From Pseudomonas viridiflava (GTDB lineage Bacteria > Pseudomonadota > Gammaproteobacteria > Pseudomonadales > Pseudomonadaceae), in NCBI RefSeq assembly GCF_900580865.1, contig NZ_UTBZ01000095.1:62001-126000 (forward strand): a stretch of DNA of 64,000 bases, written 5' to 3'. Below the pieces are notes generated by a model, which saw only the letters and a list, made by a program, of their open reading frames with translations, was not told the DNA's origin and did no database searches. Below, piece after piece: positions 1 through 64,000 of this stretch (the first letter of the stretch is position 1; every line of letters begins with the position of its first letter). Position numbers and translations under genes: made by a program.

Positions 1-107
1 CCCAACCATCACTGCCATCGATATTCACCATCGCCACGATTGCCTTCCGCCGACCGCCCATGAAAGGCACGATTAGCCCATCCGAAACACAACGAGGAGT
101 TCACAGC

Positions 108-383
108 ATGATTCACACCCACGTCACACTCTCCGTGAGTTTCCCGGTGTTCGGCAGCAACTACTACGACCAGCAACCCGTGTCGCACAAAGCTCAGGCA
201 CTGGTGTTCAACGAAGATTTCGAAGATCTGCTGATGCCCGCCGCGACTAATCATTTCAGCAATGAAGTGGTCGGCATCAACGATCAGTTCCGTTTTCTGA
301 GCGACATTCTCGCCACCCATTTGCTGGACATCGAGGCCGCCGTGCCTGCGCGATCCAGCGTCCGGGCGAGCGCTCACTTTTAA
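108..383 (+). CDS. small protein of unknown function
   Basis: This 91-residue protein is not one I recognise. The start at 108 was chosen because GAGGAG lies 7-8 bases upstream; an in-frame ATG at 60 lacks such a site. There is no signal peptide or membrane segment. The sequence is acidic in the middle (FNEDFEDLL) and ends in an Ala/Ser/Arg tail. An open frame on the opposite strand covers the same bases but has no ribosome binding site. A strong hairpin terminator follows at once, which supports the plus-strand gene. The function cannot be inferred. Confidence 0.6.
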   Translation: MIHTHVTLSVSFPVFGSNYYDQQPVSHKAQALVFNEDFEDLLMPAATNHFSNEVVGINDQFRFLSDILATHLLDIEAAVPARSSVRASAHF

Positions 384-397
384 TTAAAAGGCCAAAC

Positions 398-430
398 AAA
401 AAGGGCGTCCCATCGCAGGACGCCCTTTTT
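398..430. terminator. bidirectional intrinsic terminator
   Basis: An AAAAAGGGCGTCC arm pairs with GGACGCCCTTTTT around a 7-base loop, and A/T runs lie on both sides. It sits between two convergent genes and can serve both. Confidence 0.9.
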
Positions 431-438
431 GCGTTCAA

Positions 439-642
439 TCAATCATCATCCCGATCGCGATAGTAACGACGCCCGTCGCGGCGATCATCGCGGTCGTCCC
501 AGCGCCGGTCATGGTCATAATTGCGGCCATGATCGCGGTCGTAATGCCGGCCATGGCGGTGGTCATCATCAAAATCCGCCACACAGCCGCCGAGCAATAC
601 GGCGGCGGTCACGGTCAGCAGCATCGTTGTAGCGCGCTTCAT
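439..642 (-). CDS. small Asp/Arg/His-rich lipoprotein
   Basis: This 67-residue protein has a lipoprotein signal peptide: a basic MKR start, a hydrophobic core and the lipobox LLGGC, so Cys19 or Cys20 would be lipidated. The mature part is almost entirely Asp, Arg, His and Tyr in RDRDD/DHGRHYD-like runs. It is low complexity with no catalytic domain. Such charged periplasmic tails may bind metals or the cell wall, but that is inference. It ends at the shared terminator at 398-430. Confidence 0.75.
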   Translation of the reverse strand: MKRATTMLLTVTAAVLLGGCVADFDDDHRHGRHYDRDHGRNYDHDRRWDDRDDRRDGRRYYRDRDDD

Positions 643-885
643 TCAATACTTCCCTAAAACCAAGGTCTTGACGACGGAGTCGGCGACGCTGCCCGCGCCT
701 TCAGGACGCGGTGCGCGCAGCCGCAGATACGACCGGGCAAATCAGCGTTGATTCAGTGGCCACTAGCGACCGTTTGTCGCTCCGTCAGCGCTGCCCGAGC
801 GGCGGCGAAATGCCACCTATACTGCTTGCAACCAAGCCCCACGCAATGGATCTGCGCCCTCAATAACAACAAGCAGAGGTGGACC

Positions 886-2640
886 ATGGTCTGGCAGCAA
901 ATTTACGACCCGTTCGGCAACCCGGTGATCTCCACGCTCATGGCCGCCGTACCGGTGGTGGTGATGCTCGCGGCACTGGCGTTCTTCCACGTCAAGGCGC
1001 ATCTGGCGGCGCTGCTGGCGCTGGCTTCCGCCCTGCTGATTTCGATTTTTGCCTTCGGCATGCCGGCGAGCATGGCTGGCTCTGCGGCGTTGTTTGGCGC
1101 GGCCAATGGCCTATTGCCGATCGGCTGGATCGTCCTCAACATCATCTTTCTGCATCGTCTGACCACCGAGAACGGCTCGTTCAAAGTGCTGCAGGATTCA
1201 CTCGCACGCATCACCGATGATCGCCGTTTGCAATTGCTGTTGATCGCGTTCTGCTTCGGTGCATTTTTTGAAGGCGCGGCAGGGTTCGGTACGCCGGTGG
1301 CGGTGACCGGGGCGATTCTGATCGGCCTCGGCTTTTCGCCGCTGGCCGCGTCGGGTCTGGCGCTGATCGCCAACACCGCGCCGGTGGCATTCGGCGCACT
1401 CGGCACGCCGATCATCACCCTGGCCAAAGTCACCGGGCTGGATGAAATGGAACTGTCGATGATGGTCGGTCGGCAGTTGCCGTTTTTCTCGGTGCTGGTG
1501 CCGTTCTGGCTGATCTGGGCGTTCGCCGGGTGGCGCAAGATGCTCGAGATCTGGCCGGCGATTCTGGTGGCCGGAGTGAGTTTCGCCGTGCCGCAGTTTC
1601 TCGTGTCGAACTACCACGGGCCGATGCTGGTGGACGTGATCGCTGCGTTGATTTCCATGGCCTGTCTGACGTTGTTCTTGAAGGTGTGGAAACCGGCGAC
1701 CATTCACACCTCGGCAGCGCTAACAGGGCGGGTCGACAATTCCAAAGTCGAAGAAGAAAAAGTCACCGCCAGCGCCGCGTTCAGCGATCAGGCACGTCCG
1801 GCGGTGATGCGCGCGTGGATGCCGTGGATCATCCTCACCGTGTTCGTATTTGCCTGGGGCACCCAGGGCTTCAAGAATATGTTCGACACCCGTCCGGCGA
1901 TTGATCCGGTCACCCAGTCAGCCAAGCTTGATCCCGCCGGCAAACCGCTGCGCGAGGCCAACCCGATTTTCGCCCCGGCGGTGACGTTCACCAGCCTGCA
2001 CCTGCAAATCGAAAAAGTGCCTCCCGTGGTTGCTGCACCGAAAGCGGAAGAAGCGGTGTACAAGTTCACTTGGCTCACCGCCACCGGCAGCGGGATTCTG
2101 CTGGCAGCAATTGTCGGCGGTTTGCTGATGGGCTATTCGATTCCGCAACTGATCAAGCAGTACTTGCGCACATTGTGGGTGGTGCGATTTTCGTTGATCA
2201 CCATTGCGGCGATGCTGGCGCTGGGGTTTCTCACGCGCTACTCCGGACTCGATGCGACCATGGGTCTGGCGTTTGCGGCGACGGGGATTTTCTATCCGAT
2301 GTTTGGCACGTTGCTCGGTTGGCTGGGTGTAGCGTTGACCGGTTCGGATACCGCGTCAAACGTGTTGTTTGGCGGCTTGCAGCGGGTGACCTCGGAGCAG
2401 CTCGGGATCAGCCCGGTGCTGATGGCGGCAGCGAACAGTTCCGGTGGGGTGATGGGCAAAATGGTCGATGCGCAGTCGATCGTGGTCGCCTCCACCGCGA
2501 CGCGTTGGTATGGGCATGAGGGCGAGATTCTGCGCTATGTGTTTTTCCACTCGATTGTGCTGGCGATTCTGGTCGGCGGACTGGTGACGTTGCAGGCGTA
2601 TGTGGCGCCGTTTACCTCGATGGTGGTGGGCGGGCATTAG
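886..2640 (+). CDS. lldP: L-lactate permease (LctP/LldP family)
   Basis: This 584-residue polytopic membrane protein imports L-lactate, and often D-lactate or glycolate, by proton symport. Family marks include the N-terminal MVWQQIYDPFGN, the conserved EGAAGFGTPVAVTGA segment and the ALTGSDTASNVLFGGLQ segment near the C-terminus. Hydrophobic helices run the whole length. The length is slightly above the usual 550-560 because of a hydrophilic loop around residues 280-400. The start at 886 was chosen because the family begins there and AGAGG lies upstream. No lactate dehydrogenase genes adjoin it, so its exact substrate (lactate or glycolate, as for GlcA) is not fixed by context. Confidence 0.9.
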   Translation: MVWQQIYDPFGNPVISTLMAAVPVVVMLAALAFFHVKAHLAALLALASALLISIFAFGMPASMAGSAALFGAANGLLPIGWIVLNIIFLHRLTTENGSFKVLQDSLARITDDRRLQLLLIAFCFGAFFEGAAGFGTPVAVTGAILIGLGFSPLAASGLALIANTAPVAFGALGTPIITLAKVTGLDEMELSMMVGRQLPFFSVLVPFWLIWAFAGWRKMLEIWPAILVAGVSFAVPQFLVSNYHGPMLVDVIAALISMACLTLFLKVWKPATIHTSAALTGRVDNSKVEEEKVTASAAFSDQARPAVMRAWMPWIILTVFVFAWGTQGFKNMFDTRPAIDPVTQSAKLDPAGKPLREANPIFAPAVTFTSLHLQIEKVPPVVAAPKAEEAVYKFTWLTATGSGILLAAIVGGLLMGYSIPQLIKQYLRTLWVVRFSLITIAAMLALGFLTRYSGLDATMGLAFAATGIFYPMFGTLLGWLGVALTGSDTASNVLFGGLQRVTSEQLGISPVLMAAANSSGGVMGKMVDAQSIVVASTATRWYGHEGEILRYVFFHSIVLAILVGGLVTLQAYVAPFTSMVVGGH

Positions 2641-2661
2641 GGCGGCCATACACCTATCCAA

Positions 2662-2751
2662 TGTGGGAGCGAGCCTGCTCGCGAAGGCGTCCGGTCTGCC
2701 AATGAAGATATTGGCTGTGCCGGCCACTTCGCGAGCAGGCTCGCTCCCACA
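2662..2751. repeat. family A REP doublet
   Basis: Two inverted copies of GTGGGAGCGAGCCTGCTCGCGAA face each other around about 45 bases. The same element recurs at many junctions in this window. It lies between lldP and the paoABC leader. Confidence 0.9.
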
Positions 2752-2930
2752 GGGCTGTTTGTGGTCCAGAAGATTAATGAGCCACACGCATAACTCTATA
2801 GCGCAAATCCGCAAAAACCTTTTCCTCTTCCCGACAGTCACTCCTTAACGAGACCGGCGAAGACGCTGGCTGCCCGCTTGGGCCATCCACGACCCTGCTG
2901 CCCTGATGAAGAGAGAAAAGGAATCGAACC

Positions 2931-3554
2931 ATGACGATTTCCCGACGCGGATTTCTGATCCTCGGCGCCGTGACCGCCACCGCCTTCGCGATGCCGCCGT
3001 TTATCAGCCTCAAGGCCTACGCGGCCAATCTGGAGCAACCGGCCATGAGCAAAGTGACGATCAACGTCAACGGCAAGCCGCGTGCGCTTGACGTCGACAC
3101 CCGCACCACCCTGCTCGATGCCCTGCGCGAGCACCTGCACCTGACCGGCAGCAAAAAAGGCTGCGACCACGGCCAGTGCGGCGCGTGCACGGTGATCGCC
3201 GATGGTCGACGCATCAATTCCTGCCTGACCCTGGCGGTGATGCACGAAGGCAGCGAGATCACCACCATCGAAGGCCTCGGCATGCCGGACAATCTGCACC
3301 CGATGCAGGCCGCGTTCATCAAGCATGACGGCTATCAGTGCGGCTATTGCACACCGGGGCAGATCTGCTCGGCGGTGGCGGTCATCAAAGAGATCCGCGA
3401 CGGCATTCCCAGCCATGTCAGTGAAAACCTTACCGAGGCGCCACGGTTGATTGCCAGTGAATTTCAGGAGCGCATGAGCGGCAATATCTGCCGTTGCGGC
3501 GCGTACTCGAACATCATTGAAGCGATCACTGAAGTCGCGGAGGTGCCGGCATGA
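2931..3554 (+). CDS. paoA: periplasmic aldehyde oxidoreductase, [2Fe-2S] subunit PaoA
   Basis: This is the small subunit of a molybdenum-containing aldehyde oxidoreductase, which passes electrons from the molybdenum site towards FAD. A twin-arginine signal (SRRGF at residues 4-8, then a hydrophobic core to AYA-AN near 31) predicts export of the folded complex. Two [2Fe-2S] clusters are visible: C78, C83, C86 and C98 in the plant-ferredoxin domain, and C137, C140, C187 and C189 in the helical domain. Length (207) and layout match E. coli PaoA (YagT). Its stop overlaps the start of paoB by four bases, so the three subunits are translationally coupled. Confidence 0.93.
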
Positions 3555-4507
3555 GACCGTTCAATTACAGCCGCGCCGACTCCCCCGCCGCGGCCGCTGC
3601 GCAAGCCGCTCAAGTCGAAGGTGCGCGGTTCATCGCTGGCGGCACCAACCTGCTCGACCTGATGAAACTCGACATCGAGACCCCGCTACATCTGATCGAC
3701 GTCAATCATCTTGGCCTGGACCAGATCGAGGCCACGCCCGAAGGCGGATTGCGCATTGGCGCGCTGGTGCGCAACACCGATCTTGCGGCGGATCAGCGCA
3801 TCAGAAAAGACTACGCCCTGCTCTCCCGCGCCTTGCTCGCCGGGGCTTCCGGGCAGTTGCGCAACATGGCCACCACCGCCGGCAACCTGTTGCAACGCAC
3901 GCGCTGCCCCTACTTCTACGACACGAATCAGGCATGCAACAAACGCCAACCCGGCAGCGGTTGCGCAGCGATTGGCGGAGTCAGTCGGCAGTTGGGCATC
4001 ATCGGCGTCAGCGACGCGTGCATCGCCACGCACCCGAGCGACATGGCCATTGCCATGCGTGCCCTCGATGCGCAGATTGAAACGGTGAAACCCGATGGCA
4101 CGACTCGCAGCATTGCGATGGCCGACTTTCATCAGTTGCCCGGCACCACGCCGAACATCGAAACCAGCCTCACCCCCGGCGAATTCATCACCTCGGTGAC
4201 ACTGCCCGCACCGCTTGGCGGCACCCACGTTTATCACAAGGTGCGCGATCGCTCGTCCTATGCATTTGCGCTGGTGTCAGTCGGTCTGATCCTGCAAAAG
4301 GACGGCAGTGGCCGAGTCGCCGTCGGCGGTATTGCGCCGAAACCCTGGCGGGTTGAAGCCGCCGAAGCGTTGCTGCCGCAAGGCGCCAAAGCGGTCAGCG
4401 CACGCCTGCTCGACGGCGCCACGCCGACCCACGACAACCAATTCAAACTGACCCTGGTCGAGCGCACGCTCGGTTCGGCGTTGGCGCAAGCGAGGGATGA
4501 AGCATGA
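3551..4507 (+). CDS. paoB: periplasmic aldehyde oxidoreductase, FAD subunit PaoB
   Basis: This 318-residue protein is the FAD-binding medium subunit of the Pao complex. The flavin-binding loop [12 protein letters not shown] lies at residues 27-38. A second motif, [15 protein letters not shown], is followed by C119, C129 and C138. This matches the PaoB-specific [4Fe-4S] insertion, which ordinary xanthine dehydrogenase FAD subunits lack. There is no signal peptide of its own, so it would be exported by hitch-hiking on PaoA. It overlaps both neighbours by ATGA. Confidence 0.92.
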
Positions 4508-6702
4508 AATTCGACACGCCCGCCACCACCAACCCGATCGACCAGTTGAAGGTCATCGGCCAACCCACCGACCGCATCGAAGGCCCGCTGAAAACCAGCG
4601 GTCAGGCGCCTTACGCCTATGAGCAGCACGAGGCGGTGGCCAATCAGGCTTACGGTTTCATGGTCGGCTCGGCCATCGCCAAAGGCCGGATCAACAACAT
4701 TGATCTTGAACAGGCGAAAGCCGCGCCAGGTGTGCTGGCCATCGTCACCGCCGCCAACGCCGGCAAGCTCGGCAAGGGCAAATACAACGCCGCGCCTTTA
4801 TTGGCCGGGCCGGAGATTCAGCACTATCACCAGGCTGTTGCGCTGGTGGTTGCCGAGACGTTCGAGCAGGCCCGTGCGGCTGCGCAAATGGTTAAGGTCG
4901 ACTACGTCACGGCCAAAGGCGAATTCGATCTGGCCAGCGTGCGCGATAAAGGCGTCGAGCCAAAAGACGAATTGCCCGACGTCAGCCACGGTGATTTCGC
5001 CAAGGCGTTCGCCGCCGCGCCGGTGCAGTTCGATCAGACCTACACCACGCCCGATCAGTCCCACGCGATGATGGAGCCGCACGCCACGTTGGCGGCTTGG
5101 AAAGGTGATCAACTGACCTTGTGGACGTCGAACCAGATGATCGCGTGGAGCGTCGGCGACATCGCCACCACCCTCGGCTTGCCCAAGGAAAAAGTCCGGC
5201 TGATTTCGCCGTACATTGGCGGCGGTTTCGGCGGCAAGTTGTTCATTCGCGCCGATGCGATTCTTGCCGCCCTCGGTGCGCGCATGGCCGGCAGACCGGT
5301 AAAAGTCGCCCTCGCCCGCCCGCAGATCGCCAACAACACCACCCACCGCCCGGCGACGATTCAGCGCATTCGCATGGGTGCGACGGCGGACGGCAAACTC
5401 ACCGCGATCGCCCACGAAGGCTGGTCGGGCAACTTGGCTGAAGGCAAGGTCGAGGTCGCGGCGCAACCGAGTCAGTTGTTATACGCCGCTGAAAATCGAC
5501 TAGTGAGCATGCGCCTCGCGCCGCTGGATCTGCCCGAAGGCAACGCCATGCGTGCACCTGGTGAAACGCCGGGGCTGATGGTGCTGGAAATCGCCATGGA
5601 CGAGATGGCCGAGCAGCTCAAGCTTGATCCGGTCCAGTTCCGCATTCTCAACGACACCCAGGTCGACCCGGTGAAAACCGAGCGGCCATTCTCGCAGCGG
5701 CGCCTGATCGAATGCCTGCAAACCGGCGCGGAGAAGTTCGGTTGGGACAAGCGTAATGCGCAACCGGGAACACGGCGTGAAGGTCGCTGGTTGATCGGAA
5801 TGGGCGTGGCAGCGGCGATCCGCAACAACCTGCTGGTCAAGTCGGGTGCGCGGGTGCGGCTGGAGCACGATGGCAAGGTCACGGTGGAAACCGACATGAC
5901 CGATATTGGCACCGGCAGCTACACGATCATCGCGCAGACGGCGGCCGAGATGATGGGCGTTGGTTTGAAGGATGTGAGCGTGCATCTGGGCGATTCGAAC
6001 TTTCCGGTGTCCGCAGGTTCCGGCGGGCAATTTGGCGCTAACTGCTCAACGGCTGGGGTGTATGCCGCGTGTATGAAGTTGCGTGAGGCGGTGGCTGGCA
6101 AGTTGGGCATGGCGGCGGATCAGGCGGAGTTTGTCGACGGTGAGGTGCGCGTCGGCACCAAGAGCGTGCCGTTACGCAATGCCGCGCAAAACGGCGCTGT
6201 GGTGGCTGAGGACAGCATCGAATTTGCCGACCTGGCCGAGCAGTATCAGCAGTCAACGTTCGGTGCGCATTTCGTTGAGGTCGCGGTGGATGCGGCGACC
6301 GGTGAAGTGCGGGTCCGCCGCATGTTGGCGGTGTGCGCGGCCGGGCGAATTCTCAACCCGAAAGCGGCGCGCAGTCAGGTTATCGGGGCAATGACCATGG
6401 GCGTCGGTGCGGCGTTGATGGAAGAATTGGCGGTGGACAAGAAACTTGGGTTTTTCGTCAACCATGATCTGGCCGGGTATGAAGTGCCGGTGCATGCCGA
6501 CATTCCGCATCAGGAGGTGATTTTTCTTGATGAGACTGATCCGGTGTCTTCGCCGATGAAGGCCAAGGGTGTTGGTGAATTGGGGATTTGCGGGGTCAGT
6601 GCGGCGGTGGCGAATGCGATCTACAACGCTACGGGGGCTAGGGTGCGGGAGTATCCGATTACGCTGGACAAGATTTTGTCGTCGTTGCCGGAGATGATGT
6701 GA
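4504..6702 (+). CDS. paoC: periplasmic aldehyde oxidoreductase, molybdenum subunit PaoC
   Basis: This is the large catalytic subunit that binds molybdenum cytosine dinucleotide and oxidises aromatic and other aldehydes to acids in the periplasm. The length is 732 residues, the same as E. coli PaoC. GGGFGGK occupies residues 239-245, and the catalytic glutamate is E692 in [10 protein letters not shown], the position known in PaoC. The start overlaps paoB. The dedicated chaperone gene paoD that follows paoABC in E. coli is absent; a repeat cluster comes next. Insertion of the cofactor must therefore use a chaperone encoded elsewhere. Confidence 0.93.
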
Positions 6703-6716
6703 TGACCCGTTAAAAG

Positions 6717-7025
6717 CCCCTCACCCTAGCCCTCTCCCAGAGGGAGAGGGGACCGATTGGTGGATATTCAGGAGCTGCACCGACTTGAACGTCCTGCTGT
6801 GAATCCATAATCGATAGAGCACTTTCAGGTCGATGGATAACGCCAGACACCTCGGTCGGCTCCCTCTCCCTCGGGGAGAGGGCTGGGGTGAGGGAAATTG
6901 GCGAATTTCACCCATCTGAAAGTTTTGCTGTGAATCCATAATCGACACAGCACTTTCAGGTCGATGGATAGCACAAGACACTGCGGTCGGCCCCCTCTCC
7001 CTCCGGGAGAGGGCTGGGGTGAGGG
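6717..7025. repeat. family C repeat cluster
   Basis: The 371-base gap after paoC holds no gene. It contains three copies of the CCCTCTCCCT/GGGAGAGGG hairpin element (6717-6753, 6858-6895, 6989-7025). Between them lie two near-identical spacers carrying TGTGAATCCATAATCGA and CACTTTCAGGTCGATGGATA. Related clusters occur at 23510-23767 and 48597-48759. Confidence 0.9.
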
Positions 7026-7073
7026 AAATCAGGTAGCGCACTAGCATGGGGAGCTAGTGCGCTATCTGCCGCT

Positions 7074-7550
7074 TCACTCGGAACGCGAATACTGCTCATC
7101 ACTCACCTGCTCCATCCAATCCACTACTTTGCCATCCAACACTTCGGCAATAGCGATATGGGTCATCGCCGTGGTCGGCGCCGCGCCGTGCCAATGCTTG
7201 GCTCCCGGCGCAATCCACACGGTATCGCCAGGACGAATCTCACGCACCGGCTGCCCCCATTCCTGCACAAACCCGAACCCTGCCGTGACGATCAATGTCT
7301 GCCCCAACGGATGCGTATGCCACGCGGTACGCGCACTCGGTTCAAACGTCACCGTCGCACCACTGACCCGCGCCGCTTCGGTGCCTTTGAATGGCGCATC
7401 CACCCGCACAGTGCCGGTGAACCAGTCCGCCGGGCCTCTGGCCGAAGCTTGTGAGCCATTGGGTGTCACGATCACGCGGGGATTGTCATTGGCCTGCACC
7501 TCACCCGCCAACAGAGAAAGGGTCAACGCTGAAGCGGCAATCGGGTTCAT
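7074..7550 (-). CDS. periplasmic cupin-domain protein
   Basis: This 158-residue protein has a short signal peptide (cleavage probable near VQA-ND) followed by a single cupin barrel. The metal-binding set reads HTH at 78-80, Q84 and H119 in the second motif (GAKHWH). Close families are described as quercetinase-like or carboxymuconolactone-associated cupins. The substrate is unknown. The start at 7550 was chosen for GGAGGAA seven bases upstream. It is divergent from a LysR regulator 97 bases away, which probably controls it. Confidence 0.8.
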
Positions 7551-7647
7551 GGAAATTCCTCCAGATAAACAATGCCACCACTCTACCGACGCCAACTCTT
7601 CCGATAATCGACTAGAATTCAAAAAAACTTATGCAGGACACTCATCA

Positions 7648-8541
7648 ATGCTTCGGGAAAACGCCACGGACCTCCTCGCCTTCCTCGCCGTCGCCCGCGA
7701 GCGCAGCTTCACCAAAGCGGCAGCCAAACTCGGCGTTTCGCAATCGGCGCTCAGTCACACGATTCGCGCCCTCGAAGCCCGTTTGGGCCTGCGTCTGCTG
7801 ACCCGCACCACCCGCAGCGTCTCGCCCACCGAGGCCGGCGCACATCTGCTACAAACCATCGGCCCACGCTTCGAAGAAATCGAACTGGAACTCGCGGCCC
7901 TGAGCAACCTGCGCGACACCCCGGCCGGCAAGATCCGCATCAGCGCCACCGACCACTCGCTGAACTGGCTGCTACGCCCGGTGCTCAAGGATTTTCTGCC
8001 GCAGTACCCGGACATATCCATTGAGGTCTGCTGCGATTATGGTTTCGTCGACATCGCCGGCCAGGGTTTCGACGCCGGCATACGCCTGGGCGAAGACGTC
8101 GCGCAAGGCATGATCGCCACCCGCATCGGCCCGGACATGCGCATGGCTGTGGTTGGCTCGCCCGCGTATTTCGCCAAACGCACCCCACCGCAAACACCAC
8201 GCGACCTGACCGAGCACGCCTGCAACAACCTGCGCCTGCCCACCAATGGCGGGTTGTACAGCTGGGAGTTCGAGAAGGATGGCGAAAGCCTGAAAGTGCG
8301 GGTCGCCGGACAGATCACCTTGAACGGCGTCTACCCGTTGCTGGATGCCGCATTGGACGGTTTCGGGCTGAGCTACATCCCGGAAAACATCGTCGCGCCG
8401 TATCTGGCGGATGGCCGTCTGCTGCAAGTGCTGGAAGACTGGTGCCCGACGTTTGCCGGTTATCACCTGTATTACCCGAGCCGACGCCAGGCGGCACCGG
8501 CGTTTGCGTTGTTGCTGGAGGCGTTGCGCTATCGCGGTTGA
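7648..8541 (+). CDS. LysR-family transcriptional regulator
   Basis: This 297-residue protein has the LysR winged helix at residues 5-65 (FTKAAAKLGVSQSALSHTIRALE) and a substrate-binding-like effector domain from about 90. The effector domain is of the CrgA type common in pseudomonads. It is transcribed away from the cupin gene, and the shared 97-base gap is the likely operator. The target and inducer cannot be read from sequence; the cupin and perhaps the aldo/keto reductase are candidates. Confidence 0.92.
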   Translation: MLRENATDLLAFLAVARERSFTKAAAKLGVSQSALSHTIRALEARLGLRLLTRTTRSVSPTEAGAHLLQTIGPRFEEIELELAALSNLRDTPAGKIRISATDHSLNWLLRPVLKDFLPQYPDISIEVCCDYGFVDIAGQGFDAGIRLGEDVAQGMIATRIGPDMRMAVVGSPAYFAKRTPPQTPRDLTEHACNNLRLPTNGGLYSWEFEKDGESLKVRVAGQITLNGVYPLLDAALDGFGLSYIPENIVAPYLADGRLLQVLEDWCPTFAGYHLYYPSRRQAAPAFALLLEALRYRG

Positions 8542-8560
8542 GCACCGTCTACGAGATCGA

Positions 8561-9505
8561 TCAACCCAGCAACGCAATCAACTGATGCCGTTGCGCATCG
8601 GTCAGCATCGGCCCAAACCCGGCCTTGGCGTTGTCGGCCATGTAACGCGGATTGCCCGTGCCGGGTATCACGCAAGTCACCGCCGAATGCGAAAGCAGAA
8701 ACTTCAACGCCAATTGTGGCCAGCTGTTGACCTGCACATCGGAAACCCAGCCTGGCAGCGGCTTACCCTTGAGCCGCGCGAGCAGATCACCACCACCAAA
8801 CGGCCGGTTGCAAATCACCGCAACACCGCGCTCACGGCACAGCGGCAGGATGCGTTTCTCCACGCCACGGTCATCGAGGGCGTAGTTGATTTGCAGAAAA
8901 TCCAGTGGCTCGGCCTTCAGCACGGCTTCAACTTCGTCGTAAGCCGAAGGCGTGTAATGGGTGATGCCGATGTAACGGATGCGCCCGTGGGCTTTCCATT
9001 CACGCAGGATTGGCAGGTGGGTCTGCCAGTCGAGCAGGTTGTGGATCTGCATCAGGTCGATGCGTTCGGTGCGTAGAAGGCTGAACGATTGCTCCATCTG
9101 CGCGATGCCCTCCTTGCGTCCGCGCGTCCACACTTTGGTCGCCAGAAATGCTGGCGAACGCGGTTCGTGGATCGACAGCAATTCGCCGGTGGTCTGTTCG
9201 GCGCGGCCATACATCGGTGAACTGTCAATCAGCGTGCCGCCCTTGGTGAACAGCTCATCCAGCACCGCCGGCAATTGTCGATAGGCCGGATCACCCGGGG
9301 CGACATCGAAACCGCGATAGGTGCCCAGACCCACAATGGGCAGCGACTCGGAGCTGGACGGGATGGCGCGGGTCTGCATGGCGTGGCCTCCGGAGGTCGC
9401 GGGCGTGGTGGCGGTGGCCAACGCCCGATCAAAGGTGAAGACCGCCGAAACCCCGGCAGCCAGCGTGAGCAATCGGCGACGGGAGTAACCCTCAGTGTGG
9501 CTCAT
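8561..9505 (-). CDS. Tat-exported aldo/keto reductase
   Basis: This 314-residue protein has a twin-arginine signal (YSRRRLLTLAAG) before an aldo/keto reductase barrel, so it probably acts in the periplasm. VGLGTYRGFD begins the barrel. The catalytic Tyr is in SPMYGRAEQTTGE, the Lys in LATKVWTRG and the His in MQIHNLLDW. The C-terminal IPGTGNPRYMADN resembles the NADPH-binding end. The start at 9505 is supported by AGGGGA upstream and places the RR motif near the N-terminus. An exported member of this family is less common than the cytosolic ones. Confidence 0.85.
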   Translation of the reverse strand: MSHTEGYSRRRLLTLAAGVSAVFTFDRALATATTPATSGGHAMQTRAIPSSSESLPIVGLGTYRGFDVAPGDPAYRQLPAVLDELFTKGGTLIDSSPMYGRAEQTTGELLSIHEPRSPAFLATKVWTRGRKEGIAQMEQSFSLLRTERIDLMQIHNLLDWQTHLPILREWKAHGRIRYIGITHYTPSAYDEVEAVLKAEPLDFLQINYALDDRGVEKRILPLCRERGVAVICNRPFGGGDLLARLKGKPLPGWVSDVQVNSWPQLALKFLLSHSAVTCVIPGTGNPRYMADNAKAGFGPMLTDAQRHQLIALLG

Positions 9506-9617
9506 GCTGGTTCCCCTGCTGCGTGGATCTGTTGCCGGTTGTGTGTGCGGGCCGCCCGCTTGTAGCTCTGGACTACAATGCGACAGCGATCCTTCACACA
9601 CCGTTAAAAGTAGCCGA

Positions 9618-10388
9618 ATGTCCCGAACCCTGATGTCACTCGTCGCATTGATCGTTGCCGTGTACCTGGTGCTGTGCGCGGCGCTGTTCTTTTTGCAGCG
9701 CTCGCTGATCTATTTTCCGCAGCCCAATGCCGTCACAAGCACCGCCTCACAACTGACCTTGTCGATGCCGGACGCGCAGATTTCGGTGCTCACCCGCGAG
9801 CGTGGCGGGCCTCGGGCGCTGATCTATTTCGGCGGCAACGCCGAGGATGTGTCGCGCAATCTGCCTGAATTTGCCGAGGCGTTTCCCGATTACGCGGTGT
9901 ATCTGCTCAACTATCGCGGCTTTGGTGGCAGCAGTGGTTCCCCGTCCGAAGCGGCGATTGCCGAGGATGCCTTGGCGCTGTTCGATCAGGTGTACGCCAG
10001 CCACCCGCAGATTTCGCTAATTGGCCGCAGCCTGGGATCGGGCGTCGCCGTGCGTCTGGCCAGTCAGCGACCGGTGCAACAGCTGATTCTGGTGACGCCT
10101 TACAACAGCCTCGCAGAAATCGCGGCGCAGCAATATCCGTGGGTGCCGGTGAAATGGTTGCTCAAGGATCGCTTCGAATCCGGCAAATACGCCGCGCATG
10201 TCCGCGTGCCGACGTTGCTGCTCGCGGCCAGTGACGATGAGGTGATTCCGCGCGCCAGCACCCAGCGTTTGCTGGAGAGTTTCCCGCAAGGCGTGGCGGT
10301 GCTCAGGGTGGTGCCGGAGTCGGGGCATAACTCGATTTCCGAGCGTGCGCAGTATTTGCAGTGGATGGGGGATGTGTTGAATCGGTGA
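9618..10388 (+). CDS. membrane-anchored alpha/beta hydrolase (BEM46/YfhR-like)
   Basis: This 256-residue protein starts with one membrane anchor (MSLVALIVAVYLVLCAALFF) followed by an alpha/beta hydrolase fold. YFGGNAED and LNYRGFGGSSG are typical of the BEM46/ABHD13 group. The nucleophile elbow is GRSLGSG. The Asp is in ASDDEVIP and the His in SGHNS. The substrate is unknown; serine esterase activity is the family expectation. Confidence 0.85.
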   Translation: MSRTLMSLVALIVAVYLVLCAALFFLQRSLIYFPQPNAVTSTASQLTLSMPDAQISVLTRERGGPRALIYFGGNAEDVSRNLPEFAEAFPDYAVYLLNYRGFGGSSGSPSEAAIAEDALALFDQVYASHPQISLIGRSLGSGVAVRLASQRPVQQLILVTPYNSLAEIAAQQYPWVPVKWLLKDRFESGKYAAHVRVPTLLLAASDDEVIPRASTQRLLESFPQGVAVLRVVPESGHNSISERAQYLQWMGDVLNR

Positions 10389-10429
10389 TAGTGGTCTGCC
10401 TGTGTCTTTTGTATTGTTTTCAGTGACGC

Positions 10430-10499
10430 CATCGCGAGCAGGCGAAGGCCTACAGGGGAACGCATTCCAAATGCAGGAGTGAGCCTGCTCGCGATAGCG
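10430..10499. repeat. degenerate family A REP doublet
   Basis: A damaged ATCGCGAGCAGGC arm faces an intact GGAGTGAGCCTGCTCGCGAT arm. The left copy has lost its CTCACTCC segment. The rest of the 274-base gap shows nothing else. Confidence 0.7.
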
Positions 10500-10662
10500 T
10501 CATCCGGCGCAACATAGCGCTCTGTTTGATTCCACTGTTCGTCGCTTCGCCGTAAAGCCTTCACCGCCCCTTGAACCAAGTCCAAAAAGCCCAGTCCTAC
10601 TCGCGCCGCTTTCTGCGGTTCACTCAACTTTTGCGCTGTCCCCCTTCAGAGCTGCCCGTCTC

Positions 10663-11529
10663 ATGCGCCACGCCGTTCGCTCGTCTCGCTTCGTTTCGCT
10701 GTGCCTGCTGATCCTTTCCCCCCTGTTCGCTGCAACCGCCCATGCCGGTGCGGAGCGGCAACTGGTGGCCGCCATCAACGACTATCGCGCCCATCCGCAA
10801 CGCTGCGATCGGCGCCCGGCGCAACGGCTGGCACCGTTGGCGCTGAAGTCGAACCTGGCCTTGCCGATCGGTTATCGCTACGCCGGGGGCATGCGTGAAG
10901 CGCTGAAGTCGTCCGGCTACTCCGCCGTTGCGGTGCGCAGTATTCGCGTGACCGGTGCCGAGGACGCCGAAGAAGCTTTCGACCTGCTGCAAGACGAGCA
11001 CTGCGCCGCGCTGCTGGATGCGAGCTACGCCGACATCGGTGTCAGTCGTTCGCGCAATGAATGGCAAGTGGTGTTGGCGCAACCGGTGCTCGACAGCCGC
11101 GTTGGCGATAACCGCAGCGTCGGCAAGGCGCTGCTCGCTGAGGTCAACGCCGCGCGCGCCCGGCCACGGATGTGCGGACGCCAGCGCTTCGCCGCCGCCC
11201 GGCCGCTGAGCTGGAACGCCGCGCTGGGCGCCGCCGCACAGGGGCACAGCAAAGCCATGGCTTACGGCAACTACTTCGCACACCGCGATCCGGACGGCGA
11301 CATGCCCGCCGATCGCGCCCGCGCGGCCGGCTATCGCGGTCGGCAAATCGGCGAAAACATTGCAGCCGGGCAGAGTTCACCGGGCAAGGCCATGGCCGGA
11401 TGGCTGGCCAGCCCCGGGCATTGCGCCAATCTGATGAACCCGATGTTTACCCAGGTCGGCGCCGGGTTTGCCAGTGAGGCACGCAGTGATGAAGGGGTTT
11501 ACTGGACGATGGTGTTTGGTGCGCAGTGA
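10663..11529 (+). CDS. secreted CAP-domain (SCP/PR-1-like) protein
   Basis: This 288-residue protein has a signal peptide (cleavage near AHA-GA). The N-terminal half (30-145) has RQLVAAINDYRAHP and resembles a degenerate CAP repeat. A clear CAP domain lies at about 150-285: LLAEVNAARARP, HSKAMAYGNYFAHRDPDG, IGENIAAGQ and HCANLMNPMFTQVGAGF. The His/Glu pocket residues are present in the second half. Bacterial CAP proteins have no settled function; cell-wall or lipid binding is usual speculation. The last 31 bases overlap the convergent DHH gene. Confidence 0.87.
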   Translation: MRHAVRSSRFVSLCLLILSPLFAATAHAGAERQLVAAINDYRAHPQRCDRRPAQRLAPLALKSNLALPIGYRYAGGMREALKSSGYSAVAVRSIRVTGAEDAEEAFDLLQDEHCAALLDASYADIGVSRSRNEWQVVLAQPVLDSRVGDNRSVGKALLAEVNAARARPRMCGRQRFAAARPLSWNAALGAAAQGHSKAMAYGNYFAHRDPDGDMPADRARAAGYRGRQIGENIAAGQSSPGKAMAGWLASPGHCANLMNPMFTQVGAGFASEARSDEGVYWTMVFGAQ

Positions 11530-12440
11530 CTGCCAGCGTCCAGCCCCAATTTCAACAGTTCCTTGCGCAACATTGACGGTGCTCGCACGGCCAATTCGGC
11601 CTGCCAATCGAGTAGCAATAAGCGATTGAGCTTCTGCTGGCTGAGCTCGGCTGGCGCCAGAAAGCAGCTTTTACGGTCGCGAATGCTGATCACATTCAAC
11701 AGCCAGTCATCGCCCTGCTCTGCCATCCAGCGATTGATTGTCGGCCGGTGTTTTTGCAGCAAGGCGTCGGCATCCCACACGGTCATTTGCGCGAATACCT
11801 GAGGCAGGTGGGTTTCTGGCTTCATCTGTTTCAGATCGGCGGCCAATGCGGCGGCAAGGTCAGATTCAATCGCGGCCTGGCATTCGCTGAAATACTGCGC
11901 CGGCCAGTCCGCCGGCAAGCGCGCCAGCCGCGCGAGCGATTCATACGCTTGAACGTCCAATGCTGTGGTCATTTTCCCGGTGAGATTCAAGGTGTTGTCG
12001 AGAATCGCTGTGGCCAGTAGCGCCGCGCTTTGCTGACTGATTTTCGGCAACAAATCAGCCGCGCCCCAACGCTGAAAGACCTGTGTGGCGGCAGCACCGA
12101 CAGGACGGATATCGGCGGCACAACCGAGTCTCTGCGCCCAGTAGTGCTCGTAACCGGGATGATGGTCGATGACTTCCACCACCTGATCGAGCACCACTAT
12201 CGGGTCGAAATGGTGATGGTCCGAGATATCCACCAGAACAAACTCATCCTGTGCTGTCGGCACGTAATCATCGAGCGCTTCACCGTTGATCTTCAGACGT
12301 TCGGGAATGCTGGCATTGAGCGGCGCACCGCTGACCGCCCGGGCCGCCACGCCCTGGCAGTTCAGCAGTTCGGCATACGCAATGCAGCAGGCATATGCAT
12401 CAATGTCCAGGTAAGCCGAACCGGCCGTCACCACTCTCAC
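11499..12440 (-). CDS. DHH-family phosphoesterase of the selD operon
   Basis: This 313-residue protein carries the DHH phosphoesterase metal motifs: DIDAY (D12, D14), DISDHHHFD (D71), IDHHPG (D92, H93, H94) and AILDNTLN (D148). A C-terminal domain shares features with DHHA2-like substrate domains. Relatives hydrolyse pyrophosphate, polyphosphate, short oligonucleotides or cyclic dinucleotides, and which applies here is unclear. It is the last gene of a four-gene operon headed by selD, and its start overlaps the stop of the NifS-like gene by ATGA. Linkage to selenophosphate synthesis suggests a phosphorylated selenium or pyrophosphate substrate, but this is inference. Confidence 0.8.
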   Translation of the reverse strand: MRVVTAGSAYLDIDAYACCIAYAELLNCQGVAARAVSGAPLNASIPERLKINGEALDDYVPTAQDEFVLVDISDHHHFDPIVVLDQVVEVIDHHPGYEHYWAQRLGCAADIRPVGAAATQVFQRWGAADLLPKISQQSAALLATAILDNTLNLTGKMTTALDVQAYESLARLARLPADWPAQYFSECQAAIESDLAAALAADLKQMKPETHLPQVFAQMTVWDADALLQKHRPTINRWMAEQGDDWLLNVISIRDRKSCFLAPAELSQQKLNRLLLLDWQAELAVRAPSMLRKELLKLGLDAGSHCAPNTIVQ

Positions 12441-13633
12441 AAGGCGTGCTCCTCAAGCCGTATTGCAGATGCGCTCAGCGGCAAATTCAAGGCCTGGGCG
12501 ATGCCGGCCAGAATTCGTTCGTAGGCGATCTGACACTGTTCCTCGGCAATGGAAATTCGCACGGTGCTCGCGGCGATCCGCTCAGGGTAGCCCAATTGCG
12601 TGACGGTATTGGACAGGTTGTTTTTCTTGTCCGAACAGGCTGATCCACCCGTGATGTAGATCGCCTGGTTGTTCAATGCCCACTGCAGTTTTTTGGTGTT
12701 GATCCCCGGCAGTGCGACGAAGCTGACGCAGGGCACTCGTGGCGCTTGCTGTCCGATTACAACCACCTCACCGAGCAAGCCTTGCAGTTGCTTTTCAAAG
12801 CACTCCCTTGCGTGCTGCACCTCGTCTTTGCTGTGCGAGTACTTGGCGTGCTTTTCCTGCAGAGCAGTTTCGATTGACAGAATGCCCGGGTAATTCTGCG
12901 TGCCACCGCGCAGCCCGCCCTCCTGGCCACCGCCTGCAATCAACGGCGACAAGTCGTAACGATTCTTCGCATACAGAAAACCTGCGCCAGGCAGCGCGCC
13001 GAATTTGTGTCCCGAGGCAATGGCGAAGTCGACGCCGAATGCCTGTAGATCCACAGGGATTTTGCCGATCGCCTGGGTCATGTCGGAATACAGCAACCCG
13101 CCCTGCGCCTTGACCAGACGTGCGATGCTTTCGAGGGGTTGCATCACCCCGGTTTCGTTATGCACGGCCATGACGCAGACCAGCGTCGGTCGTCCTGCAT
13201 GGGCGATCAAAAATTGCTGTAGCTGTTCGAGGTCGAGCAACCCGCTTGTGTCATGACCGACGGCGACGGCGTGCAGACCTTCCAGGCAGTAACGCTTGAT
13301 GTTCTGCAGCGTACAAGCGTGTTCTATGGCCGAGTACAGCACAACCGGCCGCTCGTGCTTGTAGCGTTCGAAAAAATCATGAAACACCTGCGCGCAACCT
13401 TCGCTGGAACCGCTATTGAAAATCAGACATTGCGTGTCGACATTCAACAGTCGAGCGACGCTGCCCCGCGCCCGCTCCACTCGTTCCAGCAACTGCACAC
13501 CGAGGGCATGATTGGCATTGGGGTTGGCGCACTGTCGGGTCGAGAACAGCGCCTGGAGCATGTTGCTCACGCCAGTCGAGACCGGAGCCGAACCACAAAC
13601 ATCGGCATAAATTGCATCCACAGCGATATCCAT
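12437..13633 (-). CDS. NifS-like PLP enzyme (selenocysteine lyase/cysteine desulfurase)
   Basis: This 398-residue class V aminotransferase-fold protein should release sulfur or selenium from cysteine or selenocysteine as an enzyme-bound (per)selenide. H104 stacks on PLP, D184 binds the ring and K210 in SGHKFGALPGAG is the Schiff-base lysine. The mobile-loop catalytic cysteine is C333 in TGGSACSDKK. A GTG at 13642 is also possible, but GGAAG spaced eight bases before the ATG at 13633 favours the latter. Lying between a TauE-type transporter and a DHH phosphoesterase behind selD, it probably feeds selenium to SelD. No IscU or SufE partner is adjacent. Confidence 0.85.
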   Translation of the reverse strand: MDIAVDAIYADVCGSAPVSTGVSNMLQALFSTRQCANPNANHALGVQLLERVERARGSVARLLNVDTQCLIFNSGSSEGCAQVFHDFFERYKHERPVVLYSAIEHACTLQNIKRYCLEGLHAVAVGHDTSGLLDLEQLQQFLIAHAGRPTLVCVMAVHNETGVMQPLESIARLVKAQGGLLYSDMTQAIGKIPVDLQAFGVDFAIASGHKFGALPGAGFLYAKNRYDLSPLIAGGGQEGGLRGGTQNYPGILSIETALQEKHAKYSHSKDEVQHARECFEKQLQGLLGEVVVIGQQAPRVPCVSFVALPGINTKKLQWALNNQAIYITGGSACSDKKNNLSNTVTQLGYPERIAASTVRISIAEEQCQIAYERILAGIAQALNLPLSASAIRLEEHAL

Positions 13634-13704
13634 ATCAAACACTTCCAGTTTTCTGTTTTATGTCATTAGGATGCTGCCCGAGGTATTCGGACAGTCTTGG
13701 TTAC

Positions 13705-14475
13705 TCAGATGATCAAGCGCGCCATAAGCTGAATTGAACAGAGCAGAACGAATGCATTCAATGCACGTTTCAAATGCCTGGCCTCCAGTCGATGAGACAA
13801 GGCCGCGCCCAAAAAACCGCCCAGCACAATCCCGATCACCAGTTCACCGGTATAACCGAGAAACTCCCCCGCTGAGCCCAGCCGGCCAAACAACGCCCCG
13901 CTGGCGCCGATGATGCCGATCAGCGCCGAGGTCGAAATGGCCTGTTTGATGGGCAGACCGAACAGGCTGATCAGCACCGGCAGATAAATGAAGCCGCCTC
14001 CCTGCCCGACCAGTCCGCACAACACGCCGAGCACCAGTCCCGTCAACGGCAGCGACAGCGCCGGGTGGTTGCACAACAGGGCAACCGGCTGACGGAACAG
14101 GTACGTCACCAGTAGCGACAACAAACCCAGCAGTCCGAAAACAAACAGAATGAAGTTTTCGCTGAACGCATCGGCATGAACCGAGGCAAAAAAGTTGGCG
14201 ACGGCCATCGGTATCGCGAAGCTTCTGATCACTCGCCAATCCGGCTGAAAGCGGACGCGGTGCAGCGCAAACGAAACCAGTGAAGAGAAAAAACCCTGTG
14301 CGGAAGACAGCCCCGTGACCACTTCAATCGGTAACTTCTGACCGGACAACATCGGATAAACCAGCACCAGAAGAGGCGTCACAATGATGCCTCCACCGAT
14401 ACCGAACAGTCCCGACATGAACCCGGCCATCACTCCCACACCGGTCATGACCGGGTAGAACGTCATGGCAGTCAT
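13705..14475 (-). CDS. TauE/SafE-family transporter of the selD operon
   Basis: This 256-residue protein has about eight membrane helices and the two TauE/SafE repeats (GLFGIGGGIIVTPLL near residue 24 and GLVGQGGGFIYLPVL near 158). The family moves sulfite, sulfonates, thiosulfate or related oxyanions. Only one base separates its ATG from the selD stop, so it is probably translationally coupled to selD. A second in-frame ATG lies at 14466. In this operon a selenium or sulfur oxyanion is the natural guess for substrate; nothing in the sequence proves it. Confidence 0.85.
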   Translation of the reverse strand: MTAMTFYPVMTGVGVMAGFMSGLFGIGGGIIVTPLLVLVYPMLSGQKLPIEVVTGLSSAQGFFSSLVSFALHRVRFQPDWRVIRSFAIPMAVANFFASVHADAFSENFILFVFGLLGLLSLLVTYLFRQPVALLCNHPALSLPLTGLVLGVLCGLVGQGGGFIYLPVLISLFGLPIKQAISTSALIGIIGASGALFGRLGSAGEFLGYTGELVIGIVLGGFLGAALSHRLEARHLKRALNAFVLLCSIQLMARLII

Positions 14476-14476
14476 C

Positions 14477-15526
14477 TCAGCACACCTTGATCTTGCCCGC
14501 CCCGTGCGTCACCCGGCCAATTACCATCAGATCGGGGCACAGCGATTGCCACGCTTGTCGGTTTTCCGCCAGGCACGCTTCGCTGACGGTAAACAGCAAC
14601 CCGCCGTTGGTTTGCGGATCGTGCAGCAGAAACTTGTGCGCCAGTGACAGCTCGCCAAGGTATTCGACGTGCTGCGCATACTTTCTGATGTTGGCGAAAA
14701 CGCCGCTTTCGGAGGAAGTGACCGCCACCGCCAATGATTCGGCAGCGTCATAAAAGGCCAGTGCCGCGGTATCCAGCGTCACATCCAGCTGCCCTAGCCC
14801 GACCATTTCACTGATATGACCCATCAGACCGAAACCGGTAATGTCGGTCAGGCTGCTGACCTCGGGGCTGGCGCTCAGGGTGCGGCCAAACTCGTTGTCA
14901 CCCGTGATCAGCGCCAGGGTGTGCGCAGCAATATCCGTTTGCTCGAGAATTCCGGCCTTCAGTGCGTTGGCGAGGATGCCTACGCCCAGCGGACGCGTCA
15001 TCACCAACACATCGCCGGCCTTGGCGGTGTTGTTCTTTTTCAAACGATTTTTTTCGACCTGGCCGATGATTGAAAAGCCGTAGAGCGGTTGGCTGTTCTT
15101 GATCGTGTGCCCGCCAACGATGCTGACATTGAACTTGTTCATGACTGACTGGGCGCCGAGGATCATCTGGGTCACCTGCTCGACCGGTACCTGCTCCGGA
15201 TCGAACGCCATGATCGAGTTGGCAATCAACGGGTAACCGCCGGACGCAAAGATATCGCTCACCGCGTTGCTGGCCGCCAATTGGCCGAACACGTAAGGAT
15301 CGTTGACGATCGGCGAGAAATAATCGGTTGTGAACAGCAGGTAGTTGTCGCCGTTGTCATAAACGGCGCAATCATCGGAGGACTCGAAACCCAGCACCAC
15401 TTTGTCGTCCGAAACGGTATTGGCCGCTGCGGTTTCCGACAGGATTTTGCTTAACACGCTGGATGGGATCTTGCACCCGCATCCGCCACTCTCAGATTTA
15501 TCCATAATCTGGCAAAACGTCGACAT
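14477..15526 (-). CDS. selD: selenide, water dikinase (selenophosphate synthetase)
   Basis: SelD makes selenophosphate from selenide and ATP, the selenium donor for selenocysteine and selenouridine. This 349-residue protein has the N-terminal catalytic motif GGCGCK (C16, K19, matching C17 and K20 of E. coli). It also has TTDYFSPIV, AASNAVSDIFASGG, GGHTIKNSQPLYG, TDITGFGLMGH and DPQTNGGLL (usually DPQTSGGLL). It starts a tight operon with a TauE transporter, a NifS-like lyase and a DHH phosphoesterase. selA, selB or the selenouridine synthase gene are not in the window. An upstream GTG at 15529 is possible, but AAGGAA fits the ATG at 15526. Confidence 0.93.
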   Translation of the reverse strand: MSTFCQIMDKSESGGCGCKIPSSVLSKILSETAAANTVSDDKVVLGFESSDDCAVYDNGDNYLLFTTDYFSPIVNDPYVFGQLAASNAVSDIFASGGYPLIANSIMAFDPEQVPVEQVTQMILGAQSVMNKFNVSIVGGHTIKNSQPLYGFSIIGQVEKNRLKKNNTAKAGDVLVMTRPLGVGILANALKAGILEQTDIAAHTLALITGDNEFGRTLSASPEVSSLTDITGFGLMGHISEMVGLGQLDVTLDTAALAFYDAAESLAVAVTSSESGVFANIRKYAQHVEYLGELSLAHKFLLHDPQTNGGLLFTVSEACLAENRQAWQSLCPDLMVIGRVTHGAGKIKVC

Positions 15527-15673
15527 CACACTTCCTTAGAATCCATTTTCCGTTTTAAAAACAGAGCATTACGCCGCTCAGCACCTGTTACATCATGTTT
15601 CAGGCAGGGGCAAAATCGCACACTCTGATGACGGAAATATGACAAGGCGAATAGATTTCGACGTCTGAACAAT

Positions 15674-15713
15674 GACAACGGGATAACAGCTCAGCAGGCA
15701 TTATCCCGTTGTT
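15674..15713 (-). terminator. hairpin between hyuC and selD
   Basis: ACAACGGGATAA and TTATCCCGTTGT form a 12-bp stem with a 14-base loop just after the ureidopropionase stop. There is no clear U-tract on the minus strand. It may be a terminator or a regulatory hairpin in the selD leader. Confidence 0.5.
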
Positions 15714-15722
15714 ACTACGCAC

Positions 15723-17006
15723 TCAAGCCGCCCGCTGCCCTCCCGCCACCATCACCGAAGCCGCCAGCATCGCCCGCAACAACACCGCACACCCGGCCGC
15801 CAGATCGTCCGGCGCGGCGTTCTCGATTTCGTTGTGGCTGATGCCGCCCTCGCACGGCACGAAGATCATCCCGGCCGGGCCGAGTTCGGCGAGGAAAATC
15901 GCGTCATGCCCGGCGCCGCTGACGATGTCCATATTCGACAAACCCAGCCCTTTCGCTGCGCCGCGCACCGCTTCCACGCAACCTTTTTCGAAGTACAGCG
16001 GCGGGAAGTCCGCTGTCGGCGTCAGTTCATAGGTCAAGCCATGTTCTTCACAGGTGGCCTCGATGACTTGCTTCACCTCGGCGATCATCGAGTCCAGCCG
16101 CGCCGGTTCCAGGTGACGGAAGTCGAGGGTCATGCGCACTTCGCCGGGGATGACGTTGCGCGAGCCGGGATAGGCTTGCAGGCAACCGACGGTGCCGCAG
16201 GCGTGGGGTTGATGGCCGAGGGCGGCGCGGTTGACGGCGCCGACGATCACCGAGGCGCCGACCAGCGCGTCTTTACGCAGGTGCATCGGCGTCGGGCCGG
16301 CATGCGCTTCGACGCCACGCAGCTTGAGGTCGAACCATTTCTGCCCCAATGCACCGAGGACCACGCCGATGGTTTTCTGTTCGTCTTCGAGGATCGGGCC
16401 TTGTTCGATGTGAGCCTCGAAATAGGCGCCGACTTTGTGCCCGCTGACTTTGCGCGAACCGGCGTAGCCGATCGCATTGAGCGCTTCGCCAACGGTGACG
16501 CCGTCGGCATCGACCTTGGCGAGGGTTTCTTCGAGGGTGAATTTCTCGGCAAACACTCCCGAACCCATCATGCACGGAGCGAAGCGCGAGCCTTCTTCGT
16601 TGGTCCAGACCACCACTTCCAGCGGCGCTTCGGTTTCCACGCCGAGGTCGTTGAGCGTGCGCAGCACTTCGACACCGGCGAGCACGCCGAAACAGCCGTC
16701 GAACTTGCCGCCGGTGGGTTGGGTGTCGATGTGGCTGCCGGTCATCACCGGTGGCAGATTCGGATTGCGCCCGGGGCGACGGGCGAAGATGTTGCCGACA
16801 GCATCGACCGTGACGCTGCATCCGGCGTCCTTGCACCATTGCACGAACAGGTCGCGGGCCTGGCGGTCGAGATCGGTCAGGGCCAAGCGACAGACCCCGC
16901 CCTTGACCGTGGCGCCGAGCTTGGCCAGCTCCATGAGCGACGCCCACAGGCGGTCGCGGTTGATGTGCTGATGGCTCGATTGCAGAACGTCTACGGCTGC
17001 GTTCAT
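15723..17006 (-). CDS. hyuC: beta-ureidopropionase / N-carbamoyl amino acid amidohydrolase
   Basis: This 427-residue M20-type zinc hydrolase catalyses the last step of reductive pyrimidine degradation, splitting N-carbamoyl-beta-alanine (or the beta-aminoisobutyrate form) to the beta-amino acid, CO2 and ammonia. Metal-site motifs are GSHIDTQPTGGKFDG, WTNEEGSRF and the C-terminal SGAGHDA. HIEQGPILE and GPTPMHLRKDA match the HyuC/PydC subfamily. It lies with the NCS1 transporter, dihydropyrimidinase, PreT/PreA and a RutR-like regulator. A family A repeat separates it from the transporter gene upstream on the same strand. Confidence 0.9.
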   Translation of the reverse strand: MNAAVDVLQSSHQHINRDRLWASLMELAKLGATVKGGVCRLALTDLDRQARDLFVQWCKDAGCSVTVDAVGNIFARRPGRNPNLPPVMTGSHIDTQPTGGKFDGCFGVLAGVEVLRTLNDLGVETEAPLEVVVWTNEEGSRFAPCMMGSGVFAEKFTLEETLAKVDADGVTVGEALNAIGYAGSRKVSGHKVGAYFEAHIEQGPILEDEQKTIGVVLGALGQKWFDLKLRGVEAHAGPTPMHLRKDALVGASVIVGAVNRAALGHQPHACGTVGCLQAYPGSRNVIPGEVRMTLDFRHLEPARLDSMIAEVKQVIEATCEEHGLTYELTPTADFPPLYFEKGCVEAVRGAAKGLGLSNMDIVSGAGHDAIFLAELGPAGMIFVPCEGGISHNEIENAAPDDLAAGCAVLLRAMLAASVMVAGGQRAA

Positions 17007-17060
17007 GGGGATCTCCTCAGGCTGCTTTTCTTATGAATATTTCTCTGGTGTCGGGTAGAT

Positions 17061-17136
17061 CGCCTTCGCGAGCAGGCTCGCTCCCACAGGGGAAATGCAT
17101 TCCAAATGTGGGAGCGAGCCTGCTCGCGAAGAGGCC
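17061..17136. repeat. family A REP doublet
   Basis: CTTCGCGAGCAGGCTCGCTCC and GGAGCGAGCCTGCTCGCGAA face each other in the gap between hyuC and the NCS1 transporter gene. Confidence 0.9.
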
Positions 17137-17141
17137 ATCCG

Positions 17142-18626
17142 CTACACCGCCGACTTAACTGCAGAAGGCTGCGCACGCATCACGCACAACCCGTAATAAA
17201 TAATCCCGCCCAGCGCCGAGCCGGTAAACCAGCCATAGCTGTAGAACCAACTGAACGCATCGCTGCCCAGCGACAACAACGTCAGCACCACCGGTACCCC
17301 AAAGGCGAGAAACCCGGCCCAGTTCCACGCCGGATACACATCGTCGCGGTACAACCCGGCCAGATCCAGTTGCTGTTTCTTGATCAGGAAATAGTCCACC
17401 ACCATGATCCCGGCGATCGGCCCGAGCAGGCTCGAATAGCCCAGCAGCCAATTGGAGTACACGGTTTCCAGGCTCACATCGGAAACGATCAGACCGAGTT
17501 TTTTCAGCAGTTCATGGCCCATCAGCAGCAACCCGACCAACCCGGTCAGCAACACCGCTTTGGTGCGATTGATGACCTTGGGCGCGATGTTCTGGAAGTC
17601 GTTGGTCGGCGAGACGATATTGGCGGCGGTGTTGGTCGACAACGTGGCGATGATGATCAGCGCCATCGCCACCGCCACCCACACCGGGCTCTGGATATGA
17701 CCGATCAGGCTGACCGGATCGGAGACGGTCACGCCGACCAGTTTCACCGAAGCGGCCGTCATGATCACGCCCAGCGATGCAAACAAAAACATCGTCAGCG
17801 GCAGGCCGAAAATCTGCCCGAGAATCTGATCTTTCTGGCTCTTGGCGTAACGGCTGAAGTCCGGAATGTTCAGCGACAACGTCGCCCAGAAACCGACCAT
17901 CGCGGTCAACCCGGCGGCGAAGTAACTCACCACACTGGCGCCCTCCGGACGCTTCGGCGGGATCGCCAGCAGTTCAGTCATCGACACATTGGGCATCGCC
18001 CACACCAGCAGACCGATACCGACCGCCACCAGCAACGGCGCCGACAACGTCTCCAGCCACTTGATCGACTCGGCACCGCGAATCACCACCCACAGGTTCA
18101 GCGCCCAGAAGATCATGAAGCCGATCACCTCCCCGGTTCCGCCGAGGGATTTCCAGCCCTCGAACACCGAGCCAAGAAACAGGTGAATCGCCAGCCCGCC
18201 AAACATCGTCTGGATACCGAACCAGCCACACGCCACCAGCGCGCGGATCAGGCACGGCACGTTGGAGCCGAGAATGCCGAACGACGAGCGCAGCAACACC
18301 GGAAACGGAATGCCGTACTTGGTGCCGGGAAACGCGTTGAGCGTGAGCGGAATCAGCACGATGACGTTGGCAAACAGAATCGCCAGCAGCGCTTCGCCGA
18401 CGGTCAAGCCAAAGTAAGCGGTGAGCACACCGCCGAGGGTGTAGGTCGGCACGCAGATCGACATGCCGACCCACAGCGCGGTGATGTGCCATTTGTTCCA
18501 GGTTCGTTCGCGCACCTTGGTCGGTGCCATATCGTGGTTGTAACGGGGACTGTCGAGGACGTCGCTGCCGGCTTCGAGTTCGAACAAGCCGTCGCGCTCG
18601 GTCACTTGCGATCTGTTCTGTTGCAT
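17142..18626 (-). CDS. NCS1-family nucleobase:cation symporter
   Basis: This 494-residue membrane protein with about twelve helices belongs to the cytosine/uracil/thiamine/allantoin permease family. NKWHITALWVGMSICVPTYTLGG starts the first helix, and SLNIPDFSRYAKSQKDQ is the conserved loop after helix 6 or so. It would import uracil, thymine or dihydropyrimidines for the adjoining catabolic genes. The start at 18626 was chosen for GTGGAG upstream; the extra 43 codons upstream have no support. It is divergent from hydA across a 625-base A/T-rich gap. Confidence 0.9.
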   Translation of the reverse strand: MQQNRSQVTERDGLFELEAGSDVLDSPRYNHDMAPTKVRERTWNKWHITALWVGMSICVPTYTLGGVLTAYFGLTVGEALLAILFANVIVLIPLTLNAFPGTKYGIPFPVLLRSSFGILGSNVPCLIRALVACGWFGIQTMFGGLAIHLFLGSVFEGWKSLGGTGEVIGFMIFWALNLWVVIRGAESIKWLETLSAPLLVAVGIGLLVWAMPNVSMTELLAIPPKRPEGASVVSYFAAGLTAMVGFWATLSLNIPDFSRYAKSQKDQILGQIFGLPLTMFLFASLGVIMTAASVKLVGVTVSDPVSLIGHIQSPVWVAVAMALIIIATLSTNTAANIVSPTNDFQNIAPKVINRTKAVLLTGLVGLLLMGHELLKKLGLIVSDVSLETVYSNWLLGYSSLLGPIAGIMVVDYFLIKKQQLDLAGLYRDDVYPAWNWAGFLAFGVPVVLTLLSLGSDAFSWFYSYGWFTGSALGGIIYYGLCVMRAQPSAVKSAV

Positions 18627-20691
<2,065 letters not shown>

Positions 20692-20705
20692 AATCCAGGC
20701 CTTCG

Positions 20706-20780
20706 GCCTTCGCGAGCAAGCTCGCTCCCACATTTGAAATGCATTCCCCTGTGGGAGCGAGCCTGCTCGCGAAGAGGCCA
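20706..20780. repeat. family A REP doublet
   Basis: CTTCGCGAGCAAGCTCGCTCC faces GGAGCGAGCCTGCTCGCGAA between hydA and preT. Confidence 0.9.
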
Positions 20781-20847
20781 GTCCAGGCAACACAAAAACC
20801 AATGCCCATCAGAGGCAGCACCTCAAATAACCGTGAGGCCATAAACC

Positions 20848-22215
20848 GTGATCGAGACCCTGAACCATCTCCCCCACCCGCACGAAAGCGCGGCCGCCCT
20901 CGCCGGGCATTTCACTGATCTGGCGCCGCCGCTCAACGACCGGCAGGCGCATCTGGAAGCCTCGCGCTGCCTGTATTGCTATGACGCGCCCTGCGTGAAT
21001 GCGTGCCCGAGCGAGATCGACATCCCGTCGTTCATCCGCAACATCCATCAAGACAACGTGCCCGGCGCTGCGCAGAAAATCCTTTCGGCGAATATCCTCG
21101 GCGGCAGCTGCGCACGGGTGTGCCCGACCGAAATCCTCTGCCAGCAAGCTTGCGTGCGCAATAACGCCCACGAATGCGCGCCAGTGCTGATCGGCCTGCT
21201 GCAACGCTACGCCGTCGACAATGCACACTTCACCGAACACCCGTTCCAGCGCGCCGCCGCCAGCGGCAAACGCATTGCCGTGGTCGGCGGCGGGCCGGCC
21301 GGTTTGTCCTGCGCCCATCGCAGCGCCATGCACGGTCATGACGTGGTGATTTTCGAAGCACGGGAGAAGGCTGGCGGTCTCAACGAATACGGGATCGCCA
21401 AGTACAAACTGGTCGATGATTACGCGCAGAAGGAACTGGATTTTCTCCTGCAGATTGGCGGCATCGAGATTCGTCACGGGCAGAAGCTCGGCGAGAATCT
21501 GACCCTCAGCGAACTGCATCAACAGTTCGACGCGGTGTTCCTCGGCCTCGGCCTCAACGCCAGCAAGCAACTCGGTTTGGCCCATGAAGATGCCCCGGGC
21601 CTGCTCGCCGCCACCGATTACATCCGCGAACTGCGCCAGGCCGATGACCTCACGCAACTGCCACTGGCCGAACGCTGCATCGTTCTCGGCGCTGGCAACA
21701 CGGCAATTGACATGGCCGTGCAAATGGCTCGGCTCGGTGCCCGTGATGTGAATCTGGTATATCGCCGTGGCGCGGCGGACATGGGCGCCACCGGCCATGA
21801 GCAAGACATCGCCAAAGCCAATCAGGTACGCCTGCTGACCTGGGCGCAACCGGAAGAGGTGCTGCTCGACGATCAGGGCCATGTGCGCGGCATGCGTTTC
21901 GCTCGCACCGATCTGGTCGACGGTCGCCTGCAAACCACCGGCGAAACCTTCGAACTGGCCGCTGATGCGATCTTCAAAGCCATCGGCCAATCCTTCGACA
22001 GCAGCGCCCTCGCCGACCCGTTGGCCCGTGAACTCAAGCGTCAGGGCGAACGCATTCAGGTCGACGAAAACCTGCGCACCAGCATCCCCGGCGTGTATGC
22101 CGGTGGCGACTGCACCAACCTCGATCAAGACCTCACCGTGCAAGCCGTGCAGCACGGCAAACTTGCCGCCGAGGCGATCAACGCTCAACTGATGCTTAAC
22201 GTGGAGGCTGCGTAA
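20848..22215 (+). CDS. preT: NAD-dependent dihydropyrimidine dehydrogenase, subunit PreT
   Basis: This 455-residue flavoprotein is the NADH-oxidising subunit of dihydropyrimidine dehydrogenase, which reduces uracil and thymine. The N-terminal iron-sulfur region has CLYCYDAPCVNACPSEID and further Cys at SCARVCPTEILCQQAC. The FAD-binding VVGGGPAGLSCA and NAD-binding VLGAGNTAIDMAV sites follow. The frame begins with GTG, preceded by GAGG at nine bases; no in-frame ATG fits the family N-terminus. preA starts on the base after its stop codon, so the subunits are made together. Confidence 0.92.
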   Translation: MIETLNHLPHPHESAAALAGHFTDLAPPLNDRQAHLEASRCLYCYDAPCVNACPSEIDIPSFIRNIHQDNVPGAAQKILSANILGGSCARVCPTEILCQQACVRNNAHECAPVLIGLLQRYAVDNAHFTEHPFQRAAASGKRIAVVGGGPAGLSCAHRSAMHGHDVVIFEAREKAGGLNEYGIAKYKLVDDYAQKELDFLLQIGGIEIRHGQKLGENLTLSELHQQFDAVFLGLGLNASKQLGLAHEDAPGLLAATDYIRELRQADDLTQLPLAERCIVLGAGNTAIDMAVQMARLGARDVNLVYRRGAADMGATGHEQDIAKANQVRLLTWAQPEEVLLDDQGHVRGMRFARTDLVDGRLQTTGETFELAADAIFKAIGQSFDSSALADPLARELKRQGERIQVDENLRTSIPGVYAGGDCTNLDQDLTVQAVQHGKLAAEAINAQLMLNVEAA

Positions 22216-23490
22216 ATGGCCGATCTGTCGATTGTCTTCGCTGGCATCAAAGCGCCAAATCCGTTCTGGCTGGCCTCCGCGCCACCGACTGACAAGGCTT
22301 ACAACGTGGTCCGTGCCTTTGAAGCCGGCTGGGGTGGCGTGGTCTGGAAAACCCTCGGTGAGGATCCAGCGGCGGTCAACGTATCGTCGCGTTATTCGGC
22401 GCATTACGGCAACAACCGTGAAGTGCTGGGCATCAACAATATCGAACTGATCACCGACCGTTCGCTGGAGATCAACCTGCGCGAAATCACTCAGGTGAAG
22501 AAGGACTGGCCGGATCGCGCATTGATCGTTTCGTTGATGGTGCCGTGCGTGGAGGAGTCGTGGAAACACATCCTGCCGCTGGTAGAAGCCACAGGCGCTG
22601 ACGGCATCGAACTGAATTTCGGCTGCCCGCACGGCATGCCTGAACGGGGCATGGGCGCGGCGGTCGGTCAGGTGCCGGAGTACGTTGAGCAAGTCACACG
22701 CTGGTGCAAGACCTATTGCTCGCTGCCGGTGATCGTCAAACTGACGCCGAACATCACCGACATCCGCGTCGCCGCCCGCGCGGCCCATCGCGGTGGCGCC
22801 GATGCGGTGTCGCTGATCAATACGATCAACTCGATCACCAGCGTCGATCTGGAGCACATGGTCGCCCTGCCCACCGTCGGCAGCAAAAGCACTCACGGCG
22901 GTTATTGCGGCTCAGCGGTGAAGCCGATTGCGCTGAACATGGTCGCCGAAATTGCCCGCGATCCGCAGACACAGGGCCTGCCGATCTGCGGCATTGGCGG
23001 CATCGGCAGTTGGCGCGATGCGGCGGAATTCATGGCGCTGGGCAGCGGCGCGGTGCAGGTGTGCACGGCGGCGATGCTGCATGGCTTCCGCATTGTCGAG
23101 GAGATGAAGGACGGTTTGTCGCGGTGGATGGACAGTCAGGGTTACGCCAACATTGCTGAGTTTTCCGGGCGTGCGGTGGGCAATACCACGGACTGGAAGT
23201 ACCTTGATATCAACTATCAGGTGATTGCGAAGATTGATCAGGATGCGTGCATTGGCTGCGGGCGCTGTCACATTGCTTGCGAGGACACTTCACACCAGGC
23301 GATCGGCAGTCTCAAGCAGGCGGACGGCACGCATAAATATGAAGTGATTGATGAGGAGTGTGTGGGTTGTAACTTGTGCCAGATCACTTGTCCGGTGGCG
23401 GATTGCATCGAGATGGTGCCGATGGAGACTGGGAAGCCGTTTCTGGACTGGAATCATGATCCGCGGAATCCGTATCACGTTGCGGTCTAG
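22216..23490 (+). CDS. preA: NAD-dependent dihydropyrimidine dehydrogenase, subunit PreA
   Basis: This 424-residue protein is the catalytic FMN subunit. Residues 1-320 form the dihydroorotate-dehydrogenase-like barrel (FAGIKAPNPFWLASAPPTD, GIELNFGCPHGMPERGMG). The C-terminal 90 residues hold two [4Fe-4S] ferredoxin motifs, CIGCGRCHIACEDT and CVGCNLCQITCPV. It reduces uracil or thymine to the dihydro form. It follows preT without a gap. Confidence 0.93.
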   Translation: MADLSIVFAGIKAPNPFWLASAPPTDKAYNVVRAFEAGWGGVVWKTLGEDPAAVNVSSRYSAHYGNNREVLGINNIELITDRSLEINLREITQVKKDWPDRALIVSLMVPCVEESWKHILPLVEATGADGIELNFGCPHGMPERGMGAAVGQVPEYVEQVTRWCKTYCSLPVIVKLTPNITDIRVAARAAHRGGADAVSLINTINSITSVDLEHMVALPTVGSKSTHGGYCGSAVKPIALNMVAEIARDPQTQGLPICGIGGIGSWRDAAEFMALGSGAVQVCTAAMLHGFRIVEEMKDGLSRWMDSQGYANIAEFSGRAVGNTTDWKYLDINYQVIAKIDQDACIGCGRCHIACEDTSHQAIGSLKQADGTHKYEVIDEECVGCNLCQITCPVADCIEMVPMETGKPFLDWNHDPRNPYHVAV

Positions 23491-23509
23491 ATCACCGACT
23501 GATCCAACA

Positions 23510-23767
23510 GCCCCCTCACCCTAACCCTCTCCCAAAGGGAGAGGGGACTGATTGGGGGATGCTGCAAAACTCCGCCGACCTGAAAGCGCTGTTGTGAATC
23601 CATAATCGACAAGACTCACAGGCAAGCACTGCCTTGAATCCATAATCAATACATGAACAGGCAAGGACTGCCTTGAATCCATAATCGACTGGATTTTTCA
23701 GGTCGATGTAACCCGCATGACACCTCGGTCGGCCCCCTCTCCCTCCGGGAGAGGGCTGGGGTGAGGG
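23510..23767. repeat. family C repeat cluster with three internal direct repeats
   Basis: CCCTCACCCTAACCCTCTCCC at the left and CCCTCTCCCT...GGGGTGAGGG at the right bracket three copies of TGAATCCATAATC(G/A)A at about 23596, 23635 and 23674. The 290-base gap between preA and the TetR gene contains nothing else. Confidence 0.85.
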
Positions 23768-23780
23768 TCAGCTTTTGCTT

Positions 23781-24401
23781 TCAGGGCTCCAGCCCGATCC
23801 CACGCAATATCACACTCGTCACCGTCTGCACCGCCCGCTCAAACTGCATATCCGACAACGGCTGATGTTCATTCAGAATATTCACCTGATGATCAAAGTC
23901 AGCATAGTGCTGCGTCGACGCCCAGATCATGTACAGCAGACTCGACGGCTCCACCGGCAGAATCCGCTTGTCCTCGACCCACTGGCGAATCTTCGCTTCC
24001 TTCATCTTCGCCCAGTCATACAGGCTGGCATCCAGCGCCTCGCCCAAGGTCGGCGCGCCATGGATGATTTCATTGGCCCAGACTTTCGAGCCGTACGGGC
24101 GACTGCGCGAGTGGTTCATCTTGGCGCGGATGTAGCTGCTCAACACCACGCGCGGGTCGTCGAACATTTCGAAGCACAGTGCGTCCTGCTTCCACACTTC
24201 CAGCAGGTCGAACAGCACCGCGCTGTAGAGCTCGCTCTTGGTGCTGAAGTAGTAATGCAGGTTGGAACGCGGCAGTTGCACTTCAGCCGCGATGTCGGCC
24301 ATGGCCGTGCCGCCGAAACCTTTTTCGGCGAAGACTTTTTCCGCCGCCAGGAGAATTTTCTCGACGTTACTGCGACGAATCTCGATCTTGTGATTGCCCA
24401 T
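23781..24401 (-). CDS. RutR-like TetR-family regulator of pyrimidine catabolism
   Basis: This 206-residue protein has an N-terminal TetR helix-turn-helix (FGGTAMADIAAEVQLPRSNLHYYFSTKSEL). Its ligand domain contains MIWASTQHYADF, shared with E. coli RutR, the uracil-sensing repressor. The start at 24401 has AGGGAG upstream. The gene lies tail to tail with preA. By context it should sense uracil, thymine or a dihydropyrimidine and control hydA-preTA and the transporter genes. The E. coli RutR operator sequence was not found in the gaps. Confidence 0.87.
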   Translation of the reverse strand: MGNHKIEIRRSNVEKILLAAEKVFAEKGFGGTAMADIAAEVQLPRSNLHYYFSTKSELYSAVLFDLLEVWKQDALCFEMFDDPRVVLSSYIRAKMNHSRSRPYGSKVWANEIIHGAPTLGEALDASLYDWAKMKEAKIRQWVEDKRILPVEPSSLLYMIWASTQHYADFDHQVNILNEHQPLSDMQFERAVQTVTSVILRGIGLEP

Positions 24402-24540
24402 GAGGGCTCCCTGACAACAGCGTTGCCCAAGACTAGCATCCGCTCTGGTCCGCGGGCGACCGCTGCAAACAAAACTTCGTACTGGCGTCAGCGGATGGCT
24501 AAACTGACGCTTCTTTACTCCTGCCTCAGAGGTATCCGCG

Positions 24541-24903
24541 ATGCTGTTCAAGAACGTCCTGACCACCACTGCCCTGCTCGCTTCGCTGTTCGCCGCATCC
24601 TCCGTATTTGCCCACGCCCACCTGAAAAGCCAGACCCCGGCCGCCGATAGCACAGTCGCCGCTCCCGCTGATTTGCGCCTGACCTTTTCCGAAGGCGTCG
24701 AAGCCAGTTTCACCAAAGTCGCCGTGACCAAGGATGGTGCGCCGGTCGCCGTCAAAGCGCTGACCACTGAAAACGACAAGAAAACCCTGATCGTCACCCC
24801 CGCTGCGCCATTGAGCGCCGGCGAGTACAAAGTCGAATGGCACGCGGTGTCGGTCGATACGCACAAAAGCGAAGGCGCTTATCAGTTCAAGGTTGGTCAG
24901 TAA
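24541..24903 (+). CDS. copC: CopC-family periplasmic copper-binding protein
   Basis: This 120-residue protein has a signal peptide (cleavage at VFA-HA), which leaves His as residue 1 of the mature chain, as needed for the CopC copper site. HAHLKSQTPAADS, ADLRLTFSEGVE and VEWHAVSVDTHKSEG are CopC signatures, and the C-terminal His residues are the second part of the site. The Met-rich Cu(I) loop of long CopC proteins is absent. copD follows after three bases. Confidence 0.9.
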   Translation: MLFKNVLTTTALLASLFAASSVFAHAHLKSQTPAADSTVAAPADLRLTFSEGVEASFTKVAVTKDGAPVAVKALTTENDKKTLIVTPAAPLSAGEYKVEWHAVSVDTHKSEGAYQFKVGQ

Positions 24904-24906
24904 TTC

Positions 24907-25764
24907 ATGAGTGAAGCGCTGGTGCTGTGCCGCTTTGTGCATTTCATCGTGGTGTTGATGCTGTTCGGGGCCTGGCTGTTCAGGCCGTTGCTGCTCAAGG
25001 ATGAAGCGCCACAAGTGGACCGGCACCTGGCGCGACTGGCGCGTTGGCTGGCCGCTGTGGCGCTGCTCAGCGGGATCGCCTGGGCGCTGTTGATTACTGC
25101 GAGCATGGCCGGCTCGGCTACAGCGGCGTTTGACCCGGACACGGTTGCGCTGGTGCTGGGCAATACGTTTTTTGGTCAGGTATGGCGCTGGCATTTGCTG
25201 ATCAATGCCGTGTTGTTGGCGTTGCTGTTCACGCCTTGGCGTTCAAGCATGCCGTTGCGACTGGGCTTGAGTGCCCTGCTGCTGGCAACCCTCGCACCGG
25301 TCGGGCATGGCGCCATGCTCGATGGCGTGAGCGGCCAATTGCTGATTCTCAACCAGATCGTGCATCTGACCTGCGTGGCCGCGTGGCTCGGCGGGTTGTT
25401 GTTGCTGGTACTGATTCTGCGTCAGCCGACGGAGCCGATGCGTGAAGTTTTGCGGCGCTTCAGAGGAGTCGGTTATGCCTTGGTCGCGGGGTTGCTGATC
25501 ACCGGGTTGATCAATGTGCGTGTGCTGACCGGCCAGTGGTGGCCTACGCCGTTGTTCAGCGGGTTTGCGTTGATTCTGTTGATCAAGGCGATGCTGGTGT
25601 TGGCCATGCTCGGATTGGCGCTGTTCAACCGCTTGCGCAGCGAAGATTGCGAACAGCGGATGGGCGCGCTCCGGCGCAGTGTGATGCTCGAATGGTTACT
25701 CGGCATTGGCGCGGTGGCGGCCGTCTCGCTACTCGGCACCCTGCCGCCGATGATCACAGGATAA
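24907..25764 (+). CDS. copD: CopD-family copper membrane protein
   Basis: This 285-residue protein has about eight membrane helices and the CopD domain. It probably takes up copper across the inner membrane together with CopC. Conserved His residues lie in LCRFVHFIVVLMLFGAWLF, PVGHGAML and NQIVHLTCVAAWLGG. It is three bases downstream of copC, so the two are co-translated. No copA or copB genes adjoin. Confidence 0.9.
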   Translation: MSEALVLCRFVHFIVVLMLFGAWLFRPLLLKDEAPQVDRHLARLARWLAAVALLSGIAWALLITASMAGSATAAFDPDTVALVLGNTFFGQVWRWHLLINAVLLALLFTPWRSSMPLRLGLSALLLATLAPVGHGAMLDGVSGQLLILNQIVHLTCVAAWLGGLLLLVLILRQPTEPMREVLRRFRGVGYALVAGLLITGLINVRVLTGQWWPTPLFSGFALILLIKAMLVLAMLGLALFNRLRSEDCEQRMGALRRSVMLEWLLGIGAVAAVSLLGTLPPMITG

Positions 25765-25775
25765 ACACCGTTCAA

Positions 25776-25865
25776 CTGTGGGAGCGAGCTTGCTCGCGAA
25801 GGCGGTGTGTCAGATAAAGAAATGTCACTGATACATCGCTTTCGCGAGCAAGCTCGCTCCCACAG
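25776..25865. repeat. family A REP doublet
   Basis: TGTGGGAGCGAGCTTGCTCGC and its inverse lie between the convergent copD and efflux genes. Confidence 0.9.
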
Positions 25866-25879
25866 GGTTATGCGTTGAG

Positions 25880-27022
25880 TCAGTGGGGTTGTGTATCGCC
25901 TGCTGCGGTGTCGATGCTGACCACCACCGACATCCCCGGCCGCAACCGTTCCTCTTCCTGCTGATCCGGATCAATGGTGATCCGCACCGGCACGCGCTGA
26001 GCAATTTTCACAAAGTTGCCGGTCGCGTTATCCGCCTGCAACAAGGCAAATTCCGACCCCGTCCCCGGCGAAACATGCTGCACATGCCCGGTGAATTTGC
26101 GGTGGTTCAAGGCATCGACGGTGAAGCGCACCGGTTGCCCGACGCGCACGTTATCCATCTGCGTTTCCTTCATGTTGGCGATCACCCATTTCTGGTTCGG
26201 CACCAACGCCATCAACTGCGCCCCGGAGTTGACGTAAGCACCGAGGCGCACGCCGATCTGCCCGAGCTGACCGTCACGTGGGGCAACGATGCGCGTATTC
26301 GACAGATCGATCCGCGCCAGTTGCACCGCCGCTTCCGCACTGGCCACTGCAGCTTCCAGCGAGCCGCGATTGACGATCACCGTTTGCAGATCCTGGCGGG
26401 CGATTTCCAGATTGGCCTTGGCCTGCGCCACCGCTGCGACACTCTGCGCATTCGCCGCCAGCGCGACGTCCATCTCGCGCTTGGACACCGAACCGTCGCT
26501 AACCAATTCCTTGTTGCGGCGCAGATCCGCCTCGCTTTTACGCAATTGCGCTTCGCTGTCGGCCTGCACGGCCTGACGCAATTTGATCGTCGCCTCGGCG
26601 CTGTTGCGTTGCTGCACCACGTTGGCCAATGCAGCTTTCTGCACCGCGAGTTGTGCCAGTGACTGGTCGAGACGCTGCTGATAGATGCGGTCGTCCAGCC
26701 GCACCAGCAAATCGCCGGCCTTCACGTACTGGAAATCCTGAACCGGCACTTCATACACATAGCCGGCGAGTTGCGGGCCGATGATCGTCACCTGCCCGCG
26801 CACCAGTGCGTTTTCCGTGGTCTCGACGGCACTGCTGAACGGCGGCAGTTGCCACGCATAGAGCACGATCAACACACCGACGATGGCAATCGCCGCGAAG
26901 CCCAGCGAAGAGATGATCCGCACCCGCAGCGAGCGTGGCTCGGTGTTCGGCGATGACGGCGGCGCCACACCTTCTGGCGTGGCAGCAATGGCATTGGTGG
27001 TCGTGGTGGTCGGTTCGGTCAT
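25880..27022 (-). CDS. HlyD/EmrA-type membrane fusion protein
   Basis: This 380-residue periplasmic adaptor belongs to a tripartite or EmrAB-like drug efflux pump. One N-terminal membrane helix is followed by a barrel-sandwich domain (ENALVRGQVTIIGPQLAGYV). A long alpha-helical hairpin spans about 100-215 (SLAQLAVQKAALANVVQQRNSAEA onward), then come the second lipoyl half (IVAPRDGQLGQIGVRLGAYV) and a beta-barrel. Its start overlaps the stop of the transporter gene by ATGA, so the two are coupled. The substrate is unknown. Confidence 0.9.
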   Translation of the reverse strand: MTEPTTTTTNAIAATPEGVAPPSSPNTEPRSLRVRIISSLGFAAIAIVGVLIVLYAWQLPPFSSAVETTENALVRGQVTIIGPQLAGYVYEVPVQDFQYVKAGDLLVRLDDRIYQQRLDQSLAQLAVQKAALANVVQQRNSAEATIKLRQAVQADSEAQLRKSEADLRRNKELVSDGSVSKREMDVALAANAQSVAAVAQAKANLEIARQDLQTVIVNRGSLEAAVASAEAAVQLARIDLSNTRIVAPRDGQLGQIGVRLGAYVNSGAQLMALVPNQKWVIANMKETQMDNVRVGQPVRFTVDALNHRKFTGHVQHVSPGTGSEFALLQADNATGNFVKIAQRVPVRITIDPDQQEEERLRPGMSVVVSIDTAAGDTQPH

Positions 27023-28674
27023 GAAGAAGTGGCACCGCTCGAAGGTGTGGATGGCGCAGGGGCGACGGCTTTGGTGGTGCTCATCAGCCACAGTGCACGA
27101 ATGGACAGCCAGATCATGGTCAGCACCGCAATCACGGCGATCAGCATGAACACATCGTTATAGGCCAGCACGTTGGCCTCACGGGTAGCGGCGTTGGCCA
27201 GGCTGCGAATCCCCGCCAGGTTGCGCAGACTCGGGTCGGCCAGCAACGAGCCATACGCCGAGCCGCCGCTCTGCACGCGCGCAGCCACCAAAGGGTCAGA
27301 AAGCGTCAGGTGCTCAACGATGTGACTGGAATGAAATTTTTCCCGGACGATCTGGAAGGTGCCCAGAAGTGCCGCACCGAGCAGGCCGCCGAGGTTATTG
27401 CAGATCCCGAACAGCACCGAAAAGCTCACCAGATTGCGCGGATTGGTCAACACGTTACGAGTGCCGAAGACCATGGTCGGGCCAAGGAAAAACGTGCTGC
27501 CGAAGGCCAGCAGAAACTGGCTGAAGTAGAGGTTTTCCGGGCGTGTCAGATTGTTGGAAAAGCTGTCCATCACCGACCCGGTGGCCATCAGACCCAGCGA
27601 GATGATCAACGGCATCAGCAGGTGCTTGGGGTCGATCGTCAGTGCGCTGGTCAACAGTCCCGCGACGCTGCCGATCAGCATCACCACGTACAGGCTGTGC
27701 AACTGCTCATAGCCCATGTTCAGATTCTGCATGAAACCCACCGCACCGGTGGACTGCTCCGAGGTGACCATACGAATCAGGGTCACCGCCAGCGCCAGCC
27801 GGATCATCGTCCCGCTGCCAAGCCAACGGGTCATCAGCAGCGGGTTGCTGCGGTTATGTTCGATGGCCAGACCGGCGATGATCAAGGCAATCGAAGCAGC
27901 CAACGCATAGCCGATCCAGTCGGCCTCCAGCCACCAGTCAATCCGCCCCAGCGACAGCACCGCACACAGCAACGCCACGCCCGTGGCGAGAATGGCAAAG
28001 GTGAGGAAGTCGAGTTTTTCGAAGGTTTTGAAGCGGTCGCCCGGCGGTAACTTGAGCATCAATACGCAGCCGAGCGAGAGCAGTGCCATGCCCAATTCGA
28101 ACAGGTACAAGCCGCGCCATTCGGCGATCTGCAATAAATCTTCGGAGAATAATCGCGCCAGCGGCAACGCCAGTTGTGACGTGCCGAGGCCGAGCACCAG
28201 CGCCTTCAGCCGCCACTTCGCCGGGAACGCCTGAACCATGTAATACAGGCCCAGCGAACTCAGTGCCGCGCCGACCATGCCGTGCGCCGCCCGCACCGCC
28301 ACCGCCGAATTGAGGTCATTGACGAACAGATGGCCGAAGGTCACCAGCGCATACAACACCAGGAAGACTTCGGTGAATGCACGCAAACCGAACTGCTGAC
28401 GAAACTTCACCAGCAGCAGGTTCATCGACACGTTGGTCATCACGTACGCCGCCGGCAGCCAGGCCATTTCGGCGGTGGTCGCACCGAGTGCACCTTGCAG
28501 ATACGGCAGGTTGGCGACCACCAGCGAGTTGCCCAAGCCACCGGTCACCGCCACCAGCACGCCGACCAGCGCATAGGCCAGGCGCTTGGGGTTGGAGTGC
28601 AACGGCGTCGAGGGGGAACCGGGCAGACTGGGCTTTTCGTGGGGCTGCCAGTTGCGCGGGGCGTATTGATCCAT
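27019..28674 (-). CDS. DHA2-family MFS efflux transporter (EmrB/FarB-like)
   Basis: This 551-residue membrane protein has about fourteen helices. GNSLVVANLPYLQGALGATTAEMAW matches the helix-1/2 region of the EmrB group. A large periplasmic loop lies near residue 455-510. It exports drugs or toxic organic compounds with the adjoining fusion protein. The start at 28674 is the first ATG consistent with a cytosolic N-terminus. No outer-membrane factor gene is adjacent, and the divergent neighbour oprD belongs to a different system. Confidence 0.9.
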   Translation of the reverse strand: MDQYAPRNWQPHEKPSLPGSPSTPLHSNPKRLAYALVGVLVAVTGGLGNSLVVANLPYLQGALGATTAEMAWLPAAYVMTNVSMNLLLVKFRQQFGLRAFTEVFLVLYALVTFGHLFVNDLNSAVAVRAAHGMVGAALSSLGLYYMVQAFPAKWRLKALVLGLGTSQLALPLARLFSEDLLQIAEWRGLYLFELGMALLSLGCVLMLKLPPGDRFKTFEKLDFLTFAILATGVALLCAVLSLGRIDWWLEADWIGYALAASIALIIAGLAIEHNRSNPLLMTRWLGSGTMIRLALAVTLIRMVTSEQSTGAVGFMQNLNMGYEQLHSLYVVMLIGSVAGLLTSALTIDPKHLLMPLIISLGLMATGSVMDSFSNNLTRPENLYFSQFLLAFGSTFFLGPTMVFGTRNVLTNPRNLVSFSVLFGICNNLGGLLGAALLGTFQIVREKFHSSHIVEHLTLSDPLVAARVQSGGSAYGSLLADPSLRNLAGIRSLANAATREANVLAYNDVFMLIAVIAVLTMIWLSIRALWLMSTTKAVAPAPSTPSSGATSS

Positions 28675-28752
28675 TGCAAGGCCTTGTACGGAGAGTGGGT
28701 GAAGTTTGCCGCAAATTCGCCGGCAACACACATCCCATGGACAACACAAATC

Positions 28753-28849
28753 TTTGTAGGAGCTGTCGAGTGAAACGAGGCTGCGATCTTTTGATCCTGT
28801 TTTTAAAAAGCCAGATCAAAAGATCGCAGCGTGCCGCAGCTCCTACAAA
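28753..28849. repeat. family B inverted repeat
   Basis: TTTGTAGGAGCTG...GCTGCGATCTTTTGATC is followed by its near reverse complement ending GCAGCTCCTACAAA. Confidence 0.9.
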
Positions 28850-28929
28850 GTGATCTGCGTCGCGACGGCAAGTCATCGTATAACTTTGAGTTGACATTCC
28901 CGGAAAACCGAGGAAATATCCGCACCCAT

Positions 28930-28949
28930 GTTGTACGACGACGTATAAC
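28930..28949. promoter_or_regulatory. candidate GntR-type operator before oprD
   Basis: GTTGTACGAC and GACGTATAAC form a dyad with two mismatches. A related half-site (GTCATACGAC) occurs at 30518-30527 before the uronate dehydrogenase gene. This suggests one regulator for both units. Confidence 0.45.
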
Positions 28950-28987
28950 AAATAATAAAAACAACAAACGAAACAGGGAGCGTCACA

Positions 28988-30283
28988 GTGAGCACACTCG
29001 TCTGCAGTTCCGTCCGCCCTTCCCGTCTTACCACGCTTCGCCCGCGTTCCACTCTCGGCCTGATCGGCTGCAGCAGCCTCGCCCTTGCCTTACCGATGAG
29101 CGCCGATGCCGAAAGTTTTCTCGAAGACAGCAAAGCCACGCTGAACCTGCGCAACGCCTACTTCAACCGCAACTTCGTCAACCCGGCCAACCCGCAGGGC
29201 AAGGCTGAGGAGTGGACGCAGAACTTCATCCTCGATGCCAAATCCGGTTTCACTCAGGGCACCGTCGGTTTCGGCCTCGATCTGCTGGGAATGTATTCGC
29301 AGAAGCTCGATGGCGGCAAAGGCACGGGCGGCACGCAGCTGTTGCCGATCCACGATGACGGGCGCCCGGCGGACAATTTCGGACGGCTCGGCGTGGCGCT
29401 GAAGGCCAAGGTATCGAAGACCGAATTGAAGGTTGGCGAGTGGATGCCGGTGCTGCCGATCTTGCGCTCCGACGATGGCCGCTCGCTGCCGCAGACCTTT
29501 CGTGGCGGCCAGATCACTTCCACCGAGATCAATGGCCTGACCCTTTACGGCGGCCAATTCCGCGGCAACAGCCCGCGCAATGACGCGAGCATGGAAGACA
29601 TGTCGATGAACGGCCGCGGCGCGTTCACTTCCGATCGCTTCAACTTCGGTGGCGGCGAGTACAGCTTCAACGACAAGCGCACGCAGGTCGGCGTGTGGTA
29701 CGCCGAACTCACGGACATCTACCAGCAGCAGTATTTCAATCTCAGCCATAGCCAGCCGGTGGGCGACTGGACGCTCGGCGCCAACCTCGGTTTCTTCACC
29801 GGCAAGGAAGACGGCAGCGCCCAGGCCGGCGACCTCGACAACAAAACCGCGTTCGCCCTGCTGTCGGCCAAATACGGTGGCAACACGTTCTATGTCGGTC
29901 TGCAAAAACTCAACGGCGACGACGCGTGGATGCGGGTCAACGGCACCAGCGGCGGCACCCTCGCCAACGACAGCTACAACGCCAGTTATGACAACGCCAA
30001 AGAGCGCTCCTGGCAACTGCGCCATGACTACAACTTCGTCGCCCTCGGCGTTCCCGGTCTGACCCTGATGAACCGCTACATCAGCGGCGACAACGTGCAC
30101 ACCGGGACGATCACTGACGGCAAGGAATGGGGCCGCGAGTCGGAGCTGGCCTACACCGTGCAGAGCGGCCCGTTGAAAAATCTCAACGTGAAATGGCGCA
30201 ACGCAACGATACGCCGGGACTTCAGCACCAACGAGTTTGACGAGAACCGGATTTTTATCAGTTATCCGATTTCGTTGTTGTAA
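28988..30283 (+). CDS. OprD-family outer-membrane porin
   Basis: This 431-residue protein has a long signal region (cleavage near SADA-ES) and an OprD-type 18-strand barrel. Evidence includes SFLEDSKATLNLRNAYFNR after the signal, GQFRGNSPRNDASMEDM in mid-protein and a C-terminal aromatic/Leu strand (RIFISYPISLL). OprD porins pass carboxylates or basic amino acids. It sits just before the uronate genes, so hexuronates or aldarates are the likely substrates. The start codon is GTG with GGGAG upstream. Confidence 0.92.
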   Translation: MSTLVCSSVRPSRLTTLRPRSTLGLIGCSSLALALPMSADAESFLEDSKATLNLRNAYFNRNFVNPANPQGKAEEWTQNFILDAKSGFTQGTVGFGLDLLGMYSQKLDGGKGTGGTQLLPIHDDGRPADNFGRLGVALKAKVSKTELKVGEWMPVLPILRSDDGRSLPQTFRGGQITSTEINGLTLYGGQFRGNSPRNDASMEDMSMNGRGAFTSDRFNFGGGEYSFNDKRTQVGVWYAELTDIYQQQYFNLSHSQPVGDWTLGANLGFFTGKEDGSAQAGDLDNKTAFALLSAKYGGNTFYVGLQKLNGDDAWMRVNGTSGGTLANDSYNASYDNAKERSWQLRHDYNFVALGVPGLTLMNRYISGDNVHTGTITDGKEWGRESELAYTVQSGPLKNLNVKWRNATIRRDFSTNEFDENRIFISYPISLL

Positions 30284-30308
30284 CCACCAGGCGCCACACC
30301 GGGTTTTC

Positions 30309-30400
30309 CTGTGGGAGTGAGCCTGCTCGCGAAGGCGGCGTGTCAGTCGACATCAACTCTGAATGACATACCGCTTTCGCGAGCAGGCTCGCTCCCACAA
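30309..30400. repeat. family A REP doublet
   Basis: Inverted copies of GTGGGAG(T/C)GAGCCTGCTCGCGAA lie downstream of the porin gene. Confidence 0.9.
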
Positions 30401-30517
30401 GGGGATTGCATTGCAACGAAGGAGTCGCGGTGATTGAAAAGTGAATGAGCCCCTTCCGTCATCTACACCAAAAGTCGCGTTGACAAGTTCCGGAAACCCT
30501 ACCGATACTTCAGTGCA

Positions 30518-30537
30518 GTCATACGACAACCTACAAC
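30518..30537. promoter_or_regulatory. candidate operator before the uronate operon
   Basis: GTCATACGAC followed by AACCTACAAC gives a weak dyad. Its first half resembles the site before oprD. It lies about 30 bases before the udh start. Confidence 0.4.
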
Positions 30538-30568
30538 AAACCTAATAACAATGTGTCCAGGGATTGCC

Positions 30569-31393
30569 ATGACGTCTACCTCTACTCCCCGCGCTCCATT
30601 CAATCGCCTGCTGCTGACCGGCGCTGCCGGTGGCCTGGGCAAAGTCCTGCGCGAACGTATGCGCCCTTACGCCAATGTCCTGCGTCTGTCGGACATCGCC
30701 GCCCTCGCCCCGGCCGTCGATGATCGTGAAGAAGTCGTGCTCTGTGATCTGGCCGACAAAAACGCCGTGCATCAACTGGTCGAAGGCGTCGATGCGATCC
30801 TGCATTTTGGCGGTGTCTCCGTCGAGCGGCCCTTCGAAGAAATCCTCGGCGCCAACATCTGCGGTGTGTTTCACATCTACGAAGCGGCGCGTCGGCATGG
30901 CGTAAAACGGGTGATCTTCGCCAGCTCCAACCATGTCATCGGCTTCTACAAACAGGACGAGCCGCTCGACGCCAGCTCCGCGCGCCGCCCGGATGGCTAC
31001 TACGGCTTGTCCAAGTCCTACGGCGAAGACATGGCCAGCTTCTACTTTGATCGCTACGGCATCGAAACCGTCAGCATCCGCATCGGCTCCTCGTTTCCCG
31101 AGCCGCAAAACCGTCGAATGATGCACACCTGGCTGAGCTTCGACGACCTCACGCAACTGCTTGAACACTCGCTGTACACGCCCAACGTCGGCCACACCGT
31201 GGTCTATGGCATGTCTGACAACAAGGACGTCTGGTGGGACAACCGCTTCGCCAGCCACCTCGGCTTCGAAGCGAAGGACAGCTCCGAAGTGTTCCGCGAA
31301 AAAGTCGAGGCGCAGCCAATGCCGGCCGCCGATGACCCGGCGCGAATTTATCAGGGCGGCGCGTTTGTCGCGGCTGGACCGTTCGGCGACTGA
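30569..31393 (+). CDS. udh: uronate dehydrogenase
   Basis: This 274-residue NAD-dependent extended short-chain dehydrogenase oxidises D-galacturonate or D-glucuronate to the aldaro-lactone. The Rossmann motif TGAAGGLG is at about 14-21. The catalytic YYGLSKSYGED gives the YxxxK pair, with Ser in FASSNHVIGFY. The length fits the characterised Pseudomonas enzyme. The start at 30569 has CAGGGA upstream. It heads the operon that continues with a lactonase and a TRAP transporter. Confidence 0.92.
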   Translation: MTSTSTPRAPFNRLLLTGAAGGLGKVLRERMRPYANVLRLSDIAALAPAVDDREEVVLCDLADKNAVHQLVEGVDAILHFGGVSVERPFEEILGANICGVFHIYEAARRHGVKRVIFASSNHVIGFYKQDEPLDASSARRPDGYYGLSKSYGEDMASFYFDRYGIETVSIRIGSSFPEPQNRRMMHTWLSFDDLTQLLEHSLYTPNVGHTVVYGMSDNKDVWWDNRFASHLGFEAKDSSEVFREKVEAQPMPAADDPARIYQGGAFVAAGPFGD

Positions 31394-31423
31394 TCACCCT
31401 GACAACGACGCAAAGGAATGAGT

Positions 31424-32317
31424 ATGCAAGCCGAATTGATCGTCGATGCCCGCAACGCCGTGGGCGAAAGCCCGGTCTGGGTGGCAGAGGAAAACGCGCT
31501 GTACTGGGTGGATATTCCCAACGGCGGCCTGCAACGCTGGAGCGCTGATACCGGCCATGTGCATGCCTGGAAAACCCCGGAAATGCTCGCCTGCATTTCC
31601 CGTCACAGCCGTGGCGGCTGGATTGCCGGGATGGAGAGCGGCTTCTTTCATCTGCACCCGCACAACGACGGCAGCCTCGACAGCGAACGGCTCGCCAGTG
31701 TTGAGCACCGCCGCAAAGACATGCGCCTCAACGATGGCCGCTGCGACCGCCAGGGTCGGTTCTGGGCCGGCAGCATGGTGCTGAACATGGGCCTGAGTGC
31801 GCCCGAAGGCCGGCTCTACCGCTACGGCGCCGGGCAATCTGGCGTGATCGAAGCGCAGCTCGACGGCTTCATCGTGCCCAACGGCCTCGGTTTCAGTCCC
31901 GACGGCAAAACCATGTATTTGTCCGACTCCCACCCCGACGTGCAATTGATCTGGGCGTTCGATTACGACACCGATACCGGCACGCCGTCGAACCGCCGCG
32001 TCTTCGTCGACATGAACCATTTTCCCGGACGTCCCGACGGTGCTGCGGTGGATGCCGAGGGTTGCTACTGGATCTGCGCCAACGATGCCGGCCTCATCCA
32101 CCGCTTTGCCCCGGACGGTCGTCTTGATTTCTCACTGGAGGTGCCGGTGAAAAAACCGACCATGTGTGCCTTCGGCGGCAGCCGGATGGACACCTTGTTC
32201 GTCACCTCGATTCGTCCCGGCGACGACCACGATCCGCAATCCCTGGCCGGCGGCGTGTTCGCCCTCAACCCCGGCGTCAAAGGCCTGGAAGAGCCGCGGT
32301 TCAAAGATTCGCTGTAA
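31424..32317 (+). CDS. SMP-30/gluconolactonase-family aldarolactonase
   Basis: This 297-residue six-bladed propeller is of the SMP-30 family. Metal ligands are recognisable in GESPVWVAEENALYWVDI (Glu), the Asn of MRLNDGRCD/IVPNGLGFSPDG and the Asp of YLSDSHPD. After uronate dehydrogenase it should hydrolyse galactaro- or glucaro-lactone to the open aldarate; a related P. syringae enzyme is UxuL. The ATG at 31424 was chosen because AGGA lies six bases before it, while the ATG at 31418 directly abuts that site. Confidence 0.88.
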   Translation: MQAELIVDARNAVGESPVWVAEENALYWVDIPNGGLQRWSADTGHVHAWKTPEMLACISRHSRGGWIAGMESGFFHLHPHNDGSLDSERLASVEHRRKDMRLNDGRCDRQGRFWAGSMVLNMGLSAPEGRLYRYGAGQSGVIEAQLDGFIVPNGLGFSPDGKTMYLSDSHPDVQLIWAFDYDTDTGTPSNRRVFVDMNHFPGRPDGAAVDAEGCYWICANDAGLIHRFAPDGRLDFSLEVPVKKPTMCAFGGSRMDTLFVTSIRPGDDHDPQSLAGGVFALNPGVKGLEEPRFKDSL

Positions 32318-32381
32318 CACCCGCCTCTGCTGCACCGCTGTGCCTTGAACACAAAAATAACAAGACTGGAGACTCACCCCC

Positions 32382-33353
32382 ATGAACTTCAAACGCACCT
32401 TGCTGGCCGCTGCACTCCCGCTGATGGTTACCTTCACTGGCGCCGCTCAGGCCCTGCAACTCAAATTCGCTGACATTCACCCCGCCGGTTATCCAACCGT
32501 GGTGGCCGAAGAAAACATGGGTAAGACCCTGACCAAGGAGACCAACGGCGAGCTGACTTTCCAATACTTCCCCGGCGGTGTGCTGGGCTCCGAAAAAGAA
32601 GTCATCGAGCAGATGCAAGTCGGCGCGGTACAGCTGTCTCGCGTCAGCCTGGGTATCGTCGGACCCGTGGTTCCGGACGTGAACGTGTTCAACATGCCGT
32701 TCATCTTCCGCGATCACCAACACATGCGTAACGTCATCGACGGCGCAGTGGGCGACGAGATCCTCGACAAAATCACCAACTCTGAGTTCGGCCTGGTGGC
32801 CCTGGCCTGGATGGACGGCGGCACGCGCAACGTCTACACCAAGAAACCGGTACGCAAGCTCGAAGACCTCAAGGGTATGAAAATCCGCGTGCAAGGCAAC
32901 CCGATGTTCATCGACATGATGAACGCCATGGGCGGTAACGGCATCGCCATGGATACCGGCGAGATCTTCAGTGCCCTGCAGACCGGCGTGATCGACGGCG
33001 CGGAAAACAACCCGCCAACCCTGCTCGAACACAACCACTTCCAGAATGCGAAGTACTACAGCCTCACGGGCCACCTGATCCTGCCAGAGCCGATCGTGAT
33101 GTCGAAAATCACCTGGGAAAAACTGACCCCGGATCAACAGGCGCTGGTCAAGACTGCCGCCAAGGCTGCCCAGGCCGAAGAGCGCGTGCTGTGGGACAAG
33201 AAGTCCGCTGCCAGTGAAGAAAAACTCAAGGCCGCCGGCGTCGAGTTCATCGAGGTCGACAAAAAACCCTTCTACGACGCCACCGCACCGGTGCGGGAAA
33301 AGTACGGCGCGAAGTATGCCGACCTGATCAAGAAAATCGAAGCCGTTCAGTAA
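32382..33353 (+). CDS. dctP: TRAP transporter solute-binding protein (DctP type)
   Basis: This 323-residue periplasmic protein has a signal peptide (cleavage at AQA-LQ). The DctP fold shows LKFADIHPAGYPTV, the conserved Arg in GMKIRVQGNPMFIDM that binds the substrate carboxylate, and EIFSALQTGVIDGAENNPPT. It captures an organic acid. The uronate operon makes galacturonate or glucuronate the best candidate. It is followed by the DctQ and DctM genes. Confidence 0.93.
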   Translation: MNFKRTLLAAALPLMVTFTGAAQALQLKFADIHPAGYPTVVAEENMGKTLTKETNGELTFQYFPGGVLGSEKEVIEQMQVGAVQLSRVSLGIVGPVVPDVNVFNMPFIFRDHQHMRNVIDGAVGDEILDKITNSEFGLVALAWMDGGTRNVYTKKPVRKLEDLKGMKIRVQGNPMFIDMMNAMGGNGIAMDTGEIFSALQTGVIDGAENNPPTLLEHNHFQNAKYYSLTGHLILPEPIVMSKITWEKLTPDQQALVKTAAKAAQAEERVLWDKKSAASEEKLKAAGVEFIEVDKKPFYDATAPVREKYGAKYADLIKKIEAVQ

Positions 33354-33429
33354 CGCCTCCCGCTCCGTCCTCATGAACAAGGCCCGGTGCGCCCGATGAC
33401 TGCGGCGCGCCCGGTTACGGTGGAACCCG

Positions 33430-33957
33430 ATGAAGAATCTACTGCTGCGTATCAACGACAAGATCTACATGACGTGCATCTGGGTCGCCGGCCTTTCCGT
33501 CCTGGCGATTTCCCTGATGATTCCCTGGGGCGTGTTCGCCCGTTACGTGCTGGGTACCGGTTCGAGCTGGCCCGAGCCCACGGCGATCCTGCTGATGATG
33601 GTGTTTACCTTCATCGGCGCCGCCGCCAGTTACCGCGCCGGCGCGCACATGGCCGTGGCCATGCTCACCGATCGCATGCCACCGCACGTGAGATCCGCGG
33701 CGGCGATTTTTTCCCAGCTGCTGATGGCGGCGATCTGCATCTTCATGACGATCTGGGGCGCCAAGCTGTGCATGTCCACCTGGAACCAGTTCATGGCGGC
33801 CCTGCCCGATCTGCGCGTCGGCGTGACCTATTTGCCGATTCCCGTGGGCGGCTTGCTGACGCTGATTTTTGTTCTGGAAAAACTCTTGCTCGGTGACCAG
33901 AGCAAACGGCGGGTCGTGCAGTTCGACCTGGTTGAAGAAAGTGAAGGTGCCGCTTAA
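33430..33957 (+). CDS. dctQ: TRAP transporter small membrane subunit (DctQ type)
   Basis: This 175-residue protein has four membrane helices and the DctQ pattern (VFARYVLGTGSSWPEPTAILLMMVFTF is the conserved helix 2 region). It links the binding protein to the large subunit. Its stop overlaps the dctM start in TAATG, so the subunits are coupled. Confidence 0.92.
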   Translation: MKNLLLRINDKIYMTCIWVAGLSVLAISLMIPWGVFARYVLGTGSSWPEPTAILLMMVFTFIGAAASYRAGAHMAVAMLTDRMPPHVRSAAAIFSQLLMAAICIFMTIWGAKLCMSTWNQFMAALPDLRVGVTYLPIPVGGLLTLIFVLEKLLLGDQSKRRVVQFDLVEESEGAA

Positions 33958-35237
33958 TGGACGCTCTGATACTGCTGGGCAGTTTTATCGCTTTGATCCT
34001 GATCGGCATGCCGGTCGCCTACGCACTGGGCGCCGCCGCGCTGATCGGTGCATGGTGGATCGACATTCCGTTCCAGGCGGTGATGATTCAGGTCGCTTCG
34101 GGGGTGAACAAATTCTCGCTGCTGGCCATTCCGTTCTTCGTGCTGGCCGGTGCGATCATGGCCGAGGGCGGCATGTCCCGTCGCTTGGTGGCGTGTGCCG
34201 GGGTGCTGGTGGGTTTTGTCCGCGGTGGCCTGTCACTGGTCAACATTGTCGCCTCGACCTTCTTCGGCGCGATCTCCGGTTCGTCGGTGGCCGACACCGC
34301 GTCGGTGGGTTCGGTGCTGATTCCGGAAATGGAACGCAAGGGCTATCCACGGGATTTCTCCACGGCCGTGACGGTCAGCGGTTCGGTGCAAGCCCTGCTG
34401 ACCCCGCCCAGCCATAACTCGGTGCTCTACTCCCTGGCCGCCGGTGGCACGGTTTCAATTGCTTCGCTGTTCATGGCGGGCATCGTGCCGGGCTTGCTGA
34501 TGAGCGCCTGCTTGATGGTGCTGTGCCTGATTTTTGCGAGAAAACGCGACTATCCCAAGGGTGAAGTGATCCCGATGCGCCAGGCGTTGAAAATCGTCGG
34601 CGAAGCCCTCTGGGGCCTGATGGCGATGGTGATCATCCTCGGCGGCATCCTCTCGGGGATCTTCACCGCGACAGAGTCGGCGGCGATTGCCGTACTCTGG
34701 TCATTCTTCGTCACCATGTTCATCTACCGCGACTACAAATGGCGCGAACTGCCGAAACTGATGCACCGCACGGTGCGGACGATTTCGATCGTGATGATCC
34801 TGATCGGTTTCGCCGCGAGCTTCGGCTACATCATGACCCTGATGCAGATCCCGGCGAAGATCACCACGCTGTTCCTGACCCTGTCGGACAACCGCTACGT
34901 GATCCTGATGTGCATCAACGTCATGCTGCTGTTGCTCGGCACGGTGATGGACATGGCGCCGCTGATCCTGATCCTGACGCCAATCCTGATGCCGGTGATT
35001 CTCGGTATCGGCGTCGATCCGGTGCAGTTCGGCATGATCATGCTGGTCAACCTCGGGATCGGATTGATAACGCCGCCGGTGGGTGCGGTACTGTTTGTCG
35101 GTTCGGCGGTGGGCAAGGTCAGCATCGAGAGCACCGTGAAAGCGTTGCTGCCGTTCTATGCCGTGCTGTTCCTGGTGTTGATGTTGGTGACTTACGTGCC
35201 GGCACTTTCGCTGTGGTTGCCGCATTTGGTGTTGTAA
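33957..35237 (+). CDS. dctM: TRAP transporter large membrane subunit (DctM type)
   Basis: This 426-residue membrane protein has about twelve helices and forms the sodium-coupled transport pathway. Family signatures are IPFFVLAGAIMAEGGMSRRLV, FFGAISGSSVADTASVG, TPPSHNSVLYSLAAGGTVS and GLITPPVGAVLFVGSAVGKVS. It ends the uronate operon; a family B repeat follows. Dehydratases for the resulting aldarates are not in the window. Confidence 0.94.
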   Translation: MDALILLGSFIALILIGMPVAYALGAAALIGAWWIDIPFQAVMIQVASGVNKFSLLAIPFFVLAGAIMAEGGMSRRLVACAGVLVGFVRGGLSLVNIVASTFFGAISGSSVADTASVGSVLIPEMERKGYPRDFSTAVTVSGSVQALLTPPSHNSVLYSLAAGGTVSIASLFMAGIVPGLLMSACLMVLCLIFARKRDYPKGEVIPMRQALKIVGEALWGLMAMVIILGGILSGIFTATESAAIAVLWSFFVTMFIYRDYKWRELPKLMHRTVRTISIVMILIGFAASFGYIMTLMQIPAKITTLFLTLSDNRYVILMCINVMLLLLGTVMDMAPLILILTPILMPVILGIGVDPVQFGMIMLVNLGIGLITPPVGAVLFVGSAVGKVSIESTVKALLPFYAVLFLVLMLVTYVPALSLWLPHLVL

Positions 35238-35245
35238 CAATCTGA

Positions 35246-35330
35246 AAGATCGCAGCCTTCGGCAGCTCCTACAGAAGCCGCATTTCCTTGTAGGAGCTGT
35301 CGAGTGAAACGAGGCTGCGATCTTTTGATC
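35246..35330. repeat. family B inverted repeat
   Basis: GATCGCAGCCTTCGGCAGCTCC and the TGTAGGAGCTG...GATCTTTTGATC arm face each other in the convergent gap between dctM and a TauE gene. Confidence 0.9.
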
Positions 35331-35340
35331 TTACCCACGC

Positions 35341-36141
35341 TCAGGCGCGAAATAGCATGTAGGCCGCCACCACCAGACAGACACTGGCAAACCCCACCTG
35401 CAACGCCCGCGCCGGCACTCGCGCACAGAGCTTACGGCCGATGATCATGCCGACAATGCTGGCGACGATGAACGCCGCGCCCTGCCCGTCAATCCGCACA
35501 CCGGCGTGAAACGAGCCGATCACCCCGATCGCCGAAATCAGACTGATCACCATCAACGACGTGGCGACAATTCCGCGCATCTGCACATCGGTCAGTTGCT
35601 TGAACGCCGGCACAATCAAAAAGCCGCCACCGACACCGAGCAATCCGGACACCACGCCAGTAATTGCGCCCAGCGCCGCCAATGTAGCGGTGCATTTGGC
35701 GGTCCAGTCGAAGCGCCCGGTGTCTTCATTGAGCATGCAGTTCTTCTGGCCCCAACTGGCGTGACCGTGATCGCTCGGCCCCTCCTGCTGGCGCTCGCGA
35801 CGCAGCATGCGCCAGGCCACCATGACCATCAGCAGACTGAACAGGACCATCAGGATTTTGTCCGACAACTGGTGCGCGAAGTAAATACCCAACGGCGAAA
35901 ACACCGCACCCAACGCCGCAATCAGCAACGCCGCGCGATAACGCACCAGGCCATGACGCAAACCGTCGATAGCACCGACCGCCGCCGCACTGCCGACCGC
36001 AAACAACGCCACCGGCGCTGCCTGAGTCATCGTCCAGCCAAGCCCGAGCACCAGCGCCGGCACCGCGAGAATCCCGCCGCCGGCCCCGGTCAAGCCGAGG
36101 AGCAATCCCATCACCACGCCAAACAGACTTGCCAGCAACAT
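35341..36141 (-). CDS. TauE/SafE-family transporter of the sulfide locus
   Basis: This 266-residue membrane protein has two TauE/SafE repeats (GLTGAGGGILAVPAL and GLLGVGGGFLIVPAF). Next to a sulfide:quinone reductase and a persulfide-type sensor it probably exports sulfite or thiosulfate formed during sulfide oxidation. A short soluble loop with HGHASWGQKNC lies in the middle. It begins nine bases after the SQR stop, so the two form an operon. It is a distant paralogue of the TauE protein in the selD operon. Confidence 0.9.
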   Translation of the reverse strand: MLLASLFGVVMGLLLGLTGAGGGILAVPALVLGLGWTMTQAAPVALFAVGSAAAVGAIDGLRHGLVRYRAALLIAALGAVFSPLGIYFAHQLSDKILMVLFSLLMVMVAWRMLRRERQQEGPSDHGHASWGQKNCMLNEDTGRFDWTAKCTATLAALGAITGVVSGLLGVGGGFLIVPAFKQLTDVQMRGIVATSLMVISLISAIGVIGSFHAGVRIDGQGAAFIVASIVGMIIGRKLCARVPARALQVGFASVCLVVAAYMLFRA

Positions 36142-36150
36142 AGGGTTTTC

Positions 36151-37395
36151 TCAGTCAACCTTGGACAGACCAGTCAGCCACTCGCGGCCCTTGAGCATGC
36201 CGTTCCAGTAGAACCATGGCAGCAGCGACGCCTTGAGAAACCACGCCGAACGTCGCGCCACAGTCGGGTCCAGAGGAAAGGTCGGCAGCAACTTACCGGC
36301 ATAACCGAACTCGGCGAGAATCACCTTGCCCTTCTCCACCGTCAGCGGACAGGAACCGTAGCCGTCGTACTTCAACGGCAGTGGTTGTTGCTTGCGCAGG
36401 GCGAGCAGGTTTTCCGCCACTACCACGACTTGCTTGCGCACCGCCGCGGCAGTTTTCGCGTTGCTGGTGCCGCAGATATCACCGAGTGCAAACACCTCGG
36501 GATAGCGCGGATGTTGCAGGCTGTGCGGATTGACTTCGCACCAGCCGGCGGCGTCAGCCAGCGGACTTTGCGCAATGAAATCCGGCGAAACTTGCGGCGG
36601 CACGACGTGCAGCAGATCGAAGCTTTTCGCCTCGCGGGTGACATTGCCGTCAGCGTCCTTGATCTCGAACCACGCGGTTTTCGCCGGGCCGTCGACCTTG
36701 ACCAGATTCGAGTTGAACGCCAACTGCGCGTTGTACTTTTCGATGTACTTCATCAACGGCGGCACGAACGTCGCCACGCCGAACAGCGCGGCGCCGGCCA
36801 GATTGAATTCGACATTGATGTTGTTCAGCGCTCCGCTTTTCAGCCAGTGATCGCAAGACAGATACAGCGCTTTTTGCGGCGCGCCGGCGCATTTGATCGG
36901 CATCGCCGGTTGGGTGAACAGCGCTTTGCCGCCGCGCAGTTTCTGCACCTGATCCCAGGTGTACTGCGCGTGCTGGTAGCTGTAGTTGGAAGTAACGCCG
37001 TGCTGGCCGAGGCTTTCCTGCAAGCCTTCGATCTTCTCCCAGGCCAGGCGCAGGCCGGGACAAACGATCAGGTTCTGGTAGCTGACCGTGCGTTGATCGT
37101 TGAGAGTGAGTTGGCGCTTGTCCGGGTCGATCGCGGTGACCGCCGCTTGCAGCCAGCTTGCTTGCTTTGGCATGACCTTGCTCATCGGCCGGGCGGTGTC
37201 TTTGACGTCGTAGGCGCCACCGCCGACCAGCGTCCACGCCGGTTGATAGTAATGCTGGGCGCTGGGTTCGATCACGGTAACTTTCAGAGCCGGATCACGT
37301 TTGAGCAGACTGGCGACGAAACCAATACCGGCCGTACCGCCGCCGATCACCACGATGTCTGCACTGATGGATGGGCCCCAGTGTTGATCGTTCAT
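36151..37395 (-). CDS. sqr: sulfide:quinone oxidoreductase
   Basis: This 414-residue FAD enzyme oxidises sulfide to persulfide or sulfane sulfur and reduces quinone at the inner membrane. The N-terminal FAD motif is VVIGGGTAGIGF. C169 in IKCAGAPQKALYLS and C349 in YDGYGSCPL match the two redox cysteines of the mitochondrial-type enzyme. The second FAD contact is FALGDICG. A C-terminal amphipathic segment (FLKASLLPWFYWNGML) suits membrane binding. The ATG at 37395 has AAGGAA upstream. Its neighbours are a TauE exporter and a BigR-type sensor. Confidence 0.9.
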   Translation of the reverse strand: MNDQHWGPSISADIVVIGGGTAGIGFVASLLKRDPALKVTVIEPSAQHYYQPAWTLVGGGAYDVKDTARPMSKVMPKQASWLQAAVTAIDPDKRQLTLNDQRTVSYQNLIVCPGLRLAWEKIEGLQESLGQHGVTSNYSYQHAQYTWDQVQKLRGGKALFTQPAMPIKCAGAPQKALYLSCDHWLKSGALNNINVEFNLAGAALFGVATFVPPLMKYIEKYNAQLAFNSNLVKVDGPAKTAWFEIKDADGNVTREAKSFDLLHVVPPQVSPDFIAQSPLADAAGWCEVNPHSLQHPRYPEVFALGDICGTSNAKTAAAVRKQVVVVAENLLALRKQQPLPLKYDGYGSCPLTVEKGKVILAEFGYAGKLLPTFPLDPTVARRSAWFLKASLLPWFYWNGMLKGREWLTGLSKVD

Positions 37396-37449
37396 TGCTT
37401 GTTCCTTTTGCTGCACGCAAGGATTGTTCTAGCCAAACCACAAATCCCA

Positions 37450-37540
37450 ATGTGGGAGCGAGCCTGCTCGCGAAGGCGGCGTATCAGTCGATGCAAGTAT
37501 TGCCTGACCTAGCGCTTTCGCGAGCAGGCTCGCTCCCACA
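37450..37540. repeat. family A REP doublet
   Basis: Inverted copies of TGTGGGAGCGAGCCTGCTCGC lie between the sensor gene and sqr. Confidence 0.9.
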
Positions 37541-37564
37541 TTGAACCAGTGTCATGGCTGGCAT

Positions 37565-37912
37565 TTATTGATGGCCCAGACTTTTCAGCACGGCCCCGCA
37601 ATACAGTCCCGACAGGGTCTTCATCACCTGAATCACTTCCGGACTGGCGAGCCCATAAAAAATGTACTTGCCTTCACGACGGGTCGCGACCAGCCCTTCA
37701 TCACGCAGAATGCCCAATTGCTGAGACAGCGTCGGCTGGCGCACGCCGGTCATCTTTTCCAGTTCGCCAACGTTGCGTTCGCCCTGGGTCAGTTGACAGA
37801 GGATCAACAGGCGATCCTCATTGGCCATGGCCTTGAGCAACGCGCAGGCCTTGGAGGCCGAGGCGCGCAGTTGGGCAACTTCACATTCGGTCAGACTGGA
37901 TTGCATTTGCAC
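37565..37912 (-). CDS. ArsR-family persulfide sensor (BigR/SqrR type)
   Basis: This 115-residue winged-helix repressor carries two cysteines at the positions used by BigR/SqrR: C39 in LLILCQL and C105 in GLYCGAV. In those proteins sulfane sulfur links the pair and releases DNA. C10 and C23 are extra. The recognition helix is RQPTLSQQLGILR. It is divergent from the MBL-fold gene across 85 bases with an A/T-rich dyad, and upstream of sqr and tauE on its own strand. Confidence 0.9.
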   Translation of the reverse strand: MQMQSSLTECEVAQLRASASKACALLKAMANEDRLLILCQLTQGERNVGELEKMTGVRQPTLSQQLGILRDEGLVATRREGKYIFYGLASPEVIQVMKTLSGLYCGAVLKSLGHQ

Positions 37913-37936
37913 GATGCCTTCAAGGTCACTTAAGCT

Positions 37937-37967
37937 GCGAACATTATGTTTTTAGATAAAGTGTTGC
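37937..37967. promoter_or_regulatory. candidate sensor operator
   Basis: GCGAACATTAT and ATAAAGTGTTGC form an imperfect A/T-rich dyad in the gap between the sensor gene and the MBL-fold gene. Confidence 0.45.
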
Positions 37968-37997
37968 AACCCATTTCCCTTGTTCAGGTTGGTGTCC

Positions 37998-38861
37998 ATG
38001 CCCGCGCAGATTGAATCGTTCCTCGACCCCGCCTCCTCGACCTACAGCTATGTGGTCTATGAAGCCGACGGCGGGCAATGTGCAATCGTCGATCCGGTGC
38101 TCGATTACGACGGTGCTGCCGGGCGCACCTGCACCGCCCAGGCCGACAAAATCATCGCCTTCGTTCGCGCCCACAACCTGCAAGTGCAGTGGCTGCTGGA
38201 AACCCACGCCCACGCCGATCACCTGTCTGCCGCGCCGTATCTGCGCCGGGAACTGGGCGGGAAAATCGCCATTGGCGAATCGATCAGCAAAGTGCAGAAC
38301 GTGTTCAAGGCACTGTTCAATCTGGAGCCGGAATTCTGCGTCGATGGCTCGCAGTTCGATCACCTGTTTGCGCCGAACGAGTCATTCCGGATCGGCAATC
38401 TCAAAGCCACCGCCCTGCATGTGCCCGGGCATACGCCAGCGGACATGGCCTATTTGATCGATGGTGAGCAGATTCTGGTGGGCGACACCCTGTTCATGCC
38501 GGATGTTGGCACTGCACGTTGCGACTTTCCCGGTGGCAATGCCCACCAATTGTTCAACTCGATTCGCAAACTGCTGGCCTTCCCCGCCAGCGTGAAACTC
38601 TACGTTTGCCACGACTATCCGCCAGAGGGTCGTGAGTCGCAGTGCCAGACCACGGTCGGCGAGCAGCGCAAAAGCAATATTCATGTACATGACGGGATCG
38701 ATGAGGCGGCGTTCGTCGAGATGCGCACAAAGCGTGACGCCGGGTTGGGCATGCCAACGTTGTTGCTGCCGGCGATTCAGGTGAATGTGCGGGCGGGGAA
38801 CCTGCCAGCGGCTGAGGAAAATGGCGTCGTGTATCTGAAGATCCCGATCAACAAGATGTGA
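37998..38861 (+). CDS. MBL-fold persulfide dioxygenase-like hydrolase (Blh/ETHE1-like)
   Basis: This 287-residue metallo-beta-lactamase-fold protein has the ETHE1-type metal motif THAHADH (H70, H72, D74, H75), PGHTPADM and VGDTLFMPDVG. The family includes Blh of the BigR regulon and persulfide dioxygenases, which oxidise glutathione persulfide to sulfite. In this locus that fits removal of the persulfide made by SQR. The ATG at 37998 has AGG nine bases upstream; a TTG at 37980 is less likely. Confidence 0.87.
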   Translation: MPAQIESFLDPASSTYSYVVYEADGGQCAIVDPVLDYDGAAGRTCTAQADKIIAFVRAHNLQVQWLLETHAHADHLSAAPYLRRELGGKIAIGESISKVQNVFKALFNLEPEFCVDGSQFDHLFAPNESFRIGNLKATALHVPGHTPADMAYLIDGEQILVGDTLFMPDVGTARCDFPGGNAHQLFNSIRKLLAFPASVKLYVCHDYPPEGRESQCQTTVGEQRKSNIHVHDGIDEAAFVEMRTKRDAGLGMPTLLLPAIQVNVRAGNLPAAEENGVVYLKIPINKM

Positions 38862-39063
38862 GTTGAGCTGCCCCGTCGTTTTTTTCGCTCCCTCAACGAA
38901 AGAACCGCTCCAGGTCGTTCCCTAGCCAAAATGCCACTACCGTGTAATATCCGGAAACCTAAACCGTTCCGGTAGACACCTTGCGACTTAATCACGCGGG
39001 TGAGTAATAACACGGACATCGCCGAAGCCAGACTTCGTCGAGAAGACCTTTTGCAGGGACACC

Positions 39064-41592
39064 ATGAGTCAAACTTCTCCACACGGGCAACCCCCTGAGC
39101 TGCAAACTGAAACATTCAATCGCGACCTCGCGATTCCCCGACGCGCAATCGCCTACCTGTTGTCCAAGGCCCTTAAGGCACTCAAAGCCATTGACGGGCG
39201 TTCTTTCCTCAAGGGTAAAGACGAAGGAATCAAACTGGGCAATGACACAGGCTTGTTTGCCGGAAAGAAGCTTGGCTACGCAGACGGGTATGCAAAGGGG
39301 CGCGCCGTTCTAGAAATCAATGACCTGCGCTCTGCCGCATCATTGCCGGGAGAAGATCACTGCCTCTTTGACAATGAACTCATGCCCATCACCGATGATA
39401 TCAAGCAGAAAATGCGTGACGAGGTGTGGGAAAAACTTGATAAGAAAGAACAACCGAGCGATCAGCAGTGGGCGATGATTTTCGCCGACGCCACCTGTAC
39501 ATCAGTGATTGCTGGCGCGGGTTCCGGCAAGTCCACGACACTGGCCTTGCGTGTCGTACTTAAACACTTTCACCTGGGCATACCCCTTCATCACATGCAG
39601 GTGACTACGTTCACCACTGAGTCTAAAAAAGACTTGCAGAAAAAGATGGTGAACATCTTCAAATTGTGGGGCAAAGAACTGAGCGAGGATCAAACCAGGA
39701 GTCTGGTGCGCACCTTCCACAGCAAGGTATTCGGCTTTATGAAAGCCTTCTCGGATGCGCCTATCGACTACTTCGATTTTCTAGGCGCAAAAAAATCGAG
39801 TGACGATGAGGGCGAACTGGAAAACCCCTTCTCGTCAAAAATCACAACTGAGCAGGGAGGCGTACTTTCCAAGGTGTTCAACACGCTGTATGAAAAGGAC
39901 GCAGCATTCAAAAAGCATATTCTGGACCTTTACAAATCTATCGTCTTCGTCGCACCTGATCCGATATCGGAGCGTATGCAGAAAGCAAAAAGCTACATCA
40001 TTGGCAAGATGTCAGAAAGCGATGAAGCCGTCTGCGATGAGATTGAAGCAGCGTGGATTGAATTGGGTCTGTGGCCGATTGCGGGTGTAAGTGAGCGCCG
40101 CACCTTTAACATCGAGGGTAAAACATTCATAGCCAATGGTTATCTGGCAGAGCACGACACGTTAGTTATCCTTGGCTGGCCAGATACAAAAAATCAGGCG
40201 GCGGAGATTCCCACGCGCGAAGGCCAATCAGTCAATCTTGAGCGGGAGAGCTGGAGTCGCCAAGCAATGATTGGTGAGTGTTATCGTGGAAAAAAATACA
40301 TTCTCGTCAATAACGTAATGGCTGCGCAGACTTTGATCGGCAATGCCGAACACATGATTATTCAGGATGCCGGTTTCGATTATCACTTGCCGGGCACGAC
40401 TATCAAGGAAACGAAGCTGACCGAGGTGTTCTTTGCCGAAGGCAACTACATTGAGAACCTGGGTTTGGACGTCGTTCAGGCGATAGGTTCACTGGAATTT
40501 ACCCCGGGCGATCCACGCCAGCCGTTCTACCTGGCCTTGCAGATCTATTGGCGCGGCTTTCATGACTATCTGGAAAGTATGTCGCCCAAAAAGCTCATCA
40601 CGTTCAATAAAGCATTCGCACTGTTCGGTGAGCATAATCCTGAAAATATAAAGCGCATTCCAACGGCCGAGCTGGACGGCATGCGGCACCTCATGATTGA
40701 TGAGTTCCAGGATGTCTCCGGCTTGAACATTTCCTGGGTACGGCAATGCTGCAAAGAGATCCGTACGCGTAATCAAGGCCTGCCTGGATTGGGCAACAGC
40801 CTGATGGCCGTCGGCGACGACTGGCAAAGCATCTATGGCTGGCGCGGCAGTTCCCCCCAATATCTGATGGACTTCCACGAGCATTTCCACGCTCATACGT
40901 GCAACACGCTGTACATGCAAAACAACTACCGTTCGCACCAGACAATCATTGATGCTGCCGAACAAATTGTCCGTCCAACCACGACCGACAGAGCCAAGCA
41001 CGGGATTGCAGCGAACGAAAAGGTCATGAATGACAAGACGCCCGTACACCTGCACTACGTGGCCAAGGATAAAAAAATTAACGACCCGGACGAAACGATT
41101 CTACGACTCGTCAGAGAAGCCTATGACAACGGTCACAGCATACTGATGGTGTTTCGCGTTCGCGATGTTGAGAAAGCATACAAAAACGCCCTCCGAGGTT
41201 TATTGAACGACGCACAAAAAAAACAGCGCAATGTCAAACTGATGACCTTTCACAAGTCCAAAGGATTGCAGGCGCAATCTGTTTTTGTTATCGGTGATTG
41301 TTTCTACAAACCGACGAAATCCAAACGCAACGACATATACAGCCTGACTAACCTGGGCGATAAATCGCCAGCGCCTTATGACAAAGCTCAATCGGATGAG
41401 GCACTGCGTTTAGCTTACGTAGGTATTACACGAGCCGAACTCAGATGTCATTGGCTGGTTGATCGAGAGATCACCGCGACGACCAAACAAAGCGGAACCA
41501 ATGCATCCGGTTATGCCAATCTTAAATCCGGATGCTACAAAAAGTGGACTCATCAGGAAATATCCGGAGTTTCAGCTGTTTCGCCGCAATAG
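39064..41592 (+). CDS. UvrD/Rep-like superfamily 1 helicase with N-terminal GxxxG tract
   Basis: This 842-residue protein has a full set of SF1A helicase motifs: Walker A GAGSGKST (151-158), Walker B/II DEFQD (546-550), III GDDWQSIYGWRG (584-595), IV NNYRS (620-624), V TFHKSKGL (728-735) and VI YVGITRA (785-791). About 370 residues between motifs Ia and II hold a large insert with no recognised fold. The N-terminus has eight glycines spaced exactly four apart (51 to 79), as in FliH-like proteins. The gene is alone and A/T-richer than its neighbours. It sits between conserved sulfide and bkd loci, which suggests an acquired accessory gene, possibly in DNA defence or repair. Confidence 0.85.
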   Translation: MSQTSPHGQPPELQTETFNRDLAIPRRAIAYLLSKALKALKAIDGRSFLKGKDEGIKLGNDTGLFAGKKLGYADGYAKGRAVLEINDLRSAASLPGEDHCLFDNELMPITDDIKQKMRDEVWEKLDKKEQPSDQQWAMIFADATCTSVIAGAGSGKSTTLALRVVLKHFHLGIPLHHMQVTTFTTESKKDLQKKMVNIFKLWGKELSEDQTRSLVRTFHSKVFGFMKAFSDAPIDYFDFLGAKKSSDDEGELENPFSSKITTEQGGVLSKVFNTLYEKDAAFKKHILDLYKSIVFVAPDPISERMQKAKSYIIGKMSESDEAVCDEIEAAWIELGLWPIAGVSERRTFNIEGKTFIANGYLAEHDTLVILGWPDTKNQAAEIPTREGQSVNLERESWSRQAMIGECYRGKKYILVNNVMAAQTLIGNAEHMIIQDAGFDYHLPGTTIKETKLTEVFFAEGNYIENLGLDVVQAIGSLEFTPGDPRQPFYLALQIYWRGFHDYLESMSPKKLITFNKAFALFGEHNPENIKRIPTAELDGMRHLMIDEFQDVSGLNISWVRQCCKEIRTRNQGLPGLGNSLMAVGDDWQSIYGWRGSSPQYLMDFHEHFHAHTCNTLYMQNNYRSHQTIIDAAEQIVRPTTTDRAKHGIAANEKVMNDKTPVHLHYVAKDKKINDPDETILRLVREAYDNGHSILMVFRVRDVEKAYKNALRGLLNDAQKKQRNVKLMTFHKSKGLQAQSVFVIGDCFYKPTKSKRNDIYSLTNLGDKSPAPYDKAQSDEALRLAYVGITRAELRCHWLVDREITATTKQSGTNASGYANLKSGCYKKWTHQEISGVSAVSPQ

Positions 41593-41618
41593 GTATTTAT
41601 CCAGAGACGGCGAAAGCA

Positions 41619-42107
41619 CTACGTGCCCAACGTCAAACCATTGGCCGGCAGCGGCAGTGCCGTTTTGTATCGCACCTGCTTCAGCGCAAAGCTTGAGCGA
41701 ATGTTCGCCACACCGGGAACCTTTGTAAGGAAGTCCATCATGAAGCGTTCGAGCGACTGAATGGTCGGCACCAGTACCCGGATCAGGTAGTCCGGATCTC
41801 CGGCCATCAGGTAGCACTCCATCACCTCCGGGCGATCGGAAATCGCTTCCTCGAAATGCTGCAGCGCCTCCTCGACCTGCTTCTCGAGGCTGACGTGGAT
41901 GAATACGTTCACGTGCAGCCCCAGCAGGTCGGCATCCAGCAGCGTCACCTGCTCGCGAATCAGGCCTAATTCTTCCATTGCCTTGACCCGGTTAAAGCAC
42001 GGCGTCGGCGACAGATTCACCGAGCGTGCGAGGTCGGCGTTAGTGATGCGCGCATTCTCCTGAAGGCTGTTGAGAATGCCGATGTCGGTACGGTCCAGTT
42101 TGCGCAT
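41619..42107 (-). CDS. bkdR: Lrp-family activator BkdR
   Basis: This 162-residue Lrp/AsnC protein is divergent from the bkd genes. The helix-turn-helix [24 protein letters not shown] is followed by the RAM effector domain ([19 protein letters not shown]). In P. putida BkdR activates the bkd operon in response to branched-chain amino acids and represses itself. Placement and orientation are the same here. Confidence 0.95.
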
Positions 42108-43528
<1,421 letters not shown>

Positions 43529-43529
43529 C

Positions 43530-44588
43530 ATGAACGATCACAACAACAATATTCAGTTGGAAACCGCCATGACCACGACCACCATGACCATGATCCAGGC
43601 CCTGCGCTCGGCCATGGATGTGATGCTTGAGCGTGATGACAATGTCGTCGTGTTCGGTCAGGACGTCGGCTACTTCGGCGGCGTGTTCCGTTGCACCGAA
43701 GGCCTGCAGACCAAGTACGGCACCTCCCGCGTATTCGATGCACCGATCTCGGAAAGCGGCATCGTCGGCGTGGCCGTCGGCATGGGCGCCTACGGTTTGC
43801 GTCCGGTCGCCGAGATTCAGTTCGCCGACTACGTCTACCCCGCTTCCGACCAGATCATTTCCGAAGCGGCGCGCCTGCGTTATCGCTCGGCAGGCGAGTT
43901 CACCGCGCCGATGACCCTACGCATGCCTTGCGGCGGCGGCATCTACGGCGGCCAGACCCACAGCCAGAGCATCGAGGCGATGTTCACTCAGGTTTGCGGT
44001 CTGCGCACCGTCATGCCCTCCAACCCGTATGACGCCAAAGGCTTGCTGATCGCCTCCATCGAAAACGATGACCCGGTGATCTTCCTTGAGCCGAAACGCC
44101 TGTACAACGGCCCGTTCGACGGCCACCACGATCGCCCGGTAACGCCGTGGTCGAAACACCCGCAAGCCCAGGTGCCGGACGGTTACTACACCGTGCCGCT
44201 GGACGTCGCCGCGATCACCCGTCCGGGCAAGGACGTGACCGTGTTGACCTACGGCACCACCGTGTACGTGTCGCAAGTCGCGGCCGAAGAATCCGGCGTG
44301 GATGCCGAAGTTATCGACCTGCGCAGCCTGTGGCCGCTGGACCTGGACACCATCGTCAAGTCGGTGAAGAAAACCGGCCGCTGCGTGGTGGTTCACGAAG
44401 CCACCCGCACTTGCGGTTTCGGCGCCGAACTGGTGTCGCTTGTGCAAGAGCATTGCTTCCATCACCTGGAAGCGCCGATCGAACGCGTCACCGGTTGGGA
44501 CACCCCTTACCCGCACGCGCAAGAGTGGGCGTATTTCCCAGGGCCGTCCCGAGTGGGCGCAGCGCTGAAACGGGTTATGGAGGTCTGA
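43530..44588 (+). CDS. bkdA2: branched-chain 2-oxo acid dehydrogenase E1 beta
   Basis: This 352-residue transketolase-like beta subunit has GQDVGYFGGVFRCTEGLQ, AEIQFADYVYPASDQI and the C-terminal transketolase domain with VVVHEATRTCGFGAEL. A second possible ATG lies at 43569, but the P. putida protein has a similar Asn/Thr-rich N-terminal extension. bkdB starts on the base after its stop. Confidence 0.95.
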   Translation: MNDHNNNIQLETAMTTTTMTMIQALRSAMDVMLERDDNVVVFGQDVGYFGGVFRCTEGLQTKYGTSRVFDAPISESGIVGVAVGMGAYGLRPVAEIQFADYVYPASDQIISEAARLRYRSAGEFTAPMTLRMPCGGGIYGGQTHSQSIEAMFTQVCGLRTVMPSNPYDAKGLLIASIENDDPVIFLEPKRLYNGPFDGHHDRPVTPWSKHPQAQVPDGYYTVPLDVAAITRPGKDVTVLTYGTTVYVSQVAAEESGVDAEVIDLRSLWPLDLDTIVKSVKKTGRCVVVHEATRTCGFGAELVSLVQEHCFHHLEAPIERVTGWDTPYPHAQEWAYFPGPSRVGAALKRVMEV

Positions 44589-45860
44589 ATGGGCACGCAC
44601 GTTATCAAGATGCCGGACATCGGCGAAGGCATCGCAGAAGTAGAACTGTCGCAGTGGCACGTCAAGGTTGGCGATCTGGTGGTTGAAGACCAGGTGCTGG
44701 CGGACGTGATGACCGACAAGGCGATGGTCGATATTCCCTCGCCGGTCCACGGCAAGGTGATCGCCCTTGGTGGTCAGCCGGGGGAAGTGATGGCGGTTGG
44801 CAGTGTGCTGATCAGCATTGAGGTTGAAGGTGCCGGTAACTTGAAAGAGTCCGCCGCACCTGCGCCTGTTAAAGAAGCACCGGTTGCGCCGAAAGTTGAG
44901 GCCGTTGTTGAGAGCAAACCTGCTCCAGCCGCCCCGCGTCCGGCTGCCGTTTGCCAAGGCCCGATGGTTGCTCGCGAAGCAGACGAACGCCCTCTCGCCT
45001 CCCCGGCCGTGCGCAAACATGCGCTTGATCTGGGGATTCAATTGCGTCTGGTGCGCGGTTCCGGCCCGGCCGGTCGTGTGTTGCACGAAGACCTCGAGGC
45101 CTATCTGGCGCAAGGTCAGTCAAATGCTTCGGCGCCGGTTGCCGCTGCTTACGCACAGCGTAACGACGAAGAACAGATCCAAGTGATCGGCATGCGCCGC
45201 AAGATCGCCCAGCGCATGCAGGACGCCACTCAGCGTGCCGCTCATTTCAGCTACGTCGAAGAAATCGACGTCACCGCGATTGAAGAACTGCGCGCGCATC
45301 TCAACGAAAAACATGGCGCCAGCCGTGGCAAGTTGACCTTGCTGCCATTCCTCGTCCGCGCGCTGGTCGTCGCCCTGCGCGACTTCCCGCAGATGAACGC
45401 CCGTTACGACGACGAAGCCCAAGTCATCACCCGCCTCGGCGCGGTGCATGTCGGCGTCGCCACGCAAAGCGATGTTGGCCTGATGGTGCCGGTGGTGCGT
45501 CACGCCGAAACGCGCAGCCTGTGGGACAGCGCCACAGAAATCTCGCGTTTGGCCAACGCCGCGCGTAACGGCAAGGCCAGCCGCGATGAATTGTCCGGCT
45601 CGACCATCACCCTGACCAGCCTCGGCGCGCTGGGCGGCATCGTCAGTACGCCAGTGCTGAACCTGCCGGAAGTGGCGATCGTCGGCGTGAACAAAATCGT
45701 CGAACGGCCGATGGTCGTCAAAGGCCAGGTGGTGATCCGCAAGATGATGAACCTCTCCAGCTCGTTCGATCACCGCGTGGTGGACGGCATGGACGCGGCA
45801 CTCTTCATCCAGGCCATTCGTGGCTTGATCGAACAACCCGCCACTTTGTTTGTGGAGTAA
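44589..45860 (+). CDS. bkdB: branched-chain 2-oxo acid dehydrogenase E2 (dihydrolipoyl acyltransferase)
   Basis: This 423-residue protein has one lipoyl domain with the modified lysine K44 in [10 protein letters not shown]. An Ala/Pro linker (about 85-120) follows, then a peripheral subunit-binding domain ([16 protein letters not shown]) and the catalytic domain ending in [11 protein letters not shown] with the active-site His. It moves acyl groups to CoA and forms the complex core. Confidence 0.95.
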
Positions 45861-45867
45861 GGCGCGC

Positions 45868-47241
45868 ATGCAATCTCTGAACACAACGCTGCTGATCATC
45901 GGCGGCGGCCCTGGCGGTTATGTAACCGCGATCCGCGCCGGGCAACTGGGCATCCCGACGATTCTGGTCGAAGGTCAATCGTTGGGCGGCACCTGCCTGA
46001 ACATCGGCTGTATTCCGTCGAAAGCGCTGATTCATGTGGCTGAGCAGTTTCACCAGACCCAGCACCACAGCCAGCATTCGGCGCTGGGCATCAGCGTTGC
46101 CGCGCCGAGCCTCGACATCACTAAAAGCGTCGAGTGGAAGGACGGCATCGTTGATCGCCTGACCACAGGCGTCGCTGCCTTGCTGAAAAAGAACAAGGTT
46201 CAGGTCATCAATGGCTGGGCCAAAGTCATCGACGGCAAAACCGTTGACGTTGGCGACACGCGCATCCAGTGCGAGCACCTGGTGCTGGCCACCGGTTCGA
46301 CCAGCGTCAATCTGCCGATCCTGCCAATTGGCGGGCCGATCATCTCTTCCACCGAAGCACAGGCGCCGAAATCCGTGCCAAAACGTCTGGTGGTGGTGGG
46401 CGGTGGTTACATTGGTCTGGAACTGGGCATTGCTTATCGCAAGCTTGGTGCTGAAGTCAGTGTGGTCGAGGCGCAGGATCGCATCCTGCCGGCCTACGAT
46501 GCTGAACTGACGCAACCGGTGCATGACGCGCTGAAGCAACTGGGCGTGAAGCTGTATCTGAAGCACAGCGTGCTGGGCTTCGATGGCACCTTGCAGGTGC
46601 GCGATCCGGAAGGCGAAACCCTGAATCTGGAAACCGATCAGGTGCTGGTCGCCGTTGGTCGCAAACCGAATACGCAGGGCTGGAATCTGGAAGCGCTGAA
46701 TCTGGACATGAACGGTTCGGCGATCAAGGTCGACAGCCGCTGCCAGACCAGCATGCGCAACGTCTACGCGATTGGCGATCTGAGCGGCGAACCGATGCTG
46801 GCCCACCGCGCCATGGCTCAGGGCGAAATGGTTGCCGAGTTGATCAGCGGCAAGAGCCGCGAGTTCAACCCGACGGCCATTGCTGCGGTGTGCTTCACCG
46901 ACCCGGAACTGGTGGTCGTCGGCAAGACCCCGGACGAAGCAAAAGCTGCGGGACTGGACTGCATCGTTTCCAGTTTCCCGTTCGCCGCCAATGGCCGGGC
47001 GATGACGCTGGAGTCGAAAAGCGGCTTCGTGCGTGTGGTCGCTCGTCGGGATAATCATGTGATTGTCGGCTGGCAAGCAGTGGGCGTTGGCGTGTCGGAG
47101 TTGTCGACGGCGTTCGCGCAAAGCCTGGAAATGGGTGCGCGGCTGGAAGACATCGGCGGCACCATCCATGCGCATCCGACTTTGGGTGAAGCGGTGCAGG
47201 AGGCAGCGTTGCGTGCCCTTGGCCATGCACTCCACCTGTGA
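45868..47241 (+). CDS. lpdV: dihydrolipoyl dehydrogenase of the bkd complex (E3)
   Basis: This 457-residue FAD disulfide oxidoreductase has [10 protein letters not shown] (FAD), the redox pair in [26 protein letters not shown] (NAD) and the C-terminal His-Glu pair in [13 protein letters not shown]. It reoxidises the lipoyl arm of BkdB. The start at 45868 is the natural family start, seven bases after the bkdB stop. Confidence 0.95.
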
Positions 47242-47262
47242 GTGATGGTGGCAATGATGGCC

Positions 47263-47331
47263 CCATCGCGAGCAGGCTCACTCCTACATTTTGGAATGCA
47301 TTCCCTTGTGGGAGCGAGCCTGCTCGCGAAT
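47263..47331. repeat. family A REP doublet
   Basis: ATCGCGAGCAGGCTCACTCC and GGAGCGAGCCTGCTCGCGAA face each other between lpdV and ilvE. Confidence 0.9.
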
Positions 47332-47474
47332 TCTTGAGGGCAACACGATTTATCTGTCTGTCATCCGATAGTCCGGGCTGCGAAACCGCTCAAGAATGAA
47401 GTATTGTTGTGCCCATCCAAAAAACGTCAGAAGCCTTGAACCGTTTCGACGGTTGTTCAGTGATAGAGGGTGTC

Positions 47475-48494
47475 ATGGGTAACGAAAGCATCAATTGGGA
47501 CAAGCTGGGTTTTGACTACATCAAGACCGACAAACGCTATCTGTCGTACTTTCGCGATGGCGAGTGGGACAAAGGCACCCTGACCGAAGATAACGTGCTG
47601 CACATCAGCGAAGGCTCGACGGCCCTTCACTATGGCCAGCAGTGCTTCGAAGGCATGAAGGCCTATCGTTGCAAGGACGGCTCGATCAACCTGTTCCGCC
47701 CGGACCAGAACGCCCTGCGCATGCAACGCAGCTGCGCGCGTCTGCTGATGCCGACGGTCGACACCGAGCAGTTCATCGAAGCCTGTAAAGAAGTGGTTCG
47801 TGCCAACGAGCGCTTCATTCCGCCCTACGGCACCGGCGGCGCGCTGTACCTGCGTCCGTTCGTGATCGGCGTGGGCGACAACATCGGCGTGCGCACTGCA
47901 CCCGAGTTCATCTTTTCGATCTTCTGCATCCCGGTCGGCGCCTACTTCAAGGGCGGCCTGACCCCGCACAACTTCCAGATCTCCAGCTACGACCGCGCTG
48001 CCCCACAAGGCACCGGCGCAGCCAAGGTCGGCGGCAACTACGCCGCCAGCCTGATGCCGGGCTCGAAAGCGAAGAAAGCCAACTTTGCCGACGCGATCTA
48101 CCTGGATCCGATGACCCACACCAAGATCGAGGAAGTCGGCTCGGCCAACTTCTTCGGGATCACCCACGACAACAAGTTCATCACGCCGAACTCGCCGTCG
48201 GTTCTGCCAGGCATCACCCGCCTGTCGCTGATCGAACTGGCGAAATCGCGTCTGGGCCTGGAAGTGGTTGAAGGCGACGTGCTGATCGACAAACTGTCGG
48301 ACTTCAAGGAAGCCGGCGCTTGCGGTACGGCTGCGGTGATCACCCCGATCGGTGGCATCAGTTACAACGACCATCTGCATGTGTTCCACAGCGAGACCGA
48401 AGTGGGTCCTGTGACCCAGAAGCTCTACAAAGAGCTGACGGGCGTACAGACCGGCGACATCGAAGCGCCAGCGGGCTGGATCGTCAAGGTTTGA
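47475..48494 (+). CDS. ilvE: branched-chain amino acid aminotransferase
   Basis: This 339-residue fold-type IV PLP enzyme of the IlvE-II type interconverts Val, Leu and Ile with their oxo acids. Signatures are LHYGQQCFEGMKAYRCKDGS, the PLP lysine in KVGGNYAASLMPGSKAKK, IEEVGSANFFGI and GITRLSLIELA. GAGGG lies just before the ATG at 47475. It is next to the bkd operon, whose substrates it produces, but has its own promoter region after a repeat. Confidence 0.94.
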   Translation: MGNESINWDKLGFDYIKTDKRYLSYFRDGEWDKGTLTEDNVLHISEGSTALHYGQQCFEGMKAYRCKDGSINLFRPDQNALRMQRSCARLLMPTVDTEQFIEACKEVVRANERFIPPYGTGGALYLRPFVIGVGDNIGVRTAPEFIFSIFCIPVGAYFKGGLTPHNFQISSYDRAAPQGTGAAKVGGNYAASLMPGSKAKKANFADAIYLDPMTHTKIEEVGSANFFGITHDNKFITPNSPSVLPGITRLSLIELAKSRLGLEVVEGDVLIDKLSDFKEAGACGTAAVITPIGGISYNDHLHVFHSETEVGPVTQKLYKELTGVQTGDIEAPAGWIVKV

Positions 48495-48514
48495 TCTGAC
48501 GGGTGTTGATGTAG

Positions 48515-48550
48515 AAAAGCCCTCCACCGAGTGATTGGTGGGGGGCTTTT
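48515..48550 (+). terminator. intrinsic terminator after ilvE
   Basis: AAAAGCCCTCCACC pairs with GGTGGGGGGCTTTT around an 8-base loop and is followed by a T run. Confidence 0.92.
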
Positions 48551-48596
48551 TTTATGGCGTTTGGCGGGGATTGTTGTGTAGGGCTTGAGATCTTTT

Positions 48597-48759
48597 CCCC
48601 CTCACCCCAGCCCTCTCCCCCAGGGGGGCGAGGGGGAAAGGGAGCCGATCTATGTTGTTCTCCAAACTGAAGTTCGACGCGAACTTTCAGGTCGATGGAG
48701 CAAGTCCGAACACCTCGGTCAGTCCCCTCTCCCTCTGGGAGAGGGTTAGGGTGAGGGGC
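48597..48759. repeat. family C repeat pair
   Basis: CCCCTCACCCCAGCCCTCTCCC and CCCTCTCCCT...GGGTTAGGGTGAGGGG face each other across a spacer with CTTTCAGGTCGATGGA. Its right end contains the stop codon of the gene at 48746-49579. Confidence 0.88.
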
Positions 48760-49579
48760 TTTTCAGCGTTATCCGTTTACCAAGTCGCTCAGCAATCCCA
48801 CTCGCCTGCCCATTCTGCTGCTTACCCATCCGCGCCTGCGTAATCAACCCGGGAATCAACTCCCCTTCCGGCAGATTCTTCCAGAACCGCGCCGGCAAAT
48901 GCCCCTGCATGACCTTCTCGTTCAAACGCGCTGGATTAAAGATGTGGCTGTAATAGGTCAGCCACAGATCCCCATGAGGATCATCGACATTCTGCGCCAA
49001 CTGCTGCCATTCCAGCGGGCATTGCCGCTGATGAATCAGTTGCTCGCCATCGTAATAAACCCCGTCACGTGGCGTGGCGATCAACCAGCGGTGGCGGCCC
49101 ATGCGCCCGATGAAGTGCTCGCTGGCGCTGTGCAGAATGTCGTGGGCCGGCTCATGCCACGCCACGTATTGCGGACCGGCGCTGGATGACGGTCGCTCGA
49201 TGAAACGCACAAACGCATGCAAATGATGGGCTTCCCGATGCACTTGTTTGATCCGCCGCTGCAACTCACTACCGAGTTTGTCTCCGGCCATCATCGCCGT
49301 GCGGTCGCCGTGGCTGACTCGCCACAACACTTCATACAACAGGCTCCAGCGTTGATCACCACGATAGCGCGAGGCCTGCTCCAGCGTGACGAGCAACGCT
49401 CGCGGAATACGTGCCTGAAACGGCCCTTGCCCTTCCGGCACCGGATCATCATTGGCAAACAGATCACCGACACCTTCCGAGGCCCAGCTCACCAGACTCG
49501 GATCAACTTCATGGCTCAGCAGCCAGCGCGCCTGCTGGCGCCACGTGTCGAACAAATCGTCGCAATCAAGATTGATCAT
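48746..49579 (-). CDS. DNA-repair-associated protein (TIGR03915 family), partner of the radical SAM protein
   Basis: This 277-residue soluble protein belongs to the TIGR03915/DUF4130 family, always found next to the radical SAM protein TIGR03916 and sometimes fused to a uracil-DNA-glycosylase domain. Conserved features are LLYEVLWRVSHGD, MHAFVRFIE-like RFIERP and the FADRMG-like HFIGRMGRHRW. The biochemistry is unknown. The start overlaps the stop of the upstream gene by ATGA. The last residues (SPSP and stop) are encoded inside a family C repeat. Confidence 0.85.
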   Translation of the reverse strand: MINLDCDDLFDTWRQQARWLLSHEVDPSLVSWASEGVGDLFANDDPVPEGQGPFQARIPRALLVTLEQASRYRGDQRWSLLYEVLWRVSHGDRTAMMAGDKLGSELQRRIKQVHREAHHLHAFVRFIERPSSSAGPQYVAWHEPAHDILHSASEHFIGRMGRHRWLIATPRDGVYYDGEQLIHQRQCPLEWQQLAQNVDDPHGDLWLTYYSHIFNPARLNEKVMQGHLPARFWKNLPEGELIPGLITQARMGKQQNGQASGIAERLGKRITLKSPSP

Positions 49580-50796
49580 CCCCACAGCCCCATCTGCTGC
49601 GGCATCGGCCGATCGCGCAATTGCTGATAGAGCATATGGCTGGTGGCCTCGGCTTGCTGCGGATGGTAGTCGCTGGTGATGATGAATGGCTTGGCCTTGG
49701 CCAATACGCAACGCATGCGCGCGACGTCTTCGTAACGAATGCGCCGCTGGCGGCGCAGCTCGACCAGACGTTCGGTGGTACGCAAACCAATGCCGGGAAT
49801 ACGCGCAATCAACGACGCTTCGGCACGGTTCAGATCCAGCGGGAACACTTCGCGATTCTGCAACGCCCAGGCCAGTTTCGGGTCGATGTCCAGCGCCAGA
49901 TTGCCCGGGCCCTTGAGCAACTCATCGGCGCTGTAGCCGTAGCTACGCAAGAGAAAATCGGCCTGATACAAACGGTGTTCGCGCATCAGCGGCGGTGCGG
50001 CCAGCGATACGCTTTTCGGGCTGTCGGGAATCGGGCTGAAGGCCGAATAGTAGACCCGCCGTAGACGGAAGTTGCCGTACAAGGCCTGGGCGCTGTGGAG
50101 GATGGTGCTGTCGTCGGTGTCGTCGGCGCCGACAATCAATTGCGTGCTCTGCCCGGCCGGGGCGAACTTCGCCGAGCGCGGTTCGTTCAGCACGGTCTGC
50201 ACGCCGGTGTAGATGGTGTTCATCGCTTGCTTGATCGAAGCGATGTCCTTCTCCGGCGCCAGCACTTGCAAACTGGCATCGGTGGGCAGTTCGATATTGA
50301 CGCTCAGGCGATCAGCGTAGCGCCCTGCTTCTTCGATCAATGCCGGGTCGGCTTCGGGAATGGTCTTGAGATGGATGTACCCGCGAAACTCATGCTCTTC
50401 GCGCAGCAGCTTCGCCACCCGCACCAATTGTTCCATGGTGTAGTCCGCCGAGCGAATGATCCCCGAACTGAGAAACAGCCCGCTGACGCAGTTGCGCCGG
50501 TAGAAATCCATGGTGAGCGCCACGACTTCTTCGGGGGTGAAGCGTGCGCGCGGAACATCGCTGGAGCGGCGGTTGACGCAGTACTGGCAATCGTAAAGAC
50601 AGAAATTGGTCAGCAGAATCTTCAACAACGACACGCAACGGCCGTCCGGCGTGTAGCTGTGGCAAATGCCCATGCCATCGGTCGAACCCAAGCCGCTCTT
50701 GCCTTCGGAACTGCGCTTGGGCGCGCCGCTGCTCGCGCAGGAGGCGTCGTACTTGGCGGCGTCGGCGAGGATGCTGAGCTTGTCGATGATTTGCAT
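49576..50796 (-). CDS. putative DNA modification/repair radical SAM protein (TIGR03916 family)
   Basis: This 406-residue radical SAM enzyme binds its [4Fe-4S] cluster through C66, C70 and C73 (FCLYDCQYC). The N-terminal DAAKYDASCASSG and GICHSYTPDGRC are family marks with three further conserved cysteines. A helix-hairpin-helix region near 325-375 (LIARIPGIGLRTTERLVELRR) suggests DNA binding. The family is predicted to repair or modify DNA, but the reaction is unknown. A near-perfect LexA box lies directly upstream, which points to SOS control of this two-gene operon. Confidence 0.9.
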   Translation of the reverse strand: MQIIDKLSILADAAKYDASCASSGAPKRSSEGKSGLGSTDGMGICHSYTPDGRCVSLLKILLTNFCLYDCQYCVNRRSSDVPRARFTPEEVVALTMDFYRRNCVSGLFLSSGIIRSADYTMEQLVRVAKLLREEHEFRGYIHLKTIPEADPALIEEAGRYADRLSVNIELPTDASLQVLAPEKDIASIKQAMNTIYTGVQTVLNEPRSAKFAPAGQSTQLIVGADDTDDSTILHSAQALYGNFRLRRVYYSAFSPIPDSPKSVSLAAPPLMREHRLYQADFLLRSYGYSADELLKGPGNLALDIDPKLAWALQNREVFPLDLNRAEASLIARIPGIGLRTTERLVELRRQRRIRYEDVARMRCVLAKAKPFIITSDYHPQQAEATSHMLYQQLRDRPMPQQMGLWG

Positions 50797-50805
50797 GGCG
50801 CGAGC

Positions 50806-50833
50806 CCTATACTGTTTGCATATACAGTATAGG
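50806..50833 (-). promoter_or_regulatory. LexA (SOS) box
   Basis: CTGTTTGCATATACAG at 50812-50827 fits CTG-N10-CAG, inside perfect nine-base arms CCTATACTG and CAGTATAGG. It ends nine bases before the radical SAM start codon. Confidence 0.88.
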
Positions 50834-50889
50834 GTCGACAGCGGTGATACAAGGTGGCAGATGCGCCCCTCGTCGGTCAGAAGCTGAAA

Positions 50890-50988
50890 ATCAAAAGATC
50901 GCAGCCTTCGGCAGCTCCTACAGGGATTCGGTACGGTCGGAATTTATCGGGCGGGCACGCTTTACGGCTGGCTGCGATCTTTTGATCT
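50890..50988. repeat. family B inverted repeat
   Basis: ATCAAAAGATCGCAGCCTTCG at the left and GGCTGCGATCTTTTGATCTG at the right. It overlaps the 3' end of the regulator gene at 50918-51691. Confidence 0.88.
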
Positions 50989-51691
50989 GCCCGTCTACCG
51001 GCCACTCAACGCCAAACCGCGCACCGATCTCCTTGCGCCCCGCCGCCGTCAACGCCAACGCCCGACTGTCCAGATCCTGTGTCACCCACTTGCGCTTCAA
51101 CGCGGTCTGCAACAACGCCGCGCCCAGCGAGCCACCGAGATGCGGCCGGCGCATGCTCCAGTCCAGGCACGGACAGGCAAACTTGCGGCGCAGGGTGGTC
51201 AAATCCTGCACGTCGATGCCCAGCCCGAGAAACAACGCCTCCCCGCTTTCACTCAAGCGATACGCCTGCTCGTCGGTTGCCACCAGCCAACCGCCTGCGA
51301 TCAAGTGGTCATGCAGCAACACCGCCAGCGTCCCGGCCATGTGGTCATAGCAGGTGCGTGCGAATTGCAGGCGATCCGGGGTGTGCGCCTTGAACGTCGG
51401 GGCGGCGTTCTGGCCAATCACCATCAGCGCTTCCAGCGCCTGCGCCACGCGCTGATCGGCGAGGCTGTAATAGCGATGGCGACCCTGCACATGCAGGCGC
51501 ACCAAGGCCAGATCCTTGAGCTTCGCCAAGTGCACACTGGCAGTCGAGGCACTGACTTCGGCGATCGTCGCCAATTCGGTGCTGGTGCGGGCGTGGCCGT
51601 CCATCAGCGAGCAGAGGATTTTTGTCCGCGCCGGTTCGGCGATGGCGGCGGCCACCTGCGATACACCGATGTCTTGATGTTCTGCGTGCAT
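50918..51691 (-). CDS. ArsR-type HTH regulator with C-terminal effector domain
   Basis: This 257-residue protein has an N-terminal winged helix (VAAAIAEPARTKILCSLMDG, STELATIAEVSASTASVHLAKL). A longer C-terminal half has FARTCYDHMAGTLAVLLHDHL and FACPCLDWSMRRPHLGG, a pattern shared with the uncharacterised ArsR regulators of this size. C-terminal residues from about 230 (DGQIKRSQPAV onward) are encoded by a family B repeat and are probably not functional. It is divergent from the P450 gene 79 bases away and may control it. Confidence 0.87.
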   Translation of the reverse strand: MHAEHQDIGVSQVAAAIAEPARTKILCSLMDGHARTSTELATIAEVSASTASVHLAKLKDLALVRLHVQGRHRYYSLADQRVAQALEALMVIGQNAAPTFKAHTPDRLQFARTCYDHMAGTLAVLLHDHLIAGGWLVATDEQAYRLSESGEALFLGLGIDVQDLTTLRRKFACPCLDWSMRRPHLGGSLGAALLQTALKRKWVTQDLDSRALALTAAGRKEIGARFGVEWPVDGQIKRSQPAVKRARPINSDRTESL

Positions 51692-51770
51692 AGTTCGCTC
51701 CCGGACGAATCGTCGTCGTTGCGCAGTGGAGATAGTAGCAACACTTTCCCCGCCGACAAGGATGCAAACC

Positions 51771-52874
51771 ATGAACCCGATCAGCGCCGCAACGCATGTC
51801 GATCCTTATCCCTACTACGCCGAACTGCGCGCAGCAGGTGGACTGACGTTTTATCCGGATCTGAAACTGTGGGTCGCCAGCAGCGCCCGTGCGGTGTGTG
51901 CGGTGTTGGCCCACGCCGGTTGCCGGGTGCGCCCGGCGCAGGAACCCGTACCCAAAGCGATCGCAAAAGGCATGGCCGGCAAGATCTTCGGCCAATTGAT
52001 GCGGATGAATGACGGTGAACGCCAGCGCTGTCCGCGTTCGGCAATCGAGCCTGAGTTGGCACTGCTCGACCCTGACGCGGTTAACGCATTGGTCGCCGCG
52101 CGGTTGATCACAGCGGACGCCGACGGTGCGTACAAGGCAATGTTTCGTGGCCCGGTGTGCGTGGTCGCTGCGCTGCTGGGCTTCACGCCGGCGCAGGCGC
52201 GGGCGATCAGTGAATTGACGGCGGACTTCGTCGCCTGCCTGTCGCCGTTGAGCAATGACCTGCAATTGGCCGCAGCGGACGCGGCGGCCGAACACCTGCG
52301 CGGCTACTTCAACGAGCTGCTCGCCGAACCAGCCAGCGACTTCCTCCGCGCGATCCAACAGCGCTTTACCGGCGATGAAGACACCATGATCGCCAACCTG
52401 ATCGGCCTCTGCTCGCAGACGTTCGAAGCCTGTGCCGGACTGATCGGCAACACGTTGTTGGCGTTACGTCGTCAGCCGGCGTTGCGCGGCGAATCCATTG
52501 AAGCACTGCTCAACGAAGTCCAGCGCTTCGACCCGCCCGTACAGAACACCCGGCGCTTCGTCGCCGCGTCCTGCGAGATTGCCGGTGTGCGTGTCGAGGC
52601 GGGTGATGTGATTCTGGTTTTGCTAGCCTCGGCCAATCGAGATCCGGCGCTCAACGAACAGCCGGAGCAGTTTCTGCCACAGCGCGAGAACCGCCGCAGT
52701 TTCAGTTTTGGTAGTGGTCGGCATCAGTGTCCGGGGCAAGCGTTGGCGATGAGTATTGCCGGGGCGACGGTGAGGGAAATACTCAGGCATGAGATCGACC
52801 TGAATCGCCTGAACTGGCACTACAAGCCTTCGCTCAACGGACGCATTCCCTTGTTCAGCGACGTGGGCGCCTGA
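51771..52874 (+). CDS. short cytochrome P450 with altered I-helix
   Basis: This 367-residue P450 is about 30 residues shorter than most bacterial ones. The haem motif FSFGSGRHQCPG (311-322) holds the ligand C320, and the K-helix ExxR is E249-R252. In the I-helix the usual AGxETT reads QTFEAC (217-222): the acid is kept but the oxygen-activating threonine is alanine. ATG at 51771 follows AAGGA. No redox partner gene is adjacent. The substrate is unknown; peroxygenase or substrate-assisted chemistry is possible. Confidence 0.87.
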   Translation: MNPISAATHVDPYPYYAELRAAGGLTFYPDLKLWVASSARAVCAVLAHAGCRVRPAQEPVPKAIAKGMAGKIFGQLMRMNDGERQRCPRSAIEPELALLDPDAVNALVAARLITADADGAYKAMFRGPVCVVAALLGFTPAQARAISELTADFVACLSPLSNDLQLAAADAAAEHLRGYFNELLAEPASDFLRAIQQRFTGDEDTMIANLIGLCSQTFEACAGLIGNTLLALRRQPALRGESIEALLNEVQRFDPPVQNTRRFVAASCEIAGVRVEAGDVILVLLASANRDPALNEQPEQFLPQRENRRSFSFGSGRHQCPGQALAMSIAGATVREILRHEIDLNRLNWHYKPSLNGRIPLFSDVGA

Positions 52875-52880
52875 CAGTCC

Positions 52881-52980
52881 GTCTTCGCGAGCAAGCTCGC
52901 TCCCACAGGGTTATCGGGTGTGCACACTATTGTGGTCACCCGATAGCTAATGTGGGAGCGAGCTTGCTCGCGAAGAGGCC
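52881..52980. repeat. family A REP doublet
   Basis: CTTCGCGAGCAAGCTCGCTCC and GGAGCGAGCTTGCTCGCGAA lie in the convergent gap after the P450 gene. Confidence 0.9.
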
Positions 52981-53004
52981 AGCCCAGTCACTACAAATGC
53001 TGGC

Positions 53005-54390
53005 TCAAGCCGCCCACTGCAAAATCAACCAGCTGTTAGCACCACTGATCACCACAAATAACCCCCAAGCCAGCACTCGGGTTGGCCAGCGATTCACAAA
53101 CGGCCCCATCAACTTTTTATCATTGGTCATGCGGATCAATGGGTACAAGGCAAACGGCAACTGCAGACTCAACACCACCTGACTCAGCACCAGCAATTTG
53201 CCGATCGCGTTATCGCCCATCAGCCACACGCCAATAAACGCCGGAATCAACGCCAGTCCGCGAGTGATCAAACGCCGCTGCCAGCACGGAATCCGCAGGT
53301 TCAGGTAACCCTCCATGATCACTTGACCGGCAATGGTGCCGGTGAAGGTCGAACTCTGCCCCGACGCGAGCAACGCCACGCCGAACAACACACTGGCCAG
53401 CGCACCGCCGACCAGCGGATCGAGCAAGTGGTAGGCGTCCTGAATGTCCACCACGTCGGTGTGCCCGGACTGGTGAAACGCCGCTGCCGCGAGAATCAGG
53501 ATCGCCGCGTTGACCAGCAACGCCAGCGCCAGCGAACCGATGGTGTCGATGCGCGCCAGTTTCACCGCGTCCTGCTTGCTTGCCAGGTCCTTGCCGATCA
53601 TCCGCGTCTGCACGATCGAGGTGTGCAGATAGAGGTTATGCGGCATCACCGTCGCGCCGAGAATACCGATGGCCAAGTACAACGGCGCCGCTTCGCCAAT
53701 CGCCGCCAGCGACGGTTTGAAACCTTGGGCGACGTCAGGCCAGTACGGTTTGATCAGCAACAGTTCAACGAAAAAACACACGCCGATGGTTGCGACCAAT
53801 ACCAGCATGATCGCTTCCAGCCGGCGGAAACCGCGATTTTGCAGGGCCAGCACCAGCAAGGTGTCGAATGCCGTCAGCGCGATACCGAAGGTCAGCGAAC
53901 AGCCAAGCAGCAAGTGGAACGCCAAGGCGCAGCCGAGCACTTCGGCCAGATCGGTGGCGATGATCGAGATTTCCGCCAGCACCCACTGCAGCCGTGCAGT
54001 CGGCGTGCTGTAGCGTTCACGGGACAGTTGCGCCAGATCGCGCCCGGTGGCAATGCCCAACCGCGAACACAGACATTGCACGACCATGCCGGCCAGACTC
54101 GCCAGCAACACCACAAACAACAGGCTGTAGCCAAAGCGTGAACCGGCCTCGATGGCGGTGGCCCAGTTGCCCGGATCCATGTAGCCGATCGACACCAGCA
54201 ACCCGGGGCCGGCGAAACGCAGTACGCGTTTAAAGAACGAGGCGTTGGGGTCAACCGCGACACTGCCAGCCACTTCCGGCGGGCAAAACGGCGCGGTGGC
54301 GATTTTGGGCAAGCTGAATTTCACGCACACATCCAGAAACAAGTCGGAAAAACGCAGCTTAGAGGTTTCAGCCGGAGCCTTGAAGTGCAA
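53005..54390 (-). CDS. mntH: Nramp-family manganese/divalent metal transporter
   Basis: This is an inner-membrane proton-coupled importer of Mn(II) or Fe(II), with about eleven helices. The metal-site motif MDPGN is at 71-75 and the helix-6 MPH motif is in GATVMPHNLYLHTSIVQTR. The start is uncertain. The full frame begins with TTG at 54390, only seven bases after the neighbour stop. GTG codons at residues 21 and 23 are alternatives, and no ATG precedes the first helix. It is downstream of the chalcone-isomerase-like gene and may be co-transcribed with it. Confidence 0.9.
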   Translation of the reverse strand: MHFKAPAETSKLRFSDLFLDVCVKFSLPKIATAPFCPPEVAGSVAVDPNASFFKRVLRFAGPGLLVSIGYMDPGNWATAIEAGSRFGYSLLFVVLLASLAGMVVQCLCSRLGIATGRDLAQLSRERYSTPTARLQWVLAEISIIATDLAEVLGCALAFHLLLGCSLTFGIALTAFDTLLVLALQNRGFRRLEAIMLVLVATIGVCFFVELLLIKPYWPDVAQGFKPSLAAIGEAAPLYLAIGILGATVMPHNLYLHTSIVQTRMIGKDLASKQDAVKLARIDTIGSLALALLVNAAILILAAAAFHQSGHTDVVDIQDAYHLLDPLVGGALASVLFGVALLASGQSSTFTGTIAGQVIMEGYLNLRIPCWQRRLITRGLALIPAFIGVWLMGDNAIGKLLVLSQVVLSLQLPFALYPLIRMTNDKKLMGPFVNRWPTRVLAWGLFVVISGANSWLILQWAA

Positions 54391-54396
54391 AAGAAT

Positions 54397-54933
54397 CTAT
54401 CGACTCACCCCCAACAACTGTTCGCGCAACTCGGGACTGCGTGTGCGCGGATCGAGCCAGATATCAAAAAACGCCCGGGCAAATAGTGGGTCATCGATCT
54501 CATGCTGTAACTGCTGGCCGACAAAAAACCGCGCGCCCTGCCCCGGCAGATACACGCCGGTAATCCGCGTGCCGGCCTGCACATCGACGAACGATTGCTG
54601 CATCTGGATCTGCCAACCAGCCAATTGCGCCGGGCTGACGCGACCATTGGCCAAGCGTTTGATTTCATCGACACTGGCCTTGACCAGATCATCGCGAGAT
54701 ATGTTGCGGCGATAGATCAGCTCCAGCGCAAACGGCTGACCGTCGACCAAGGGCCGCGCGGCACTCCACAGGCGCGCGTTGTAGACATCGAAACCAAATA
54801 CGCTGTAATCGCCGGTGCCGATGATTTGCGCGCCGGGCACGGCGTCCTGCCAATTGGCCCAGGTTGGCGTCAGCAATAGCGCCCACAAGCCGATGCCGCA
54901 ACATCCCCGTAACACCTTGGGTGTTTTGTTCAT
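54397..54933 (-). CDS. periplasmic chalcone-isomerase-like protein
   Basis: This 178-residue protein has a signal peptide (cleavage near TWA-NW) and a chalcone-isomerase-like fold. VPGAQIIGTGDYSVFGFDVYNARLW and LELIYRRNISRDDLVKASVDEI match the bacterial family. Members are thought to bind fatty acids or haem-like ligands; no activity is established. It is six bases from the mntH frame. Confidence 0.82.
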   Translation of the reverse strand: MNKTPKVLRGCCGIGLWALLLTPTWANWQDAVPGAQIIGTGDYSVFGFDVYNARLWSAARPLVDGQPFALELIYRRNISRDDLVKASVDEIKRLANGRVSPAQLAGWQIQMQQSFVDVQAGTRITGVYLPGQGARFFVGQQLQHEIDDPLFARAFFDIWLDPRTRSPELREQLLGVSR

Positions 54934-55080
54934 CGCGGTATCGACTCCGGCAAGCCCTGATATTCAGAGCATAGTCGGATATTGCGCCAGGCACTTTGTA
55001 TACAAAAACTGCGCACATGGGCAGCAATCGCCAGTCGACAATGCTAACGTGGCCTCCCCTCAATGGATGGAGACACCTGC

Positions 55081-55854
55081 GTGCTGATCCTCAAACTGCT
55101 GCTGATTCCCGGTTTTCTGCTGCTGATTTCCCTGGCGGGCAAACGTTGGGGGCCGAGTGTGGCCGGATGGCTGTCGGGGTTGCCGGTGGTGGTCGGGCCG
55201 ATTCTGTTTTTCCTCGCCATCGAGCAGGGTCCGGCGTTTGCCGCGCAATCAGCGGTGGCGGCGTTATCGGCGATGTTCGCGATGATTGCGTTCTGCATCA
55301 CCTATGCGCAGGTCGCGCAACGGGCGAACTGGCCGTTGGCGCTGACAGTTTCCTTGACGGTCTGGGGAGTGCTGGCCCTGGTGTTATCGCTGATTCCAGC
55401 ATCCTTGCCGTTTTCGGTGGCGGCGGCGGCCATTGCCCTGTTGTCTTCACCGTATCTGTTCCCCGCCGTGCAACCGGTGCTGAGCGGCCCGGCGCCGAAG
55501 TCGGACAAACTGATCTGGCGAATGATCGCCGGCGCCGCGTTGACGCTGGTGGTGACGATGCTCGCCAGCACCGTCGGCGAGCGCTGGAGCGGTTTGCTCG
55601 CAGTGTTCCCGGTACTCGGCAGCGTGATGGCGGTGTTCTCGCAACAGACGCGCGGCCCGGCGTTTACCGCCGCACTGTTACGGGCGACGGCGACCGGCAT
55701 GTATTCGTTTTCGGCGTTCTGCCTGGTGTCGGCACTGACGCTGCCGAGCATGGGGCTAAGCGGATTTGCCGTCGGCGTTGCGGTGTCGGTGGCCATGCTC
55801 GGCGTGACCAAACGCCTGCTGGCCCGTCCGCTGGCGAAAGCGCAGGCGCAGTAA
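55081..55854 (+). CDS. polytopic membrane protein of unknown function
   Basis: This protein of about 257 residues has eight or nine hydrophobic helices and no recognisable catalytic motif. GKRWGPSVAGWLSGLPVVVGPILFFLA near the N-terminus is typical of an uncharacterised proteobacterial family. The GTG at 55081 was chosen because GGAGA precedes it by seven bases; an ATG at 55063 is possible. Its neighbours give no clue. Confidence 0.75.
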   Translation: MLILKLLLIPGFLLLISLAGKRWGPSVAGWLSGLPVVVGPILFFLAIEQGPAFAAQSAVAALSAMFAMIAFCITYAQVAQRANWPLALTVSLTVWGVLALVLSLIPASLPFSVAAAAIALLSSPYLFPAVQPVLSGPAPKSDKLIWRMIAGAALTLVVTMLASTVGERWSGLLAVFPVLGSVMAVFSQQTRGPAFTAALLRATATGMYSFSAFCLVSALTLPSMGLSGFAVGVAVSVAMLGVTKRLLARPLAKAQAQ

Positions 55855-55938
55855 CCGCTCAGGCGATTCGCGCTGGAACGTCCGGCACGCTCCGTGGGAT
55901 GATCGCCCGCCTCGCGCGACCATCCCACGGAGATTTAC

Positions 55939-56496
55939 ATGTCATTGTTGAGCAAAAAAACCGTCGTCCTGCTGGTGGCGGCCCTCGCCGGTTTCGGCGC
56001 CCTTCACGCGCAAGCGGCCAAGAAAAATGCCGGCACCGAGAAAGTCTCGATGCTCGAGGGCAAGTTCACCTTTGTGCTGCCAAAAGGTTTCGTCGCCGAC
56101 CCGCTGCCGACCAGCCCGAGCGGGACCACCGGCACGATGTACACCAACGAGGCCACAAAAACCGTGGTCATTACCGCTGAAAACAAGATCCCTGAAGGCC
56201 AGCACGTCAAGGACAACGACGGGCAGTTTCTCGACGGCAGCGTGTCGAGTTTCATCGAAGACCAGCGCAAAGCGCTGCCGGACTTCAACAAACTCAGCGA
56301 GAAGAGCCTGACCCAGAAAGGCACCGGCCTTGGCCTGCGTCAGGTCGACAGCACTGCGACCCAGGGCGGTGGCCAGACTATCAACACCACGCTGATGGCC
56401 GGTTCAGGCACGAAGATGGCGCTGGTGCAGGTGATCTCCCGCGCCAGCGACAAGAAAGGTCACGATGCCCTGGTGAAAACCATCCTCAAGGATTGA
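55939..56496 (+). CDS. periplasmic protein, possibly DcrB/PsbP-like
   Basis: This 185-residue protein has a signal peptide (cleavage at AQA-AK). The mature domain FTFVLPKGFVADPLPTSPSG...TMYTNEATKTVVITAENKI resembles the DcrB/PsbP-type fold seen in small envelope proteins. No active site is visible. It ends 11 bases inside the convergent hydrolase gene. Confidence 0.72.
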   Translation: MSLLSKKTVVLLVAALAGFGALHAQAAKKNAGTEKVSMLEGKFTFVLPKGFVADPLPTSPSGTTGTMYTNEATKTVVITAENKIPEGQHVKDNDGQFLDGSVSSFIEDQRKALPDFNKLSEKSLTQKGTGLGLRQVDSTATQGGGQTINTTLMAGSGTKMALVQVISRASDKKGHDALVKTILKD

Positions 56497-57202
56497 GCTG
56501 CTGCAACCAGCCGTTCAAGTCGCGCAGCTCGGCCGCACTGATACTGTGGCCGACGCCGGGATAGGCATGGAACTGCGGTTTGTAGCCCAGCTTCTGTAGT
56601 TGCGCATTGGCCTCGGTGCCGTTTTTATACGGCACCGGATCATCGGCCGTGCCATGGCCGATGAAGATGCTCAGTGGCAACGGCTGCTGCTCGGCCTTGA
56701 GTTCAGCCTTCAAAACCGGCAATAAACGTCCGCTAAGCGCCGCAATCCCGCCGACGGCGACTGGCGGCCGCAACCCCACTTCGTAGGTCATCATCGCGCC
56801 CTGGCTGAAACCGATCAGGTACACCTTGTCTGGGGTGGTGTGATATTTCTGCGCCGCTTGCGCGATAAAGTCGCGCAGCTTCTGGCCACTGACCTTCAGA
56901 TCATCGGTCTCGCCGTTGTAGGCACCTTCGCCCTTCTTGCGAAACCACTGGAAACGTCCTTCACCCAACGACAGCGGTGCCTGCACCGACAGGTAGTTGT
57001 ACTGCGCCGGCAGCTGAAATTTCATGCCGATCAGATCGGCTTCGTTACTGCCGTAGCCGTGCAGGAATATCACCAGCGGCCGCGCCTCGGTGTCGGCATG
57101 CACCTGCTCGATGTACTTGAGCGGCAGATCGGATTGCAGCGTGGTTTGCGCCTGCACAGCGGTGGACGCCAGCAGGGTCAACAGAGCAAAGACCTTCAAC
57201 AT
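56486..57202 (-). CDS. exported phospholipase/carboxylesterase-type hydrolase
   Basis: This 238-residue protein has a signal peptide (cleavage near VQA-QT) and a YpfH/carboxylesterase-like alpha/beta hydrolase domain. The oxyanion loop is FLHGYGSNEAD, the Ser is in GFSQGAMMT, the Asp in HGTADDPVPY and the His in GVGHSIS. It probably hydrolyses esters in the periplasm; the substrate is unknown. Confidence 0.87.
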   Translation of the reverse strand: MLKVFALLTLLASTAVQAQTTLQSDLPLKYIEQVHADTEARPLVIFLHGYGSNEADLIGMKFQLPAQYNYLSVQAPLSLGEGRFQWFRKKGEGAYNGETDDLKVSGQKLRDFIAQAAQKYHTTPDKVYLIGFSQGAMMTYEVGLRPPVAVGGIAALSGRLLPVLKAELKAEQQPLPLSIFIGHGTADDPVPYKNGTEANAQLQKLGYKPQFHAYPGVGHSISAAELRDLNGWLQQLNP

Positions 57203-57290
57203 AGAGCCTTCCTTTCACAGAGTGTCGGGTTCGGGGGGAGCCTAACATCCTCGGGCAAGGAACCAAATGCAGGGGGTGTTGCTGATGCCG

Positions 57291-57385
57291 CCATCGCTGG
57301 CAAGCCAGCTCCCACAGTGATTGAAGGTGTTCACGAATACTGTGTTCAACATCACCCCTGTGGGAGCTGGCTTGCCAGCGATGAG
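57291..57385. repeat. REP variant (family A relative)
   Basis: ATCGCTGGCAAGCCAGCTCCC and GGGAGCTGGCTTGCCAGCGAT form an inverted pair, a sequence variant of family A. Confidence 0.85.
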
Positions 57386-57429
57386 GCCAGTAGCCCCAAT
57401 GAAGGTCTATAGATTGGGTTGGCTGATGG

Positions 57430-57504
57430 CCCCTTCGCGAGCAGGCTCGCTCCCACAGGGGAATGCATGTCCAAGGTGGGAGCGAGCCTGCTCGCGAAAG
57501 GGCC
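57430..57504. repeat. family A REP doublet
   Basis: CCTTCGCGAGCAGGCTCGCTC and its inverse are placed right beside the variant pair. Together they fill most of the 323-base gap from 57203 to 57525, which has no gene. Confidence 0.9.
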
Positions 57505-57525
57505 AGTGAATCCGACGAATATCTG

Positions 57526-58638
57526 TCAGTCGTTGGTCAATTTCCCTGTACGAAACGCCACCCGCCCCGCCACTTTCGCCTGCCAGATCCCCGGCTCGGT
57601 ATAGCGCCCGCGATCCAGCGCAAACAACACGCCACTGGTGCCGGCGCGCACGGTGGTCACGCGATCCTGCAACGGATCCACCACCTCGAACAACGCATCA
57701 CCCTTCTCCACCCACTCGCCAGCATTGCGCAGAAAACTGACCACGCCATGGTGCGGCGCGAACAGGTATTCGGTGCCCTCGAACGGTAGGCCTTCACAGC
57801 ATTCGCTCGGCGCCGCCGGCCATTCGCCGCTGATGAAACCCTGCTCGGCGAGGAAGCCCAGAATCGCCTCGCAATTGGCCTGCGCCTGATCGACCCGGGT
57901 ATCGCCCATGCTGCCCAGTTCCAGCGTGGTCGCTAGGTTCGCCGCCGGAATCGCAGCGTTAGGAAATGCCCGCGCCAGCCGCAACCACGGCGTCGAGCAG
58001 GATTCATCGAACGAACTGCCGCCGGAATCTTCACACAACAGCGCCACCCCGGCCTTCAAACGAGCTGCCAACGACTGCCACTGCGGCCAGTGCTGCGGCA
58101 GCGCATACAAATGAATCGCCGCGTCGAAATCGCAATGCAGATCAAGGGTGATGTCGGCATCGCAGGCATGGCGCAGCAACAAGCGATGCAAGGCTTCCAG
58201 TTGCGAGGCCGGGGCCGGCAGCTCATCGAATACCTGGCCCATGGCTTGGCGGATCAGTGCAACGTTGGCCTCCCCATCAGCGCCCAGACGCTCACCAATC
58301 AACGCCCCGACCGGTGCGCTGAGTTCGACGAAAGCGCGGTTGAAATTCTTGCCGCTGCCCAGTTCGAAGCGGCCCATGTGCGCACCTTGCAGGTGTTGAT
58401 CGAGGCCGATCGGGTTGGCGACTGGCACCAGTTCAATCACGCCCTGCAAACGGCCTTGCTGTTCGAGTTCATTGAGGCGTTGCTTGAGTTCCCACGCGGT
58501 GCGCATGCCCGGCAGTTCATCGGCGTGCAGGCTGGCCTGGATGTACACCTTGCGGGTGCCTGCGCCATAGCGAAACACGCTGAGCGAGCGCTCGCTGCCC
58601 AAGTGGCTCCAAGGCAGAACATGGTCGATGCGTTGCAT
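57526..58638 (-). CDS. succinylglutamate desuccinylase/aspartoacylase-family zinc hydrolase
   Basis: This 370-residue protein belongs to the AstE/AspA metallocarboxypeptidase-like group. Zinc ligands are H38 and E41 in ASLHADELPGMRT and the later His in LDLHCDFDAAIHLY. A C-terminal biotinyl-lipoyl-like beta domain (EWVEKGDALFEVVDPLQD) is typical of the long form. It should cleave an N-acyl amino acid amide bond. It lies upstream of nothing obviously related, but an amino acid binding protein gene is next on the same strand. Confidence 0.86.
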   Translation of the reverse strand: MQRIDHVLPWSHLGSERSLSVFRYGAGTRKVYIQASLHADELPGMRTAWELKQRLNELEQQGRLQGVIELVPVANPIGLDQHLQGAHMGRFELGSGKNFNRAFVELSAPVGALIGERLGADGEANVALIRQAMGQVFDELPAPASQLEALHRLLLRHACDADITLDLHCDFDAAIHLYALPQHWPQWQSLAARLKAGVALLCEDSGGSSFDESCSTPWLRLARAFPNAAIPAANLATTLELGSMGDTRVDQAQANCEAILGFLAEQGFISGEWPAAPSECCEGLPFEGTEYLFAPHHGVVSFLRNAGEWVEKGDALFEVVDPLQDRVTTVRAGTSGVLFALDRGRYTEPGIWQAKVAGRVAFRTGKLTND

Positions 58639-58672
58639 GGGTAACTCCTCAATATCTGGATCACAAAGATCC

Positions 58673-58766
58673 CCTGTAGGAGTGAGCCTGCTCGCGATAG
58701 CGGTGGGTCAGCCAACACATTCATTGAATGACACACCGCTATCGCGAGCAGGCTCACTCCTACAAG
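58673..58766. repeat. family A REP doublet
   Basis: TGTAGGAGTGAGCCTGCTCGC and its inverse lie between the hydrolase and binding-protein genes. Confidence 0.9.
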
Positions 58767-58788
58767 GGTCTCATCACAATTAGAGCGC

Positions 58789-58826
58789 AAAAAAAGTGGC
58801 CACCGCGCAAACGGGGCCACTTTTTT
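58789..58826 (-). terminator. intrinsic terminator of the amino acid binding protein gene
   Basis: AAAAAAGTGGCC pairs with GGCCACTTTTTT around a 13-base loop. U runs lie in both directions. Confidence 0.92.
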
Positions 58827-58836
58827 CTACGGCGTA

Positions 58837-59616
58837 TTAATGGCCGTACACATCAAAGTCGAAGTACTTGTCCTGGACTTTCTTGTACTCGCCATTGGCG
58901 CGGATTTCGGTGATGGCTTTGTTGAATTGCTCGGCCAGCGCGGTATCGCCCTTGCGCACCGCAATGCCGGCGCCGCCGCCGAAGTACTTGGCGTCTTCGT
59001 AGGTCGGGCCAACGAATTCAAAACCTTTGCCGGCGTCGGTTTTCAGGAAACCATCGCTGAGGTTGACCGAGTCGGCCAACATCGCGTCGATACGCCCGGA
59101 AACCATGTCGAGGTTGGCTTCCTGCTGCGAGCCGTAACGCACCAGGTCGATACCGGCCGGAACCAGCACTTCGGTGGCGTAACGGTCGTGGGTACTGGCA
59201 CGCAGCACGCCGACTTTCTTGCCTTTGAGCTCGGTCAGCGGGTCTTTGACACCGGAGCCTTCCTTCATCACGAAGCGCGCCGGGGTGTGGTAGTACTTGA
59301 TGGTGAAATCGACGTTCTTCTTGCGATCATCGGTGATGGTCATCGACGACAGGATCGCGTCGATCTTCTTCACTTTCAGCGCCGGGATCAGGCCATCGAA
59401 TTCCTGCTCGACCCAAGTGCATTTGACTTTCATCTGCGCGCACAGCGCATCGCCGATATCAACGTCGAAACCGGTGAGTTTGCCGTCAGGGGTTTTCATC
59501 GAGAATGGCGGGTAACCGGCTTCGATACCGATGCGGATCGGCTTGGCGTCTTCGGCCACGGCGGTCAGGGACAACATCGACAGTGCCAGGGCACCGAACA
59601 TCACTAGCTTCTTCAT
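58837..59616 (-). CDS. periplasmic amino acid binding protein of an ABC transporter
   Basis: This 259-residue protein has a signal peptide (cleavage near AVA-ED) and the family 3 solute-binding fold. [48 protein letters not shown] and [15 protein letters not shown] match the lysine/arginine/ornithine/histidine binders. No permease or ATPase gene adjoins, so it is an orphan component, with its own terminator. Confidence 0.9.
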
Positions 59617-59860
59617 TTATAACTCCTGTGTGCGGAGGCTTTTATTGGCAGCTTTCGATTCAGCGTTCGGTCATGGCCAATTGGCCACAAAAACCGAAGT
59701 GGCCGGCAGTCTATGGCGGCGCGCACAGGGTAAATTGTGTTTAAGCGACAAATACTTATGAAAGATCGGCGCACCGATTGACCGGGGTCAACGGGTGCGC
59801 CGTCGTGGTGCAAGGGCTGTAGGACAAGGGCATTTCCAGCGCAGAAAAACGCTGATTTCC

Positions 59861-59962
59861 CTGTAGGAGCTGCCGCAGGCTCGGGCCGCGTTCGGACGAT
59901 CTTTTGATCTGGCCTTTTTAACCTCAAGATCAAAAGATCGCAGCCTGCGGCAGCTCCTACAA
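59861..59962. repeat. family B inverted repeat
   Basis: CTGTAGGAGCTGCCGCAGGC...GATCTTTTGATC faces GATCAAAAGATCGCAGCCTGCGGCAGCTCCTAC. Confidence 0.9.
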
Positions 59963-59967
59963 TGGGA

Positions 59968-60396
59968 TCAGCATTCGCAGCCGATGGCGGTTTTGGCGGC
60001 TTGCGCAACGCTCAGTTGAAAACCTTCATCCAGCCATCCGGTAACCCCGCCGATCATTTCTTTGACCGGGTAACCCAGTGCCGCCAGTTTCACCGCCGCC
60101 TTGTTCGCGCCGTTGCAGTGCGGGCCGGCGCAATAGACCACGAACAGGGTGGTTTTCGGGTAGCTGGCCAGTTCTGCCGCCGTCAGCAACCGGTTGGGGA
60201 TATTGATCGCGCCCGGCACATGCCCGCGCTCAAAGACCAGCGGCCCGCGCACGTCGATCAGGACAAAATCGATCTCGCCAGCCTCTTGGCTACTGAACAC
60301 GTCGGAACAATCGGTCTCGAAAGTCAGACGATTGCTGAAGTGCATCAGGGCGATTGCCGACGGTGCGGCAGGGATGTCACGGACGAGGCTGGTCAT
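59968..60396 (-). CDS. rhodanese-domain protein
   Basis: This 142-residue single-domain rhodanese has LIDVRGPLVFERGHVPGAINIPN and the active loop VYCAGPHCNGANKAA. The probable sulfur-carrying Cys starts the loop and a second Cys sits five residues on. A CEC end adds two cysteines. GGAGC lies upstream of the ATG. It is divergent from the FtrA-like regulator 101 bases away, which probably controls it. Confidence 0.88.
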   Translation of the reverse strand: MTSLVRDIPAAPSAIALMHFSNRLTFETDCSDVFSSQEAGEIDFVLIDVRGPLVFERGHVPGAINIPNRLLTAAELASYPKTTLFVVYCAGPHCNGANKAAVKLAALGYPVKEMIGGVTGWLDEGFQLSVAQAAKTAIGCEC

Positions 60397-60497
60397 GGGT
60401 GTTGCTCCTTTATCTGAACGGGTGTGAACAGACTTTATCGAGCGGCCGCTTGCGGCTACAGTGGCGCACAAGACACTCACCGGGAATTTTCCGCCAA

Positions 60498-61472
60498 ATG
60501 CCGACATCACCAGGTCTGGTCGCGATTCTGGCATACGACGGCCTCTGCACATTCGAGTTCGGCATCGCCGTGGAGGTCTTCGGCCTGACCCGGCCGGAGT
60601 TCGATTTTCCGTGGTACTCCCACGCCATCGCGGCGGTCGATCAAGGCCCGATGCGCGCCTTGGGCGGGATTCAGGTGCTGGCCGATGGCGGTCTGGAATT
60701 GTTGGCCGAAGCGCGCACGATCATCATTCCCGGCTGGCGCGATCGCAACGCGGCGGTGCCTCCAGCATTGATCGACGCGCTGTGTCAGGCTCATGCCCGA
60801 GGTGCGCGGTTGCTGTCGATTTGCTCCGGTGTATTTGTGCTGGCGGCCACCGGCCTGCTCGACGGCCACGGCGCCACCACTCACTGGCGTTACACGGCGG
60901 AACTGGCGCAGCGCTTCCCGGCGATTGCCGTCGATCCGGATGTGCTTTATGTCGATTCCGGTCAGTTAATCACTTCGGCCGGCAGCGCTGCCGGGATCGA
61001 TGCCTGCCTGCATCTGGTGGCGCGGGACTTCGGCACGCAGGTCGCCAACTCGGTGGCGCGGCGATTGGTGATGTCGCCGCAACGCACCGGCGGCCAGGCG
61101 CAGTTCATTCCGACCCCGGTCAGCCCGACGCCGCGCAACGATCTGTCGCGGGTGATGCAATGGGCGCGCGAGCGTTTGCATGAACCACTGGAAGTGCGTG
61201 ATCTGGCCAGTGAAGCGGCGATGAGTGAGCGCACGTTTCTGCGGCGGTTTACCGAGGCAAGTGGGCAGTCGCCGAAGGCGTGGTTGCAGCATGAACGGTT
61301 GGCGCGGGCGCGGGAGTTGTTGGAGAGTACGCCGCATAACACCGAGCAGATTGCCGAGCGTTGCGGTTATCGGTCGGTGGAGAGTTTTCGTGTGGCGTTT
61401 CGTGGGGTGGTGGGGGTTCCGCCGTCGGTGTATCGGGAGCGGTTTGGGCGGGGTGTGAGGGTTGAATCCTGA
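60498..61472 (+). CDS. ftrA: GlxA/FtrA-type AraC-family regulator
   Basis: This 324-residue protein has an N-terminal DJ-1/PfpI-like domain (LLSICSGVFVLAATGLLDG holds the nucleophile-elbow cysteine) and a C-terminal AraC double helix-turn-helix (VRDLASEAAMSERTFLRRFTEASGQSP and TEQIAERCGYRSVESFRVAF). This fits the FtrA subgroup, which is often next to a rhodanese gene. The ligand is unknown. Confidence 0.9.
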   Translation: MPTSPGLVAILAYDGLCTFEFGIAVEVFGLTRPEFDFPWYSHAIAAVDQGPMRALGGIQVLADGGLELLAEARTIIIPGWRDRNAAVPPALIDALCQAHARGARLLSICSGVFVLAATGLLDGHGATTHWRYTAELAQRFPAIAVDPDVLYVDSGQLITSAGSAAGIDACLHLVARDFGTQVANSVARRLVMSPQRTGGQAQFIPTPVSPTPRNDLSRVMQWARERLHEPLEVRDLASEAAMSERTFLRRFTEASGQSPKAWLQHERLARARELLESTPHNTEQIAERCGYRSVESFRVAFRGVVGVPPSVYRERFGRGVRVES

Positions 61473-61487
61473 GGTGATTTTGAAGGC

Positions 61488-61562
61488 GCCTTCGCGAGCA
61501 GGCTCGCTCCCACAGGGGGTACGCATCTCAAAGGTGGGAGCGAGCCTGCTCGCGAAGGCGCC
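61488..61562. repeat. family A REP doublet
   Basis: CTTCGCGAGCAGGCTCGCTCC and GGAGCGAGCCTGCTCGCGAA lie after ftrA. Confidence 0.9.
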
Positions 61563-61669
61563 CAGTCAAACGCAGCATCATTTAGACATCAGCCACAAGG
61601 CTACAGCGCCTTGCGCCTTTGCCTACAACTACGCCAGAATCCGCCGGCTTGTGCGGCTTGGGGGCTGCC

Positions 61670-61885
61670 GGTAACTTGGTTCGCGTCACTGAATGTTCAG
61701 TGATCGGGTTTAGTCGCTCGGTAATCTACTTAAACTGCACAACGTTCCAGACAGTAGGTATTTCGATACCTCACTCAATGGTAGCTGTGCGCAGGGCGCC
61801 TTCGGGTGCGCCGGTTTTGGTGGGTTTACCGGTCGACTAACCTGCGTACAGCTGCCACCTTTTCGTTTAGTCGCGAGGTGGTGTC
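61670..61885 (+). ncRNA. structured 5' leader before the DUF6124 gene
   Basis: In this 216-base stretch several helices can be drawn. TCACTGA/TCAGTGA is at 61686-61703, and AGGTAT-TTCG-ATACCT at 61756-61771. A 15-bp stem pairs 61780-61794 with 61842-61856 with only two G-U pairs. Inside it are GGCGC/GCGCC (61795-61812) and CCGGT/ACCGG (61811-61832), which share two bases and so exclude each other. It ends about 25 bases before the gene. It could be a regulatory leader; no Rfam name is claimed. Confidence 0.6.
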
Positions 61886-61909
61886 GGCACCAATTTGGAA
61901 ACCTACACC

Positions 61910-62290
61910 ATGTTCAAAATAACGCCGAATCCACCTGAAACAGAAGCAGACATCGATCCGAATCCAACGTCCCCCTACTCCGCACCGGGCTCCAGAAAAC
62001 TCCACGAAGCCGCCGAACGCGCCCTCGATCACTACCTGAAACCCACACCGCCTTCACCACCGCGCAGACCCAGCACCATGTTCCTCGTCGACCCGAACAC
62101 CGGCGCCGAAGACCTCATGGCCCACGCCTGCGAATCCATGGCTTCGGCCAGCATCATGCTCAGCGACTTCGCCGCCCTGCTCGACTCGCCCTACCGCAAC
62201 ACCGTGCTCGGCATCCAGCAAGTGGTCATGCTCGGCGAACTCGCGGTCAACCGCGCCCTCGACAAAATCGAACCCGCCCTGAGGCAATAA
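61910..62290 (+). CDS. DUF6124-family protein
   Basis: This 126-residue protein is of a Pseudomonas-restricted family with no known function. Residues 1-50 are Pro-rich (KITPNPPETEADIDPNPTSP). The C-terminal half is helical with LMAHACESMASASIMLSDFAALLDSP and QQVVMLGELAVNRALD. Homologues usually occur as several copies per genome, each behind a similar structured leader. The ATG at 61910 fits the family start MFKITPNPP. It is followed after two bases by another small gene. Confidence 0.82.
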   Translation: MFKITPNPPETEADIDPNPTSPYSAPGSRKLHEAAERALDHYLKPTPPSPPRRPSTMFLVDPNTGAEDLMAHACESMASASIMLSDFAALLDSPYRNTVLGIQQVVMLGELAVNRALDKIEPALRQ

Positions 62291-62292
62291 AC

Positions 62293-62562
62293 ATGTCCAA
62301 CAAAACCGATGCACAAGTCGTCGCGGCACTGGTGGCCATGGGCTTCAACGAGCGGGACGGACGCTGGGCACAAAACGCCTGCCTGGTGCTCTTCGAAAGC
62401 GAACGCGAATCCATCGTCGCCTCCGCCGTCACCGCCCTTCCCCAACTCGATGAACTGGAAATCGACGCCGTGCTACCCGCACTGCGCCGCGTGACCCGCC
62501 GGTTCCCCTCACTGCAAAAAACCGTGGCCGACACACTGGCCGAAATGGCACACGCAGCCTGA
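62293..62562 (+). CDS. small protein of unknown function
   Basis: This 89-residue soluble, mostly helical protein has no motif I recognise. The sequence pattern VVAALVAMGFNERDGRW hints at a UBA-like or helical-bundle start. It begins two bases after the DUF6124 stop, so it is probably co-translated with that gene. Confidence 0.65.
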   Translation: MSNKTDAQVVAALVAMGFNERDGRWAQNACLVLFESERESIVASAVTALPQLDELEIDAVLPALRRVTRRFPSLQKTVADTLAEMAHAA

Positions 62563-62579
62563 TTGACCGCGTGATCGTT

Positions 62580-62677
62580 CTTCGCGAGCAGGCTCGCTCC
62601 CACAGGTGTTCGCGGTGACTCGCGACATTCGAGTACACCGCCGTCCCAATGTGGGAGCGAGCCTGCTCGCGAAAGCG
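62580..62677. repeat. family A REP doublet
   Basis: TTCGCGAGCAGGCTCGCTCCC and its inverse lie after the small gene. Confidence 0.9.
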
Positions 62678-62728
62678 TTCTTTCAACTGACGAATATCTG
62701 AAAGCCAAAACCCAGGAAGGCTTAAGCC

Positions 62729-62992
62729 ATGAAGGAACATCCCCTCCGATTCCAAAGCTTCTCTTGTGTCTGGGATGCACTGGAAGATTCCCCACAGGAC
62801 GCCGCCAATATGCGCCTGCGGGCCAAACAAATGCGCACGCTCTGCGAGACCATTCGAGCTTGGAAGCTGCCTCAAAAAGAAGCTGCCAAACGCTTGGGCA
62901 TTACTCAGCCGCGACTCAACGATGTGCTCAATGGCAGAATCGACAAGTTCTCTTCACGCGAGTTGGCGTACCTGCCGATGTATCAATCCTGA
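62729..62992 (+). CDS. XRE/HigA-like HTH protein, probably shortened
   Basis: This 87-residue protein has a HigA-type helix-turn-helix (LPQKEAAKRLGITQPRLNDVLNGRIDKFS). In the family the text after KFS normally continues for about 15-20 residues. Here it turns into RELAYLPMYQS and stops, as if frameshifted. No RelE/HigB-like toxin gene is adjacent. It may be an orphan antitoxin or a decayed remnant, and DNA binding could survive. Confidence 0.7.
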   Translation: MKEHPLRFQSFSCVWDALEDSPQDAANMRLRAKQMRTLCETIRAWKLPQKEAAKRLGITQPRLNDVLNGRIDKFSSRELAYLPMYQS

Positions 62993-63100
62993 CTTTTTAC
63001 ACTTGTAACAACTGTCGCAATTTCAGACCCGTCCTACATCTATAAAACGCCCTTTCATTTAGCGTCCGCGTCGTTTTCTGACGATAGAACAAGGACGCTC

Positions 63101-64000
63101 ATGGTGCGTAAGACAGACAGACCTCGAGTTCAAAATCCACCGGCCGGTGACGGACACTACATCACTAGCCGCTACATGACCGACAGCGAGTTGGCAGAGC
63201 GGGAAGCTAGACAAACCGCCTATGACGACATGCTTGCCAGACAGCAAGCCTACGAAAATAGCCTAATCAAAAAGCCACAACAGCCTATGCCCGATGCAAA
63301 AGGTTGCGTGTTCGCTAAAAGCTGCCAACTTCCGGATGGTGTAATCAACCATGTCAGTAGTACCGGATTTATTCCGGTCGAGAAATTGGCTGATTTTGGA
63401 GAGTTGTCTTTGTTGGGCGGCCGCGAACGAGACACTGCTGGCAACATCCCGTTGAAAAAAATAGGAGGCCGTAATTTTCCCGCGGCGGCAGGAACGCTTT
63501 TATTAGCTACGACTACCACTGCAAGCCCAGGCGCAAGTGCAGTGAGTGGTGCAAGTGCAGTGACGGGAGGTGTTGTCGCTGGTGCATTGCTCGGCATGGT
63601 TGCTCTGCTTTGGCCTTCGAGTTTGGGCTGCAGCTCGCTATACACAGAAGAACAACTTAAATCGCTTGAGAAAGGTCGCACTCGTGTCCGATTGCGTTTA
63701 GAACAACAAGCCGACGGCACCTTGAAAGGATATGGGTACAACACCCAGACGCGCAGCGATTGGGAGATGATTCCTGTCGTACGGTTCGTGAAGCAAGGCA
63801 CCCAGCAAGTCGCAGATTTCGGTAATGGCGCAAAATTGATCTGGACACCCGCCGTAGACCCCATCAAGACAACGGTAATTCCACCGCTGGAAAGCACACC
63901 ACGAGTACCTCAGATCTGGGTTTACCCTCCGACTGAGCAAGCAGACAAGATCATCGTTAATCCGGTTTACCCGCCTGAGTACCGCGATTTCATCTTGGTT
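63101..64000 (+). CDS. S-type pyocin (colicin-like bacteriocin), 5' part
   Basis: This open frame runs at least 300 codons to the end of the window without a stop. Residues 1-75 are polar with coiled-coil tendency. GCVFAKSCQLPDGVINHVSS follows, then an Ala/Gly/Ser/Thr-rich hydrophobic segment near 130-172. From about 185 comes the S-type pyocin domain (KGRTRVRLRLEQQADGTLKGYGY, WTPAVDP, WVYPPTEQADKIIVNPVYPPEYRDFILV). The killing domain, probably a nuclease, and its immunity gene lie beyond the window. The gene is A/T-richer than the core. AAGGA precedes the ATG. Confidence 0.88.
   Translation, partial: MVRKTDRPRVQNPPAGDGHYITSRYMTDSELAEREARQTAYDDMLARQQAYENSLIKKPQQPMPDAKGCVFAKSCQLPDGVINHVSSTGFIPVEKLADFGELSLLGGRERDTAGNIPLKKIGGRNFPAAAGTLLLATTTTASPGASAVSGASAVTGGVVAGALLGMVALLWPSSLGCSSLYTEEQLKSLEKGRTRVRLRLEQQADGTLKGYGYNTQTRSDWEMIPVVRFVKQGTQQVADFGNGAKLIWTPAVDPIKTTVIPPLESTPRVPQIWVYPPTEQADKIIVNPVYPPEYRDFILV

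Follow-up and report, generated by a model that had tools for sequence, protein, structure and literature searches.

A second selD in an operon with transporter, NifS-like and DHH genes in Pseudomonas: a candidate selenophosphate or chalcogen-phosphate module

In the papers cited here, selenium is named as a constituent of selenocysteine, of selenouridine, of the cofactor of selenium-dependent molybdenum hydroxylases (SDMH) and of selenoneine or ovoselenol. The described systems closest to the locus that we report are the canonical selD-selU (mnmH) pair with selA/selB, the SDMH loci with the gene order sclA-selD-yedF-yqeC-yqeB, and the selenoneine and ovoselenol pathways, which resemble it, as far as these sources describe them, if selenophosphate is used for a small molecule outside translation. 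A SelD-like archaeal family has also been linked to sulfur, and its Thermoproteales members carry a fused acylphosphatase-like domain, according to the text of PMC4210487. The operon described here lies in a 64 kb stretch of Pseudomonas viridiflava DNA (the window) and fits none of the selenium traits as named in those papers. The main texts of PMC4210487, PMC13188914, PMC2276186 and PMC5322559 make no mention of DHH proteins, and among the titles listed for papers on selD, selenophosphate synthetase, DHH or TauE there was none on this operon.

Reading the open frames of the window, we found four consecutive genes on the minus strand that encode SelD2, a TauE/SafE transporter, a NifS-like protein and a DHH protein (Table 1); we refer to the four genes together as a cassette. 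The selD2 and TauE genes are 1 base apart, the TauE and NifS-like genes are 71 bases apart if the latter starts at ATG 13633, and the NifS-like and DHH genes overlap by 4 bases, confirming the operon at 11499-15526 with gaps of 1, 71 and -4 that a sequence-only reading had proposed. The catalytic residues named in that reading are also in place, with Cys16 and Lys19 of SelD2 in the motif GGCGCK and the PLP Lys210 and active-site Cys333 of the NifS-like protein in SGHKFG and GSACSD (numbers counted from internal ATGs), and both pairs are invariant in all six aligned cassettes.

Table 1. Features of the operon and of the region upstream of it, in window positions.
Feature	Position	Strand	Remarks
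selD2, second selenide, water dikinase	14477..15526	-	ATG 15526; GTG 15529 is an alternative start
TauE/SafE membrane transporter	13705..14475	-	PF01925, 130.6 bits
NifS-like PLP enzyme (cysteine desulfurase / selenocysteine lyase superfamily)	12437..13642	-	GTG 13642 or ATG 13633; PF00266, 165.6 bits
DHH-DHHA2 protein, predicted family II pyrophosphatase fold, altered metal site	11499..12440	-	Predicted model and alignment
PHO-box-like direct repeat TTGTCAT-ATTT-CCGTCAT	15628..15645	-	102-119 bases before the selD ATG; 12/14 matches
TGTGCGATTTTGCC element	15609..15622	-	Directly after the PHO-box-like repeat; sequences read by eye

SelD2 is like the canonical protein in belonging to the SelD family and in its catalytic Cys and Lys. 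It passes the selD model TIGR00476 (299.6 bits, cut-off 125) and misses the cut-off of PRK00943 (279.2 against 299). What sets it apart from the canonical system is its identity of 38% to the genome's canonical SelD, its place on a different contig from those of selU and selB, and its coupling to the TauE, NifS-like and DHH genes. The presence of a canonical selD beside selU elsewhere in the genome answers the earlier question of a second selD, and the window gene as the sole selD is rejected. In each of the 11 genomes of the genus that were checked, canonical selD adjoins selU; six of these genomes are cassette carriers. All six cassette genomes have selU, and selB scores above its cut-off in four of them, the genomes without such a selB being G360 and G296. 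In the SelD tree, the Pseudomonas SelD2 proteins form a separate group (100/100) outside canonical Pseudomonas SelD.

The likeness to SDMH loci is that selD adjoins a NifS-superfamily gene, and an xdh-type operon lies in the window at 2931-6702, about 5 kb from the selD2 operon. The difference is that no yqeB, yqeC or yedF was recognised by eye among the neighbouring ORFs (compare the Enterococcus SDMH locus). Because the xdh genes remain in place in relatives that lack selD2 (L017-L019) and matched nothing within the 20 kb surrounding cassettes L036-L039, we dropped the SDMH reading. Another likeness, to the coupling of SelD2 and DHH, is found in Halorussus, where a gene that matches only the SelD-like archaeal family NF038049 (172.9 bits, below the cut-off of 250) precedes genes for a nucleotidyltransferase and a DHH protein. 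The annotation of that stretch includes no NifS gene. Unlike that archaeal family, SelD2 matches true SelD.

A search of the genus found the four-gene order kept in five further genomes, where its surroundings are of at least three kinds, and the order also occurs in P. frederiksbergensis 36C6 and P. sp. GV085. Conservation of the order outside this strain, which the sequence-only reading had left as a question, thus extends to seven other Pseudomonas loci (L041, the same contig as L035, is counted once). Among the six cassettes compared, all four genes are under purifying selection (dN/dS 0.04-0.26, with 0.04-0.11 for selD2). The module is rare among the phylum and order genomes that we searched: at cut-offs that may overlook divergent forms, there was no further genome with the NifS-like protein at E 1e-75 among 398 of the phylum, with the DHH profile at 1e-15 among 349, or with the SelD2 profile at 1e-80 among 293 of the order. 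A contig scan had matches in three Pseudomonas records only and is uninformative on distant relatives because the query consisted of two N-terminal peptides of the NifS-like protein.

A Sulfitobacter plasmid carries a selD-NifS-DHH trio, head to tail, with each pair overlapping by 4 bases and with local identities to the window proteins of 38% (SelD), 32% (NifS) and 34% (DHH). In the DHH tree, the Sulfitobacter and Pseudomonas proteins fall in one group (100/97), and a clade of the Sulfitobacter SelD with SelD2 is neither rejected nor demonstrated (p-AU 0.407). The trio argues that DHH belongs to the module and accompanies SelD and NifS in two classes, in agreement with the earlier view that the DHH gene is part of the unit. 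That the genes form a conserved unit is likewise supported by the trio and by the identical gene order at the other Pseudomonas loci, and this recurrence rejects chance adjacency of the four genes. Beside the eight DHH proteins (E 1e-5) found in 385 alphaproteobacterial genomes there was no trio, and neither SelD nor NifS had a match nearby, in surroundings of 11-12 kb for five and about 1.5 kb on each side for three. The best alphaproteobacterial DHH match sits after a topoisomerase-like gene, by ORF reading. No relatives were found in viral contigs scanned with DHH, and a phage search with the Sulfitobacter DHH gave one weak match (37% of the query, 28% identity).

The DHH gene is not confined to cassettes. 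It is present in 13 of 99 genus genomes, once with the cassette (that of the window), twice with remnants and ten times alone, and in those ten no trace of the other three genes was seen by tblastn (E 1e-10) or by blastn of the upstream region. In close relatives the lone gene sits at this same site of the chromosome, and it shows purifying selection, with dN/dS of 0.12-0.23 in a comparison of seven. DHH therefore has a role without SelD2, and the earlier idea that it depends on selenium is not supported. At the two remnant loci, L022 and L024, NifS-like fragments and selD leader or start fragments lie next to DHH, a pattern more suggestive of loss than of insertion at these loci; the two DHH proteins are 92% identical, so the remnants may reflect one event.

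The DHH protein scores 28.7 bits against PF01368 (cut-off 28.1) and, by its predicted model (pLDDT 87.9), has a family II pyrophosphatase (DHH-DHHA2) fold over its full length. The best PDB match of the model is the S. gordonii PPase (Z 24.5, 290 aligned residues, rmsd 3.7), and the fold is common to yeast exopolyphosphatase as well (Z 16.6). The difference from family II pyrophosphatases is at positions His9 and Asp149, two metal ligands of that family. In all 15 aligned Pseudomonas DHH proteins the first is Ser or Ala and the second Asn, and the Sulfitobacter protein has Ser and Asn. The alignment shows that both motif I Asp residues, the motif II Asp, the DHH histidines, Lys205, Arg295 and Lys296 are retained. 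The PpaC equivalog model gives 59.8 bits, well under its cut-off of 283, and the loss of the two ligands makes a plain pyrophosphatase a less likely identity for this protein.

As a PHO-box-like site we took two CTGTCAT-like 7-mers separated by 4 bases and lying upstream of the operon, and the window has such a repeat, with a second upstream site at -163 that likewise scores 12/14. A degenerate form of the pattern, set after the sequence had been seen, has a single match in 64 kb where 0.03 are expected. Scores of at least 11/14 occur upstream of 5/6 cassettes and 8/10 stand-alone DHH genes (the other two score 10 and 9); none of eight control upstream regions reaches 11/14, and two reach 10. 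At the shared place the repeat is weak (10/14) in four of eight cassettes (L036, L037, L042 and L043), and L037 attains 11/14 only at a different place. The two remnant loci, scored from approximate starts at 9/14 each, were left out of these counts, and no PHO-box-like site precedes the Sulfitobacter selD (9/14). Read by eye, TGTGCGATTTTGCC is identical before the stand-alone DHH gene of L016, has close variants before those of L017-L021, L023 and L025, and has no similar element before those of L026 and L027. The L016 upstream region also matches that of the window by blastn (25 bases, E 0.002). The repeats before the operon and before eight of the ten lone DHH genes suggest that the operon is under putative phosphate-starvation (Pho) control.

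The TauE protein is well above the PF01925 gathering score of 32.6, and its gene is in all eight Pseudomonas cassettes, including that of the window. No TauE is annotated in the Sulfitobacter stretch beside the trio, and import of a selenium or sulfur anion by TauE, as the sequence-only reading had it, is not supported. The NifS-like protein is likewise well above the PF00266 cut-off of 21.5, and all 24 of its NCBIfam matches, among the NifS, IscS and SclA subfamilies, are under their own cut-offs; the best is TIGR03402 (213.8 bits, cut-off 530.75), and the SclA (selenocysteine lyase) model gives 51.3 bits against a cut-off of 525. From family membership we infer the reactions of this protein and of SelD2, selenophosphate synthesis in the latter case.

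We consider it an evenly balanced proposition that the operon forms a second module for selenophosphate (chalcogen-phosphate), self-contained and separate from the canonical selD with selU. Selenium freed from selenocysteine by the NifS-like protein, or sulfur freed from cysteine, would be bound to Cys as a per(seleno)sulfide, which SelD2 with ATP would convert to selenophosphate (or thiophosphate), AMP and Pi. DHH would be the dedicated partner that binds the phosphorylated product and acts on it, using a pocket like that of pyrophosphatases in which the metal site has changed, and TauE would carry a small selenium or sulfur anion through the membrane. Phosphate starvation would switch the operon on through the PHO-box-like promoter. 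A possible reason is that phosphate uptake systems admit selenite; the text of PMC13188914 implicates phosphate transporters in the uptake of selenite by plants, yeasts and bacteria. The DHH reaction, the TauE cargo, selenium as against sulfur, and the physiological purpose are purely what we infer. Counted against the module is that no operon gene is a known selenophosphate acceptor. Of the earlier interpretation, the conserved unit, the second selD and the membership of DHH stand; import by TauE, the selenium dependence of DHH and a preference for selenium over sulfur as substrate are not supported. The PHO-box-like sequence and the altered DHH active site were no part of that interpretation. 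We suggest tentatively, with somewhat more doubt than belief, that this is a further selenium or chalcogen-phosphate trait, a phosphate-starvation module in which selenophosphate from a dedicated SelD is consumed by a repurposed DHH protein of pyrophosphatase fold, giving an undescribed selenium- or sulfur-phosphorus metabolite.

The chalcogen may instead be sulfur, with the NifS-like protein supplying sulfide and SelD2 making thiophosphate for a sulfur-phosphorus metabolism under phosphate starvation. The NifS-like protein scores best with cysteine desulfurase models and poorly with SclA, the TauE/SafE family name refers to sulfite export, and the Halorussus NF038049-like gene shares a stretch with a DHH gene, its archaeal family being tied to sulfur in the text of PMC4210487. 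We regard this as unlikely, as SelD2 passes the selD equivalog model and retains GGCGCK. To our knowledge, characterised SelDs are selenium enzymes. Equally improbable in our view is a defence in which low phosphate raises selenite entry and the operon dismantles selenocysteine, traps selenide as selenophosphate and exports selenium. The PHO-box-like promoter, the TauE-type transporter of every Pseudomonas cassette and the implicated phosphate transporters (PMC13188914) would suit it, but TauE has no assigned direction or cargo, DHH has no clear place in it, and the Sulfitobacter trio comes with neither an annotated TauE nor a PHO-box-like site.

Two further explanations we think quite improbable. 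SelD2 and the NifS-like protein could be a backup or specialised selenophosphate supply for selenocysteine and selenouridine, with TauE and DHH as accessories, as the retained catalytic residues, the TIGR00476 match and the selU and selB genes of cassette genomes would allow; but a canonical selD-selU pair is already present in all six, G360 and G296 have no selB over the cut-off, and the DHH gene and the Sulfitobacter plasmid trio are left unexplained. DHH could also be a Pho-regulon phosphohydrolase that merely shares its promoter with an unrelated selD-TauE-NifS insertion. Close relatives that have DHH by itself at this chromosomal site, under purifying selection and behind a similar promoter element, speak for it. 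The Sulfitobacter trio, however, joins selD, NifS and DHH at a different location and apart from that promoter, and the L022 and L024 fragments, which may be one event, suggest loss over insertion there.

A SelD that is set apart by position, bound to DHH across two bacterial classes and apparently controlled by phosphate would add a use of selenium, and such a SelD-DHH module would connect selenium with phosphate starvation. The use of selenium (or sulfur) to which the operon points may be undescribed, and there are now three named proteins with which to answer the question directly.

The sequence-only reading had proposed a four-gene operon as a candidate selenium pathway, and the operon's position and its intergenic gaps of 1, 71 (counted from the ATG at 13633) and -4 bases agreed with that reading. 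In family searches, the SelD matched TIGR00476 at 299.6 bits (cut-off 125), the transporter gene was assigned to TauE/SafE (PF01925), the NifS-like enzyme had a class V aminotransferase fold, and the fourth gene encoded a DHH protein. The NifS-like protein scored under the cut-off of all 24 NCBIfam models that it matched, including the named NifS-type models. The operon selD (selD2) is the second selD of its genome. The canonical copy (440.6 bits) adjoins selU, which rules out a lone selD serving selA/selB or selU, and selB is also present above its cut-off. Canonical selD lies beside selU in all 11 Pseudomonas genomes checked, six of which have the intact four-gene cassette, and selB is above the cut-off in nine of the 11 and in four of the six. 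A selenium-dependent molybdenum hydroxylase cluster was ruled out by gene neighbourhood only. SelD2 and the genome's own canonical SelD share 38% identity, and in a SelD tree of 24 rows the six SelD2 proteins clustered together (100/100), separate from the group of canonical Pseudomonas SelDs; because of long branches, we do not claim a deeper placement. All six SelD2 proteins aligned have a terminal cysteine (KIKVC or KIRVC); none of the other full-length SelDs in the comparison ends in this way.

Positions of features in the window and on the Sulfitobacter plasmid
Feature	Position	Location	Basis
Four-gene operon	11499-15529	minus strand	
SelD2 C-terminus	14477-14482	operon	protein alignment
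PHO-box-like repeat TTGTCAT-ATTT-CCGTCAT	15628-15645	upstream of selD2	sequence match
Pyrimidine/hydantoin degradation genes	15723-22215	flanking the operon	ORF reading
C4 antisense RNA	61774-61862	near window end	RF01695, 74.8 bits
Two TIR-domain genes and an integrase gene	1649-4289	Sulfitobacter plasmid (L046), few kb upstream of the trio	

The NifS-like gene was found in 7 of 398 Pseudomonas genomes (E of 1e-75 or better), six times at full length, including the window's own, and once as a fragment. In all five other genomes with a full-length copy, SelD2, TauE, NifS-like and DHH occur in unchanged order; two of these cassettes are beside the window's amidohydrolase gene, one is near it with genes between, and two are elsewhere. 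All four genes are also present in P. frederiksbergensis 36C6 and in P. sp. GV085, both of them named records. Searches with NifS-like in 398 genomes of the phylum, with a DHH profile in 349 genomes of the phylum and with a SelD2 profile in 293 genomes of the order gave no further genome with the cassette at the cut-offs used, which are strict and may hide divergent trios; many of the genome scans fell on the same genomes. For the six cassettes compared, dN/dS was 0.04-0.26 for all four genes, rough ratios since dS was >1 in many comparisons. The genes flanking the operon (by ORF reading an amidohydrolase, an NCS1-type transporter, a hydantoinase and a PreT-like gene) are conserved there in relatives without the operon, and the C4 antisense RNA hints at a phage or satellite element.

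A search of 72,556 plasmid records with the window DHH gave two matches, one of them a Sulfitobacter plasmid with genes for SelD, a cysteine desulfurase and a DHH protein, each overlapping the next by 4 bases, with no TauE annotated within the 20 kb shown around them. This trio, known from one record, has local identities of 38%, 32% and 34% (SelD, NifS, DHH) to the window proteins. In a DHH tree of nine rows with long branches, the Sulfitobacter and Pseudomonas proteins group together (100/97). By eye, the Sulfitobacter SelD has GGHTI, SSLTDITGFGL and DPQTNGG in common with the SelD2 proteins, and the six other SelDs displayed differ there; a clade of SelD2 with the Sulfitobacter SelD was not rejected (p-AU 0.407), and the tree itself does not establish it.

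What speaks most strongly against DHH serving selenium alone is its occurrence without the cassette. DHH is present in 13 of 99 Pseudomonas genomes; in four close relatives (L016-L019) it lies next to the amidohydrolase gene, at the same place and between proteins mostly 90-99% identical, with the other three genes absent. In four more genomes (L020, L021, L023, L025) the stand-alone copy likewise adjoins this amidohydrolase gene; in L026 and L027 it lies at other places. Two further loci carry remnants, a selD start followed by NifS-like pieces in L024 and a selD-leader match with NifS-like pieces in L022, so that loss of selD, TauE and NifS-like with retention of DHH is likely there; their DHH proteins are 92% identical, and the two may share one loss event. 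The same loss is possible for the other stand-alone loci. Seven stand-alone genes compared are under purifying selection (dN/dS 0.12-0.23), and DHH thus has a role of some kind in the absence of SelD2.

The predicted DHH model (pLDDT 87.9) matches family II pyrophosphatases across both domains (for the S. gordonii enzyme, Z 24.5 and rmsd 3.7 over 290 residues; for yeast exopolyphosphatase, Z 16.6 and rmsd 5.5 over 288 residues). Aligned to the B. subtilis pyrophosphatase, DHH retains both Asp of motif I and that of motif II, along with the DHH histidines, Lys205, Arg295 and Lys296, and has Ser or Ala replacing His9 and Asn replacing Asp149. The Sulfitobacter DHH has the same two changes, and two ordinary relatives aligned (an annotated manganese-dependent pyrophosphatase and a DHHA2 protein) have His and Asp. 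As modelled, the window DHH is a pyrophosphatase-fold protein that falls below the PpaC cut-off; its substrate may still be a phosphate compound. In the proposed mechanism, the steps from NifS to SelD follow from family membership; what DHH does, what TauE carries and whether the element is selenium or sulfur are inferred.

In DHH relatives from Halorussus (L047) and Rhodococcus pyridinivorans (L048), His9 is likewise missing and Asn occupies the Asp149 place; their genes share a stretch with a nucleotidyltransferase gene and with one that is SelD-like or PEP-synthase-like (PPDK_N). The same NMNAT-like nucleotidyltransferase family lies side by side with an acyl-CoA dehydrogenase, SelD and an ApgM/PhpG-like protein (under both cut-offs) on two Rhodococcus plasmids (L080, L090) and a Halobaculum plasmid (L092), a neighbourhood spanning bacteria and archaea; the Halobaculum SelD slot holds a gene matching SelD-like NF038049 at 126 bits, under the cut-off of 250. 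In five Rhodococcus records, a single match covers both selD and the nucleotidyltransferase. Since PhpG is, by name, a transferase of the phosphonoformyl group from a CMP carrier, this set may represent a further route, as yet undescribed, that uses selenophosphate or thiophosphate.

According to PMC4415409, the original definition of the PHO box was a pair of 7-base repeats separated by 4 bases; the best-conserved motif in E. coli is CTGTCAT. We scored the upstream 250 bases against two CTGTCAT repeats (maximum 14; consensus from E. coli). The best site reached at least 11 before five of six cassettes and before 8 of 10 stand-alone DHH genes, one of them at 14, and in none of eight control upstream regions (range 8 to 10); the best score upstream of the Sulfitobacter selD was only 9. 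At a shared place 116-119 bases before selD, four cassettes scored 12, and four (L036, L037, L042, L043) scored 10. A degenerate pattern occurs once in the window against 0.03 expected, which is no independent test because the pattern was chosen after viewing the sequences; the stand-alone DHH genes come closer to one, though mostly of shared ancestry. From these matches, PhoB is predicted to bind upstream of selD2. A link between selenium and phosphate is reasonable, because PMC13188914 and, for yeast, PMC5020356 implicate phosphate transporters in selenite uptake.
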